The notes below the pieces were generated by a model. That model worked only from the letters and a program-made list of their open reading frames with translations, made no database searches and was not told the DNA's origin. Positions 1 to 64,000 of a DNA stretch of 64,000 nucleotides are shown here, one piece after another. Position 1 is the first letter of the stretch. Each line of letters opens with the position of its first letter. The position numbers and the translations under genes were made by a program. The stretch covers positions 1-64,000 of the forward strand of contig FMBT01000420.1 in assembly GCA_900095095.1 (NCBI GenBank). Reading direction: 5' to 3'. This DNA comes from Fragilariopsis cylindrus CCMP1102. Taxonomy: Eukaryota > Bacillariophyta > Bacillariophyceae > Bacillariales > Bacillariaceae.

Positions 1-273
1 GAACTTGGTCGTTGGGCACTAGCGTCCTCGTATCTAATCTACGCCATGATGATACCAGCTATCGCAACGGCTCCACGCTGGGCACGATGTCCACCGACGT
101 TCATGTTTGCATTTCACATGATGTACGCGTTAACTTACCACGAAGCGAGGCTCATCGCACCAACGCCGTACCCAACTGAAAATGTTGTCATTCACTCGAT
201 AGTTAGCATTGGAATGCTTCTCCTCATTGCATTGCCCGAGCCTCAAGCTGCCACCAAAATTAAGGGTGAATAA
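1..273 (+). CDS. 3' end of an unknown multi-pass membrane protein (cut by window edge)
   Basis: The reading frame is open from base 1 to a TAA at 271-273, giving the last 90 residues of a protein whose start lies outside the window. The piece is hydrophobic, with two likely membrane segments: one around YLIYAMMIPAIATAP near residues 11-25 and one around IVSIGMLLLIALP near residues 70-82. Between them is a run rich in His, Tyr and Met. I do not recognise the family. The frame could be one exon of a longer gene. It converges on the minus-strand prenyltransferase about 95 bases downstream. Confidence 0.5.
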   Translation, partial: ELGRWALASSYLIYAMMIPAIATAPRWARCPPTFMFAFHMMYALTYHEARLIAPTPYPTENVVIHSIVSIGMLLLIALPEPQAATKIKGE

Positions 274-368
274 ATACATACATGTAGCATACAGCATTCT
301 TTTACAACGTGAAGGGTGAAGTTCCTATAGAAAATTTTAATAAATTTGAGTACAAATATACAAAATAA

Positions 369-925
369 CTACTGTCCAAATCTACGTTTTCTTCTCGAGT
401 ACTCTTGAAGAATATCCATCATATCATCACGTGTTACAGCAGGCCAATGCTTTTCAATAAATATTAACTCACTGTACGCAACTTGCCACAATAAAAAATT
501 ACTCAATCGCCTTTCTCCAGACGTACGAATTAATAAATCTGGATCAGGAACAGAACATGTCCCCGTCAACATTTCCTTTGACAGTATCTCTTCATCAATG
601 TCTGAAACAGAACTAATGTCACCACTCATAATTTTTTTTGCTACAGATCGACAAGCATTCACAATATCACCACGACCACCGTAGCTTACACATAAATTTG
701 ATGTCATCCCACTACCATGCCTCGTTTCTCTCTCCAACTCATGAAACTTTTCTTGTACAAATGTTGGTAACTTTTCTGGTGCTGATGATAAAACTTTTAC
801 TTGTATACGTTTCTTTTTTTCGACTCGATTAAAATTTCATTTGATTGCGTTGCGTTACAAAAATATCCATTAGTAAATCAATTTCTGATTGTCACGATTC
901 CAATTTTCTGTACTAAATGCATAGA
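369..925 (-). CDS. cis-prenyltransferase (dehydrodolichyl / undecaprenyl diphosphate synthase family), C-terminal exon
   Basis: The family condenses isopentenyl diphosphate onto farnesyl diphosphate to build polyprenyl carriers such as dolichol. The minus strand shows the motif VYAFSTENWNR just inside the exon, then SYGGRGDIV, and near the C-terminus PDPDLLIRTSGERR followed by SNFLLWQVAYSEL, all hallmarks of this fold. The exon probably starts at 925 after a CTCACAG acceptor preceded by a CTAAC branch-like site. Between the STENW motif and the APEKLP segment the frame changes near 883, 831 and 814. Each change fits one missing base in a homopolymer (the last two in a run of 4 and a run of 7), so the gene may be intact. 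The N-terminal DGNRR substrate-binding part was not found with confidence; a GTAAGT donor near 1102 hints at an upstream exon. Confidence 0.8.
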
Positions 926-1084
926 CTGTGAGTACTTGAACAACATTTTCCGGCACAAATTAAATAAGTTAGAATTGCACTAAACCGAACGAACGAACGG
1001 GAACAACGTTGAACTATTGTTACGTTATATCTGTATCCTTGTATTCCTAATAAATGTAACGTAACGTCAACGTAATAACGTAAC

Positions 1085-1102
1085 GTAACGTACACGCACT
1101 TA
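1085..1102 (-). other. possible splice donor of an upstream prenyltransferase exon
   Basis: On the minus strand the sequence ATGAG followed by GTAAGTGCG is a good splice donor, about 180 bases upstream of the acceptor used for the cis-prenyltransferase exon. The expected upstream exon would carry the DGNRR motif. I could only find a loose candidate (LGNNRN), which is not enough to call it. Confidence 0.25.
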
Positions 1103-1167
1103 CCTCATATGATGTGTATATGGTTTCGATTGTTTCCCAATGATATAGATATATCTTTCATTTAATA

Positions 1168-1198
1168 CTATTATTATTATTATTATTATTATTATTAT
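1168..1198. repeat. (ATT)n microsatellite
   Basis: About ten uninterrupted ATT units lie in the spacer between the prenyltransferase and the unknown acidic gene. It has no visible coding role. Confidence 0.9.
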
Positions 1199-1222
1199 GA
1201 TATTCCGTCGCGTGCGTCGTCC

Positions 1223-1954
1223 TCATCTCATTTTTGTTACAAAAGACATAATACCAGTTACATCTTTTGCATCAAATACTAATCCATTAATTATTAAAGT
1301 TTGAGGTGTCAGATCATTGTTTTCATCTGCAACTAGTTCTAAAAAGTCTGTCAATACCATGTCATGTTCATCACCTACTGCATGTCCCTGTCCCCATCCC
1401 AATGGCAGCGGTCCAATATCTGCATGCACACATTCGATTGGACCGCTGCCATTGGGACGGGGAGTAATATTATGATTTAAGTGTATATATTCCATTCGAT
1501 TTTCCTCATCATAAAGACCCGCGAAATTAATATTTAGATCATCTATATTGAATCGTTGTACGACGACTCCACCCAATCGTATTTCAATTTCACCTAATGA
1601 ACTTAATGGCAAATCATAATAGCTACTACCATCATTATCAAAAGTCTAAGACAATGTCACCATCATCATCATCATCATCATATCGTTCAGCATTTCTGAA
1701 TATTCTTCATAATAGACAGGTGAACCATCCACACCTGTAATCTGTACAAGTAATCGTTCATTTTCAGATTCTGTTAGTCTAGATTGTAATGCATCATTTA
1801 TATCTTTCATTCCATCTATTATCCTGTCTCTAAGGGAAGCACCAACGAATGGTGCTAAATCTGATCCGGACTGTGTGTCGTCGTGTGTTTCTTTTGTCAC
1901 AACAGCTGTTGATGTTGATGTTAATACACTGTTGCTCGTTTCAGGTGCTGCTTC

Positions 1955-1994
<40 letters not shown>

Positions 1995-2143
1995 GAAGCA
2001 ACAAATAATGAAGAAAGACCACTGACCGGATAATAAATTTACATTGTTACAGACTGTATTATAGACTGATAAAATTGATGCAAACAAGAGACATAAAATT
2101 GATTCTGTTACTTTCAAAATCTTAGTATCGTTGTTATTATTAT

Positions 2144-2174
<31 letters not shown>

Positions 2175-2364
2175 ATCAGCAGAGTATCCTCTTGTTTGCC
2201 TTCTTGGCATGATTGCCGTCGTCCTCCATCGTCGCGTCACTGATGACTACTTTATTTCCAAGTTTATGATGTGCGTGTGGATCAGGTGTGGCTGTGATGA
2301 TGTACGATGTAGCAGGACTGCCTTCTAGATGCGTTTGTGTGATGAGGGGATGATGGATCTGATT
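1223..2364 (-). CDS. unknown acidic, Ser/Asn-repeat protein (at least two exons)
   Basis: The minus strand carries a mostly continuous coding signal I cannot assign. A first part (about 2364-2111) begins MSNQIHHPLITQT and runs into poly-Ser and poly-Asn encoded by triplet repeats. A likely intron (about 2110-2027, GTAACA to CAG) leads to a second part with another Asn run, then SDLAPFVGASLRDRIIDGMK and a conserved-looking C-terminal domain containing LGEIEIRLGGVVVQRFN and TLIINGLVFDAKDVTG. A TAG at 1646 interrupts the second part. The neighbouring frame there reads as an Asp run followed by GDIVLDF, and the shift into it fits a missing A near 1693-1695, so a frame error is more likely than a true stop. 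The first part also changes frame near 2195. A near-perfect hairpin lies at 1392-1462. Confidence 0.5.
1392..1462. repeat. 26-bp inverted repeat inside a coding region
   Basis: The left arm (1392-1417) and right arm (1437-1462) are reverse complements at 25 of 26 positions, separated by 19 bases. The core of the left arm is CCCAATGGCAGCGGTCCAAT. Both arms are translated in the unknown minus-strand protein, as PRPNGSGPIE and IGPLPLGWGQ. Confidence 0.9.
1957..1993. repeat. (ATT)n microsatellite encoding poly-Asn on the minus strand
   Basis: About twelve ATT units lie within the unknown acidic gene and are read on the minus strand as AAT codons (Asn). Length variation here would keep frame. Confidence 0.85.
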
Positions 2365-2925
2365 TGACACAATTTTTTATTTTAATTCGCCGAAACACGC
2401 TAGGGTGAACATGGTCTAAAGCTACTTCAGTACTAAATTTAAAAATGCTTTACCGTATATTTTTCACCTCTCTCATTCGTGCTGGCGGAAACACGAATGC
2501 GTAAAATAAGAATTTGCCCCAACAAAAATAATAAACACAACACTATTTTACCACTCGAGTCGGACAACACGATTCGCCAAGAATCAATATCCGTACATAC
2601 AGTAGCACGCAACATTTCGCATTAACCCATGAGTAAAGCTCCACATTCACAACTCAAACAATAGTACAGTACTGGGAACTTGTAAACTTGTAAGAGTTAT
2701 CAGTAACTAAGTACTACTACGCCAAACAGCTTATTTGACGATTGTCTGTAGAGTTGCGATATTGTTGAGGCTTCTTGGGTTCTGGAGGGATTCAGCAATC
2801 ATAGACCAGTCGAATTTTGAGACGACAAAAAAAAAGTCTTTCGCCGCTGAACACAGTCCCGAACTAGCATACTGCCTTCATCAACGATCGGTTCAATTTT
2901 CTATTTACTTTATTTTACCTCCACG
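2365..2925. other. intergenic region between divergent genes
   Basis: This spacer lies between the minus-strand unknown gene and plus-strand VPS37, and must hold both promoters. I see AT-rich sequence with no convincing open frame or repeat and no clear TATA box. Confidence 0.5.
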
Positions 2926-4309
2926 ATGTTTTCTTGGTCCAACAACGACAAAAGTTCCACCTCATCTGCCAGAGTAAACTCGAGCTATCCCGGTCGACGG
3001 CTGCAAGCACAACGGGCTTCGGTTACATCAACAACAGCAACTTCGATAGAAGGCTCTATACGTCCTCCCTCTAATCAACAACCACACACCCGAAAACAAC
3101 ATTTGACTTCATACATCGAGGACCCTACATTACAACGTTCCACCCGACGTGTTTCTTCTGGTATGTAGTACAGTGTAGTGTAGCGTAGTGAATTATATAA
3201 ATTATGTCTTTGCTACTGTTTGATTGATTCATTATTTATTCAGCTCTATTTGAAAATTCGCAAAAACTGACTTGTTTATTTCTTCATTACACAAACACAA
3301 ATACGAAAAAAAAATAGACGACACAACGTATGATACAGTCTTTCAAACTACGAAGGGGGATACATTGATATTGCGTGTGAATATACCGTTGGGGAGCAGC
3401 TTTGCGGCTTTTTGTCCCGTTATGACATTAGCGGGGGTTAGGGTTCGTCATTCTTGGATCAACGATACATCATCGTCGGCTATGAGAATTATCGGTTATA
3501 ATCCAATTCAATCCGAAAGTGCATGGAACGATTCCAAGTTGTTACTAGGAGCAGCCGTCCATGATGTTGTGAAACATTTCCAATTAAATCCTCCACTAAT
3601 ATTAGAAATTACAGATAAGGGATTACAATCGATTCAAATTAATAATAAGAAGGCAACGAATGGTAGCAGGACGCCGACACGAACTCCGACACGAACGCCA
3701 CCCCGCAGTGGTAACGTTATCATCAGCAACAACAATGATGATGCACCTCCCAGTTATAATATTGTGGCGGACGAATCATCTACACCGGCACCGGAAGTTC
3801 CTATGCCACGGGTACCGCTGAAGTATCCAGAAACAGATAATTTATCTAGAGAGGAATTGGACGATATGTTAAGTGACGATTTAGAGTTCAAGGCTTTCGT
3901 TCACAGATTGAAAATTTTCGGTGAGATATTTACCGTCGGATCAAGTAGACTTGATGAAAATGTTGTCGTGGCGAAAGAGAATTTAGAACAAGAAACGAAA
4001 TGGAAGGCATTAAAAAGTGAAGTGAAAGATCTTCAAGAGACACTCAAATCTAAATTAGACAATTATTCGAAATTAGAAGATAAACAAAATGCTATCTGTG
4101 CTCCACCCGATAAAAATTCAACGCTACGGAAACTTCATAAGGCAAAGAAAGAAGCCTTTGATGAATCAGAAAAAATCGCTGAAGAATGGGTAGACGATGG
4201 TGGTGGTAACGTCGACGATTTCTGCAAACGATTTTTAGAGCGACGGATAATACATCATACACGTGCCGCCAAAATGGAAATATTACAGAACAACAATCAA
4301 CATCAATAA
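2926..4309 (+). CDS. VPS37: VPS37-like ESCRT-I subunit (Mod(r) domain), two exons 2926-3160 and 3318-4309
   Basis: VPS37 is the ESCRT-I subunit that joins TSG101 and VPS28 in sorting ubiquitinated cargo at endosomes. Exon 1 encodes a Ser/Thr-rich leader. The intron 3161-3317 (GTATGT to ATAG) splits an Asp codon and restores frame exactly. The second exon begins with a compact domain (residues about 80-190, with GDTLILRVNIP and VRHSWINDTSS) that could be a UEV-like fold as in animal VPS37A. It is followed by a Pro/Thr linker and a C-terminal Mod(r) helical hairpin with YPETDNLSREELDDML and FVHRLKIF. The protein is about 408 aa. The UEV assignment is inference; the Mod(r) call is firm. Confidence 0.8.
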
Positions 4310-5065
4310 CGTAGTGTAATTACTATAGAGAATTATAGTACGTACGACATTGTAGGAGTATCATACTATTGTTGAGAATGAAAGAAAAGAAATAGTAACT
4401 TGAAACCATTATCTGTTTTATTGTAATCGGCATGGTGTATCGGCCCTCTATTTGGCGCAGTCTTTTGAGATATTACATGTTAATCGTCACAAACATCCAC
4501 GCACATAGAATGATTCTAGCCAATGTGTAGAATTTTTGATTATTGTAATACCATAACAAAAGGTAATGGCTGATATTTTGAGATATCAATATTATTTTTG
4601 GTAATACCGTAGCAGTATTATAGATTCTTTTGTTTCATTTACAGTACACTGTATCTTGACATATGTCATAGTGTGTAACAAGATACGGCGTTGCCACTAC
4701 AGTTCTAGTTAGCCAACTACATATCGACAAAACATGCATCTATAGATGAAACAGACAAAGAGTAATTTATTCATATTGTTTTGAGAATTATAGTAAGGAA
4801 AAAAAAGAGCGAGGGACAGACCATACCGGTAAAAATCGGAATGTAATTTTTCCACAAACTTCGACTTAAAATTGCTAGACAATAATAACAATTGACAATA
4901 CAGTACACCACAATAAGAGAGAGAGAGAGATAGAGAGAGAATCGGTTGTACAGTTCTATATTCAACATAGCAAAACCTTCTTGTTCACAAGGCGTACCAT
5001 GACGTCGATTCAATTAAATCTAAAGCCTTCATCAAATCCAACGGCGTCGACGTCGGCTGAGACAA
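4310..5065. other. intergenic region upstream of SMU1
   Basis: A 750-base spacer between tandem genes. It contains a (GA)n tract at about 4917-4940 close to the SMU1 start. An ATG near 4999 opens a different frame and overlaps the SMU1 start, so it is a possible upstream open frame. I see nothing else. Confidence 0.5.
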
Positions 5066-7051
5066 ATGGCTCTTACCCCAAAGTTGGAGCGTTTAATGGA
5101 AGGCGAGTTCTCGATTGAAGCTGGTGACGTCTTGTGCTTAATCATGGGTTTTTTAACCTCACAGGGACTTCACGAATCTGCGAGGATTCTTCGTAAGGAA
5201 TCAGGGATTGGATTCAATAACGGAGTAATCCAGAAAGGATTAGTTGCTTCATCGATACGTCGGGGAGAATGGGGTTCCGTCATCCGAGCTACATTTTTAC
5301 TCGATGACAGCAACAGCAACAAAGAAGAAATTGGCAACAACAACGGTTCCATATCTGCAAGAATATCAGAACAGGTCATACTGGAATTGGCGGAAGAAGA
5401 CAAAAATTTGAACCTGGCGTATAGCTTGCTTAAGGTTCACAGAGATGCTTTAGATCGAGTACATGAAGAAACGGACTCGTCCGAAGAACAAAAAGAGGCC
5501 GCCGAGGAAAAAGGGAAAAAGAAACGACGATCAAAATCGAAAACATTATCGTCGTCTAGCACCCGTCTGACAAAGGCGAGGTCTTTGGAACAAAAATTAG
5601 CAGAAATTGCAGCAAATCCGAATAAATTTTCAAATACCGAAACAAGACAAATGATATTATTTCCTCAACGATCCAAACAGCAACGCCGAGAGGACTTGGC
5701 ACTAAATGTAGAAGATCAACGTGAAATTCCTTTGAACCGATTGCCGACCTTGATTCAGCAGGCCATGAAATGGCAAAGTTATACTGGTCAGCTGCCGTGG
5801 ATTAAAGAAGTATACGAAAACGTCGCCGACGTCGATGTTGACAATAAAAAGAAACGACGCAAACGCAAGAGGTACGATTTGGTCATGGGAGAAGTTGCTG
5901 GGGATCAAAATATTTCGGTAGGAGACGCATCTACTGGTATAAGTAATGATTATGATGGAGTAGATGAGATTCCTCAAGACACCATGTCCAAGGTAAAATT
6001 TGGAAAAAATGCTGTCTGCGAGTCCGCGATCTTCTTTTCTCGCGGACTAATAACAGGCTCATCAGATTCACTAATAGAAATATGGGATGCAGGATGCTCT
6101 TATAAGGACTTGAACACGAAGGATTATCCCTATCAGAAAGAAAATGTAATGGGTCACACAGACGCATCAGTACTTTGTATGGCGATTAGCAACGATAACG
6201 AAATCCTTGTTTCTGGTGATTCTGTCGGCAAAGTTAAGATATGGAAGCTTTCCACTGGCTCATGCCTAAGGCAATATCAAGCCCATGATACATCTGTAAC
6301 AGCTTTGTCGCTATCGAGAGATGCTTCTCGAGTCTTGACAGGGTGTAAAAGTGGATTGTGTCGGGAGTTTGGAATTGTGACACAAAATTTATTGCAAGTG
6401 TACGAGGGACACACGTCGTACATTCACGCATGTCATTATGCTTTAGATTGGAAGTTAAATGGTGACAACAATGCACAAACGTCGGCGACAGAGGGATGGG
6501 TCGTTACATCATCTGCAGATGGAACGGTTCGAGTGTGGAATAAAGGTTTGGCTATTAGGATAATACAACCTCCATCGGATCTCAAATCAGTGACAGCACT
6601 TCAGAGAGGAAAGATGTTTTCGATGGTGGTCGATCCAACCCAAGTTATGGCAGAATGCCCGGCCATTCACAGCTTATTGGTAGTCCCCGGTGAGGAAAGT
6701 CGAATGTTAATAATTCCACGAGCTTCCACGGCCTTCCTTGTAAACTTGGAGGGTGCCGTCCTACAAGTATATAATGCAGAAAGCTCCGAATCTGTGTTTT
6801 TGGCTGCTTCACTCACCGTGTCCGTGGTCTATCTTGCATCTTCAACGGGAGATTGCTTAGTCTTTTCTTTGCAGACGGGAAAGCTTCTACAAACCATTCA
6901 TAATTTTGCACTAGATAGTACTTCGAAAACAAATGAACATCGAACGGCAGAGATTTCAGCTTTGATCCATCACCCTTACAAACCATCTATTTTAGCTGCA
7001 TATTCGAATGACAAGACACAGAAGAAAGGAGTGTTGACAGTATGGAAATAA
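5066..7051 (+). CDS. SMU1: SMU1-like spliceosome-associated WD40 protein
   Basis: SMU1 acts with RED in activating the B complex of the spliceosome. The single-exon 661-aa protein has the expected order: an N-terminal LisH/CTLH region (residues about 12-110, with LCLIMGFLTSQGLHESARIL), a basic Lys-rich linker (about 150-175), the family-specific segment LNRLPTLIQQAMKWQ near residue 225, and WD40 repeats from about 310 to the end (for example VLVSGDSVGKVKIWKLSTG-like and VTSSADGTVRVWN blades). Animal SMU1 is about 513 aa; the extra length is in the linker. The start was chosen because the LisH follows directly and no in-frame upstream ATG is visible. Confidence 0.93.
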   Translation: MALTPKLERLMEGEFSIEAGDVLCLIMGFLTSQGLHESARILRKESGIGFNNGVIQKGLVASSIRRGEWGSVIRATFLLDDSNSNKEEIGNNNGSISARISEQVILELAEEDKNLNLAYSLLKVHRDALDRVHEETDSSEEQKEAAEEKGKKKRRSKSKTLSSSSTRLTKARSLEQKLAEIAANPNKFSNTETRQMILFPQRSKQQRREDLALNVEDQREIPLNRLPTLIQQAMKWQSYTGQLPWIKEVYENVADVDVDNKKKRRKRKRYDLVMGEVAGDQNISVGDASTGISNDYDGVDEIPQDTMSKVKFGKNAVCESAIFFSRGLITGSSDSLIEIWDAGCSYKDLNTKDYPYQKENVMGHTDASVLCMAISNDNEILVSGDSVGKVKIWKLSTGSCLRQYQAHDTSVTALSLSRDASRVLTGCKSGLCREFGIVTQNLLQVYEGHTSYIHACHYALDWKLNGDNNAQTSATEGWVVTSSADGTVRVWNKGLAIRIIQPPSDLKSVTALQRGKMFSMVVDPTQVMAECPAIHSLLVVPGEESRMLIIPRASTAFLVNLEGAVLQVYNAESSESVFLAASLTVSVVYLASSTGDCLVFSLQTGKLLQTIHNFALDSTSKTNEHRTAEISALIHHPYKPSILAAYSNDKTQKKGVLTVWK

Positions 7052-7501
7052 GGAAAATCTTTGATTGGAAATAGTTCTGAAGTAGTGCACATCTACAAAA
7101 ATAACATAGTAATTCATTAAATTCTACCGTTAGATAAGAACTTCTGTTGTCGTCATTCCCTACATATAAGACGCTAAGTTGCTACTGGTAGTATTTTATA
7201 TTGTGTGATCTACTGAGATAAGTAGAAGCCAATGCTATAACAAACATATGTTCTAAAGTACAAATAGGATTGATTAGATCCAATATCAACATGAAATTGA
7301 AATGCACAATTTTCTTTTCTCTTCAAGTATATTTTTAGATTTTTTTGTCGTGGTTATTGTTTTCATTTTTTTGGGATTATATATATCATTATTTCAAAAT
7401 TGGTTTTTCTTTTGTTGTTTTAAAATTATCTACCGTAGCACATTATCTATTTCTCTGTCGCCCGCATTTTATTCTGTACGTTTTCTCGCTCTCGATTTAC
7501 T
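7052..7501. other. convergent 3' region
   Basis: This spacer lies between the ends of SMU1 (+) and the TEX264-like gene (-). It is T-rich with no coding signal. It should hold both polyadenylation regions. Confidence 0.5.
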
Positions 7502-8599
7502 CTAAAGTTCTTCGTCTCCTGTCGTCGTCGTTGTTGTTTTAGTTTCCGATGTGATCAAGTATTTTTTGATTCGACGTGCACCATTCTTCAATATTTCAAA
7601 CAATTCAAAAGATTTCTCTCCAATTGATTCTAAATATTTGTCCATCGGTGGTTGTCCAACTAAAAAATCACTCCCCTGGACTAAGGGAACATAATGAGTA
7701 CAATATCCATCTCCTTCACTACATTGGGAAATGATGACGGGAACATTGCCTGCTTCACCCTTTTCTTCGCCCAATACCCTCATTGCTGGAATGATCTGCA
7801 GAAAGGATAAAAAATAGAAATGATAAAGTAAAAGTGAGATGTTAGGAAGCAATTTTCTTGCCACATGATACAGAAGACACGATAGAAATAATACGAAAAA
7901 AATCCAATATAAAAAACAGAAACGACAAAATAAAGGAAAGGAAAGGAAAATAGAAAATAGACCTACCTTGTAGGAGAATACTAGACCCGACAAGAATCCA
8001 TTTGTAAATGGAAATCGTACAGCCAAAGAATTCACCGATGGTAAGTTGACATATTTGTATACTGTTTGTTCGAATACATCAGATGCCTTCTTATCCGATT
8101 CAGGTTCATCACTGTGGATTAAAGCTTGTCGTTCAATTTCAGGATTGTGGTCGAAAAGTGGATCGCAATACTTTTCTTTCTCAATGCCATCAGGTACCAA
8201 TACGCCGGTCATCCAACGTGTATATGCACCTCCAATAATCTCAGGATTATCCAAATACATGTGATAAACTCTTTCTTCGGCAATATTCCTTTTCTCTTTG
8301 TTGGTAAGTTTCTTGTCATTCTCATCATACACATCCTCGGGAAGAAGATCGTACACATGTTTTCTAATTCTTCTCCCAAGTCCCAATGATGCTACGTAAT
8401 CTCGTGCCACAAATTTATAACAGAAGTTTCCACCAGGGAATGGCATTTCAACAGTTTCGATTTTCACGAGTAGACCAGAAATGTACAACGAATATAGGAA
8501 CCATGATGCCATGATGGAACAAATTACCAAAAATTGTTGCCTTCTAGCTGGGGAATCTCTTGACTCGGACATCGTTAATTCATGATAATTCAATACCAT
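7502..8599 (-). CDS. TEX264-like membrane protein (ER-phagy receptor family), exons 8599-7967 and 7795-7502
   Basis: TEX264 is a single-pass ER membrane protein with a GyrI-like domain that in animals binds ATG8 proteins to drive ER-phagy. Here one N-terminal membrane segment (VICSIMASWFLYSLYISGLL, residues about 25-44) is followed by the GyrI-like domain. Matches include GGNFCYKF, AVRFPFTNGFLSG and, after the intron, YCTHYVPLVQGSDFLVGQP, which correspond to the TEX264 FPYTT and CPLARQGDFYVP segments. The intron 7796-7966 (GTAGGT to TGCAG) is 171 nt and has no stop, so retention would keep frame and insert a hydrophobic stretch. The C-terminal tail has an acidic FELFEIL stretch that could serve as an ATG8-interacting motif. 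About 308 aa after splicing. Confidence 0.75.
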   Translation of the reverse strand: MVLNYHELTMSESRDSPARRQQFLVICSIMASWFLYSLYISGLLVKIETVEMPFPGGNFCYKFVARDYVASLGLGRRIRKHVYDLLPEDVYDENDKKLTNKEKRNIAEERVYHMYLDNPEIIGGAYTRWMTGVLVPDGIEKEKYCDPLFDHNPEIERQALIHSDEPESDKKASDVFEQTVYKYVNLPSVNSLAVRFPFTNGFLSGLVFSYKVGLFSIFLSFPLFCRFCFLYWIFFVLFLSCLLYHVARKLLPNISLLLYHFYFLSFLQIIPAMRVLGEEKGEAGNVPVIISQCSEGDGYCTHYVPLVQGSDFLVGQPPMDKYLESIGEKSFELFEILKNGARRIKKYLITSETKTTTTTTGDEEL

Positions 8600-9595
8600 T
8601 TTTTTGGAACTTTTTGTTGATGAATATATATATATAACAGATAGAAATAAGTTGAGAACTTCTTTTTATGAAAGGAAATGATTATGATCTATCTTCGTCG
8701 ACGACAGCTAAGTTTTATGCGTAACGAGATCGATGATGTTTTTTTTAGGTGCATTCACTTATATCATAAACTTTGTCGTCGTCGTTGTTGTCGTTGTTGT
8801 CGATTTGATGCTCATTTCGTTTTCATACCCATCACACACTCGTCATACGAACAATTACTAGTACTACTACGACAAGTTCAGTTCTGAAATGCGGAAGATT
8901 AAGAAATGATGCGGGAGGCATGCATGAAGACAGGGCCTTCCGGCACTGTAAATATTGTGGGGGTTGGTCGCAAATTAATAATCATGTTTATTTTTGCAAA
9001 AGCGGTACCCCATACCTGCTTTATTACAAAGCGGGTATCAAAAGCGGGTACCCTTACCCGCATTTTTACTTAGCGTGTTCTACGTAAAGCGGGTACCCCT
9101 ACCCGCTTTTTAGGGAAGCGGGTATGGAAATTATTTTATACAGATTCATTGAAAACTTTAAAAAAAATACAGACAGTATTCAAAACCTCACTCTGATGAA
9201 CAATCCTTGGTAAAAGAAGTACACTTGAAGTTGTTATTATACAAATGCAAAAATGTAGAAAGAATAGGTACAATGTAGGCTGGATCCATAATAATTAACA
9301 TACCTCAATTAACCAAATTATCCCAGTTTTGTGGTTATAACTAGGCTTTTAAAACTAAAGAAATGCTATCAAAAACCAGATGATTCGTTGTGATAATTTT
9401 GTGTTATATTATAGTACAAAATTTTACTACAATTAGATGTAAGCAACGGCATTATTTTGTCGAGGAACGTGTGCCGTATTAAATTGAATACCAATCATTC
9501 TATTTCGATGTCATGGTCCAAAAATAACGCCGGGTTGTTGAATTCAAATTAGTTTGTTTTGAAGTTTTTAATCTCCTTCATTTTCGCCTTCAGAA
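8600..9595. other. intergenic region with palindrome cluster
   Basis: About 1 kb between two minus-strand genes, holding the promoter of the TEX264-like gene and the 3' region of the coiled-coil gene. Apart from the hairpin cluster at 8998-9127 I see no coding sequence. Confidence 0.5.
8998..9127. repeat. cluster of GCGGGTA...TACCCGC hairpins
   Basis: Three inverted repeats and two lone half-sites share one motif. The best has 10-bp arms AAAGCGGGTA (9086-9095) and TACCCGCTTT (9100-9109) around a CCCC loop. A second lies at 9044-9061 with 7-bp arms, and a degenerate one at 8998-9022. Single AAGCGGGTAT half-sites lie at 9030-9040 and 9117-9126. Confidence 0.85.
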
Positions 9596-12500
9596 CTAGA
9601 TGATGTCGCCTTCAGAACTAGATGATGTTGCGTCGTCTATTTCTAGTGGAGGCTCGTTATCATCCAATTTGTCAGATCGTTCTGAAGATGGAAAACTTTC
9701 GTTATTAATTCCATCGATGATTGGTAATTTGAATTCTCCTTCATTCTCCTTTCCAGAACCAGATGTTGCGTCTACTTCTAGTGGAGGCTCGTTATCATCC
9801 AATTTATCAGATAGTTCTGCCGTTGATTCTTTCTCATTTTTTCTATCTTCGATTCCATCGACGCTTGGTAATTCGGATTCCCAATTCGTGATGCTTGATG
9901 AATTATTCTTATTCTTCTTTACTACCTTCGATTTTTTGCCTGGACTAAATAGACTCCAAATATTTCCAGTCACTCCAGTCTTTTCTTTATCATTAACTTT
10001 GACACTATTTGGATAGTCTTTTGATGGCGAATTTTGATTCGATTCTTTTTGTATTGTGTCCGTAGCATCGATATCGTCCACCATATCGGAATCATCCTCG
10101 TTGTTTTCCTCGCCCATATGATCACTTTCGTCGTTACTTTTCATTAATGACCTCGTTAACCCAGAAAAGACTCCTCTAATCGCCGTTTGTGCGGGATTTT
10201 TGGATCTTTCCAACTGAAACTCAAGGATCTTTAACTTCGTATCTCTGTGCATTAATTCTTTGGATTCGGCCTCAAGCTTTTGCTCCAGTACTGCATTATG
10301 CTGCTTCAAACTCTTTATCTGTCGTTTTATTCCTGACTCATGTTCACTAGAGTCGATAGAGGTGGTATTCTTCTTCAAAGAGTCTATCTCACTTTCAAGA
10401 CCGCTGATCATAAGCTCCAATTCTAGAACCCTTTCCTGTGATATCCTCCCTTCCTTTCTCGCCTTGTCTAGCTGTCTTTTGCGTTCTTTCCTATCCTTGA
10501 GCAAAGTGATGTAGTCTGCTCCTTGCTCTCGAGCTCCGAGTTCCCACTTTGCATCACTGAGCTCTTCTTGTAGATCCAAAATAATACCTTGTTTTTCCTT
10601 CAGTCTTAGCGAATTGTTATACTGCAATTCTTTCAGCTTGTCTTCCAGTTCTCTATTCTCGTCATCCAATTTGCGTAATTCGGCATTGACCGCTTCGATC
10701 CTTGCTCTTTCTTCCTCCTCGTCGACTCCATTTCCCATCCACTGCTTCTCAGCGAGATCCAATTTTTCTCCCCGCACTAGCTTATCAAGTTGTTGCTTTT
10801 CTTGCATTATTTTCATCATTTCGGTCTGCATGAAGGTTATCGTCTCGTCTTTTTGTTTCATCTTCTTCATCGACGTCTCTTTGTTTGTAGTAAGTTGTGT
10901 CTCTAGATCTCTTAACTCGATCTCCCGTTCCTGTAGCTCTTGTTTGACTTCTTCATTTTCCGAGAAAACAACAGAAATCTCTTGTTTCTGTTTCCTAGAA
11001 TGCTCTTCTTGATCAACGATTTTTTCACGTAGTTCTGCTATCTCAACCTCCAATTCCAATTCCAATTCGTCATGGGTGCTAGCAGTAGAATGTAAGCTAT
11101 TCGCCGTTATATCAATGTTTCGACGAGAAAATTGACGAGTAGACGCTTCTAAGCGATGTTTTTGCTGTTTGAGTGATCGGATTTTCTGTTGTGAAGCTTT
11201 GTCATCAGAATTCCTTTGTTGCTTCAATTCGTCTAACTCCTTTTGCAATACTTCGTTAGATATACTCATCTCGGTCATAATCTTTCTTAGCTCCTCATAG
11301 CGTTCTTGTAGGAATGATTGTTCATTCGCTGTCATTTCAGCTTCCTGCTGACGAAGACGGTCGTTTTCTTTTTTAATTTTAGTATTTCATGTTCCGTTTT
11401 CAAAATCTTCTCCTTCAATTCGTCAATGCTTGTCCTTGTATCGCATTCTTCGTGGTCGGATTCCTCTCCACGAGAATCCGAAGCACATTCTTCCTCTTTC
11501 ACAATTTGAGACTCTTTCATTAATCTAAGTTCCTCTTTCTCCTGTTGAAGCAAAGTTTCTCTTTCACGGATCTGTTCTTCCATTTCAAGTAGAAATAGCT
11601 CCCTGTCGTCAATTTTATGTTCTCGTTCTTCGAGTTCAACTTCGAGTTCTGTCAATTTGCCATCACGTTGTTTGGAAGAATCATCGTCAGAAATTTCTTC
11701 GTCATGGATGATGACACTAGCCACAGGTTTTTCCTCTTGTAATACTTCAATAACATCCTCCATTTCATTCATTTCTTCCTCTATCTTACAGAATTCATTT
11801 TCCGCTCTTTCTAATTTTTCTTCAAGATATTCAACCTTATCCAGTTGTGCATCTACTGCCTCTGTTAATTTCTGAATAAGACTATCCTTCTCAATAACAG
11901 CATCTTCGTACTCCTCAATTTCCATTTTCAGTTCATACGATTCCATTTGTGCTATTTCTAATTCTCTTGTTAGTTCAAATGATGATGACGATGGTGGTTT
12001 TCGTTTTTGTTGTTGCTGCTGTTGTTGTTTCGATACAGCAAGTTTCAAAGATTTTTCGTTTTCGTTTAACTGTCTTCGTATGGTAGCTGTTTCATCTAAT
12101 AATGCAGCATTCTCTTCCTCTAAAACATCCATACGTCGCTGATCCGTTTTCAATGAATTTCTTTCAGCATCAGGAAGTTTTTTGCTGTTCGCAGATTTCT
12201 TCGTTGATCGTTGCTTCGAACGAGTTGAGCGTGATGATTGAGTGGTATCAACACTAATATCATCATCGTCGGTACTACTAATGTCAGACTTTTTCTTCTT
12301 CTTTTTCTTCTTTGATGATTTCTTTCCTTTTTTTGCAGCTTCACTTCGTACCGACATATTGTCGTCATCACTGTCGTGCCCCATAGTGTTGCTACTATCA
12401 TTATTCATTATTGCTGTTGTTGTTGCTGACACTGATTCTTCCTCCTTCTTTTTCTTGACGCTACTTCTTGCGCTCCTCACCGACGACGATGACGCATGCC

Positions 12501-12933
12501 TTGTTAAATTAGTTTTCTTTTTGTTGCTACTGCTCCTTATCGACGACGATGACTGCTGTCGTGTCAAATTAGTTTTCTTTTTCCCACTACTGCTCCTTAT
12601 CGACGATGTACTTTCATCAAAGTTCAAGACGCTGTTGTTGTTGTTGTTGCTGTCCACATTATGAACGTGAACATCACCTACTGGCGGCCGCTGCTGACGA
12701 TCTATTTTCTTATTAAAAGATGTGGATACAATATTCTTGACTTTTTTCATCACTCCCTTGCTAGTTCTACTGGCACTACTTTTCATCGATTGATCATCAT
12801 CATCGTCGTCATAGTTATTCTTGACTGCTGACGACCGTCTTTTGTCCTCGATCTCAGACGTCGGTCTTGCTGGTAATGCAGTTGACGTGCTTCTGCTAGC
12901 CTTCTTGATCACCCTTACTTTGCTGCTTCTCAT
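9596..12933 (-). CDS. long coiled-coil protein of unknown function (one gene, frame change at 11369-11374)
   Basis: Two open frames that abut (12933-11332 and 11335-9596) together read as one protein of about 1110 aa. The first part is basic and Ser/Lys-rich (residues 1-260), with three near copies of a block rich in SSSIRSSS and KKKTNLTR, then heptad-rich coiled coil. The second part continues the coiled coil without a break in character and ends in an acidic tail with a repeated SDKLDDNEPPLE motif. At the junction the codons TTA AAA AAG form an A6 run: one extra A, or a -1 slip, leads straight into KENDRLRQQEAEM. I do not recognise an orthologue. The look is that of a cytoskeletal, centriolar or Golgi scaffold, which is inference. 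Confidence 0.7.
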
Positions 12934-14108
12934 TATAATATTGAAATTTGGAGAATTATTGGAGGAAAGAAGAAATGAATGCTACGACAATTTATCGTCG
13001 TCTTCTTCTCGTTAATGTCGTCGCTGTCGTCGCTGTCGTTTCTGTACAATTGTATATGAAGATCGATGATTCGCTTAGTACCGGTAGTCTTGGCGTTTCA
13101 AACGAAAAGAATCATGTGGAAAACTGCAGAAAATCAGAACTATTTTATCAAAGCACAAAAAATGACTAAATTTCCACGATACAGCCTAATTTATGTCCGT
13201 CAAAATATATGCCCCGGCCTCAATTTTATGTCTTGATCCAAAAAAAAGATTTGTAGTAACGCATCATGTCTTCGCAGCGCCAAAGTATTGTTAGTATTGT
13301 ACGGTAGTCTTATGTCATGTTCGTGTATTACTGTGTATCAGATTTAGATTTTAACATCAAACATAATGCATACACAGTGAGATTATTCCACAGCAATTTT
13401 TTACAAAATAAGCTAAGTGGAGCTTTGTCTCTCTACTATCCATCAAGAATTCAAATTTAATCATCAGCAGCAGTGTGCCGGATACAATATTGCATTTTTG
13501 TAGTGTGCATCAGTTTCTCCTCCCTCTTGTAATTGGCAAGTTATTATTAAACTATGCATAGTCTTGACAATAGGCAATGTGTGTGTGTGTGTGTGTGGGA
13601 ATCATTCATCTGTTAGGTTGACATGAAATATTTTAGCTTACTATATTGTACATTGTAGTAAGCTGTGTGGTTGTGTCACACATTTTAATCTTGCTATTCA
13701 CAAAAGGTTGTATATACTACTACACAGTACCAATTGTATTTATTTGATACATCACTTTTTACTCGCCTATGATGGAACAGAAACTGTGTCTTGGGTGCTG
13801 TGTAAATGGAGAGTTTATTATGTTCGGCAGGCCTCATAAATATATACTACGTAAGGACACAATGGTTGGTATGGTGTGTGGGAACTACTGTATTTGAAAA
13901 GTGTCTGAAATCCCTCAAAGGGTGCTTAAATACAATTGTAATGATTTTAATGCATTATTATAACTTGTTTATTACTGTAAATTGATTGATTATATCTTCA
14001 ATTCGATTAGGATGGGATATTCAAAGATAAATTTGAATTAGATATAGAAATAGAAATTGTTTTTCTTGATTTATACGTACACAGGCAGTTTTTTTTCAAA
14101 TTTTAAGT
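12934..14108. other. gene-free stretch
   Basis: About 1.2 kb between two minus-strand genes, including the promoter of the coiled-coil gene. It contains a (GT)n microsatellite at 13579-13597. No protein-like frame or RNA gene is visible. Confidence 0.5.
13579..13597. repeat. (GT)n microsatellite
   Basis: Nine to ten GT units in gene-free sequence. Confidence 0.85.
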
Positions 14109-15303
14109 TCATTCATCAGAATCATATGTTGCTTTCACCTTCTTGTTAGAAGTTTCTACTTTAATCGCATTTGCCTTGCGTTTTGGATCATCCACGATGC
14201 TCCACTCGCTTTCTTGTCTGAGATCACACCAACATTTATCCCCGTCATCATACTCAAGAAACACAAAATACTTGTTGTTTTCATCGCCTTTGTTACAATA
14301 CCAACATATTCATTTCCATCGTTCCATTTTAACTCCATACGATTTCCTAAGAAACCAATAGCATCTTCCTCTAGATCATCGATCTCGTTTAGGGTAATGA
14401 TTCTTTCGGGTTTGATCTTAATGGCCTTGATAAAGTTCAAATCAATCCAATCCCCATTCTTCTTGCTCGATGTCTTGCCTTCACTCCATTCAACGTATCC
14501 CCACTTTGTATTCTTCTCAACTTGTGCTTTAGTCCTTTTGAGGTACTTCTTCACCACACAATCATAGAAGTGCTCATCATGGTGAAGAGCTACACTGATA
14601 TGTGTTCCAGGCGGATACTTTCTTTCAATAGTATCGGTATCGGCCACAATTTCCTGTTTGACTTTTTAGTAGAAGAATTTGAATTCTTATTGCTGCTGCT
14701 ACTGCTGCTGCTGCTGCTATTACTGACAGTTTCTTCGTTACGAGCGACCTTCTCCTTCGAGGGGGATAAGTTATACCAACATTCTTCCCCATCATCGTAT
14801 TTAATGAAAGCAAAATTCTTCTTATCTTCCATATACTTGATGATCATTCCGGTATATCTTTTTCCGTCAGGCCATTGTACGATAATACGACGTCCCAAAA
14901 ATCCGGTTTCATCATCATCATCATCAAGTTTCTTTTTGTCGTCGTTATACTCGACGATTGTTTCTTTGGACAAATCAATAACCTTCAGAAGGTTCAAATC
15001 ATTTTGCAAAGGTTTGTCATCATGTAGGTAATGCAAATTAGCCCATAAAACATTCTTGTCTTTTGAATTAGCACTTCGGTTATAACCCTTCAACCTTGCC
15101 TCAAAGTAGTTGTCGTCACCGAACAAATTCACAGCCAATAAAGTACCAACGGGGAATTTCTTCTTTTGCTGAGAAGTAGCATTTGATGATGATGATGATT
15201 CTTTCTTAATTTTTTTCTTGGCACTTTTCGACGAAAAAGCGACGTCATCTTCCTCTTCGTCGTCGTCCTGAATGTAATCTTCTTCTTCTTCGGTAACTGA
15301 CAT
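14109..15303 (-). CDS. protein with two Tudor/chromo-barrel-like modules (single gene with two frame changes)
   Basis: The minus strand encodes an acidic N-terminus (EEEEDYIQDDDEEEDD), a basic Ser stretch, and two copies of a module of about 140 residues. Each copy begins with a PVGTLLAVNLFGDDNYFEA or PPGTHISVALHHDEHFYDC segment and ends with GFLGRRIIVQWPDGKRYTGM or GFLGNRMELKWNDGNEYVGI followed by an aromatic FIKYDDGEECWYNL or FLEYDDGDKCWCDL segment. The aromatic, acidic barrel pattern resembles Tudor-type methyl readers. The frame changes at 14663-14667 (A run) and 14287-14288 (GG), each fitting one missing base, after which the module and a natural end at 14109 (TYDSDE) are restored. The role, perhaps chromatin or RNA-granule binding, is inference. 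Confidence 0.7.
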
Positions 15304-15896
15304 GTTGATTGATTCACTTATTCAGTATATATAAGACACTGCTATTTCGTAAATATTCCAGTATTGCGATATAAAGTTCAAACTATTGTTGTGATGCTTG
15401 TTTTGCTGAAGTATAATGAAGGCGAAAACATTAGAACGTTGTCAGTTACGTTCTTGTTATTGTCATGCACGACGTTGATTTTTATTGGGTCAATCTTGAA
15501 TCTCCTTGGATTTTGCAGTCCTGGAAAATCTTTCTGGCGGCGCGCCGGCGGGAACGAAAGGAAAAATGTGTGAAAAGAGTGTTTTTCCACATCCCCCTGA
15601 TCTGTAACTATCACTACAGTGAAATAATAGGAGAGACAATAATGTACCATCACTTTTGTTGTTAACTTTTCTCTCTTATTGTGCAACTTGTGATGTGTCA
15701 AAAATTTGGCTCTAGATGGTTACGATATATGACGTACTGGTGCATATCATATTGTTGTGGTGAAGGTCCCTTCCAAACAAAGTTGCTCATTGAGTATTCT
15801 ATACGGTATCAAAATCAGATGCATACAATTAATTTTCTATAGATTTTACAGCTTTTGTGTACGATTTTGTATCTTATTTTTTTGAGAATATAAACA
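15304..15896. other. intergenic region
   Basis: About 590 bases between two minus-strand genes, with the promoter of the Tudor-like gene. A short plus-strand open frame at 15364-15573 has no recognisable content and I do not call it. Confidence 0.45.
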
Positions 15897-17482
15897 CTAC
15901 GGACCAGACATGGGTAATTTCCCTACAGCTGCAGGATTAGCATTTCCTAGATCTAATCCAGCACTTTGCCAAATCTTTGTCATTGACGTAGCGGTATATT
16001 GTTGACATAATGGATCGCTTTCGTGGTATGCCATAACATATTGCATCATCGCATAACCCTTTGGACCAGAACCGAAACCGAGTTCTTCTACCAACGCTAT
16101 TGGATCTCCTCCTAAATAAACTTGATTAACAACAACATCTTGAATGATAGAATGTTTCATTCCCATTTCCATATTAGGATCAGATTCTATAAAAGGAAAA
16201 GAATGAACAGTGAGTGAGTGAAAATAATATCTTCATACGAATACTTGAGTGGTTTAAATAGTACAGGAACCTGGTTATTCAAATTGTGATGGCAACAACG
16301 ATGACGACGACTTGTACTACTCCAACAAATGTGACGGAGATGGACAATGATGGAGTAAGGGACGGTGCCGCAACAGCCACCCAATTTTACGATAAAATTG
16401 ATTTATCGCTCATCGACGAATGAACGAATCGAGATTACAATACACCGTAAGAGTATGACAGCAATTCTTTGGAAAAACTTCATATAGTATATTTATTCCG
16501 TTGTGTCCTTTTCGAATATATATATATATATATATTCAAAAAAGACCTCCAACTAAACGATTATATGGCGACACACTACTACAAATTACTTACGCGGTGG
16601 TAGTTTGCCCACCTAAGAAATAATAGATGAAAAGAAGTATGAGCAGAAGCATAGTTAGATGCATGTATGAATAATAATAATGACGAAAATACAATCAGAA
16701 GGAGAAGTAGGAAAAAGGGAGGGAAATTCTGACTTTCTTCCAAACAAAATACTTACTTGTGTTGCGACCTCTTCTAGAATATTTGGTTCTATCAATCTTG
16801 ATGCAACTTTATGGACAATATTTCTTGCATCGACAATCGATAATTCATTTCCATACTTTTCACATAATTCTTCATCTAAATCGAATGCGACTGTTAACAT
16901 TTCTCTCCATGTTTCACGTCCAACCGTACGAAATTCTTCCTGTTGGTCCTGTGTACATTTCGTACCAACAAATTGACCAAGTTGTTGTGTATACATCATA
17001 ATCCCCGATTCATCAGTTGAATAACCTAATGCTGCAACTACATGAAGTTGAGCACCTAGGTATACCTCCATCATACGCTGCCACTTAATAACAAGAGGCA
17101 TATCATTGTCTTTCGATAATAATTTTAATCGTTGTCGACCCACACCATATTTCAAAATAAGATGATTTGCGGTTTGAATGCCCTTAGCCATTTCAAGATT
17201 AAGTTCCGTTGGCGGAATGGGTTTGAATAGAGCTTGAGGGTCATCGGGAGGAAGTTGTTCATTTCCAAATGAGAATGATCGTCGATTATTATTGGAACGA
17301 CGAAATAATAGCGCCGACGATGGTGATGATAATGGTGAGGATGGCGACGATGATTTAGTAGTGCAGAGATGTAGAGGATGCGTTAAGGAAGCGTTCGTCG
17401 TTACGGAACGGAGAGCAAGACGGTTTGAAAAAGCAGACCATCTGCTGATGGTGGCAGGTCGCCGGGTCAAGGAAAATAGCAT
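15897..17482 (-). CDS. unknown, probably mitochondrial protein; exons 17482-16757, 16612-16594 (19 nt), 16186-15897
   Basis: The N-terminus (MLFSLTRRPATISRWSAFSN, many Arg and Ser, no acidic residues) looks like a mitochondrial presequence. The mature part is helical, with conserved-looking stretches such as LKYGVGRQRLKLLSKDN and ALGYSTDESGIMMYTQQLG. Splicing by strong sites gives a first exon ending EEVATQ (donor GTAAGT), a 19-nt exon flanked by TTAG and GTAAGT encoding VGKLPP, and a last exon after TTTATAG beginning SDPNMEMGMK. All three phases agree and give 344 aa. The C-terminus repeats the VGKLP motif (AAVGKLPMSGP). I do not recognise the family. Confidence 0.7.
16519..16542. repeat. 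(TA)n microsatellite in an intron
   Basis: A run of about ten TA units in the second intron of the mitochondrial-looking gene. Confidence 0.75.
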
Positions 17483-18155
17483 GTTTGGTAGAGTTACTAT
17501 TAAGGAGGTCAGTTTAATGGATATATAGAGTAGTAGGAGAGTATTACTATTACTGCTATTATATGTTCGGATGTAACTTTCAAAAATTAAAACAAGTACA
17601 GTAAATCGATAAATCTTTTTACGCGCAATAATGATAGAAACGGGACTGATAAAATAACCCGGGACTAAATGATTTCACATAATCAATAACGGTTATTTTC
17701 AACGTGGTCCTGCTTAATTTGATCCTTCTTATTTCGCTCGTCGCCGTTGTCATCAAACCGTGTATATTTATTTCATTATTATTCTTTGTACAGTACAAGA
17801 GAAGACCCTACACCCTATTCAAAGACAAGCAACTCGCGAAGACAGTACTAGTAAAACGAGAAAGCAAGCATTGAACGAGCGAAAGTAGATTGCGTTTGGT
17901 TCTGGTATCGATTCACGTCATAAAGAAATATCTAAACATTGTGTACATAACTCCTAATAACTCCACGAATCAACTCAAGTGAAGACTGTAGTTCTTTATT
18001 AAACTAACGTTACGCACGACCAACATAAAAAAAATTAACACAACGCAGAATTCATTGGAAAATAATTTATAAAACAGCTTTTTCGACTAGGATCAATAAT
18101 AATTACAGTACATTTAACATTGTATAATTACTGAATATATATATTATAAGCAAAA
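17483..18155. promoter_or_regulatory. shared promoter region of divergent genes
   Basis: This 670-base spacer separates the starts of the mitochondrial-looking gene (-) and the CUE-domain gene (+), so both promoters must lie here. I see AT-rich sequence with no clear TATA box, repeat or open frame. Confidence 0.5.
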
Positions 18156-19286
18156 ATGGCAATTTCATACGAAGAAGCTCTGGAGACTCTTCAAGCAATG
18201 TTCGCAGATCCGTGGACGCGACAAACCTTGGATGCAGTACTACGACATGAGAAGGGACATATGGAAAATACCTGCGAATTAATATTAGAACATGGTGATA
18301 AAAATCCACAAATTCTAGTGGATCGACTGAAAGCTGGTGGTCCCGCACCGCAAGTAGCGATGGATGAAGAACTAGCTCGACAATTGACAACTGCGTCGTC
18401 ATCGAATAATGGTAACCGATCACGAGGAGGAGAAGGAGAAGGAGGAGCCAGTCAAAATATAGGACGTGGAACACCGACAACTCTACCTGATAATTTTCTG
18501 CGTCTTCCGGGATACCGACGATCGTCAGGGAGATCAGGAACGACGTCGACGAATAATAGTAATAGTAATCAACAACCGATGGATGATGAAGCATTGGCAC
18601 GGATGTTACAAGACGAATTATTTTCAGAAGAATTAGCTCGTAATCCAGACTTTGCCCATTTGGCAGGACATGGACGAGGAGGACGAGGACAACAACAACA
18701 AAGAACAAACAGTGGTCGTCGGGTATCTAGTGGTGCTTCCAATGCACGCTTACCGTCAGCTCAGGGTGGAGCACCCCTACATAATCCTTTCGAGGGAGTC
18801 AATGTGATGCAAAAAATTTCAAGTAAGTACACATCTAGTCTTACCCCCCCCCCCCCCCCCCCCCCAAAAATATGAATGGACACTTGTTGTTTGTTCTAAT
18901 TTGTAGGAAGTAATAGCATGACATACTGTAGCTAGGATCATGTCATGTTGAGTGCGGATATTGTCTTGTATTTGTACGTGGACTACATGTCGAATGAAGC
19001 TCTCTCACACATTATTATTGTGTAATTTATAATATCTAAACCATTCCTACTACTAGGTATGGGTGATGGAGCACGTCGACGACTTCAATTATTCGCGAAC
19101 GGGTTTGAATCGAAAATGAATAATATGAACAATCCCAATAATGTAGTTGGAAGTGCCGGTGGTGGTGGTGGAACAGGATTGCAAGAAGCGAGTGGAGCAG
19201 CAGCTGAACGACGAGGATTGCTAGACGACGATGATTATGGCAACGAAGATATGATCGAATTCGAGACAAGAAAAAAGAGTGACTAA
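18156..19286 (+). CDS. CUE-domain (ubiquitin-binding) protein, exons 18156-18822 and 19057-19286
   Basis: CUE domains bind ubiquitin in trafficking and degradation. Residues about 4-50 fit the CUE pattern (EEALETLQAMFADPWTRQTL, then HMENTCELILEHGDKNP). The rest is low complexity: Gly/Arg/Ser/Asn-rich, with two short helical repeats around MDEELARQL and MDDEALARMLQDELFSEELA that look alike and may be linear binding motifs. The intron 18823-19056 (GTAAGT to CTAG) splits a Ser codon and contains a run of 22 cytosines. The last exon ends acidic (LLDDDDYGNEDMIEFE). About 298 aa. The CUE call is from pattern only. Confidence 0.7.
18844..18865. repeat. poly-C tract (22 C) in an intron
   Basis: An uninterrupted run of 22 cytosines about 20 bases downstream of the splice donor of the CUE-domain gene. 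Confidence 0.9.
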
Positions 19287-19591
19287 TATGAATACTAATT
19301 TTACTTTCTGACAATAATAATTTTATTTTTGTCGTTCTTGTATGATTTGGATAGTTTGTTAGAAACGCATTTTTTGGTGTCTACCTCATTCGGTGATTGG
19401 TTTGTCATCCGTATTATAGTTCCATAAAAACAAATCACTTGCAAGCGTAGATTCTGATGTTTTATTTTATGTGGTGTATTTTTCTGTATTATGCACCTAT
19501 TTATTAGAAAGTTCTAACAATAATGGTGTGTAAAAATTAATCACTAATAATATAGACTAAATTATTATGTATATAGTATATGGTACTAATA
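19287..19591. other. convergent 3' region
   Basis: This spacer lies between the ends of the CUE-domain gene (+) and the MscS-like gene (-). It is AT-rich with nothing recognisable. Confidence 0.5.
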
Positions 19592-22500
19592 TTATTTTCG
19601 TTTGGAACTTGAATGCCCGCTATTCATACTTTCACTTCGGCGATCACGAATCAACTTTCTTATCTCGTCCGATTCTACTGACATGGTACGTGCAAATGAT
19701 TCAGTACCGGTAGTTGGCTGTTCATTGCTCATCAGGCCCTGTATTATTGATGCATCATCCGAAGACTTGCGTATAGTCAAGTCAACAGGAAGAGCAGGAT
19801 TTACATATCGGATGTCGAGCTGCTTGCTCAATTCATGACAAAAGTATTTGACCTGGCTACGACTTTCAAAAATGGAACCTACTGCCTGCCAGTTATTTAC
19901 ATGTTGTAGAACAGCCAAGTACTCGACGTAACCAAGATTGGCTTGAATGTGACTATTCGAAATCCTGATTAATTTCACCCATTCCCTCGGTCTTGCGTCC
20001 AGGTATAAAATAAGAGCTTCTCGGAACAGTTCCAACTTCTCGGAGCTAGTATCGATACCAAATTTGAGAGTGACGTACAGGCACGCAGGTTGGGAACGTG
20101 CACCATTCATCACACGCGAGTTAGCAATTGATCCATTAGATAAAGTTGCAACTTCATTTGTATATATGTATATCACAGTGGTCGTAAAAAGGGTTATGTC
20201 GAGAACAACCCAATTTGTAGAACCATCTATATGTGGTTCTTCGTCGATCGGCTGAATCACAATACGATCCTGAAAGTCATAAACAGAGACAGGCAGATAG
20301 ATGGACAAAGCAATGGTATTATTAGCACATTAGCGTACTGGTGGAGAATAAAAAATGACAATATTGCTTATCTTAGATCAAAGAACTCACCCCAATATCA
20401 TACGGCCGTCTGTAGAGAATGAACATCAGACCTTCTACGTACTTGGAACTGGCTGTTGAGATCATAAAGCTGAAGGCTAATACAATGGATGAGAGACTTA
20501 GGAAAATAGATACTGGATCTAATCTGAATACATACAGAATGATAACTGCGATAAAGATATAAAAAAGGATATTGAAGACTCTTTCGAAAGTTTTGTCAAT
20601 CTTTTGTGAATTCCGCACCGATGCTCTTAGTAGCTTCATTTCCCTGTAGACAACATCCTGCAAGTAGAGAGTGAGAGGAAGAAAAAGGACAAACAATAAG
20701 ACAACAGTATTAAACTCCAAAGAATATCGGTACAAATATCGAGACATACCGTTGATTTGACAAAATCAATGAGAGAGAGGCGGCCGTTACGATTAGGTCG
20801 AAATACTTTTATAAGTAACTTCAATTTTTCTTGGTCTAAAGAGCCATCGCGTTGCAAAGCTATCAGCCCAAGAGTGTTAAAATGAAAGTATGTTTCCGGT
20901 GACTTGTCCAACAGACGTAGATATATATTTTGAGACGACTCGATGCAGTTATCGCGCGTATCGGTGTTCCCAAAAGCAAATGAAAATGGAAAAGCAGAAT
21001 CAAGCTTAGATAAGGAATTTTTGAACTGAAGAATCGCTCCAATACTAACGTGATCGGTCAATATCTTATCATTCCCGGGTTCTTCCCAATCTCCAAGAAG
21101 TCGCTCAATACGACGTTTTTGTGATTGACTAAGGAGACCCGTAAGAACCTCTTTCCCTTGTTCAGTGATAAGTGGTCTATTTTTGGAGGTGGTGTTGGTA
21201 TGTGATGTGTCCATGGTAAAAGTTCTAGTCCTCTGCTGCGATTCGTCGTTGATACCAGAATCCTCCTCATCACCGTCTAGCATTATTTGAGCGGCGTCAT
21301 TGATCTCTGCAATGCTACCCCGATTGTACATGCTACTCCGCGTGTAGGAGGATTTGATCACTTCTTCGAGATCACTACTAGTATCATCCAGGTCATCGCC
21401 GTCGTTTTCCTCTAATTCGAGCTGGATAGCGAGGTTAGAAATCTCCGAGATTAGAAGAATTTTTGTCATTAGAGCGCTCAATTCTTCTGCGTAATTCAAA
21501 TAGGTTTTGCGTCCTTGGTGAAAGCCAATGAGAAGACGCTTGATCGCAACTACACCCGATACTGACATAGCGACCAACTGCACCTTTAGGTTTATGCCAC
21601 TTGATAAGATTGATCCACTGGAATTACATTCATTAAATAAGCCGACATAATCTTGCCAATATCCCCAATGACTGACAAAACGCGATTGTCCGTATAATAG
21701 ACCGATGTTACAGGCGGACCAGAAGAACAAAATTGCAGGCCATCCCTATAGAAAAAATCGAGTACAAACAGATATTTTATAATTTAATCATTGGATATGT
21801 GATGCAGGAAAATAAAGTATTTTTTTGGAACACGCGAACAAGCATATTGGGACATGCATTCTACTTACCTTGGCTTGGACTATCAATAGTGTAAAAGTTG
21901 GACCCACGCATGAAACTATCCATCGGCATTCTAAAATAATAAAATCGATTAAAAATACCTCCAATCCTCCTGCCAATGCAAGCGTTAAAGGCAGACGGAC
22001 AGAAACAAGTAGGATCCACCAAGAATAAGATGCATTTGTACTCTGTACACCCACGTTGCCAGGAAGGTAAGCGCAGGTAGTGAGATTCTGTGTTGGAGAC
22101 AAATCAAAATCAGAGTTTATAGGAGGATTCCCAAACGCGTAGTAGAATAGCGAAGCGATACAAATACCAATAACGACTATCCACAACAAGTTCTGGAAAT
22201 ATTTCGTAGTAGAAGGACGACGGGTTCTGAGAAACAATTTCGCATCGTGAACCACCCCGATCTTGTTCAAAAAGTGAAGAAAAGGTGACGGTTTCTTCTT
22301 TCCGACATTCAAGGATGACGGTAGATTTCCTCCCAGCTCGATATCGATTTCTTGGGGTTTTTTCGAATTATCTTTACTATATATGATCTCCTCTCCTTCT
22401 AGGAAACTTGTTTTCTTTGATCGATGACCTTCCGCTGAATCTGACGATGATAATGACAATCCATCTAATGAAACCTCTTCCACCATATCGTCCTTATCTT

Positions 22501-24145
22501 TCTCGTCAATACTTATTGGAACGTCACTGTTAAGTGGTATGAGTTCTTGTTCTTGGACGTATTCTTGTCTAGAATTCGTACCGACGCCTTGGAAGAGACG
22601 TGTCAAATTTTCGTTGAACAGATCCAATGATGTAGTGGTTCTATGGTGAAATAAAGTTGCACTTTCTTGTTTCACTGTCGGAGGTCCAGTGTGTCGAGAC
22701 GAATGTTGCAACGCATCCCGTGTTGATACGTTGGTAGCATCCAATGCTTCATTTAGGGAATGTAATCTTTCTTCCATTGTCTCTTGCCGTCGATGACGAT
22801 GACGGCGATAATCATAATTGTGTTGAATATGGGGACTTCTGCTTGTTGCTGTTGCTGCTGTGTTCTGACTACTAAAGGTTCCGTCACGATTACTATCAAT
22901 GATACTATTACTAATAGTACTGCTGTTACCGGTATTTTCAGATTCTGACCTAGGCCGTCGTATTCCTGCTGCAGACGAATCTTCTTTACTGCTATCATTC
23001 ATTGTCTCTGCCGATGATACGAGTGTTGATACACCGGTGGTGGCGGAGGCTACCGAGCTCTTCGTTGAAAAAATTCCCTCGGCTCCCTCTGGTACGTTCG
23101 CTAGCAACGTATCGTTTCCAGTAGAAAAAAAACTTGCTACCGCTTCACTTTCTTCGTTTTCAGCAAGCTGTTCTTGATCTTGTCTTTCAATAGCTTTGAG
23201 AATATTAGTTTCTGCCTCCGACTCGATGGGATGTTTTTTGGTCAAATCATCTAGATTTATTGGTAGTGTAGTCGATTCACCTCTACGATGATGATTCGTA
23301 CCATCATTATTAACAGCACCATTCTTGCTGTTCAGTGCCGCTTCTACCGAAGAAACAAGCTCTGCTGCAGTCTTCATTCGTTGTATCTCGTGCTCGTCGT
23401 CACCTTCATTGTTGTCCTTTAAATAGGTCGAAATTCTTTCGGGAAATGCCGCCGGTGCAAGGTCGTCATTATACACATCCGGTATATCAATCAAAATACC
23501 ACCGAGACTAACTTTACGATGATGATGAGGTTTCTTTGGAGGACTTTTTCGTTCGGGACTTCGCTTTCTCTCAGGATTTGGTTGTTGATGTTGCTGTTTC
23601 TCATTTTGGTCCTTTGTCTTCACAACATCGATCATATCTCCCCAGCTGATAGTGCGTTTATGTTTCGGCGGCTGCGGCTGCGTTTCCTCTTTCTTCTTCT
23701 CATCACGACCATCTTTGACAACTGCGTTAATTTGATCTTTGTTGTCATTAGCAGCGATGGCTGCTGTTGCTGCTGCTACTGGTCCTCCTCCTACTGCCAA
23801 TGATGATTCTGATTCTAATTCTGTGTGGTGCGATAGCGACGGCAACAAAGATGATGGTGGACGAAACAATGCTACCAAAGGTGTCGCTGGTATGCTGTTG
23901 TTTCCGGTGTTACTGGCACCAATTGTATCAGCATCGTGTCGTGTGTTTCCGACTGTAGCAGCGGCTGTAGTTGCAGTTGCAGCCGAAGTCGCCGTTAGAG
24001 ATGATGGATGAAGAGGAGGTAATAATGATGGTGATGGTGATGGTGATGGTGACGGTAATGATTCCGATGATTCCTTAGCTGTATCATTGCTACTCGTATT
24101 CGCCGTCATGTTTCCATCATCTTCGCTTTTGCCTTCGTTATCCAT
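19592..24145 (-). CDS. MscS-family mechanosensitive channel, four exons (24145-21869, 21745-20750, 20657-20391, 20269-19592)
   Basis: MscS-like channels open under membrane tension and release ions or osmolytes. All three introns (123, 92 and 121 nt; GTAAGT, GTATGT and GTGAGT donors) fall between codons, giving 1405 aa. The first ~650 residues are disordered and Ser/Asp/His-rich. Transmembrane segments follow (for example WIVVIGICIASLFYYAFG, and the pair around VVLLFVLFLPLTLYL). The pore-lining and beta-domain signature is clear: LSSIVLAFSFMISTASSKYV, then FILYRRPYDIGDRIVIQP across the last intron. A loop FRPNRNGRLSLIDF just before the pore resembles a degenerate EF-hand, placed as in plant MSL channels. 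The architecture matches eukaryotic plasma-membrane or ER MSL proteins with an unusually long N-terminus. Confidence 0.9.
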
Positions 24146-25294
24146 GCGCCTTTCTGGTTTTGTTTACGTCGATGAATCTTTTGTTTTTTAATACTAGTGG
24201 TCCTTATTTTCTCCAGTAGTACTGTACAGCATACCTTTCCGCCTTCGATTCAAACCACGTTACTCCAATTCCTCTCTCATTCGTCAGCTTACAATACCTT
24301 CAAAATTGGTTTGTACTTGATGCTGCTGTGCTTTTATCATATACCATCATAAGCGATCAAATGATGTTAATGACACGTCGATGATGAATGAATCAATCTT
24401 GAATATCAAACGACTCAGTTGGTGGTTCTTTTTGGGTCGGCAAGAAATGCGTGCGATGTCTCGTCTTATTATCTCATACGTTTTTTGTCTAATAAAGTGA
24501 TGTACATGTAAAATACTGTTCTCTTTTGAGGTATGTTTTTAATTTTCTTCTTCTTCTTTTCATTCGTCGGCATCGACAATTATTAAAGCCTCTATTTTAT
24601 TTATAATAATATTTCCCCTTTAAATAGAACGCGCATACATACAGTACTGTGTCCAGATTCAACAGTATGCGTTATAGGACTAACACTTAAGCTACTATGT
24701 ACGGATGTAAACTCAATCATCTGCACGTACTTTTACAGACTTACTTATGGTTCAGTATGTAATTATTTTTGCTTTGTTTTTTCGGTAACCCCGCGTTTAC
24801 AGTGAGGAAAAACCGCTAGATCGCACCGCACGTACTCTTCGTATTTATTAGAGACAAGTGTACATATCCCATCAGGCCAGTCTCCACACCGGTCACAGCA
24901 CACCTCCTACCAACAAAAACTAACACGCTGACATCAAAGCGAGATAATAAATACACTACTGTAGTGTCGAATAGAATAGAATTCTTTTCCCTTAATAGGT
25001 CGACAACGAAACTCGATACAAACCCTGCCTGTGCACTTTACCGTAAACTTGTATCTTTTCTCCCATTAAACCTACCTTCCCAAAAGGATATGGAAAGGTC
25101 TGAATATTACCTTCTATCTTCACGTATTCTTTGAAATATTTTAGATAGAGACTGGTGACAAAAACCCACGGACTGTACTGCTAGTTTAAAAGTACCTGTT
25201 CTTGTTTGTGTGTGTTTTCTCTTTGTCTTAAAAAGAAAGGTAGGTTCCTCCGTTTATACGGGATAAACCAACAACAAAAAATTAAAAAGCAAAG
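24146..25294. promoter_or_regulatory. shared upstream region of the MscS-like and LRR genes
   Basis: This 1.15-kb spacer lies between divergent genes and must contain both promoters and leaders. It has no convincing open frame. The part near 25220-25290 is the probable leader of the LRR gene (A-rich just before the ATG). Confidence 0.5.
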
Positions 25295-28200
25295 ATGATG
25301 CAAGCGGCGCAATTAGCGGCGGAAGCGGCAATGCGAGAGGCTACCGCAAGAGACAGAGAAGCTGCGCAGAGGAATAATGGTGGTGGAAATGGAAATAATG
25401 ATAATGATAATGACGATGATAATGGAGATTTACCGAACATGATGGATATGATGAATGATTCTAATTCTTCCTTCATGACAGATTCATCGGAACAGATGAT
25501 GGGACAGATGGGATTATTACGTGCCCTTCAAAATGATACAGTGTTTGACAACGGGGACGGCGGTGGACAACAACAGCAACACCATCAACAACAACAGCGA
25601 CGACAAGCACAGCATCGTGGAAGTGGAGGAGGAAGCGGTGGACAACAACAAGATAATACTAACAATAACAGTAATAGTAACAACAATAATAATATGCTAT
25701 TACAAGAAATGAGTATGATGGGTGTCGATCCGAATGATCCAGACAGTGTACAAATGTTTTTACAACTGCTACAACAAAGAGAACAACAAGAACGTCAACA
25801 AGCGGGAATGAATGCACGTCCCGAAGAACATTATATGACAATAGCACAAAATGGTATGTAACAGAATATAAATACGTGCGCTTTATTATCACTAAGAGCT
25901 GGTACAGCAATGCAACGCGTACCAAAGGCAGCAACAAACAAATTACTCAAAAACAATCGAATCGAATTCATATATACAACACATACCTTGTACCTCATCT
26001 TTTATTTTCTCTCTTAACTTTCATGATGAATAAATTAAAAGGCATGATATTGGAAGCAACGAAAACTGTCACGGGATTTCCCCCGGATTCTCTCTTAATG
26101 ACATCAGCGTAAGTTTAAAAATAAAATTGAATAAAGGATCGAGTCTGTAACTATTGACTCAACTATTGACTTATATGGGCTCTCACATCTCTTGTCATCA
26201 CACACCACATTTATTTATCAAACTCAATATCGATTAATACAATAGGTACGAGGATATATACGAGGATGACCTACCCGGTTTGTTAGCAATCAAGACTCAC
26301 TTTTGGGATAAGGGTAATCCTGACGTAGAGGCATATATTCGACGGCGTTCCGTAGAAGGAGATTGGATATTCCTCGTTACGAAGGCGGTATCGTACGTAG
26401 AACAGCCCATACCGGGTATTATTCTAGTAGAACGGCGTGTAGCCACAGCCTCAGCGCAACGTAGTGAGTACGAACATTATTACAATGATAATCACAATGA
26501 TGATGATGATGACGACGACGATAATAATAATAGTAATGCTGAGGCTCTCATGAAAGCAAGGTATTTTAATTTAGTCACTAGGATATGTGCCATTCTCGTC
26601 CAGTCCGTAGAGACAGCACAAGAAATGGAGTCCGCATCAAAACTCAATTCAAATAATAACAATAATAATAATAATCAGCAAGGGGGAATACAACCAAACG
26701 ACAACAACAACAACATACAAAAAGATGATAGTTCCAACCAAATGGAAAAAGATGCGGCGGCATATCAAGCTATGCTATTACAACAACAACAACAACAACA
26801 AAATTCGACTACTAAGAATAATAGCGGCGGTTTATCAGATGATCCTACGATGAGAAATGACCCGTTAGGGCTAATCATGAAAGTGGCGGCCGCGGGTGGG
26901 ACTTCTAGTAAGAGTCAAAACCAAGCGGCAGCAAAATTGGAGCAAGAGATTATGGAGCGAGTGGGTGGTGCAACAAAAAAAGAAAGTTTTGATCCGTTCT
27001 CGGTATTGGAAGATGTTAGAGAAGGAGTCAGATTAGATCTTGGGATGATTCGATTAGGTTGTGCTGAGATTCGGCTGATGAAGATGATGTTGACGGGAGA
27101 ATTAACTATAGAGGAATTGTGTCAACTAGTATTCCGTGCTCTCAGTTGTGGTGTCGGTCTCGATGTTACGATCGATCAATTCGTTATAGAAAGGAAACAA
27201 AATAATCCAACAGGATATGCGATAAGATCGGTCACACCGTGTATATCTGTAGTCAATCTATCCTATACATATATGGGAAACTTCGCCGTAGATTTATTCT
27301 GTGAAGTTATCGATATGGATCGCTCACCTTTGAGGACAATCGATGTTAGCTTTTGTGGCTTGGAAGATCGAGGGATTCTAGCACTATCTAAGGCACTAAC
27401 GAGACGAAAAATAAAAGGAATAGCACCTTTGCGTGGAATTATTTTATCAGGAAATTATATATCAAAACGAGTAGCAGCAGATTTGGGACGGGCTCTATCG
27501 CCGCATCAGAATAAAGAAGAACCGCCATCGTTTCCGGATAGTGCAGATCAAACCAATGGAATTCGCAGTGATATGTTTGGCAACTCTAAGTCGGATGAAG
27601 GCAATGAGTGTGAAAAGTACTTCAACAAAGACTTTGGCCTGCAAGTACTACATCTGGGTTTGGCACTGAATGATTCCGAAGCCGTTAGTCAACTACTCTA
27701 TGGGCTAGGACCATTATGTCCTGTCAAGGAACTTAGTCTTACCTCGAACCACATAGGTCTCGAAGGCGTGGAGTGTATTGTAGATTTTCTAGAAGGCAAA
27801 AAAATAATTCAAATTCGAAAAGATAACAAAACCAAGCCAGTTATGCCATACTTGGACCGCTTAGACTTTTCCAATAACAAAATTGGAAATGAAGGTCTGA
27901 AGAAGCTCACCAGAGTTTTGCAGAGACGTGGAGCGAAGCATCTAGTAGAATTGCGGCTATCAAACAACGGAATCGCGCATAGTGGAATTGAAACGATGAT
28001 GAATAAGTTATTACAGCATAATCTAGTTAGCTTGACTTTGGACAAAAATGGTATTGGAGATCAAGGGTGTCAGCTGATTGCAGCATCTCTGCTGAGCATG
28101 AAGTGTCTTGCCCGTCTGAATCTTAGCTTCAACCAGATCGGAAGTCGTGGTGTGAATAGTCTTATGCGGAGTCTTGTAGCGTGTGATTCAATAACATATC

Positions 28201-29423
28201 TTGGTCTTTCTGGAAACATTATGAAGATTTCTGGTGCGGTTGCTCTTGCTTTTACCCTTGCCCAACATCCCCGATTAGAAGAACTCGATGTCGATAACTG
28301 TTGCCTTAGTCAAGCTGCTCAATGTCATATCATCGCTGGGATAATATCAAATAGATGGGTGCCTATGAAGAGAATGAATGGCTTCGAAGCAGGGCCGCCA
28401 ATGGTTGCACTTGGTGCATTACAAATATCGGCTCAAGGCTTGAGTAACGAAGAATGTTTTCGAATAAGAAAAGATGAGCAAATGAAAACGATACTACAGT
28501 GGATGGAGTCAAATCGTGCCAAAATGGGGAGAAGAGATCCTAATATGCCAGCTCAAGCGGACATGAACAGTCAATATCTGACTCCAGATTTTGTCCAAAG
28601 CATGAACGATGTAGAAGGCATCCCATCACAAAATGCTTACCTTCGTTTACTCAGTTGGCTCAGTCGAATTCCTTTCGATGAAGATGAACTGATATCACTC
28701 AGAAAATACTTTTATGACTCCGACGGTTTATCCGAAGATCGCGGGAGTGATGGTTATGTCAATTTGAAGCTACGAGGTGACTTACTTGCAGCCCTAGAAA
28801 GTGATGTAGCTGATGAAATTAGAGGCGAAACTCCGATGTTGAAAGAGTACGATGGCTCGGTCGGCTTCGATATCGACCGAATCGCTCCGGTAGAAACTGT
28901 GTCGGAGTGGGGATACATGAAAGGAGAAAAGTTTGATAAAGCAGCACGTGTGTTAGCTTCAGAATTAGAGAAAGAACAAGCGCTGGATGACGTAAAAAAT
29001 CACTTCAATATCGATGCAATGGAGGACAATCGCTTTTCGAGCGATGAGGATTTTAACGATAACGGGATCAACCGAAAGCGAAGAATATTCTCTTCGGCAG
29101 AATTCCGAGATGGGAACTCCCGAGGGAGTCCACCAAGTCCATCGTCTACCTCCTCAACAGAAAAACTGCATAGCTTACAAAGTATTGTAAACAGCGGCTC
29201 TGAGCGAAGCTCGATGAGTCAAGGCGAAAGAGAGATAAAGCGTGTTCCTCTGAAAGCGAGAATAACGATGTTCCCACAGTTCGAGATGAAATTGGAGGAG
29301 CTCAAGGCTACGGCAACAGAAATGATTGAATCAGAAGAAGATCCCGAACAACAAGAGATAATACTAACCCAGTACGCCGAGGCTTCACTGACGATTCTTC
29401 GGCAACTCAGTATCATTGTATGA
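25295..29423 (+). CDS. Q/N-rich protein with ribonuclease-inhibitor-type leucine-rich repeats, exons 25295-25853, 26042-26108, 26246-29423
   Basis: Three exons join in matching phases (GTATGT and GTAAGT donors; acceptors AAAAG and ATAG), giving 1267 aa to the TGA at 29421-29423. The N-terminal ~185 residues are Gln/Asn/Met-rich, followed by a conserved block with LLAIKTHFWDKGNPDVEAYI and IPGIILVERRVATA. After a second Asn/Gln-rich linker comes a run of at least seven LRRs of the RNH1/NOD type (LTSNHIGLEGV, LDFSNNKIGNEGL, LRLSNNGIAHSGI, LTLDKNGIGDQGC, LNLSFNQIGSRGV, LGLSGNIMKISGA). The C-terminal 300 residues include a helical segment with YLRLLSWLSRIPFDEDEL. There is no NACHT P-loop. It is followed directly by a receiver domain in another frame, probably part of the same protein. 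Confidence 0.8.
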
Positions 29424-29894
29424 ATAACGGACTCGATGGGTGGAGGCAAGGCTCGATGAAGCGTAAGGTCTTGATTGTTGATGATAGTAACGTGACTCGA
29501 AAACTCTTATCTCGAGCTTCGAGAGGGCTAATTTTATCGTTGATTCTGCTGAAATGGTGCCATAGGCGTAGAGAAGCTGAAACGAGCCATATACGATATT
29601 GCTTTCATGGATATCGACATGCCAGTCATGAATGGATTCGAGGCAACGAAGAGACTCAGAGAATGGGAGGATGCAATGCGACCGGGTGTCCGCCAACCGA
29701 TTTGCGCTCTCACGGCGGCACACGTAGATGATTTCGAGCGTAGTGAGTTGATGAAATTCAAGGAGGCTGGGCTAGATGTGTTCGAGAGCAAACCGTGCAA
29801 CATTCCAAGACTGTTCAAAGTCGTTGATGATGTCTCGCCCATGTTTAGTGATTTATCTATCAGCGTTATACAACAAGAAAGGAGTCAAGCGTAA
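29420..29894 (+). CDS. response-regulator receiver domain, probably the C-terminus of the preceding LRR protein
   Basis: The sequence starts MNNGLDGWRQGS and then shows every signature of a two-component receiver: the acidic pair in VLIVDDSNVTRKLL, the phosphoacceptor Asp in IAFMDIDMPVMNGFEATKRL, Thr in ICALTAAH, and Lys in VFESKP. The frame changes at 29518-29519 (TT) and 29552-29554 (AAA). One extra base at each point links the two halves with a normal helix-strand segment (FIVDSAENGAIGVEKLK), so errors in the assembly are likelier than decay. Its first ATG overlaps the LRR stop codon, and a single added base would fuse the two. A separate gene without its own promoter is unlikely. It could be the output end of a phosphorelay. 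Confidence 0.75.
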
Positions 29895-30405
29895 CAGTGG
29901 AATAAAAACTGAAAAGATTCTGTACTGCTGCGCCTTCAATGTTAAATGAATGAATTGGGTTCCCCACATGATATCAAATCATAAATATAAAACAATTTTG
30001 AGCAACTAAAATCGACTATTTTTGTAGCTGTTTTAACTTTAACGCATAGTTATTAGTACTGTAGTCGCACATGAAGTTATAGTAGAAGTAGAAAAAAGAG
30101 CGAATGCATCTCTTTATTCTTACATCTATGAGTTTCCATCATTGTATCTTTGGAGTTTGTCTGGACTGTCCGCCATATTTGTAACGTGGAATAACGAACT
30201 TCGTTGCAACAATCCTTCGTACAAGGAACTAAGCTAGAGTGAAAACAAAAATAGACTGTAATACAATAATACGTCAATTATAATATGAGCTAAAAGAAAT
30301 AATTCGACAAATTGTGTTTAATAATATATATAAGAAAATCTATTAAGAGCGGATTAAATTATTAGATAACATTGAAAAATGAATCAGATTAGGAAGAGGA
30401 GGTTC
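29895..30405. other. convergent 3' region
   Basis: This spacer lies between the receiver-domain end (+) and HSP70 (-). AT-rich, with no coding signal. Confidence 0.5.
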
Positions 30406-32437
30406 TTAATCGATTTCTTCAATGGTTGGTCCACCGGCTGGATCGTCACCAGCAGGGGCACCTGAGGCTCCACCTCCAGGCATACCACCCATATCAGGCA
30501 TACCGGCAGGCATACCTCCGGCTGCGCCGCCTCCCATCTTTTGAAGGATTGGCATAGCAATTCCTTCGAGTTCCTTTTGCTTTTCTTCGTATTCTTCCTT
30601 TTCGGCAGCAGGGTTGGCATCTAACCAACTAATAGTTTCATCAATCTTGGATTCGACGGCAGTCTTGTCCGCAGGGTCCATCTTGGCTTGGACTTCATCG
30701 CCACTGAGGGATCCCTTAAGGGAGTAACAGTAGTTTTCAAGACCGTTCTTGGATTCAATACGGTTACGGTTGGCATCATCTTCGGCCTTGTAGGTTTCGG
30801 CTTCGGAAACCATACGTTCGATTTCATCTTGTGATAGACGACCCTTGTCGTTGGTAATAGTAATCTTTTGTTCCTTTCCGGTCGACTTTTCCAATGCACT
30901 AACGTTCAAGATACCATTGGCATCAATGTCAAAGCAAACATCAATTTGAGGTTGTCCACGAGGCATAGGAGGGATTCCATCCAAGTTGAATTTTCCGAGG
31001 ATGTTGTTATCCTTGGTCATGGAACGTTCACCTTCAAAGACTTGGATCAACACACCTGGTTGGTTATCAGCGTAGGTGGAGAAGGTTTGGGTCTTCTTGG
31101 CAGGAACGGTGGTGTTTCTCTTGATTAGAGTAGTCATGACACCTCCAGCAGTTTCAAGACCGAGGGAAAGTGGGGTGACATCAAGAAGTAATAATTCGGA
31201 AAGCTTTTCGGACTTGTCGGCACCACTTAAGATAGCGGCTTGGACGGTAGCACCGAAGGCAACAGCTTCATCAGGATTGATGGACTTGCACAATTCTTTG
31301 TTGTTGAAGAATTCAGAAAGCATCGATTGGACCTTAGGAATACGGGTGGATCCACCAACGAGGACAATCTCGTCAACTCCAGCCTTGGAGATCTTCGCAT
31401 CTCTCAAGACCTTTTCACATGGTTCCATACATTTCTTGAAATAATCCATGTTCAAATCTTCGAATCGAGCACGGGTGATGGTAGCATTGAAATCAATACC
31501 GTCAAACAGGGAATCAATTTCAATGTGTGCTTGAGTGGAAGAGGAAAGAGTACGCTTGGCACGTTCGCAAGCAGTACGAAGACGACGAAGCGAACGGTTG
31601 TTGCTGCTCATATCCTTCTTGTGCTTTCTCTTGAAGTCGGTCAGGAAATAATCCACCATACGGTTATCGAAATCTTCTCCTCCCAAATGGGTGTCTCCAG
31701 CAGTGGCCTTGACTTCGAAGATACCTTCTTCGATGGTCAACAGAGAAACATCGAAGGTACCTCCACCCAGGTCGAAAATAAGGACATTCTTTTCATCTCC
31801 TTTTTTGTCTAAACCGTAAGCGATAGCGGCGGCGGTTGGTTCGTTAATAATACGAAGGACGTTTAATCCAGAAATGGCACCAGCATCCTTGGTGGCTTGA
31901 CGTTGGGAGTCATTGAAGTAGGCAGGGACAGTGACGACAGCGTTTCTGACTTCCTTTCCTAGGTAGGCTTCGGCGATATCCTTCATCTTCATTAGGACCA
32001 TCGAACTGATTTCTTCCGACTTGAAATCTTTTTCTTCACCCTTGTATTCGACACGGATGATGGGGGTTCCTCCGGTTCCGGAGATGACCTTGAACGGCCA
32101 ATGCTTCATGTCTGATTGGACCGAGGCATCCGAAAATTTACGTCCGATTAAACGCTTCGCATCAAAGACGGTATTGGTGGCGTTCATGGCAGCTTGGGAC
32201 TTGGCGGCGTCACCGATCAGACGTTCCGTTTCGGTAAAGGCAACGTACGATGGTGTGGTACGGTTACCTTGGTCGTTGGCAATGATTTCGACACGGTCAT
32301 TTTGCCATACCTGAAAAAGGAAAAAAAGGAAAAAAGAATCATGTGAGAGAATGTAACAGGAAGATAAATAGAAATCTCTTGATGATATTGACAAATATAA
32401 TTAAATATATATTAATAAACTTACACCAACACATGAA

Positions 32438-32472
<35 letters not shown>

Positions 32473-32490
32473 TGTAACTGCAGCAGCCAT
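30406..32490 (-). CDS. HSP70: cytosolic HSP70 chaperone, exons 32490-32425 and 32310-30406
   Basis: HSP70 binds and releases unfolded peptides in an ATP cycle driven by J-proteins and exchange factors. The short first exon encodes [20 protein letters not shown], the ATPase phosphate-1 motif. The intron 32311-32424 (GTAAGT to TTCAG, 114 nt) falls between codons, and exon 2 continues [16 protein letters not shown]. Other signatures are [14 protein letters not shown] and [13 protein letters not shown]. The GGMP-rich C-terminal tail ends in EEID, the TPR co-chaperone tag of cytosolic and nuclear HSP70. Total 656 aa, normal for the family. I looked for heat-shock elements upstream and saw no well-spaced GAA/TTC array. 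Confidence 0.96.
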
Positions 32491-35452
32491 ATTTGATTAG
32501 TTTGGTTAGTTAGTTAGTGGGGTTTGTTTTGTATTCGTTTCAGTTTGTTACTGATTTTAATTTATGAGAATGTTGATAATGAAATTGGTGCTGTATCGAA
32601 TGCGAAGAATCTATTTTCTTACCGTGAATTCAGGGGGAATACGGCAAAAGCACACAGTATTATTGTTGAGCAAACGAGAACGCAAAAAAACGAGTGGTGA
32701 GTGAGAAAGTGCAAAGACCAAAACCAACGTGGTGGTGGCGTAGCACGCGACGCACGATTGCAATTTCGCATTTTTCGAATTTCGAAGAGATCGGTCAGCC
32801 ATCTTGAGTCGTGAACACTTTTTAGCATGAATGGACTGAAATTCGTCTGGCCTTCGCCAAAAGCGAAAATGGATTTATCTTTATAATATAATGTTTTGAA
32901 ACAAGAACACTAACTACAGTACTACAGTAGTACATCAAACATACCAACCAAAAATGTGACCCCCAACTAAAACTCCAATTTGGAAAGGACTATCGGCACA
33001 CACTATAGAATAGTAGTAATAGTATAATATTGAGGCTGTGGGGCAGGTAGGTGAAAGATTTCCTTCACACACACACTATAAAATCCTATAGGCTGTCTAA
33101 AGATAAAATAGAATGTAGGGGGGATAATGTTTTGTTTCCCCCCAAAGTGGCCAGCTGTTTTATTACACCATTTTGTACTGATTTGTTGTGCTTCACATAG
33201 TTCTGTATATGACTCCAGGAAGTAGTTACCACTTAGTAGGGATTGGGAGGGTCTACTATGCTATGGGAGGGGGGGGGGGGGTTATTGAATCTGGTTGTAA
33301 AGTTTGGGACAACTTTTGGATCAAATGAAAAACATATCATCAGAAACAACAATAACTAGCTGCCATTATCAGCATTTTGTAGCACTTACTGCTTTACTAC
33401 CATTTCCTTTTCTTTACTTGTATTTGATTATACAAGTCTTATTAGGAATGTTGAGAATAGTTTTTAAAACCATACTACTACTCTAACTACTAATACTAGT
33501 ACTAATACTAATACTAATACTAATGATAATATAATATATCACCAAGTGGGAAAGTTTCTTTATGATGGAGGTACAGATGAGAAACAACTCAACAGATAAT
33601 AGAAAGGTATGTACCACTACTGGACAATTATAATAGTAGTGACTTCCCCTTGCTCTCTAGTTGATATGCTAACTATAATTGTATCTTCTATTATTCTGCT
33701 AGTGGAGAACGGTTTTTTGAGTGGTTGTGTGTAAAATTTCACTACCGTTATCATGTTTGCAGATCCAATACATATTATGTGCAATTGAATAAATTGTATG
33801 GAACACTCAGATATGATATCTTTTTGAGTGGTTGGATCATATACTTTTTAACAAGAGCAAATAAGTCGATATTGACATACCTCGTAGATGGTAATGAAAA
33901 TCATTAATCAATCTTTTATCCAGCAGCAGGGGCAATCTCCTGTAGGATTATACACTGTCAACAGGGATTTCATTTATCATTTAACAAACATGGAACAGAA
34001 GATATTGAAGCATAATAAACAAGTGAGTTGGCATGCTGACAAAGTCACCACACAGTCATTTTTAGGCTACAAAGACAACAACAACAGAAACTAAAAAGTC
34101 AACAGTAGCAAAGATATCATTGATTTGGATATAGACAGTACAATCAACTAATTTAACATCAATATAGTAGATCCAAATGTATTATGGATACGCATGTGTG
34201 ATCAATGGCAGAGAAAAATACCAACTACATACTGGAAATACTGTCAGTAAGACCCAGTATGCAGGGTGTGTAGTAGCCCATAATTAAGTAGAGCACACTT
34301 TTCCACCATGATAAATACAGACATTGTTGTTTGGTTCCACAGTTTATTGTGTGCAGTTGCATTCGTCTAATCAGAAGTGAGTGGGAAACTAAAACAAGAA
34401 AAAGCCATATCCTGACATCCTGAAGGATTGGATATCAACAGACAGCAGAAAAGGCCTTGGGAACTCAGACTAGCAAAAACAAGAACCAGTAGTCATCACC
34501 AGCAACTATCAACAGTTATCTACCTTCAGACCAATACCGTTTTGGCTATTTCTTAACCACATTTGTCTGTTGGTTTTGAGGCATTTCATTCAACACCTTA
34601 CTGTGTGCTTTCTGGTTCTGTGAACTAAGATAACTATATATAGGGGTTTTAATAGATAGATTAGTTATCAGGTTGTTGTTAACAAAAGCTATCCAGAATG
34701 TGAGTGGTTACTTGAGGACTTTGAAGTGAGTTTGAATGGGAAGCACTACGCCATGGGATGGTTGGGTGGGTCCTCTTGAAAATTGCTATAGACCGGCTTC
34801 ACATTGGCGCTCTCCAAGAACAAGGAGAATAATAACTTTACTTCCTGTATTCTGTCCTTCTTCCTTAGTCCTGTGCTTCCTACTATTACTATGTGCTAGC
34901 CTATCGTATCAATTGTATTTACTATTGCTTTGGTCATTATACAGCATGTGTGTCATGTAGACTGTACCAGATGTACAGAGCTTCCATTGCTCTACTACTA
35001 CTTGGAGTCTAGCCCTGGGTTCTACAACAGCATTGTGTTATAATGGGAGGAGAAAAGACCATGTATCCAATGATAATTTGATAAAGAAAAGTATAGTAAA
35101 ACAAGCACTGAGAAACATAGTTGTTAGCAATCTCACAATGGAGGAGGAATGATTATCCACACTGAGCATTTGGTAGAAAATTGTATAGTAATTGTTATGC
35201 TATACTCTATGAAGGATCGATCAAAACATATTCTAGATACTGGATGTTTGATAAGTACTTAGAAAGGTTTGGATGGTAGGTCTGATCATTTCATTTTGGC
35301 AACAAAAAGCACATAGAACTTATATTTTTTCTTCCGTTAACTTGGTCATCACTCCATCATACAGTACATAGATAGAGTAATAGATTACTTTCAACATACC
35401 TTTAATTGAAAGTGACTCCTGGATTAAATTCCTTGCCGGTTCCATGTTCTAA
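32491..35452. other. large gene-free stretch (about 3 kb)
   Basis: The longest gap in the window. The first few hundred bases must hold the HSP70 promoter. The rest has only short open frames without protein-like content, a poly-G tract at about 33269-33280, and a TAATAC/TAGTAC microsatellite-like run at 33487-33530. I see no terminal repeats, transposase-like frame or RNA gene, although old degraded repeats cannot be excluded. Confidence 0.5.
33487..33530. repeat. imperfect (CTAATA)n tandem repeat
   Basis: About seven imperfect copies of CTAATA / CTAGTA in gene-free sequence. Confidence 0.75.
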
Positions 35453-36640
35453 TTAGATTAAGACTTGTAATAGAGCTAGGAGAAGCACTTGGATCAACAC
35501 TCGGTTTTGCGGTCGGAAGCATGCTAGGAACCGCACTGGGAGCAAGGCAATGAACAGCACTTGGATCAAGACTGGAGATAAAACTGGGCCAGGACTCTTT
35601 GATGAGCTTGGTTGCAGACTCGAAATAGCACTCCGTTCAAAACTAGGAGCACTACTTGGAAGACCACTTGGATTAGAACCAGGAATACCACTTGGAAGAG
35701 AGCTGCGTTCCGAGCTGGGGGGGGGGGGGTACTTGACCCCCACTTGGATTACCACTTGGAATGCAGCTGGGTTCGGAACTGGGGATATAACTCGGTGCAC
35801 CACTCGGGTCAAACAAGCTAGGTTCAAGACTAGCAAGAGAACTTGGCGATAAACTTGACCTGCGCTGAAGCTCGTCCTAGAACTAGGATCATTGCTCGGA
35901 TCGAAACTATGCTGGTACTTTCGATCGAACTTTGGACCAATCCATTGATATTGAACAACGGATTCTATGCGTTGGTCCACCCCCTTGATCTGGACAAACT
36001 CACATTGGGACAGAACTCGGAACCGTAAGTGATCAATAATCGGTCCGTGCCAATCTTGGACTTGGATCCGAATGAGGGACATAACTTGGTGCACCACTCA
36101 GATCAAAGCTACTATGGACATTGCTCGGATCAAGACTTGGGACGGATTTGGGTGCAACACTCGGCGATAAATTTGTTTCCAAACTGGGCAAGCTACTCGG
36201 CGACTCACTCGGTAACTCACTCGGCATTGAACCAGGATCAGCACTGGAAAAGAAAAAATTGTGCTCCGTATCTGAAACAGCACTTGGAAGAGTACTGGAG
36301 ATAGTATTCGATTCAGAACTAAAATACCACTTGGAAGACCGCTCGGATCCGATCAAGGAACATCACTTGGAAGAGAACTGGTTCCGAAATGAGGAAAAAT
36401 ACTTGGCTCCCCACTCGGATTAGCATTTGGAATGGAACTGAATTCCGAACTAAGGACATAACTCATTACATCTCTCGGATAAAAGCTAGGTACGAAACAA
36501 GGAACAGAACTTGGTGAATCGCTCGGATCAAGACTAGGAAAGAGAAGGACTCGGGTCAACTCGGTGCTGCATTCGGGTCCGCATTAGGGACCGCACTGGG
36601 AGACAGGTTAGAGGCAGCGATCGATTCAGAACTAGGAATA
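35453..36640 (-). pseudogene. eroded Pro-Ser repeat coding sequence (PSxxPS type)
   Basis: On the minus strand the motif (L/V/D)PSxxPS recurs across this 1.2-kb stretch (for example SMPSELPSESPSSLPSLE, PSLDPSDSPSSVP, LPSGIPGSNPSGLPSSAPS), but it jumps between frames and is interrupted by stops. The underlying DNA is a tandem array of degenerate 12- to 30-base units with consensus around ACTTGGA / ACTCGGA on the plus strand. Long PSxxPS arrays are common in diatom surface and secreted proteins. I see no signal peptide or downstream domain, so this looks like a decayed or fragmentary repeat region, although base-level errors (it holds a run of about 11 G near 35718-35728) may exaggerate the damage. 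Confidence 0.6.
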
Positions 36641-37209
36641 CCCACATCCAAAAGTATCACAAATATTACACCCCCTTTGACATTATCATCATCGTCCATA
36701 ACGACATTATTATTATAGTCATCACAAGTATTATGAAGCTATGGATCGAATTGTCCCAATCGCGGCGGCGATGGCTTCGGTTTCTTAATCTAACGTCTTG
36801 CTGTATTATTATCATTATTATTACTTCAGATAGACGGATCGGTTCATTTCATTTGTTGTTCTCTTTCTCTTGATCGATAAAATAAGACACAACCTCGAAC
36901 TCAAACTTTCCAATTCTTTTGTTAGTAGAAGTATCGGGATCTGAGTATATACTCCGTACAGCAGCTGAATAGTTAGAAAACGCGCTAGTCCTACGTTGTT
37001 ATATTCTTCCTGAACCACAAAAATAAGTGGTTCATTCTCTACTGATTATTTCACCAAACTATGAAGAGCACGACCTAAGAAAAAGTCCTACATTGATTAT
37101 ATCTTTGTCACAAGATTTTAAAGCGAGTTCTCTACGTAATAGTTGTCTAGAAGACTTTAACCAACAACATTTGAGATGATGGATGGTTATTAGTAATTTT
37201 CGGCGTCAT
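36641..37209. other. intergenic region
   Basis: A 570-base spacer with several ATT-rich stretches and no coding signal. It includes the 3' region of the P450 gene. Confidence 0.45.
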
Positions 37210-38808
37210 CTACTCTTTGTCATACTCGACGTATATAGCATTTGTCGGTCTCCAAATAAAGGCTGCCTGTCCTCTCGGTAAATTTGGGTGATCTTGAATA
37301 GATATAATGGGATCCATAAACTCTGAATCTCGAACTTCATCTCTATCAGCTAATCGAAAGCCGAACTTCAAACATGACATGACGAACATCCCTATTTCGA
37401 GCATAGCCAGATTCTTACCAACGCATGGATGACTGCCCATACCAAAGCCATGGAAAATATTTTTTTTTCCTTCCTTCCGATCAAAACGGGAAGGATCAAA
37501 GTCTAAAGAATTCTCGTAATCATTTCGCATGTTGACAAAGGAATTGACCGCAATTACCGTTCCTGGCTCTACGACTGTTCCATCAGACGGGAGCTTGAGA
37601 GTACGATTTACCAAACGAGGTACGTGACCTGGAGTATAAAGTCTAGTCACTTCAAGGATGCAGTTCTGTAGAATCTTTGGGAGAGAAGTTGGATTCGTCC
37701 AATCTTCTGGATTTTCTTCGATTTCTTTGCGGATTTGTGTTCCAAGTCCATTAGTATCCTTTAGTACATGATATAGAACCCAACCAGCGGCGGCAAAGGA
37801 GTTTCCGAAGGCGGCCGTCGAAAAGTTGAACAGGTCGTTGGCGAATCGGGCACGATAAAGACGGAGTGTTTTGGGGTCTCGATTACAGTCTTTTTCATAC
37901 CAATACCGTATCAAAGAGACCATAGTAGGTGGATTATCTGAAAGAGGTGTCTCATTAATACAATTTTCAATTTCTGCATCAACAAGAGGCAATAACATTT
38001 TCCGCATATCTTTGTAGATTCTTCGTTCACCGAGTATTCCTACTTCGATCATTGCGGAAATAGCTGAAAAAGGGTCACCCATACTGTCCTCAATGTTGCA
38101 TTGAAAAAAAATATCGGTCCATTTATGAAGCCATTTATCATCAGCAAATGCTTCCTCTCCTATCATCAACATAGTTGTTACTCCACTAATAGCTTTACGA
38201 GAATATTCGAACAAATCAAGACGTTGATTCTTCCCAGGAGGTAAGTCTGCCAAAATATCTATAAATACTTTTTCTACAGTTGGAACCCAAGCCTTCATGA
38301 CAGGAGGCCGGACCGAGTGTGCGATATGTGGAGTAATTGGTGTCTTGAACGCATCCATTTTCACCTGAATATCAGGACTTAGACCCTTCAATGGAGTTTT
38401 TGGAAAAAGAAATCCAAATAGTTTGAAATATGCTCCAGTAAAATCCAATACCTTGTTGGGTTGACTCAAAACATACTTGACATCGACCGGATCCAACACA
38501 AACAACCAATCGGTAGAGACAATATTACAATAGAACTTGTCACCGTATTTCTTTCGGTTCCCTAAAATGAAACCAATGGGATTTCTGAATACTTCCTCCA
38601 CACAACCAATGAAAGGGACACCATTGATGTAAGGAATTTTTCCCTTTATCGATTTCTTTCGGACGAAGACAAAAACGAGCAATGATGCTAAAATAGCGAG
38701 CAATGCAACCAAAAATGAAGTCACCATACCTGCTTGTCCACTAGCAAGAAAGGTTAGAGCGTCGGGAAACATTTTTTTTCTACTGCCGCTGGCTGCTGCC
38801 AATTGCAT
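37210..38808 (-). CDS. cytochrome P450, CYP7/CYP8-like
   Basis: A single-exon, 532-aa haem monooxygenase-type protein. One N-terminal membrane anchor (SFLVALLAILASLLVFVFV, residues about 31-49) followed by basic KKSIKGKIP fits an ER-bound microsomal P450. The K-helix ExxR is seen in ILEVTRLYTP, and the haem-binding loop in FGMGSHPCVGKNLA with the Cys ligand. The I-helix reads NFSTAAFGNSFAAAGWVLYH and lacks the usual (A/G)Gx(D/E)TT oxygen-activation motif. The GN...AA.W pattern is that of the CYP7/CYP8 group (sterol hydroxylases and prostacyclin synthase). The substrate is unknown; a sterol or oxylipin is a reasonable guess. A later Met at residue 13 is an alternative start. Confidence 0.88.
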   Translation of the reverse strand: MQLAAASGSRKKMFPDALTFLASGQAGMVTSFLVALLAILASLLVFVFVRKKSIKGKIPYINGVPFIGCVEEVFRNPIGFILGNRKKYGDKFYCNIVSTDWLFVLDPVDVKYVLSQPNKVLDFTGAYFKLFGFLFPKTPLKGLSPDIQVKMDAFKTPITPHIAHSVRPPVMKAWVPTVEKVFIDILADLPPGKNQRLDLFEYSRKAISGVTTMLMIGEEAFADDKWLHKWTDIFFQCNIEDSMGDPFSAISAMIEVGILGERRIYKDMRKMLLPLVDAEIENCINETPLSDNPPTMVSLIRYWYEKDCNRDPKTLRLYRARFANDLFNFSTAAFGNSFAAAGWVLYHVLKDTNGLGTQIRKEIEENPEDWTNPTSLPKILQNCILEVTRLYTPGHVPRLVNRTLKLPSDGTVVEPGTVIAVNSFVNMRNDYENSLDFDPSRFDRKEGKKNIFHGFGMGSHPCVGKNLAMLEIGMFVMSCLKFGFRLADRDEVRDSEFMDPIISIQDHPNLPRGQAAFIWRPTNAIYVEYDKE

Positions 38809-39245
38809 ATGCTCCTAGAGCTTTTATTCCTCGTACTCTGAATTCTGAAGAAGTTATGTGTTTGAAAGGTCGTGTTTTCACGTTTTATCACTTTGTTCAT
38901 TCCGTTATCGACTCTCAACTCGACTCTTCGATTCGATTCTTCGATTCGATTCTGTTTTCTGATTTCTGAACGGCACTTTTCAGAAGTTCGGCGAATTATT
39001 TTAATCAAAAATGATTTTGACATACTTTAGTTTCTTTTTTGATGCCATCCAATAGCACGCACATCACCGCCAACAAAAATTTCATATTTTCTTTTATGAT
39101 GTTTTTTCATGATTTGTGATTTCTACAGTACCAGGTACGGTACTTGACTTGTTCGACGATGATGTGAGATGGTCAGACAAATGCATAAATCAACAAGTAC
39201 ATCTCACAAACCAAACAAAAAAGCTAACCAGAAACACAAATAACA
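38809..39245. promoter_or_regulatory. shared promoter region of P450 and TIM22
   Basis: This 440-base spacer lies between divergent genes. It contains a short direct repeat of TTCGATTCGATTC-type sequence near 38925-38952. No other motif was recognised. Confidence 0.45.
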
Positions 39246-40061
39246 ATGTCATCACCCAACAGCAGTAACGATCAAGTTCCAGGGACATCCCTGCCTGAAT
39301 ACATACCCCCATCATCAATGCCAGAATTTGGGCCACCTCTTACAACTACCTTAACTTCAAGTTTATCGTCATCAGCAACATCACCAGCGTCACCACCCGC
39401 AGCACCAGGAACACCCAAATCTATTTACGAAGTGATTATGTCACAACCGCTACCGACATCTATAAATTACACACCCGAGGCGGCACTACATCGACCTGTC
39501 GCATACTATAGCGATACTACTAATAATAAACATATAAATAACCAATATGCACTTGATCGACTGACACGAAAATCCCTCCCATACTTTTTACCATGGAAGA
39601 CTTCCGGTGGACCAACTGAAGTTCCACCAGATTTTTCTTGGCTGTCAGATAGTTGTGGTGGGAAGGCAGCAATTGGTGTATTCGGTGGAGGAATAATGGG
39701 CCTCTTGATGGGTGTATTTTTAGGTGCATTATCTGATTCATCACCACCTATCCAGGCCGTTGGTGGAAGAGATGTACCACAAGCACCGTTTAAAGAACAG
39801 GTACGATTCACAATGCGTGCAACAGCTGAAAAGTCCATGTACTGGTGTCGTAATTTTGCATTCATTACTGGCGTATTTGGTGGTTCGGAATGTTTAGTAG
39901 AAAAATTTCGTGGCAAACATGATATGTGGAATCCTGTCGTTAGTGGTTGTATTACTGGTGCCGCTTTACAAGCAAAGGCTGGACCACAAGCAGCGGCTGT
40001 TGGTTGTGGTGGATTTGCTGCATTTTCTATTGTTATTGATTCATTCATGGGTAACTATTAA
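39246..40061 (+). CDS. TIM22: TIM22 mitochondrial inner-membrane translocase subunit
   Basis: TIM22 forms the carrier translocase that inserts polytopic proteins into the inner membrane. The C-terminal 140 residues carry the Tim17/22/23 signature: a first segment CGGKAAIGVFGGGIMGLLMG, then FAFITGVFGGSECLVEKFRGK with the ECxxEKxR pattern, DMWNPVVSGCITGAALQAKA and a final segment ending GFAAFSIVID. The N-terminal 100 residues are Pro/Ser/Thr-rich and poorly conserved, making the protein (271 aa) longer than yeast Tim22 (about 207 aa). The start is the first ATG in frame, preceded by an A-rich leader. Confidence 0.92.
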   Translation: MSSPNSSNDQVPGTSLPEYIPPSSMPEFGPPLTTTLTSSLSSSATSPASPPAAPGTPKSIYEVIMSQPLPTSINYTPEAALHRPVAYYSDTTNNKHINNQYALDRLTRKSLPYFLPWKTSGGPTEVPPDFSWLSDSCGGKAAIGVFGGGIMGLLMGVFLGALSDSSPPIQAVGGRDVPQAPFKEQVRFTMRATAEKSMYWCRNFAFITGVFGGSECLVEKFRGKHDMWNPVVSGCITGAALQAKAGPQAAAVGCGGFAAFSIVIDSFMGNY

Positions 40062-40871
40062 AAAAAGAATAATAATACTATAAAGAATACAACAATACAC
40101 GCAAAGACTAAAGTACGAAGTATGCGCAATACCGCAATATCCTGTGCATTATTTAATGAATCAATATATTCATAGAATCCAATGGAAAAATGTAACGAAA
40201 ATCATAACATTAAGTGCATGACGATTATTACGAGGATCATGATGGCACTTGCATCTATTTTACTAGCTTGGGTAGGAGACGACCATATCATGATCCACAA
40301 ACAATAATTCTTTCGAGTGGTCTGCTCTTTGAAGATTTCCATCACTTATTGCTCTTCGCATAGGTTTTGGTTTGGCCTTCTTCATTTTTAACTTTAAAAT
40401 CTATAAAATCAACTCTATATAGAATTTATAACTGTATAACATAAAATTAATACTATTAAATATAATTGATTCTTAGGTTAAACTAAACTACTACTGGCCC
40501 TAATTCTAACTTCAATTCATTACACAATCGTTACATTTTCCCCATCTACCCCACCAGAATGAACCTATGACCTTCGCTTGAGTCTACAAGTATATGATGT
40601 AGTCTCACATTTTTTTAAAATCTTCGTACATTAGATTTTTAGTCACGAATGCGAAACTCTTTTCTGACATCACGCTGCGAATGTGATCGATCTTATATTT
40701 CGAAGAACAACTACAACATCAAAAATCTGGAGTTCTAAATTTCATCGTTTTGTTCTTTCAAAAGCAAATCGGTATAATGTGCCGATTGCTGATTGCATTA
40801 CGTTAACTTAATTGTACATGTGCATCGTACACAAATTCTGCCAAAACAATACAAACCAAAGCCATTATACA
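40062..40871. other. intergenic region
   Basis: About 800 bases between TIM22 and the thioredoxin gene. AT-rich, no coding signal. An in-frame ATG at 40812 would lengthen the thioredoxin precursor by 20 residues. Confidence 0.45.
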
Positions 40872-41700
40872 ATGCCTAATGATATTTGCCATTGCCTTAT
40901 TTCTTCTCGTCGAAGGATTTTTACTGTGATCGGCGTTCTATTATCAGTAATAATTATTTCTGGGGTCGAAAATGATGTAGTAAACGGCTTTTCTCCTACT
41001 AGTACTCGTCCCCTAACTACGACCCGAACAGCAAACAATAATAAGAAGAAGATCACTATTGGATCGTCATTTTTGTCATCGTCATTGAAAGCTAACAACC
41101 TAGTTCCTATCGATGATTCCAATTATAGAGAACTATTCCGTGGAGAGAAATTCCTGCTCTTAGATGTCTTTGCTCCATGGTAAGTCATATCTTGTCATGT
41201 CAAGTCAAGTATGATGGTAGATTATGTATGAATGAAAAATTTCAGTGTACACGAGACGGCGCATTGACGTCGTCGTCGATTATATTTCCTAAAACTTTCT
41301 CAACAAACATTATGATGTTCTTCTTCCTCTATTCAAACTAAAAATTATATAATAAAGGTGTGGTCCATGTAAGTTAATCGAACCCCTGCTGGAAAAATTT
41401 GCGAATGAATGGAAGGATTCATTAGTTATTGGTAAATTCAATGTTGATGATGTCAAAAACAATAGTAAAGATTTGAAAGTTGAATTAGTAGTAAATGGTG
41501 TTATGCCACAGGCGTTACCAGCATTAATATTGGTCCATAAAGATAAAATTATAACAACATGGAAAGGTGTTATCCACTCTAATGAACTACAGTGCTTGTT
41601 AGAAGAACATGTAAGTGGTATCACTGTCGATTCTACTGCTACTGATAATATTGCTAATAGGGCCCCATTCCGTGGAATCAATTTTTCCTCCTTAGATTGA
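40872..41700 (+). CDS. thioredoxin, probably plastid-targeted, exons 40872-41179 and 41358-41700
   Basis: Thioredoxins reduce disulphides in target proteins. The N-terminus has a signal-peptide core (RRIFTVIGVLLSVIIISGV) followed by NGFSPTSTRP. A GF/AF motif at the signal cleavage point, then a Ser/Thr-rich transit stretch, is the bipartite plastid address of diatoms; here Phe follows Gly. The intron 41180-41357 (GTAAGT to AAAG) splits the Trp codon of the active site. Spliced, it reads FAPWCGPCK with both redox cysteines, followed by IEPLLEKFANEW, VIGKFNVDDVKNN and the cis-Pro segment MPQALPALILVHKDK. About 216 aa, with a C-terminal extension of 25 residues. Confidence 0.9.
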
Positions 41701-41907
41701 ACACTACACACTACTACATTACACACTACTACACTATACTCTGTATAACAACGATGTACATAATAGTAACAATTTATAGAAAAAAGCAATAATTAAAAGT
41801 CGTCTGATTTACAGAGACATATAATCGAACGAAGTATCACCGTTACTCTTCACAAGAAAAGTACGAGTAGTATGTATCAGCGATCATCGATCGATCAAAA
41901 TTGATCA

Positions 41908-42683
41908 TCAATCGTCTTCGTCATATCCATCAATCATATATGTTCGTTTTGTTCCTGTAGCTTTTTCTGCTACTTGTAATAGAATCCCTGATATACCATT
42001 CCCTTTTGTTTTAATGGATGCTAATTGTTCTTGATAAGTTGAATCAAATTTCCATAATCGTGCTCCTTCTTGGATTAGTCCTAAATACTGAGGCGAGGGT
42101 GGGGTTTCTTTTCGCAGTCGAGTTTCAACAAGTGTGTAAGCTTTTACGGCGGACGACGATACTAGCGTATCCGTATTATTATTACTATTATTATTAGTAT
42201 AATTGTTGTTGATATTGTTACTGCTGCTCAAGCTCGAGCTCAAGCTCAAGCAATCCTTTCCAGCTTGTTTCCCATCCCCTTTATACTGATAAACAAGAAC
42301 AGACTGCCATCTATATCCAAAAGGGACGCCCTCCGTTTGTCCGACTTTTGCAAATTCATCATCGGTAAGTGTATATAATACTCCATGAACCACACTACTA
42401 TCATTACTTTTATTCTCCTTCTCATTTTCGTTTGTAGTAGTAGTAGTTGTTGTGGTTGTGGTTGTTGTTGGCCTAACAAATGCTGCATCATTATAAAATT
42501 TCAATTGATAATTCGGCAATATAGCAGCCGTTACACAATCCGGACGGACATCAATTTGTCTTAATGCCTTCATTGTAGATGGTAGATTATTTGATCCGAA
42601 ACCAAAATATCTATACATTTTTTTTCCTGTCGTCTGTATCGTCATACCAAGAACGAAACAATTATTCGCTTGATAAAACGAGG

Positions 42684-42717
<34 letters not shown>

Positions 42718-42846
42718 CGATGACAAGAATCCCGACAGAAACAAAATCGCTGCAGTCCACAATGATAGGCAACTCCGATTGACGTTAACAACACAAATCA
42801 TATTTCTTTTTCTTCGTCTTATTGTTACTATTATTATTACTATCAA
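41908..42846 (-). CDS. gamma-glutamylcyclotransferase-like protein with N-terminal targeting sequence
   Basis: GGCT-fold enzymes release 5-oxoproline from gamma-glutamyl peptides, including glutathione breakdown products. The fold is marked by YRYFGFGSNNLPSTMKAL (the substrate-binding YGSN-type loop near residue 80), then VVHGVLYTLTDDEFAKVGQT with EGVPFGYRW, and AVKAYTLVETR. A hydrophobic stretch (LSLWTAAILFLSGFL) followed by a Ser run and NNCFVLGM suggests a signal sequence or membrane anchor. A start at the second Met (MICVVNVN) would make it a cleaner signal peptide. Poly-Ser, poly-Thr and poly-Asn runs encoded by triplet repeats are inserted in loops. The exact substrate cannot be told. 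Confidence 0.75.
42682..42722. repeat. (GAT)n/(ATC)n microsatellite encoding poly-Ser on the minus strand
   Basis: About twelve GAT-type units in the cyclotransferase-like gene, read as TCA/TCG serine codons on the minus strand. Confidence 0.85.
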
Positions 42847-43526
42847 TTATGTTTAGATTGTGCGTCGAGCCGTATTTATCGTCGACAAAAGAAAGAATGA
42901 AATAGTTTATTGATAGGTAAATTTCAGCTGCCGTAGTATTGTCATCACCTTTGCGACACTATAATTTGACCAGTCCAGTGAGCTGTTCCTGTCTCTAATA
43001 CAATTCTTGCTTCTGTTTTGTCGTTTTGTGTTCTTTTTCTCGCGATGCATAATGAATGATGTGTGAATGATTTGATTCATTCGACTCGATTACTCGATTA
43101 TTGCTTGAAGTACTATCGTAGCGTTTATTTTGAAAACGCGATGATGATGACCTCATTTTTTCAGTTTTTGTCATCTTTCATATTTCGCGCCAATCAAAAG
43201 AGAGTTCATAAGGGACGTGGCGCAACAACTCAAAAAATGCCAAACAAAAAACACGTCGTCCGACAAAATGATAAACCCGTTTCAGATGAGAAGATCATCA
43301 AGCAATATCTAAAAAAACGACTGCATCTCCAAATCTGCGCTGGTTCTACTGTAAATGAAGAAAATCATCTGCGTGTTCTGGCTCTTTCTTTCTTTACAGT
43401 ACGTACATCGATCCTTCAGAGAAGCGATCTCTTCCTTGTGGACATAATTCTCTCCAAACAAGAGCTGAAACAACTTCCTTAGGAACCACTGTATATACTT
43501 CATATATATATTATAGTAATACAACC
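42847..43526. promoter_or_regulatory. shared upstream region of the cyclotransferase-like and desaturase genes
   Basis: This 680-base spacer lies between divergent genes. A 139-codon open frame at 43063-43482 ends just before the desaturase ATG, but it has no family resemblance. I take it as chance or leader sequence. Confidence 0.45.
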
Positions 43527-44993
43527 ATGGGTAAAGGAGGAGACGCTGCTGTTGGATCCCTTAGAAATAGGGGAACAGGAAAGGATGCACAATTGAAACA
43601 GGTTCCTAAATATACATGGAAGGATGTCAAGGAACATGCATCACCAGAAAATGCCTGGATCGTTCATGCCAACAAAGTATATGATGTCTCAAATTGGCAT
43701 GATCATCCCGGTGGTGGTGTTGTGTTCACCCATGCTGGTGATGACGCCACCGATATCTTTGCGGCATTCCATGCACCTGGATCACAAGGTATGCTCAAGA
43801 AATTCTATATTGGTGATTTGATTGTGGAATCTGTCGAACACAAGGACGCCCATCAACATGCATTTGAAAAGGCGTACCGTGACTTACGATCACAATTGAT
43901 CGTGATGGGGATGTTCAAGAGTAATTTTTGGTTTTATGTCTACAAACAAGCCTTTAATATGTCCATGTGGGCATCCGCTTTCGCTGCCATGGCATTAAGT
44001 GATAATGGATTTGTTCATATCGCATCCGCATTATGGATGGGTATGTTCTTCCAACAATGTGGTTGGTTAGCACATGATTTCTTACATCATCAAGTATACA
44101 AGAAACGTCGGTACGGTGACTACACTGGTTTGTTTTGGGGTGGTGTCATGCAAGGTTTTTCTGCACAATGGTGGAAGAACAAGCACAACGGTCATCATGC
44201 GGTACCAAATCTTCACAATTCCTCTGCTGCTAGTCAAGATGGTGATCCTGATATTGATACGATGCCGGTCTTGGCATGGTCATTGAAACAAGCACAGTCA
44301 TTCCGTGAATTACAATCGGATGGAAAAGATTCAAAGTTTGTGAAATTTATGATTAGTCATCAAAAATATTTCTATTTTCCAATCCTGTTATTGGCACGTC
44401 TTTCATGGTTGAATGAATCATTCAAGTACGCGTACGGACTTGGTGCTGCATCTGAAAATGCTAAGTTAGAACGTGAACAACAGGGATTACAATATCCTAT
44501 CATGGAAAAGGTTTCAATTGCTCTCCACTACGTTTGGGTTGCTGCCTACGTGACTGGATTTGGACGATTCAACGCATTGTATTCACTTGGTCTATTTATG
44601 ATTATGACATGCTCCTGTGGATTCTTTTTAGCTACTGTGTTCGGACTTGGACACAATGGTATGGAAGTATATGATGCTGAAAAACGTCCAGACTTTTGGA
44701 CATTACAAGTAACAACAACGCGAAACATTACTGGTGGACATGGTATTCCACAATGGTTCGTGGATTGGTTTTGTGGTGGACTACAGTATCAAGTGGACCA
44801 TCATTTATTTCCAATGATTCCAAGACACAACTTACGTCAAACACATGAGCTAGTTAAGTCGTTCTGTAAAGAATGGAAAGTAACATACCATGAAGCTGAT
44901 ATGATTGATGGTACATACGAGGTATTAGATTGTCTTGATAAGGTGGCAATGGAATTTGTCATTGACTTTGTACAAGATGGTCCTACGATGTAA
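43527..44993 (+). CDS. delta-6 front-end fatty acid desaturase with cytochrome b5 domain
   Basis: The enzyme puts a double bond between carbon 6 and the carboxyl end of linoleic or alpha-linolenic acid, the first step toward EPA. The 488-aa protein starts MGKGGDA and has an N-terminal cytochrome b5 domain with WHDHPGGGVVFTHAGDDATD (haem HPGG) and FHAPGSQGMLKKFYIG. The desaturase part shows the three His boxes HDFLHH, HNGHH and QVDHH, where Gln in the third box marks front-end desaturases. Stretches such as FFQQCGWLAHDFLHHQV, WWKNKHNGHHAVPNLH and DGDPDIDTMP closely match the characterised Phaeodactylum delta-6 enzyme as I remember it. Four membrane segments are expected, in the ER. Single exon. 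Confidence 0.93.
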   Translation: MGKGGDAAVGSLRNRGTGKDAQLKQVPKYTWKDVKEHASPENAWIVHANKVYDVSNWHDHPGGGVVFTHAGDDATDIFAAFHAPGSQGMLKKFYIGDLIVESVEHKDAHQHAFEKAYRDLRSQLIVMGMFKSNFWFYVYKQAFNMSMWASAFAAMALSDNGFVHIASALWMGMFFQQCGWLAHDFLHHQVYKKRRYGDYTGLFWGGVMQGFSAQWWKNKHNGHHAVPNLHNSSAASQDGDPDIDTMPVLAWSLKQAQSFRELQSDGKDSKFVKFMISHQKYFYFPILLLARLSWLNESFKYAYGLGAASENAKLEREQQGLQYPIMEKVSIALHYVWVAAYVTGFGRFNALYSLGLFMIMTCSCGFFLATVFGLGHNGMEVYDAEKRPDFWTLQVTTTRNITGGHGIPQWFVDWFCGGLQYQVDHHLFPMIPRHNLRQTHELVKSFCKEWKVTYHEADMIDGTYEVLDCLDKVAMEFVIDFVQDGPTM

Positions 44994-45284
44994 ATGTAAT
45001 AGAACTTAAGATATAAACATAAAAACAATAGAAACACATTTTACATTACATACAGTTCATGTCATATATTATTATCATAATTGTAATTCATAGTGCGTTA
45101 GTAATAGCACACTTACCTGCTGTATTTGCACGAAAATTCTACGGCACTACAGGGAAAGACCCAGATTGCGCACAACCACGACTGGAAACAGACCTCTATG
45201 ACGCTGCATGTGCATTCATGACATATCCATTTTTTTATTCTTTCACGTACTAGACTTCCTAAAATAAGAAAACAATAACAACAG
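44994..45284. other. short intergenic region
   Basis: A 290-base spacer between tandem plus-strand genes. A 64-codon open frame at 45059-45253 starting with a hydrophobic run has no other support. Confidence 0.4.
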
Positions 45285-46563
45285 ATGAATAGATCCTGGA
45301 GTACCTTGTTTACTAAAAAGTTCCAATGCCGTCTTCCCATTATGGGCGCACCGATGGCGGGTGTCTCGGGTGGGTCGTTGGCTTTTGAAACTTGTAGAGC
45401 TGGAGGACTAGGTTTCATCGCTGCGGGACATCTGAACAATCCGGAAGCTTTCACAAAATTAGAGGAAGAAATCAAACTATTTCGTCACCTAGTATCATTG
45501 TCATTGTCGTCGTCGTCGTCGTCGTCGTTCCCTCTCAATATAGGTTTATTGGTCATAGCACGTTCGGGAAAGATTCCCCTGGATGGGAGTACGTAAGACG
45601 TATTCTTGAAGAACATCGACCCGATGCGGTACAATTCTTTGCTCCCGCCATTTCTGCCTTTTCACTGGAAAACGTCAAATTATCGTCGTCGTCCTCGTCC
45701 TTGTTTGATGACAACGTTGGAATGTGTCAATCCTATGGATGTAAAGTCGTAGCACAGGTCGGCTCGGTTCGTGATGGGATAGAGGCTCTCGACGCAGGCG
45801 TTGATTGTATAGTCGCACAAGGCACTGAAGCTGGAGGGTGAGTCGAGTCAGAGTCGCGTCTTTTTTTGTAGTCTTCACCTGCAGCGTATCTTGTTTCTTG
45901 TTTCTTGCCACTAACAAAATATTGTATCTTCACGATATCCGTCGAATTTGGATCGAATCGAATACGCTCATTTTTCATCTCATTATTTCTAACAGCCATG
46001 GGATACGGAGAGAATTGGGAAACGGCACATTGAGCCTCACTACTCGGCTGGTCCGACTCGTTCAGGAGCGGAACCTTAATATTCCTGTGTTGGCTGCGGG
46101 AGGAATCGTAGATGGGAGTGGTCTCCTTGCTGCTTTGAGTCTTGGAGCAGACGGTGCGGTTCTCGGGACGCGGTTATGGGTATCCGAAGAAGCGTTAGGA
46201 CCGATAGCCTACAAAAATGCCATAGTGAAGGCTGCGAGTTGCGATGACGTTGTGCGGACTCAAGTTTTCGACACAATATGCAATTCTTATCGTGATACAA
46301 AATGGCCATATCCGTTCGACTCATCTGGTACACTGAGAAACACTACCACGGAAGATTGGGATACATCAATCCACGCACTGGAGACAGAATTGGATTCCAT
46401 TTCCTCTGTCACATCCAGTTCTAGTAAAGGTAATAAGAATGTGATAGATAGGCTTAACCACGCAGAAGAAGTTCAGCTACCGGATGCTGGATGTGTGTAC
46501 AGTGGGCAGGGTGTAGGTGAGATTCTTTCTATCGCTCCGGCCTATGATATTATAAACAAGTAG
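45285..46563 (+). CDS. nitronate monooxygenase-like FMN enzyme, exons 45285-45837 and 45996-46563
   Basis: Nitronate monooxygenases (2-nitropropane dioxygenase family) are FMN TIM-barrels that oxidise alkyl nitronates such as propionate 3-nitronate. The N-terminus shows PIMGAPMAGVSGGSLAFE and AGGLGFIAAGHL. The middle has VQFFAPAISAF and CKVVAQVGSVRDGIEALDAG. The FMN-phosphate loop AQGTEAGGHG is created exactly by splicing 45837 to 45996 (GTGAGT to AACAG). Exon 2 continues NIPVLAAGGIVDGSGLLAAL and SLGADGAVLGTRL. The frame changes once at 45545-45547 (TTT, fits one missing T), after a Ser run encoded by (GTC)n. About 373 aa. The catalytic His of the family is probably the one in GGHG; the native substrate is unknown. 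Confidence 0.85.
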
Positions 46564-46838
46564 AAATTAACGCAACTGAATCTTATTCCCGTCTGCAAAC
46601 GGTCATGTCCGACTAAAGGGATGTATTTGCGAGAAAATGAAACGGCTATATCTTCAAACTTATATAGATCAACTGGATGTCATGATGAAAAAGAATCTAT
46701 AGCATTTTTTCTATTAAATTCATACAGACTTGAATACTTTATTAACCAATGGTATATTATTATTATTTCATTTCTTTGTGCGATTAGTTAATTTATTCAC
46801 AAACAAAAATGTCTTTCTTTATCTCGATTTGTTCTTCC

Positions 46839-49800
46839 TTAAAACTCCTCAAATAGTGCTTGTTGTGCAGCTGTGATGTTAGGTTTGTTGCATGGAGGCT
46901 CGTTTTCTACATGTCTGTACGAATCGAAGTGAGACGCATCCAATGCATCCTTAATTTTAGGAACCCATGGGGCAGGGATTTTCTTTCTTAGTAACTTATC
47001 AACGTCAATAACGCTGAACCAATGATGATCCCGAACATCCATATCTTTACGAGCGAGGCACCCGAATCGATTTGCTTGACGTCTTACGATTAATCGCTGA
47101 ATTAGATCCTGCGCTGGTTCCGTTACCATACCGCCGGGAGGGAAGGAATACTTGACTTGTACGATCCGCTTAAACAAACTTACTTGGTCTGTTCCGTATG
47201 AATAGAATGGAGAACGTCCGACAAGCATCTCATAAATCAATACCCCAAAGGCCCAGTAATCGACACCACTGTCGTGACCCTTTGAAAGAATGATCTCTGG
47301 TGCGAGGTACTCTGGTGTACCACACAGTGTGTAAGTCTTCTCAGAAACGACTTTCGCAAAACCAAGATCTACAAGAACACAGTACCCCTTGGAATCGATG
47401 AGTATATTCTCGGGCTTCAAATCACGGTACGAAATACTTCGACGATGTAAATGAGATAAAGATTCTAGGATACAGGCCGCATAAAACCGTGAGTTACCGT
47501 TGGGGATACCATCTCGCGTTTCTGTGTGGATAACAGAAAACAACTCTCCTCCTTGGACGAGCGCGATCAACATAAACAAATGACGATCATCCTGGAAGGT
47601 CGCAACAAGATCGACCACGAATGGATGTTTTATGTTTGCCATGATATTCTTTTCACGAAGGACACCCTCCACTTGATGATGACCGATAATTTCACGTTTG
47701 CTCAATTGTTTCAATGCGTACGGAGTGCCGTTCTTCTTGTGACTAACCAACCAAACCTTACCGAATGTTCCAACACCAAGAATACGGAACTTAACAAGAT
47801 CCTTAAGACGGATGGTTTTATTTAAGGTTGCACCCTGCATACTAAGCGGCTTACCGAGACGTTTGATGTCACCAATTACACTTTCGATGTCTGCACGTGT
47901 AAGGACACCGCATGTTGTATCGGCTTCAACTTTCACTGTAACGGGAGACATACTTCCTTTTGGTTCCTTCAACCATAATGCACCAAAGTAATCGGCATCC
48001 ATCAACGTATTAACTTGTCCCTTGGAGCTAGATGCTACGAATCGACCCTCACGAATTATGTATAGATTCTGTTCAAAGGGTTTGCCCTCTTCGGCAAGGA
48101 TTGTTCCAGCGGGGAAGCTACGTTCCGATAACAATTCAGTAAGGCGGGTCATTTCAAATGGCTGGAATTCGGAATGAGCAAAAACAGGAACACCTTCTAA
48201 CGTTCTTTTCTTGGCAGCAACATCAATAAGATGTTGAAGTGGACCCAAAACAATTTCGAATGTTTCACGTGACAAACAAAGGGTTGTACAATTGGTAACG
48301 GCTGTAATGTTGGCCGAACGGGCATCGCCCGTTAGTAGAGCACGTTCTCCAAAATAATCCCCCGGTCCTATAACCTGATCTACGTATTTACTATCACCAA
48401 ATCCAATATCATGGACCTTGACCTTTCCCTCTCGGAGGATGTAAAAGACCTCACCAACATCTCCCTTATTGATAAGTCGTTCTCCTTCGGGGAATGTAAC
48501 CGATGTTAACGCATCAGAGATACGTAATAGATCCGATTCTGGCATATCCGCAAGGAATGGGACCTTTCGTAGGACGTCATGAATATCCTTTTGTTGACTA
48601 GCATTGTTATTGGCCAACATGTATCGGAAGGTACGTTGATCGACCTTCCACAAGCGACATGTGGTGTTGGCTAAACATGTAGCGGCACGGGGACAATTGT
48701 AGAGCAATGCTAATTCTCCGAAGGATCCACCCCGACCGCATGCACCAACATGATTACCATCCACAGCAAAGCTAACATGACCTTCATCGACAACATAAAA
48801 GAAGTCTCCAGTTTCTCCCTGTTTAATAATGACAGTTCCTGCAGGAACTGTATCCATGACCATAGCATCGATCAATAATCGTCGTTCTTTGCCCGACAAA
48901 GAAGCGAAGATAAAATTATCGACTAAGGAATTGTCAATGAATTGAACGGCGGAGTCGGACTTGGGAAAATGTGGAACATCAAATTTTTCCGTCAGGTCAA
49001 CCTTCTCAGCAAAGATATTTTCAGCACGCTTTTGCTTCTGCCTATTCCGTGCTGTTGCGTGAGTCTTGATTTGTCTTTCTCGTTCTTCGGCGTCCGTTAC
49101 CATGGGCTGGACACCACCATCGTCTGCTGCTGCTGCTTCCATTTGTTGAGGTGGTGATGGCGGAGGAACAGCCGCTTGTTGTGGAGGAGGTTTCGACTGT
49201 AAGAATTATAAGCATTATTATTATTATTATTATTTTTCAGTTTTGTTTATTTTTTGGAACAAAACAAGACCGACGACCGCGGTCAACAAATAATAATAAT
49301 TAATTGTTGGGGGTGTGGCATGTGTAAGCGAACGAGTAAGGTAGTTACAGCAAGCAGATAGGAAGAATGAAAGAGGAACAATCCTTTGTGTGAGTTTAAG
49401 TTATATACCAGAGTATGGAAGTGGAAATGAATGTTGTTACCAGAAAAATACGAGATCTTTCGATGTCATAATTCAAACTCGCACGACGATAAAATATCAC
49501 GCCGGATTAGCTTGTTAGATATTATTATTATTATTTCAGGAAGGGTTTTTTTAGAGGTCAAGAAAAACGAGCACAACGAGTGATTTCTAACGCGTTGTAC
49601 CGACGGCGGTATGAGTTGAAAAACAACTAAAACTTGCATTTGATGTATTCTTAGGTGGAGCCTCGACTTTACTAGACTTCTTTTCTGACTTTTTCTTCTT
49701 AAACGTGTTCATAAAACCTTTCATGGTTGCGATTTATTTGTTGTTGTTGTCTTAATGATATGTAGTTGAATATCAGACGGTAAAAGCGAACAAAATAAAT

Positions 49801-50450
49801 CATCACTGTAAAAACGCATCACTAACCAAAACACGACATCTTCGGCTGCACCAATACGGTAATGTCTTCTTTTTTCTTATGTAGTACCGGTACTACTTGA
49901 GCATTTTTACGTGCTACTGTACTTGGCGTTATTGGCGATCCTTTTTTATACGACTCACTTCAGTCACGTATGCTGCGCGCCTCGTAGAAAGAACAACAAA
50001 TGCCATTAGCGGCCATACCGTTACTTGAAGCGAACAATAAATACCGTATTCTATTTATTATTGTTTCTTAATTTATCTAAAACACATCTAAAAATTGATC
50101 ATGGCGTTTCGATTGAATGAAGAATCAATCAATCTGATCTTGATGTCATCGATTGGGACGATAGTAGTAATTTAGTTACCATTCAAAGACATACATACGC
50201 GTATGATGGTGTATCTGATCTGCATGTAATTCACGAATACGGATGTACTTACCAAGTTTTCGACGTCCTTTTTCTTCAGAATCGACCGTGTGGTTGTACT
50301 ACTTTTTCCTGCTACCGAAGTTGGTCTGCGTTGAACTTTTTGTTGTTCTTGTTCCTTCTCTTTCTGTCGTTGCTGTTGCTTAGTTGCATCAATTGTTGTC
50401 TCTTCTCTTGATATCGATATCTGTTGCTCACTGCTAAAGCATTGGCCCAT
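46839..50450 (-). CDS. cGMP/cAMP-dependent protein kinase (PKG-like), exons 50450-50253 and 49196-46839
   Basis: This AGC kinase should be switched on by cyclic nucleotide binding. Exon 1 encodes MGQCFSSEQQ, a Gly2/Cys4 signal for myristoylation and palmitoylation, then a Gln/Lys-rich stretch. The 1056-nt intron (GTAAGT to TTACAG) falls between codons. Exon 2 has three cyclic-nucleotide-binding domains: the first with FGELALLYNCPRAAT, the second with FGERALLTGDARSANI, the third degenerate (FGALWLKEP, no Glu/Arg pair). The C-terminal kinase has GVGTFGKVWLV, ALKQLSK, YRDLKPEN, DLGFAK (DLG instead of DFG) and GTPEYLAPE, and an AGC tail. 851 aa. Apicomplexan and ciliate PKGs share the fused plan. 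An ATG at 49725 starts a 44-codon basic frame inside the intron. Confidence 0.88.
49591..49725 (-). other. small basic open frame inside the kinase intron (possible alternative first exon)
   Basis: On the minus strand an ATG at 49725 opens a 44-codon frame beginning MKGFMNTFKKKKSEKKSSK. It lies in the long first intron of the PKG-like gene. A second transcription start here would give a kinase without the acylation signal. I could find only weak splice donors in the correct phase (AAA followed by GTCGAG), so this is a weak candidate. Confidence 0.25.
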
Positions 50451-51451
50451 GATAATAATAATGGCTACTACTACAATCCTAAATAATGCTATTAGTTACC
50501 TTTGATGGCAAAAAATATGAAATACTGTATGTACCTCTTCGGTATTATGAAGTAATAAAAAGAGAAGCATTTATTATTGTTAGCGTCGCCGTTCTCTTGT
50601 AAAAACAACTTTTAGACAGCAACGCGCACTAAAAAGGGGGAGTTGTTGGTCATTCAATATTAATCTAATGCATGATAATATTATTATTAACACGCTACAG
50701 CAGTATCAAACTACTATTAAACTTATTTTAAGTGATTGAGACAGTAACTTAATTCTAATAGTCTAGACATCACACTCAAAAGGTACTTTTAATTGTTTAC
50801 TTTCTTTACTAGTAGTACTAGTACTAGTAGTACTACTACATTATGTCTTGTTCTGATACGCTGCTGGATTGGATAACACATTAAAGAGGGCACATGCATT
50901 TATAATATAAACAGGATGATGTGGTTTTGTGTACCAGTTTTTGCCTACCTGTTAGCTTAGGTCATCACCATCAATTCATTCACTGGTAGAAGATCAAAGT
51001 CAATAATATACATGTTGCTCTGTGCTTTAGAGGATCTTGATTGACACATGGAAAATGGACACATAAAATCAATCATTTGTATCCTTGGTACTGGCCTGGT
51101 ATGGTGCACAAGGCACGCCTGCAGCACACTGCACAGCCTACATTACATTGGAGATTCATAAAAGGACTGAGAGAAAGAAATAGGAAAAAAAAACTATTGT
51201 ATAAATGCTAAGATAACGATATAATATACACTATTATACATTTTTAGACTGTGTGTATTGTAGTAGCTGGTGGCTTAATTTGGTTACTAACAGAACTCAG
51301 GACTTCTCAATGCTGCAAAAATAAAAATATTACAAAAAATAAAAAAGACACATTAATTCCCAAGCCCCCCAACAAAATTTGAATTTTAAAATTTAGCAAT
51401 GATGAACGTTTTGAATTGAAAGAGATTTATTTCTAATCACATAAATTAAAG
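50451..51451. promoter_or_regulatory. shared upstream region of the PKG-like and FkbM-type genes
   Basis: A 1-kb spacer between divergent genes. It includes a TAGTAC-rich run near 50806-50840. No coding signal or recognisable regulatory motif. Confidence 0.45.
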
Positions 51452-52510
51452 ATGATGACAGCTACTCCTATCAGTGATACTACTAGTAGCAGTAGGAAAA
51501 CTAGAAAAGCTAGTAGAGAGAAGATGCAGCAACTGACAACCTTGACTGTTGGCATGATCATAGGGTTCGTCATGGGGTTTTCGTGGTCCAACATCAATAT
51601 CTTATTGGAAGACAGCGATGCAGGAAGTCGTCGTCATCTTCTTGCCAAACTCGAACATCCAGAAACTATTAGAATGTCCAGAAAGAACGAGGAGAAAAAC
51701 AGTAGATGGAAAAACATCCACGTTTTCAATGGAAATGATTCGCACATATATGACGCAACAGACCTTCCAGCTCCATACTTCAAAGCAAACAAATGGTTTA
51801 GTCAATTTCGACAGGATGAAATAGTTAGTAAGCTGCTTCGTAACAAACGAGGGGGATATTTTATTGACTTAGCGGCCAACGATCCTGTCCGTATTTCGAA
51901 TACATTCGCACTTGAAAGGAATTCTAATTGGGATGGTCTTTGTTTGGAACCGAATCCCATATATTGGACAGGATTGTCATATCGTAAATGTCATGTGGTG
52001 GCGGCGATAATTGGTAACAGAACAATGGAAGAAATTTCATTTCGATTTCCTCGTGCTAAGGCACCCAAGGGAGGTATCTTAGGAGATGCTTATGACAACA
52101 AGAGTGACCAATGGAACGAAGGTCATCCCCGATTTACAGTTTCTCTATTAGATGTTTTTGAAAAATTCAATGTCCCGACCACTATTGACTATATAAGTCT
52201 GGACATAGAAGGTGCCGAAGATTTGGTAATGACATCATTTCCTTTTTCCAAGTATCGTTTCAATATCATGACAGTTGAACGACCAAGCACCGTGCTGTCG
52301 AATGTTCTAACTGATAATGGATACGTAATGTTGAAAACTATAAAGAAAAATATCGAAACTTTGTGGGTTCATAATTCAATTCTATCAACTCTGGATAGGT
52401 CTGCTCTTGAAATAGACTCACAGAACTATAAATATAACGACAATACCGCCCATTTCAGGATCGCTCCCGACCAAAGTGATTCGTCTTTGAAAGAAACTAA
52501 TCGAGCGTAG
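51452..52510 (+). CDS. FkbM-family methyltransferase, type II membrane protein
   Basis: FkbM-type enzymes transfer methyl groups from SAM, often to sugar hydroxyls. The 352-aa single-exon protein has a short basic cytoplasmic tail, one membrane anchor (TLTVGMIIGFVMGFSW, residues about 30-46) and a lumenal domain, as in Golgi enzymes. Signature parts are the SAM-binding GGYFIDLAANDPVRISNTFA (the usual DxGA is replaced by DLAAND), LCLEPNPIYWTGL, and TIDYISLDIEGAEDLVMTSF with the SLDIEGxE motif typical of the family. One possible N-glycosylation site (NRT) is visible. Glycan O-methylation in the Golgi is the most likely role, but the substrate is unknown. Confidence 0.85.
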   Translation: MMTATPISDTTSSSRKTRKASREKMQQLTTLTVGMIIGFVMGFSWSNINILLEDSDAGSRRHLLAKLEHPETIRMSRKNEEKNSRWKNIHVFNGNDSHIYDATDLPAPYFKANKWFSQFRQDEIVSKLLRNKRGGYFIDLAANDPVRISNTFALERNSNWDGLCLEPNPIYWTGLSYRKCHVVAAIIGNRTMEEISFRFPRAKAPKGGILGDAYDNKSDQWNEGHPRFTVSLLDVFEKFNVPTTIDYISLDIEGAEDLVMTSFPFSKYRFNIMTVERPSTVLSNVLTDNGYVMLKTIKKNIETLWVHNSILSTLDRSALEIDSQNYKYNDNTAHFRIAPDQSDSSLKETNRA

Positions 52511-52956
52511 ACGATGATTTAGTATTTGTCCTGAGAGTTTATACGAGTCAATAATCCAATCAATGTATGGCATTGGTATATGGATATATATATAATTAGT
52601 ATACTGTAGTCAATTCTTTCGTATACATCAAAATTTAGATACGATCATTCGACACTAATTTTATTGAGAGTTAATATAGGTGTGATTGATAGAACGATTA
52701 TGATTACAGTGAAGATAAAATCAGAACAAAAATGTCTGCCGAATTTTCAGATAAATCTCATATTTATTTTTAGGTTCCCGCAAAACTTCGTGACTACAAC
52801 TAATTACTAATTATCCTAGACAAGAATTCTGCGACGCTACCATACTCATTTCACGTCTCTCTTAGAGCCGCCCAGAGAGTAGCGAATTTTTAGTGTAAAA
52901 TAACAAAACCTTTCTATCATTACATCATATATATATTTAATAAAGTATTATTGTGT
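52511..52956. other. convergent 3' region
   Basis: This spacer lies between the FkbM-type gene (+) and GSIII (-). AT-rich; nothing recognised. Confidence 0.5.
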
Positions 52957-55265
52957 TTATTCTCCAAAGAATTCAGGTTCGGTGGTAGTTTGTTGGTCAA
53001 GGAAGAGCAATTCCTTGTATGTGGCAAGAGTCCAGTTTTCGGCAGGAACAACTTCTTCAGCAGCATCACAAATTGCACGGATATCAATCATTGTCTCAAG
53101 ACGGAGGACACGGGCAAGTTGAGCCTTGTCCACGGAAGATTCAGCGGCGTGGATTTCAGCGACACCAGCCTTGAGGGTAGTAATGGAAGCAGCCAATTCA
53201 TCGAGGGGACCAACTTCAGATTCCTTAACAGATGGAATCACATGTTGGTTGATCATATCAATCATACACAAAGCTTCCATTTCGACGGTACCGGTGTAAT
53301 GGTCGTGAAGAACATCTTGTCTCGCAGTTAATTCAGTTCCGGTGAAGACATTCATCTTTTCAAAGAGAGCAACATTCTTTTCAGTAGAAAGTACAGAAAT
53401 GGCTTCGACACCAGAATCAATACGCCAAACACCAGATTCAGTAAGCATTTTTTGGTTTTCAACGTCGTAGTTGTCTCCGTTGAAAATTACCTTCCAATGC
53501 TTTTTGAGAGCTTCTCGAGCGATGTCAGCGGGGTTTTCACCAGCCTCAATACGGTCTGCGAAGGCAGCAAATTTCTCGGCGGCAATAGTATTAAGAACAG
53601 TGTTGACCAAAGAAACATTTTGTGCAGAACCAACAGAACGGAATTCGAATCGAGCTCCACCGTATGGGAAAGGGGAGGTTCGGTTACGATCTTCGGCAGG
53701 TACCTGGAATGGCATGACTTCTTTGGTTCCAAGGTCAAGAGTTTTGGTACCAGGTTCGTACTTGGCAGAAGATCCATTCATAAAAGCTTCAAGGTAGGAA
53801 GTCATGTCATCCCCAAGGTAGGTTGACATAATTGCAGGAGGGGCCTCGCAGGCACCCAAACGAAAGTCATTTCCAGGATTAGCAATGGCGGCGCGCATGA
53901 GGTCACCATGTTCGTCGATAGCGGCAACAAGTGCAGCCATAATTACAGCGAATGCCTCATCGTTTCCAGTTTCTTCGATAACTTCGTCAGGGGCAAGGAA
54001 GTTGATTCCAGAGGATGTGGCGATGGACCAGTTATTGTGTTTTCCAGATCCATTGACATCATTAAAAGGTTTTTCTTGGAGAAGAGCAGCAAGCCCGTGT
54101 TTGGCGGCAACTTCTTCGATGATTTGCATAATGAAAACATTTTGATCGATTTGGGTGGTGTTAGATCCAAAAAGAGGGGCAAATTCAAATTGGTTGGGAG
54201 CGACTTCACGATGACGAGTCTTAAGAGGCATACCCATTCGCCAGCATTCGTCTTGCATTTCTTGCATGGCGGCCAAGGCAGATGTAGCACTAGAAAGAGG
54301 GGCCATGTAATGATCACACATTTCCTGTCCACGAGGAGCATTCTTTCCCATGATTGTACGTCCTGTCAATTGAAGATCGGGGCGGCGGTAGTATTGATCA
54401 CGAGGGATGAGGAACATTTCTTGTTCAAGACCAATGTTAGCTTGGATACCACTGCTTGCATCTCCACCTAAAAGAGTGAAGAGACGGGCACCGTGCTTGT
54501 CGAGGGCAGCGTTGGACCGAAGGAGAGGCGTCTTTTCGTCCAAGGCAGCTCCGTAATACGACACAAATGCGGAAGGAATGAAAATTGTGTCACCACGGCA
54601 GAGAATGGGAGATGACGTATCCAAAGCGAGGTATCCACCGGCACAATGTGTTCCACGAAGTCCTCCATTAGGGAAAGAAGAACCATCAGTTTCACCCTTA
54701 ATAAGAGTCTTTCCCTTAAAGTCTTGAACGACTTCATAGTCGCTGTTGAATTTAAACATCATGTTTTGGACTTGACCAGTCAAACCATGACGGACACCAC
54801 TGGATGCCATCGGTTGGAACCAATGACAGTAAACATTGGCACCACGATCGATAGCCCTGGAATAAATAAATAGTTAAAAATAATTCAAGGATGAGTAAAA
54901 AATCGCCAATAATTTCTTCTGTAATGATGACAAAATCTTCGAAAATATAAATCGGAATTCTACCAATCATTAATTAAATTGATTGATTGATTGATTCAAC
55001 TTCCGTACATCCATCGACCGACTTACCAATCGAATACAGCATTAGCAACTTTATCGGCATCTGTATTGACCCAGTTAGGATCATCAAGGGTTGCTTTCGA
55101 GGCACCGTGTTTTTGTAAATATTCATCAGCGACCTTTCCAGCAAATACATTCTTTCCAAAATCTTCGTACGCAGCGAGGTTAGCCATGGCACGGAAACTC
55201 ACGGAAGAATTTCGAGTAGCCTCACGACGGGCGAGTGCCTTTACGGCAGCAGAAGTGGTAAACAT
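52957..55265 (-). CDS. glnN: glutamine synthetase type III, exons 55265-55027 and 54856-52957
   Basis: GSIII makes glutamine from glutamate, ammonia and ATP as a large dodecamer. The 712-aa size is typical for type III and far longer than GSI or GSII. Exon 1 starts MFTTSAAVKALARREATRNS, an amphipathic basic leader; diatom GSIII is reported to be mitochondrial. The intron 54857-55026 (GTAAGT to TCCAG) splits a Trp codon and leads into AIDRGANVYCHWFQPMASSG. Family-specific segments include GGLRGTHCAGGYLALD, VAPNQFEFAPLFG, NDVNGSGKHNNWSIATSSG and NRTSPFPYGGARFEFRSVG. In diatoms this enzyme recaptures ammonium from photorespiration and amino acid breakdown. Confidence 0.95.
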
Positions 55266-56829
55266 GGTTAGAGATGTGTATTTTCGTTTGTTTTGTTTTA
55301 ATTTTATGGGGTTTCCTTAGTGTCGAATGAGAATTCAGAAAAGTAGCAAAGAGTCGATAGATGACACTCCAACAACTAAATACGTACCCGTAGTGAATAC
55401 GGTATCTCGGACGCGCCAAAATTTCACACTAGATCTTTTACGATCTGAATTAAGCGTAATTGCGTTCTGTTGATGTGGCAAGAGCCACACATTTTACCTG
55501 TGTTTTAACCGTACAAGTATGGGTGCGCACTTCGACTAAAGAACAAAAAGACGAATCAATCAACATCTGCACAAGTGCCATGATTTGAGTGGTAGTTTGG
55601 TGTCATGAACCGAACATTTCTCTTTCCACGTTGAACTTAAAGTGAAAATCGAAAATCAGCGCTGATAAAATAGGGAAAATAAAAGTACTGATAGTACTAC
55701 TACTATTCAAGAACATCATAGATGAAGGTGGAACTTGCTCATTTAAATATGTGCTGGTTAGTCTAGAACTGGAGCAATACCCCTACTTAAATCGTATACA
55801 CAAAAAGTCACAATGATCAACGACTAAAAACCAACAACAGAAACACTCCCACATATCATTATCATAAGCCCACATGTCATATGAAGCCGCTCCACCCTCA
55901 AAACATTGGATTGTTTGATGATTCAAACTCAAGACACACTTATTGAACTCAATTGATTCAAACTCTGTACTCTGTTGCTATTGTTTTCTTCCATCATGCC
56001 TATTTCTTTGAAACCAGCTCACATAATGTATTGTTCCAGAGATTAGCTCATCTTTGTACTACAGCACAAGGATATGATGATGATGATGCTACTGGAAAAG
56101 ACTTAGTTGAAAGGAGGAATTATTTTGTCTAAAGTTTCATTAATTTAACTAGCATATTAGACCGAGTTAAAGTCAATTTTGCAGGGATCGCTGTCACAAT
56201 GAACACAACATGAGAGTGTGACACTTATTGATTCTGATGATGTCTAGATTAATTGTGTGTTGATAGAACAAAGCCAGATCAATAATAAGTGCACATATCT
56301 TCTTTCTGGACATACAATCTTTTTTATTGTCCTTCTTTTCAGATCTTCATGGTGTATTTATTTGCTTCAGTAATTTCAGTCCATCATGATCAAAAAATGT
56401 TGTTGTTGTTGTATAGTATTATAAGCTATTCTCATCAGTTCTAAAATATATGCAACTAGAAGAGCATAGTCAGAACTTGGTTATATTATAGGACATATTT
56501 AGACTGTAGTTAGATTATAGTTTTAGATTGTTAATAAGCAATTCTGCTCTTTGCTGATCCTACGGTATCGGTACTTGTACTAATACTAGTATGAGGAAAT
56601 TATTAAAGTCTCTCAAGTTCGATTCATTCGATTCACAATATCTTTGTCAGAAAATATCTCTCTTTTGCTTAAAAAAAATCATCGATTTAAATTGGAAATG
56701 GAAATCATATAGTACATCCCGCAAAAATCGAAGCAATAATCGAGACGAATTGAGAATGACATTCAAGCAGACCAGATCAGATCAAAGGGGACGAGGGACT
56801 TTGGTGCGAGCTAGACCGATTTTTGAAAG
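55266..56829. other. gene-free stretch (about 1.6 kb)
   Basis: This spacer lies between divergent GSIII (-) and the GNAT-like gene (+). It must hold both promoters. An 83-codon frame at 56591-56842 overlaps the next gene start and has no family resemblance. I see no repeats or RNA genes. Confidence 0.5.
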
Positions 56830-58146
56830 ATGTATCAGTTGACTTTGGTTTTACAGCTGCTCGTCGTGTTACTTGTAGCAGTGGAACTACTACATTATTC
56901 GGTCGAGGCGTTTGTGGTTGTTTATACCACGCCATCAGTCACCAGTAGTGTCTCGCCATTCTGTCAGCATCGTGCTCCTTGTCATAATCGAGGTCGAAAC
57001 ATAAACGCACCGTCGATGCGACTGCGAGCACATCGTCACGAGGAGGTAGAAATTCGTGATTGGCAGTCGTCTGGTGAAGAACCTCAAAGAATCTACGATT
57101 TTTTGTTACAGCGAGAAAAACAACAACAACAATTGACAACGGCGACAATTAGCTATGATCCCGAAGGATGTCTTGAATTAGATGTATTGAATCCATCATT
57201 ACTGCAAGAATCTTATTCAAAATCCGATGGTGGATGCTTCTGTGTAGCCATGACAATGGACGACGACATCGATAAAAACGACGGCGAGAATGATAACGTA
57301 ATATTAGGTACATTGGGAATGATTGTCGGTACGCAGGTTACGTATCAATCATCGGGATCTTCCTTTTCAAAAAAAGAAAGCACAGCAGCAATCCGACGTG
57401 TGTGTGCCTCATGGCCGGCTTACGAGGTCAACGAAGATGACACTAACAGCCAAAACCTGACGAAGATGTCCACGACAACAGTTTTAGAGAAATTAATACG
57501 ATACGGCGAACAACGAGCAATTCAAGCGGGGGCGACTGATCTCATTGGACTAGCGTATCCTGATGATGATTTTCTTGACGAAAAGAGTAAGAACTTTATT
57601 TCGAAACCGACTAAAAGAATCTTTGAATCCCTTGGATATCGAAAATCAGAACAACAACTCCCGGATGTGTCGACTGTCCAGTATGAAAAGAAACTTTCCG
57701 AAAAGCAAGTACTACCACCCGATAGTAGTGAATTGGTAGCAAGAAGGATGGCCGAAAATATAGATAGTAATGCTACCGCCACAATAACTCCTAATCGAGA
57801 AGTAATCTTTATCGCTTTAGCCACCATCATCGCATCACTTACACTTGGTGTATTAGTCTTCAATCTATACAACAACGTTTTTGGCATCGAGCAACTCTGG
57901 GGATCGAATGACAACGGTGGAATAGGCACGTCTCTTACAACCGAAAATTTACAAGAACTTATACGGAATGAAGAACTGGGACGTTCTAGCCTGCTAGATG
58001 CTGCTGATACTATTGGTGGTGGTGATATAGTAACAAAAGGAGCAGAAGATATGGTTCGAAATTGGGAGGACTTATCACCTGAGGAGCTCCGTGAAGAGCA
58101 AGCATTGATGAAAATTATCCAAGGGCAGACCATTCGATTGAAATAG
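56830..58146 (+). CDS. plastid-targeted GNAT-like protein with C-terminal membrane segment
   Basis: The N-terminus is a strong signal peptide (LTLVLQLLVVLLVAVELL) ending VEAFVVVYTTP, where the AF motif and following Ser/Thr stretch are the diatom plastid address. The middle part resembles an N-acetyltransferase fold: VILGTLGMIVGTQV as the central strand, AAIRRVCASWPAYE, then VLEKLIRYGEQRAIQAGATD as the long helix after the cofactor loop, and KRIFESLGYRKSE, the C-terminal strand-helix typical of GNAT enzymes. The canonical Q/RxxGxG/A acetyl-CoA loop is not evident, so it may be inactive. A membrane segment (VIFIALATIIASLTLGVLVF) lies near residue 330, followed by an acidic soluble tail. 438 aa, single exon. 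The GNAT assignment is inference from pattern. Confidence 0.65.
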   Translation: MYQLTLVLQLLVVLLVAVELLHYSVEAFVVVYTTPSVTSSVSPFCQHRAPCHNRGRNINAPSMRLRAHRHEEVEIRDWQSSGEEPQRIYDFLLQREKQQQQLTTATISYDPEGCLELDVLNPSLLQESYSKSDGGCFCVAMTMDDDIDKNDGENDNVILGTLGMIVGTQVTYQSSGSSFSKKESTAAIRRVCASWPAYEVNEDDTNSQNLTKMSTTTVLEKLIRYGEQRAIQAGATDLIGLAYPDDDFLDEKSKNFISKPTKRIFESLGYRKSEQQLPDVSTVQYEKKLSEKQVLPPDSSELVARRMAENIDSNATATITPNREVIFIALATIIASLTLGVLVFNLYNNVFGIEQLWGSNDNGGIGTSLTTENLQELIRNEELGRSSLLDAADTIGGGDIVTKGAEDMVRNWEDLSPEELREEQALMKIIQGQTIRLK

Positions 58147-58766
58147 AAAGTTTTGACTGTTGTCGTTGTTGACGGTGGTGCCCCCCCCCCCCATAGTATA
58201 GATACAGTGTCTGTCGGTATGATCATCGTTTCTTAGAAACTACAAAAATTGAATAAATTGAGATCCGATTTGGCTATCTTTCCACCAGTACCGATCATTT
58301 ACAATTGCTTTCTTACCAAACTAATCCAGGCTTTACCCTATCCTAATAACTAATAACAAATAAGTTAGTTTTCCAATGTATTTTAGTATTACAATTATTG
58401 TAGTAGTTTTATAAATTGTCTAGCATTCATATCGTGATGATTCATTCGGGCTATTCGATTGCGCGCTCAGCTCCATAAAGCGCGCATAGTAACGTCTGTT
58501 CTATGTACGTTCGGTGCTCTTTCATTTCCATCGATTTTTTTACGTTTAGATTTTTCGATGTGATGTAAGATAGTTTTTTTTTAGAACGATTGTTGATGAT
58601 GATGTGATGGGCTCACATTTCACATTCAAACATCTGCTGTAGCAATAACAAGCACAATAAGCAAGTACTCACATACACATCTCCAATTGACTCGACACCA
58701 CAATTGGCTCACCCATTTACCAACGTCACCACAAATCATAGATAGTTCCAATAATCTAATTCTATA
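58147..58766. other. intergenic region
   Basis: A 620-base spacer. It holds a poly-C run of about 10 at 58182-58191 and a small hairpin GCGCGCT...AGCGCGC at about 58464-58488. No coding signal. Confidence 0.45.
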
Positions 58767-61414
58767 ATGACAAGGACTACGCTGTCGTTTGAGGTATGGA
58801 CTGCTGTTCCGTTAATCCTCGTCCTATGCTGCTATTCCTCTTTCTGTGAAAGCTACACATCCAAATTGCATCTTCCTGCATCCTTTATCCGTCCAACAAA
58901 TCTAAAAGTTGATACACCTGTATCAACGGTCCGGTGTTATGCTCAAAAAAGAAAGGCAGATTTTTCCGTAGTAGGACAAACTGCTCGAAAAAAGAAATCA
59001 GAATTTGCCGTTGTAGGCGAAGAAGATGACGACGACGATGATACCCAAGACGGCAACGATGAAGTTGATTTCCGTCAACGAAAAATTGGTGGTGGTGATT
59101 TGTTAGTTGTCAACGAGAAGCCTTCTGAAGACGTTGAAGATTTCTATTACGAAGAAAGCCATTCTGCGAGTACCAGTAGTAATATTAATAACAATGTCTA
59201 TAATCCCAACAAAAACCATTACCCCGAATACTCTGTTCTAAGACCAGGAACGGTTGTCCGTGTCCAAGTGGGTGATTTGGGTTTGGCACGAAAGGCTTGG
59301 AAGAAACGACGACGAACTGGATCGCCCCTGTTAGTTCCATGCAGTATTTTGAACGTCGACCGACGGTCAGCAGTGCGATGGAATTTGATATATTTGTTAG
59401 AAAAATTTGGCAGACCAAGCAGCAAAAGACAGGCAGGAATATCTATGTCCTTGAAGGACTTGGCCCTTACGTATCGAACACATCTCAAGTCGTCAATGGC
59501 ACGGCAGGCTCAGGAACTTGGATTTGAGTCGACTCGAGATATGATCAAAAAATTATTTAATAAAAGTATTCAAGAATCGTATGGTGTGTATTTCGAAGAG
59601 AAAGAAGAAGAAAAGGAGAATCAACAGAATGACAATGATGATGTCAGTGAAACTTCCACCATCAATATGTTATATTTGACGGCCTCAACTTTTCGTCGCA
59701 AGGCTCAGCAACGTTCAGCTAACGCGCCTATGTTGCAATTCCGACCGCCGCGAGAGGGAGACTATGACAATACTGCTGTTTCAGACCCTATCGCAGGCAC
59801 CGCAGACAAGGATATTACTGCTGATGATACTGGTACATTGACCCATACGGGCTGGGTCCGAGCACGAAAAGAGGATAACAATGAATCTGGAGAAGAAGAA
59901 GCCCAACCAAAACTTCAACGAGAATTTACGCATCTTCCTTTGTCAGCATGCCTCCGTATCTCTCAAAAAGAGGATGTAGATACTGGACGTGTACACGAAG
60001 GGAAGATATTGGCTGCAATTGTTTTGATTACGATCAAAATGGAGACGGTGGTTCTCCTTTGTTGACATTATCCTTAAATGCGGCGGGTGGAGCCCGTCAA
60101 CGAATGAAGATTGTACCTGAAGGACGCGTTAAGGTATTAAAAGGAAAACCAGAACATCCATTTACCGACCTAGCTGTTGGCGATGGTCCATATCGCGCCA
60201 AGGTGGTTAAATTAGTAGGAAAGAAACAACGAGCTCTGGTCGACGTCGGAGTCGGAAGAGAACTTTCCAATTCGGGAGGGAAGACCGTGCAAGTCCTAGG
60301 AACTCTTCGATATCAAGATTCAGTCGAGTTAGCGGAAGATGACGATGACATCAATCAATCCGATATGTTTGGAGAATTTGACGATGAAGAAGACGAGGAC
60401 ACAGAAGATCTGATTGCAGCTACGATAGATGAGCTTGATATGCTTGATGTTAACGAGGACGATGATGAGGACGAAGAAGAAAGTTATACGGACAATATCG
60501 CTGATGAACTTTTATCCCTAAGAAAATCATCTTCCTTCGAGAAAGGTACATTTGAGGATGGCGAAGAAGAAGAAGATGTTTCAGATATGTATGAAGTCGA
60601 CGAGAATGGCGAAATCGTGATGAAAGCTGCTGCAGATGAAGAGGATGAGGATGAGGATGATTCCGAAGATGAGGAAGATGTTGATGATGATGCTGCTCAA
60701 AATATCTCGGAAAGTGAAAGTGGCGATGAGTACATTTCAGACATTTCAAACAACGAAATGGCAAGCTTATTCACAGAGAATGAAGACGGTTCTATCACGT
60801 ACACCGACCCTGACACTGGTGAAACCATGGACGTTAGTGAGGGTGACGAAGAATTTGAGGGTATGATGATGATGAAATCTTTGATAGATGACGATCTCAA
60901 CAAAGAAAGCGTTACACCGAAAGAACAATCAACAAAAGATGTAAACGAAGGCACGGATCAGGCTGCTGTGGTTTCGAATCGTAATAAGAAATTTAGATCG
61001 AAACGATTGCAGGTAGGTGAATACATCGACGTGTACGTTTCTAGTGTAACGGCACAATCCAATCAATTTCGAGTAACGACCAATCCATTGATTAAAGGTC
61101 AAAAAGCGAAAGATGTTAAGAAGGATGAAGGCATTACAAAGAAAATGAATCGTTTGAAGAAGGATGGAGGCTTGAACCGTATATACACCTTAACGGGAAC
61201 GGAATGCGATGGAATAGTTAAAGCAGCCTCCAAAACCGGTGACTGGGTGTATGTTCAACCTCAACTAGAAAATTTACCAGTTGGCATTGGTGAACTAGAC
61301 GGTGATAGTGAAGAGTTGAAAGGTCTCTCAGCCGGAGACAATGTTCGAGTTCGGATATCCGGTATCGACGAGGAAAGAGGCCAGTTATCGATGAAAGTTA
61401 TCAGCAAACTTTGA
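58767..61414 (+). CDS. plastid-type S1/OB-fold RNA-binding protein with acidic centre (frame change at 60022-60025)
   Basis: Two overlapping frames (58767-60065 and 59948-61414) read as one protein of about 882 aa; one extra T in the TTTT at 60022-60025 joins them as ILAAIVFDYDQNGDGG. The N-terminus is a signal peptide (AVPLILVLCCYSSFCESYTS), consistent with a plastid or secretory route. Two near copies of a short block (RKADFSVVGQ and KSEFAVVGEE) follow. The central part has VRVQVGDLGLARKAWKKRR. A second segment, FTDLAVGDGPYRAKVVKLVG with ALVDVGVG, looks like an S1/OB-fold strand pair, then a long Asp/Glu-rich stretch (about 250 residues). The C-terminus has a clearer S1 domain ending LSAGDNVRVRISGIDEERGQ and LSMKVI. 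A role in plastid RNA handling or translation is inference. Confidence 0.7.
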
Positions 61415-61816
61415 GAAAGGAAACAAAAATAATCTCATAAGAAAAATAAGATGATAGAATTTCGAACGATATCAACGGCACACATAGAGAGGCAGAGAAC
61501 GCAAAACGAGGGGAGTACCAAAAAATATTTTGCGTCATCTTGAGGGATGCACATACATCGTTCGGCGTAAGCGTGGGAGGTGATGTTATAAAAGGATAAA
61601 TGCCCAAGGCCAAAGTGATAATTAAAAAGCGCAATGGAACATTTGATACATTTTACGGGTATATGATGCTGTAGTTCGTTCGATATGATGATTTTAAACA
61701 CTGTAGAATCCAATATTGTTACACAATAAAAATAGCATTAGATAAATATCAATCGTTCATAATATTTTACATTGTATAGAATTTCGTTCAGAATCTCTGT
61801 ACTTTTGTGATCCGGA
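61415..61816. other. convergent 3' region
   Basis: This spacer lies between the S1-domain gene (+) and the two-pass membrane gene (-). No coding signal. Confidence 0.45.
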
Positions 61817-62910
61817 TTAATATTTTCTCCGTTGTAGGGTCGGTCTTGATGGTGTCCCCCGTTTATTCGAGTTGCTTCGATAGGAATTGTTCTTATTGTG
61901 ACTCCGTCTAGCTCCCGGTCCTCCTTGCCTTCTAGGTTCTTCCTCATAAAATTGACCAATTAAGATTGTCAACAAAAGTCCAACTAACCCGAAGACTAGA
62001 CATAAAATAGCCTGCCACGGTAATGACGCGGATTCCTTCAAGAGAAGTTTTTGACGTCGTTTTTTAATGTAACTTTCGACCTTATTTATATTTGATCGGA
62101 CTCTCATTCTTGTTTGTGACAAACCAAAATTACGAAAATGCAAAGTGTACATCCCATCTTCCACATCTTCAGATAGGTATTCTTTGACCTTTGAAAAAAT
62201 TCCATCATTGTTGTTGTTGTCGTTGTTGTTATCTTCTCCATCGTTCGTCTCTGGATTACCCGGATCACTCTGCAAAATTTTAATTCGATATGTCTTATAC
62301 TTTCCCGTAGCATCAGGTCCTCTATCGCTGTAACCAGGTGGTCTTTTATACTTCTTATGTTTTTTTCCACCACCTCGTGCTGGAGGCTCATATTTATCAG
62401 TATCGAGTTCAAGAAAGTTACCATGAGAGTCCGTCTTAATAGCTTGAGCACTATGTAGTTGCGTTCTAGGGAATATCGCTGTGAGCGTTTTCGAACCAGG
62501 AGGAGTCAATTCAAGTGTGCACTCTTCTGTATGACAAGTCAACCAAATTGAGGCTAAATTATTTTTCGTAACATGCGGCGTTTGTGTGGAATTTTTTGTT
62601 TTGTTTTTAAAGGATTTTTATGAGACGGATGACGATACTCGAAGATACAATAAAATCATTTGAATTATGCATACATTGCAGACGCGAACAATAATCAATA
62701 CGTACAATTCCAATATCTCAATGATCGAAAACCATAAAATACCATAAACAATGTAACAGCGAGAATGTAATAGGAGTATTTGGTGTAGCTACTGGCCTTT
62801 TTCCACGCCTTGACGACCGGTGCGTCCATCTTAATCGATCTTCCACTACCATCATGCTGCCCATACGACGTGCTGGGCAACGAATCTCTATTTTTATTTC
62901 GTCGAAACAT
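61817..62910 (-). CDS. unknown two-pass membrane protein, exons 62910-62706 and 62553-61817
   Basis: Exon 1 encodes a soluble basic N-terminus and a membrane segment (YSYYILAVTLFMVFYGF, residues about 46-62). The intron 62554-62705 (GTACGT to TTTAG) restores frame, joining RYWN to SSIWLTCHTEECTLELTPPG. The middle domain (about 160 residues) includes LTAIFPRTQLHSAQAIKTD and a Lys/Gly-rich linker, then TYRIKILQSDPGN and YTLHFRNFGLSQTRMRVRS. The second membrane segment, LPWQAILCLVFGLVGLLLTI (about 255-275), is followed by an Arg/Ser/Asn-rich tail. Both ends probably face the cytosol with the conserved domain in the lumen. 313 aa. I do not recognise the family. Confidence 0.65.
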
Positions 62911-63460
62911 TCTTAGGTCGAACAGTTGGGTGTTACAGGTAGGTTGGCATTGACTTGGTGGGTCGAAGATAGGTTGTTGTTTGTCGTCGATTTCTATTTC
63001 AACTTGTGATAATCGATAATTCGGTTTTATTGTTGTGATGTTATTCCTTGAATCGCACGGCGTGGCGAAAAGTATGAAGTACTGAATTAGTCTCTATAAA
63101 CATTCAATGAGGCTTTAATTTTTATTTTTATTCTCACACAAAGTTTAAGCTATCTTCTCTATTAGAGCATTACAGATACATCGTGTATCCTAGCTAGTAG
63201 GGAATCTAAAAGGCAGGAGGAAAAGATAATGGATCATCCAGTCCTATGATATTAAGGTTGATTCACTAATGATGAAGGAGTATATAAGAATTCACTTTCA
63301 TTGAATTATGGAATGCGAGAAAATTAATATAGTATATAAATTCTCCTGCAATACAACCAAAACCTGTTATTATGACATACGATATCTTTCTCTACAGTGG
63401 AAACTTAAAGATGAAAATATAGCGAATATTCTTTAACTATTGGTGGATACAGTCCTAGTA
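62911..63460. other. intergenic region
   Basis: A 550-base spacer containing the promoter of the two-pass membrane gene and the 3' side of the last gene. AT-rich; nothing recognised. Confidence 0.4.
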
Positions 63461-63954
63461 TCATTCTGTAAATCCAAAAGTATATTCATCAGAGAAGAGA
63501 CAATTATAGCAGTATGGGAAGATCTTAGCTTTTATTGCTGTTGCTTCCACGGATTGTCTACTCAGTTTATCATGGATAGTAGGAACATCCATTAGGGGGG
63601 GGAGGGGGGGAGAAGATAGAAAATCAACGATGGGTAAATGTGAGATTAGATAGGGATTTATGTATAAAAAATACGACAGATTCAACAAATTCAATACATT
63701 GTAGAAAAGAGATATATCATCAGCATCATCATCATCATTGTTACCGTCGCTATGCACGCAATGTATCAGCTTACCAAAAGGCGGTTCGAAAAACTCCAAG
63801 AAGGCGTCAACAGCATCACTGTCTGCTTCACTGGGACGCTCAAACATTAGTACAACATCGTCACAATTCCACTTTCGTTCATTTGATCCAATTGCTCCAA
63901 CTGCTGTGTCGAAGTCGAACTTGCGCGCTGGAAGCATTCGTCTCTCCCATTTGG
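63461..63954 (-). CDS. 3' exon(s) of an unknown protein, 5' part beyond the window
   Basis: An acceptor (a CT-rich tract followed by TTCGTAG) ends at 63955, and the open frame that follows includes WERRMLPARKFDFDTAVGAIG and CDDVVLMFERPSEADSDAVD, then an Asp run. The first 80 residues look protein-like; the part after the Asp run is less convincing, and a GTAACA donor near 63745 with an acceptor near 63560 could remove it. The last stretch, IHDKLSRQSVEATAIKAK, may be a terminal exon. I do not recognise the family. Confidence 0.35.
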
Positions 63955-63956
63955 CT

Positions 63957-63960
<4 letters not shown>

Positions 63961-63993
<33 letters not shown>
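63961..63993. repeat. (AG)n microsatellite acting as a probable polypyrimidine tract
   Basis: About sixteen AG units at the window end. On the minus strand it is a CT tract immediately upstream of the acceptor used by the last gene. Confidence 0.8.
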
Positions 63994-63998
<5 letters not shown>

Positions 63999-64000
63999 GA

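Follow-up and report, generated by a model that had tools for sequence, protein, structure and literature searches.

Response regulators that carry leucine-rich repeats (LRRs) are on record in a eukaryote: according to an excerpt of PMC4758236, Physarum polycephalum has two of them. The same excerpt describes Dictyostelium RegA, in which a receiver is combined with a phosphodiesterase. Here we analysed a locus of the diatom Fragilariopsis cylindrus in a window of 64,000 nucleotides (the whole stretch of DNA under study, bases 1-64000 of contig C32), and the genome searched comprised 818 contigs with 67,884,144 bases. The predicted protein resembles the Physarum LRR response regulators of that excerpt in being eukaryotic, non-kinase and built of a receiver and LRRs, although it comes from a diatom and they are amoebozoan, and the two are likened by description, not by sequence, domain order or LRR class. 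It shares with RegA, as described there, a non-DNA-binding output in a eukaryotic response regulator, but the output of RegA is an enzyme whereas that of the diatom protein would be an LRR scaffold. In sequence, the diatom receiver is like those of hybrid histidine kinases and of CheY, while the kinase core is absent from the diatom protein. The ribonuclease inhibitor/NLR-type LRR proteins (1dfj; NLRX1 3un9) have the same LRR type and repeat motif, but the diatom protein has no NACHT match or known ligand and adds a linker and a receiver.

A sequence-only reading of this DNA had described LRRs plus receiver as an architecture not known to be common, which is a fair statement, but the two cases in the excerpt of PMC4758236 stand beside it. 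The architecture is thus unusual with a eukaryotic precedent, since Physarum polycephalum is reported there with two LRR response regulators, and the diatom protein can be described as an atypical response regulator paired with LRRs. No paper on a diatom LRR-receiver protein was found by titles and abstract openings in a literature without most subscription journals, which is weak evidence.

The locus is best read as one nuclear diatom gene with exons at 25295-25853, 26042-26108 and 26246 to 29894 of the window (Table 1). The two introns lie upstream of the main exon; their splice sites were assigned by eye, and the joined frames were open both in the window and in the second haplotig, contig C551.

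Table 1. Features of the LRR-receiver gene in the window (C32 copy)
Feature	Position	Strand	Evidence
Exon 1 with the start Met; low-complexity N-terminus rich in Q/N/D	25295..25853	+	Open frame; GT donor at 25854 by eye; joined frame open (window, C551)
Exon 2, short (22 residues)	26042..26108	+	Splice sites (AG acceptor, GTAAGT donor) assigned by eye; frame open after joining (window, C551)
Exon 3, LRR frame of the window, ending at TGA 29421-29423	26246..29423	+	Open frame; stop absent from haplotig C551
Leucine-rich repeats of ribonuclease-inhibitor/NLR type; bounds approximate, C551 protein residues ~570-912	27330..28358	+	Pfam LRR_6, LRR_1; motif register; PDB sequence matches
Linker of ~365 residues, LRR to receiver	28359..29455	+	No Pfam family at E up to 1; low-confidence helix prediction at its end
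One base absent relative to C551 after this site; LRR frame lost	29409..29409	+	C32/C551 alignment
Receiver piece 1, in the second frame, with beta 1, the acidic Asp-Asp pair and the beginning of alpha 1; the receiver itself begins near 29456	29420..29516	+	ORF 29330-29731; match C32:29420-29521, 97% to C551 receiver
Receiver middle piece, in the third frame, flanked by single-base absences two and three	29517..29552	+	C32/C551 alignment
Receiver last piece, again in the LRR frame: phospho-Asp, Thr, Lys, stop	29553..29894	+	Response_reg 1.3e-10; match to C551 receiver

The Q/N-rich stretches claimed earlier for the N-terminus are present in the protein sequence, and the assignment of the LRR array to the RNH1/NOD type was borne out by the profile and structure matches. 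In the window LRR part, LRR_6 was matched at 1.3e-20 (72.2 bits, cut-off 23.4), so that the protein lies above the curated cut-off for ribonuclease-inhibitor-type repeats, and LRR_1 was also matched (Pfam). Within the 49 PDB matches of this part, ribonuclease inhibitor 1dfj was the best solved relative (phmmer, 3.3e-15), and dynein regulatory complex 5 and NLR proteins (NLRX1 3un9) were also present. Neither NACHT nor NB-ARC gave a Pfam match in the main exon (E up to 1) or exon 1 (E up to 0.01), and the protein does not class as an NLR. The receiver had been said to follow the repeats with no spacer, which is incorrect: in the C551 protein the final clear repeat starts at residue 885 and residue 1279 is the first of the receiver, with about 365 residues between the two parts. 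This linker contained no Pfam family at E up to 1 when the 1218-residue frame of C551 was scanned. A single-sequence structure model of the LRR part plus linker reached a mean pLDDT of 36.6, and the last 50 linker residues ahead of the first break were predicted to be helical at low confidence (pLDDT 47-65 in the last blocks).

A DNA search with window positions 28900-30100 recovered one other copy, in C551, with 99% identity; the other two matches were short (60 and 40 query bases) and lay downstream of the gene. Full copies of the locus in the genome search were two only, those of C32 and C551. In C551 the LRR array and a complete receiver are read in a single open frame of 1218 codons (L023:2401-6057), with Pfam matches to LRR_6 (4e-20) and Response_reg (4.5e-19; 69.1 bits, cut-off 30.2; profile positions 1-110 of 111); the latter is above the curated cut-off over the whole domain, as in a CheY-like receiver domain. 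After exon joining, the C551 protein has 1424 residues. Alignment with nine other receivers of the same genome placed the phosphorylation-site residues at D1287, D1288, D1331, T1365 and K1391. The earlier proposal of LRRs and receiver in one polypeptide therefore stands on this intact frame: the two parts are fused in one predicted protein, the frame being taken from one contig of one assembly.

In the window copy, the receiver residues are spread over three successive reading frames, with the acidic pair in the first piece and the phospho-Asp, Thr and Lys in the last (Table 1). The genome-wide Response_reg search returned a window match containing two TGA and one TAA, the last piece alone scored 41.9 bits (profile positions 31-110), and the intact C551 receiver used as query recovered the window receiver in two separate matches with 97% and 95% identity. 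The sequence-only reading had thus listed the acidic residues, phospho-Asp, Thr and Lys correctly but had joined residues that the window scatters over different frames. It had also noted that the first ATG of the receiver overlaps the LRR stop; in the window the ATG at 29420 does lie over TGA 29421-29423, but in C551 it is an internal codon and there is no stop. Given consensus errors in C32, the overlap is probably an artefact.

This overlap, and the fact that a single-domain receiver is an ordinary kind of protein, would suit two separate genes, the receiver starting at its own ATG. Such an arrangement is barely credible and was rejected, as C551 has no stop between the LRRs and the receiver; in the window, too, a stand-alone receiver gene would fail, because the frame from ATG 29420 runs only to 29731 and lacks the phospho-Asp half. 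An intron across the break was also considered, on a donor-like and an acceptor-like site found by eye, and was dropped since it would delete the conserved first receiver strand and run into a stop. Chance or bacterial contamination was ruled out: the receiver is complete in C551 and sits in an intron-bearing gene among ordinary eukaryotic genes, those neighbouring it in the window being HSP70, a type III glutamine synthetase and a cyclic-nucleotide-binding kinase.

Alignment of C32 with C551 located the damage. Single bases are absent from C32 after 29409, 29516 and 29552, all within 143 bases, and both the TGA and the two later frame shifts of the window are absent from C551; the remainder of the main exon shows no frame-breaking difference and one 3-base difference. 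Between the start Met and the first break there are 39 synonymous and 15 non-synonymous differences (pS 0.048, pN 0.005), 4 of the 15 lying in a low-complexity stretch at residues 35-36 where they may be misaligned. Judged from these substitutions, the stretch is constrained between the haplotigs. The receiver stretch has one substitution (29506), synonymous by eye, besides the three one-base absences, and no amino-acid change.

Over the aligned parts of the contig overlap (window 2382-33707), C32 and C551 differ by 589 substitutions and 136 indels, and within those indels 34 single bases are missing in C32 and 29 in C551. The final 3.5 kb of C551 has 19 gap openings against 7 mismatches. A coiled-coil gene at 9596-12981 (-) of the window is read as overlapping frames of 549 and 596 aa with one base missing near 11384, and C551 has one 1073-aa frame there. 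The HSP70 gene at 30406-32400 (-) is intact in the window; in C551, two single-base absences near window positions 30429 and 30437 put VDNH in place of GGPTIEEID in its conserved C-terminal tail. Cytosolic HSP70s have an EEVD-like C-terminal tail. Both contigs seem to carry single-base faults, because similar one-base absences occur in the coiled-coil gene of C32 and in the HSP70 tail of C551, and gap openings outnumber mismatches in the last 3.5 kb of C551. For the FALCON/PacBio assembly of F. cylindrus, an excerpt of PMC5634323 reports on 13 fosmids, which have between 0 and 135 indels each and accuracies of 98.5 to 100%. C32 is probably an alternate haplotig of the PacBio assembly.

The three frame breaks in C32 are probably consensus errors; base-calling errors are favoured since decay should also have brought substitutions, and the receiver stretch has one, which is synonymous. 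It is quite unlikely that the window haplotype is instead a true allele in which three small deletions sever the receiver, so that an LRR-only protein is made here and the fusion from the other haplotype. The window contig itself reads so and the absences lie outside long homopolymers, but the receiver stretch speaks against it, since three one-base absences that break the frame stand there with a single, synonymous substitution and no changed amino acid, as do like faults in a second C32 gene and in the C551 HSP70, and the indels documented for the published assembly in the excerpt of PMC5634323. As a caution, frame breaks and overlapping starts in an assembled haplotig should not be equated with biology without a second copy or reads.

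The best explanation of the locus, and one we consider likely, is a single fusion protein of about 1424 residues that would work as a phospho-switched LRR scaffold, the breaks in C32 being errors. One protein would contain the Q/N-rich N-terminus, the RNH1/NLR-type LRR array, about 365 linker residues and, at the C-terminus, a receiver of hybrid-kinase/CheY-like type. Phosphate would reach Asp1331 from the cell's histidine kinases and an HPt protein, the phosphorylated receiver would change, and binding by the LRRs and linker would be altered, which would make the protein a non-DNA-binding response regulator. Phosphorelay input to the receiver is plausible, because the phosphorylation site is complete and the genome has HisKA and HPt matches. 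Profile searches of the genome matched Response_reg 32 times, HisKA 20 times and HPt twice, haplotig pairs being counted, and the HPt matches were weak (28 bits, cut-off 24.6). The output is most likely changed binding by the LRRs and linker, as Pfam found no DNA-binding or enzymatic families in the scanned exons (main exon and exon 1). HisKA and HATPase_c gave no Pfam match in the 1218-residue frame (E up to 1) or exon 1 (E up to 0.01), and the protein does not class as a hybrid histidine kinase.

The fusion could also be real with a receiver that needs no phosphorylation and gives the LRR scaffold a fixed surface for docking or dimerisation. Histidine-kinase-independent receivers have been proposed for conflict systems (in an excerpt of PMC8195603), and no cognate kinase can be named for this protein; every phosphorylation-site residue is kept, however, and HisKA and HPt matches are present, and we regard this alternative as unlikely. 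A combination is very unlikely, namely that the species has the phospho-switched LRR scaffold while the window haplotype is a true allele without the switch, so that controlled and uncontrolled forms would occur in one cell. If expressed as read, the protein would give diatoms a response regulator that acts through an LRR binding scaffold, not through DNA binding or an enzyme, and would offer a concrete candidate route for two-component signals to protein assemblies in diatoms.

Among the best 60 of 162 PDB matches of the receiver were hybrid histidine kinase and CheY receivers, e.g. 8phn, which is named a histidine kinase. CheY_Halo, PRK15347 and BarA were among the best 25 of 60 NCBIfam matches, with scores far below the model cut-offs. 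In the genome contig collection, 239 of 287 pattern matches were relatives; among the best 80 of the 239, query ranges lay at or near the receiver, and L074 alone reached back to query residue 605. The viral contig collection gave 3 pattern matches and no relative of the fusion. The fusion receiver stayed unplaced in a tree of 30 sequences, made up of 14 receivers from this genome and 16 bacterial ones of >95 residues taken from 18 loci chosen out of 80.

Frames were read around 14 receiver loci of the genome (L042 in the wrong orientation only), with C61/C632, C184:152 kb/C755 and C278 outside this set. By eye the loci read were mostly hybrid-kinase-like, and the one that was scanned had HATPase_c. 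The C341 receiver protein has, by eye, an apparent LuxR-type helix-turn-helix at its end. In the protein at C384:68299-68670 / C409:19178-19549 (C384 copy read), HATPase_c and two receiver domains were matched and HisKA was not. By eye, the C384 copy has TSNDLMTPL at the phosphoacceptor region, and the protein is possibly a histidine pseudokinase. Kinship of the fusion receiver with the C384/C409 receivers by a common stretch was considered and dropped, a similar stretch occurring also in some bacterial matches.

Elsewhere in the window, overlapping frames of 436 and 509 aa at 58755-61414 (+) have the appearance of a single gene interrupted near 60000, perhaps through another single-base fault or an intron, and neither had a Pfam match at E up to 0.001. 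The gene at 46839-49205 (-) is cGMP-dependent-kinase-like, with a protein kinase domain after three matches to the cyclic-nucleotide-binding domain.
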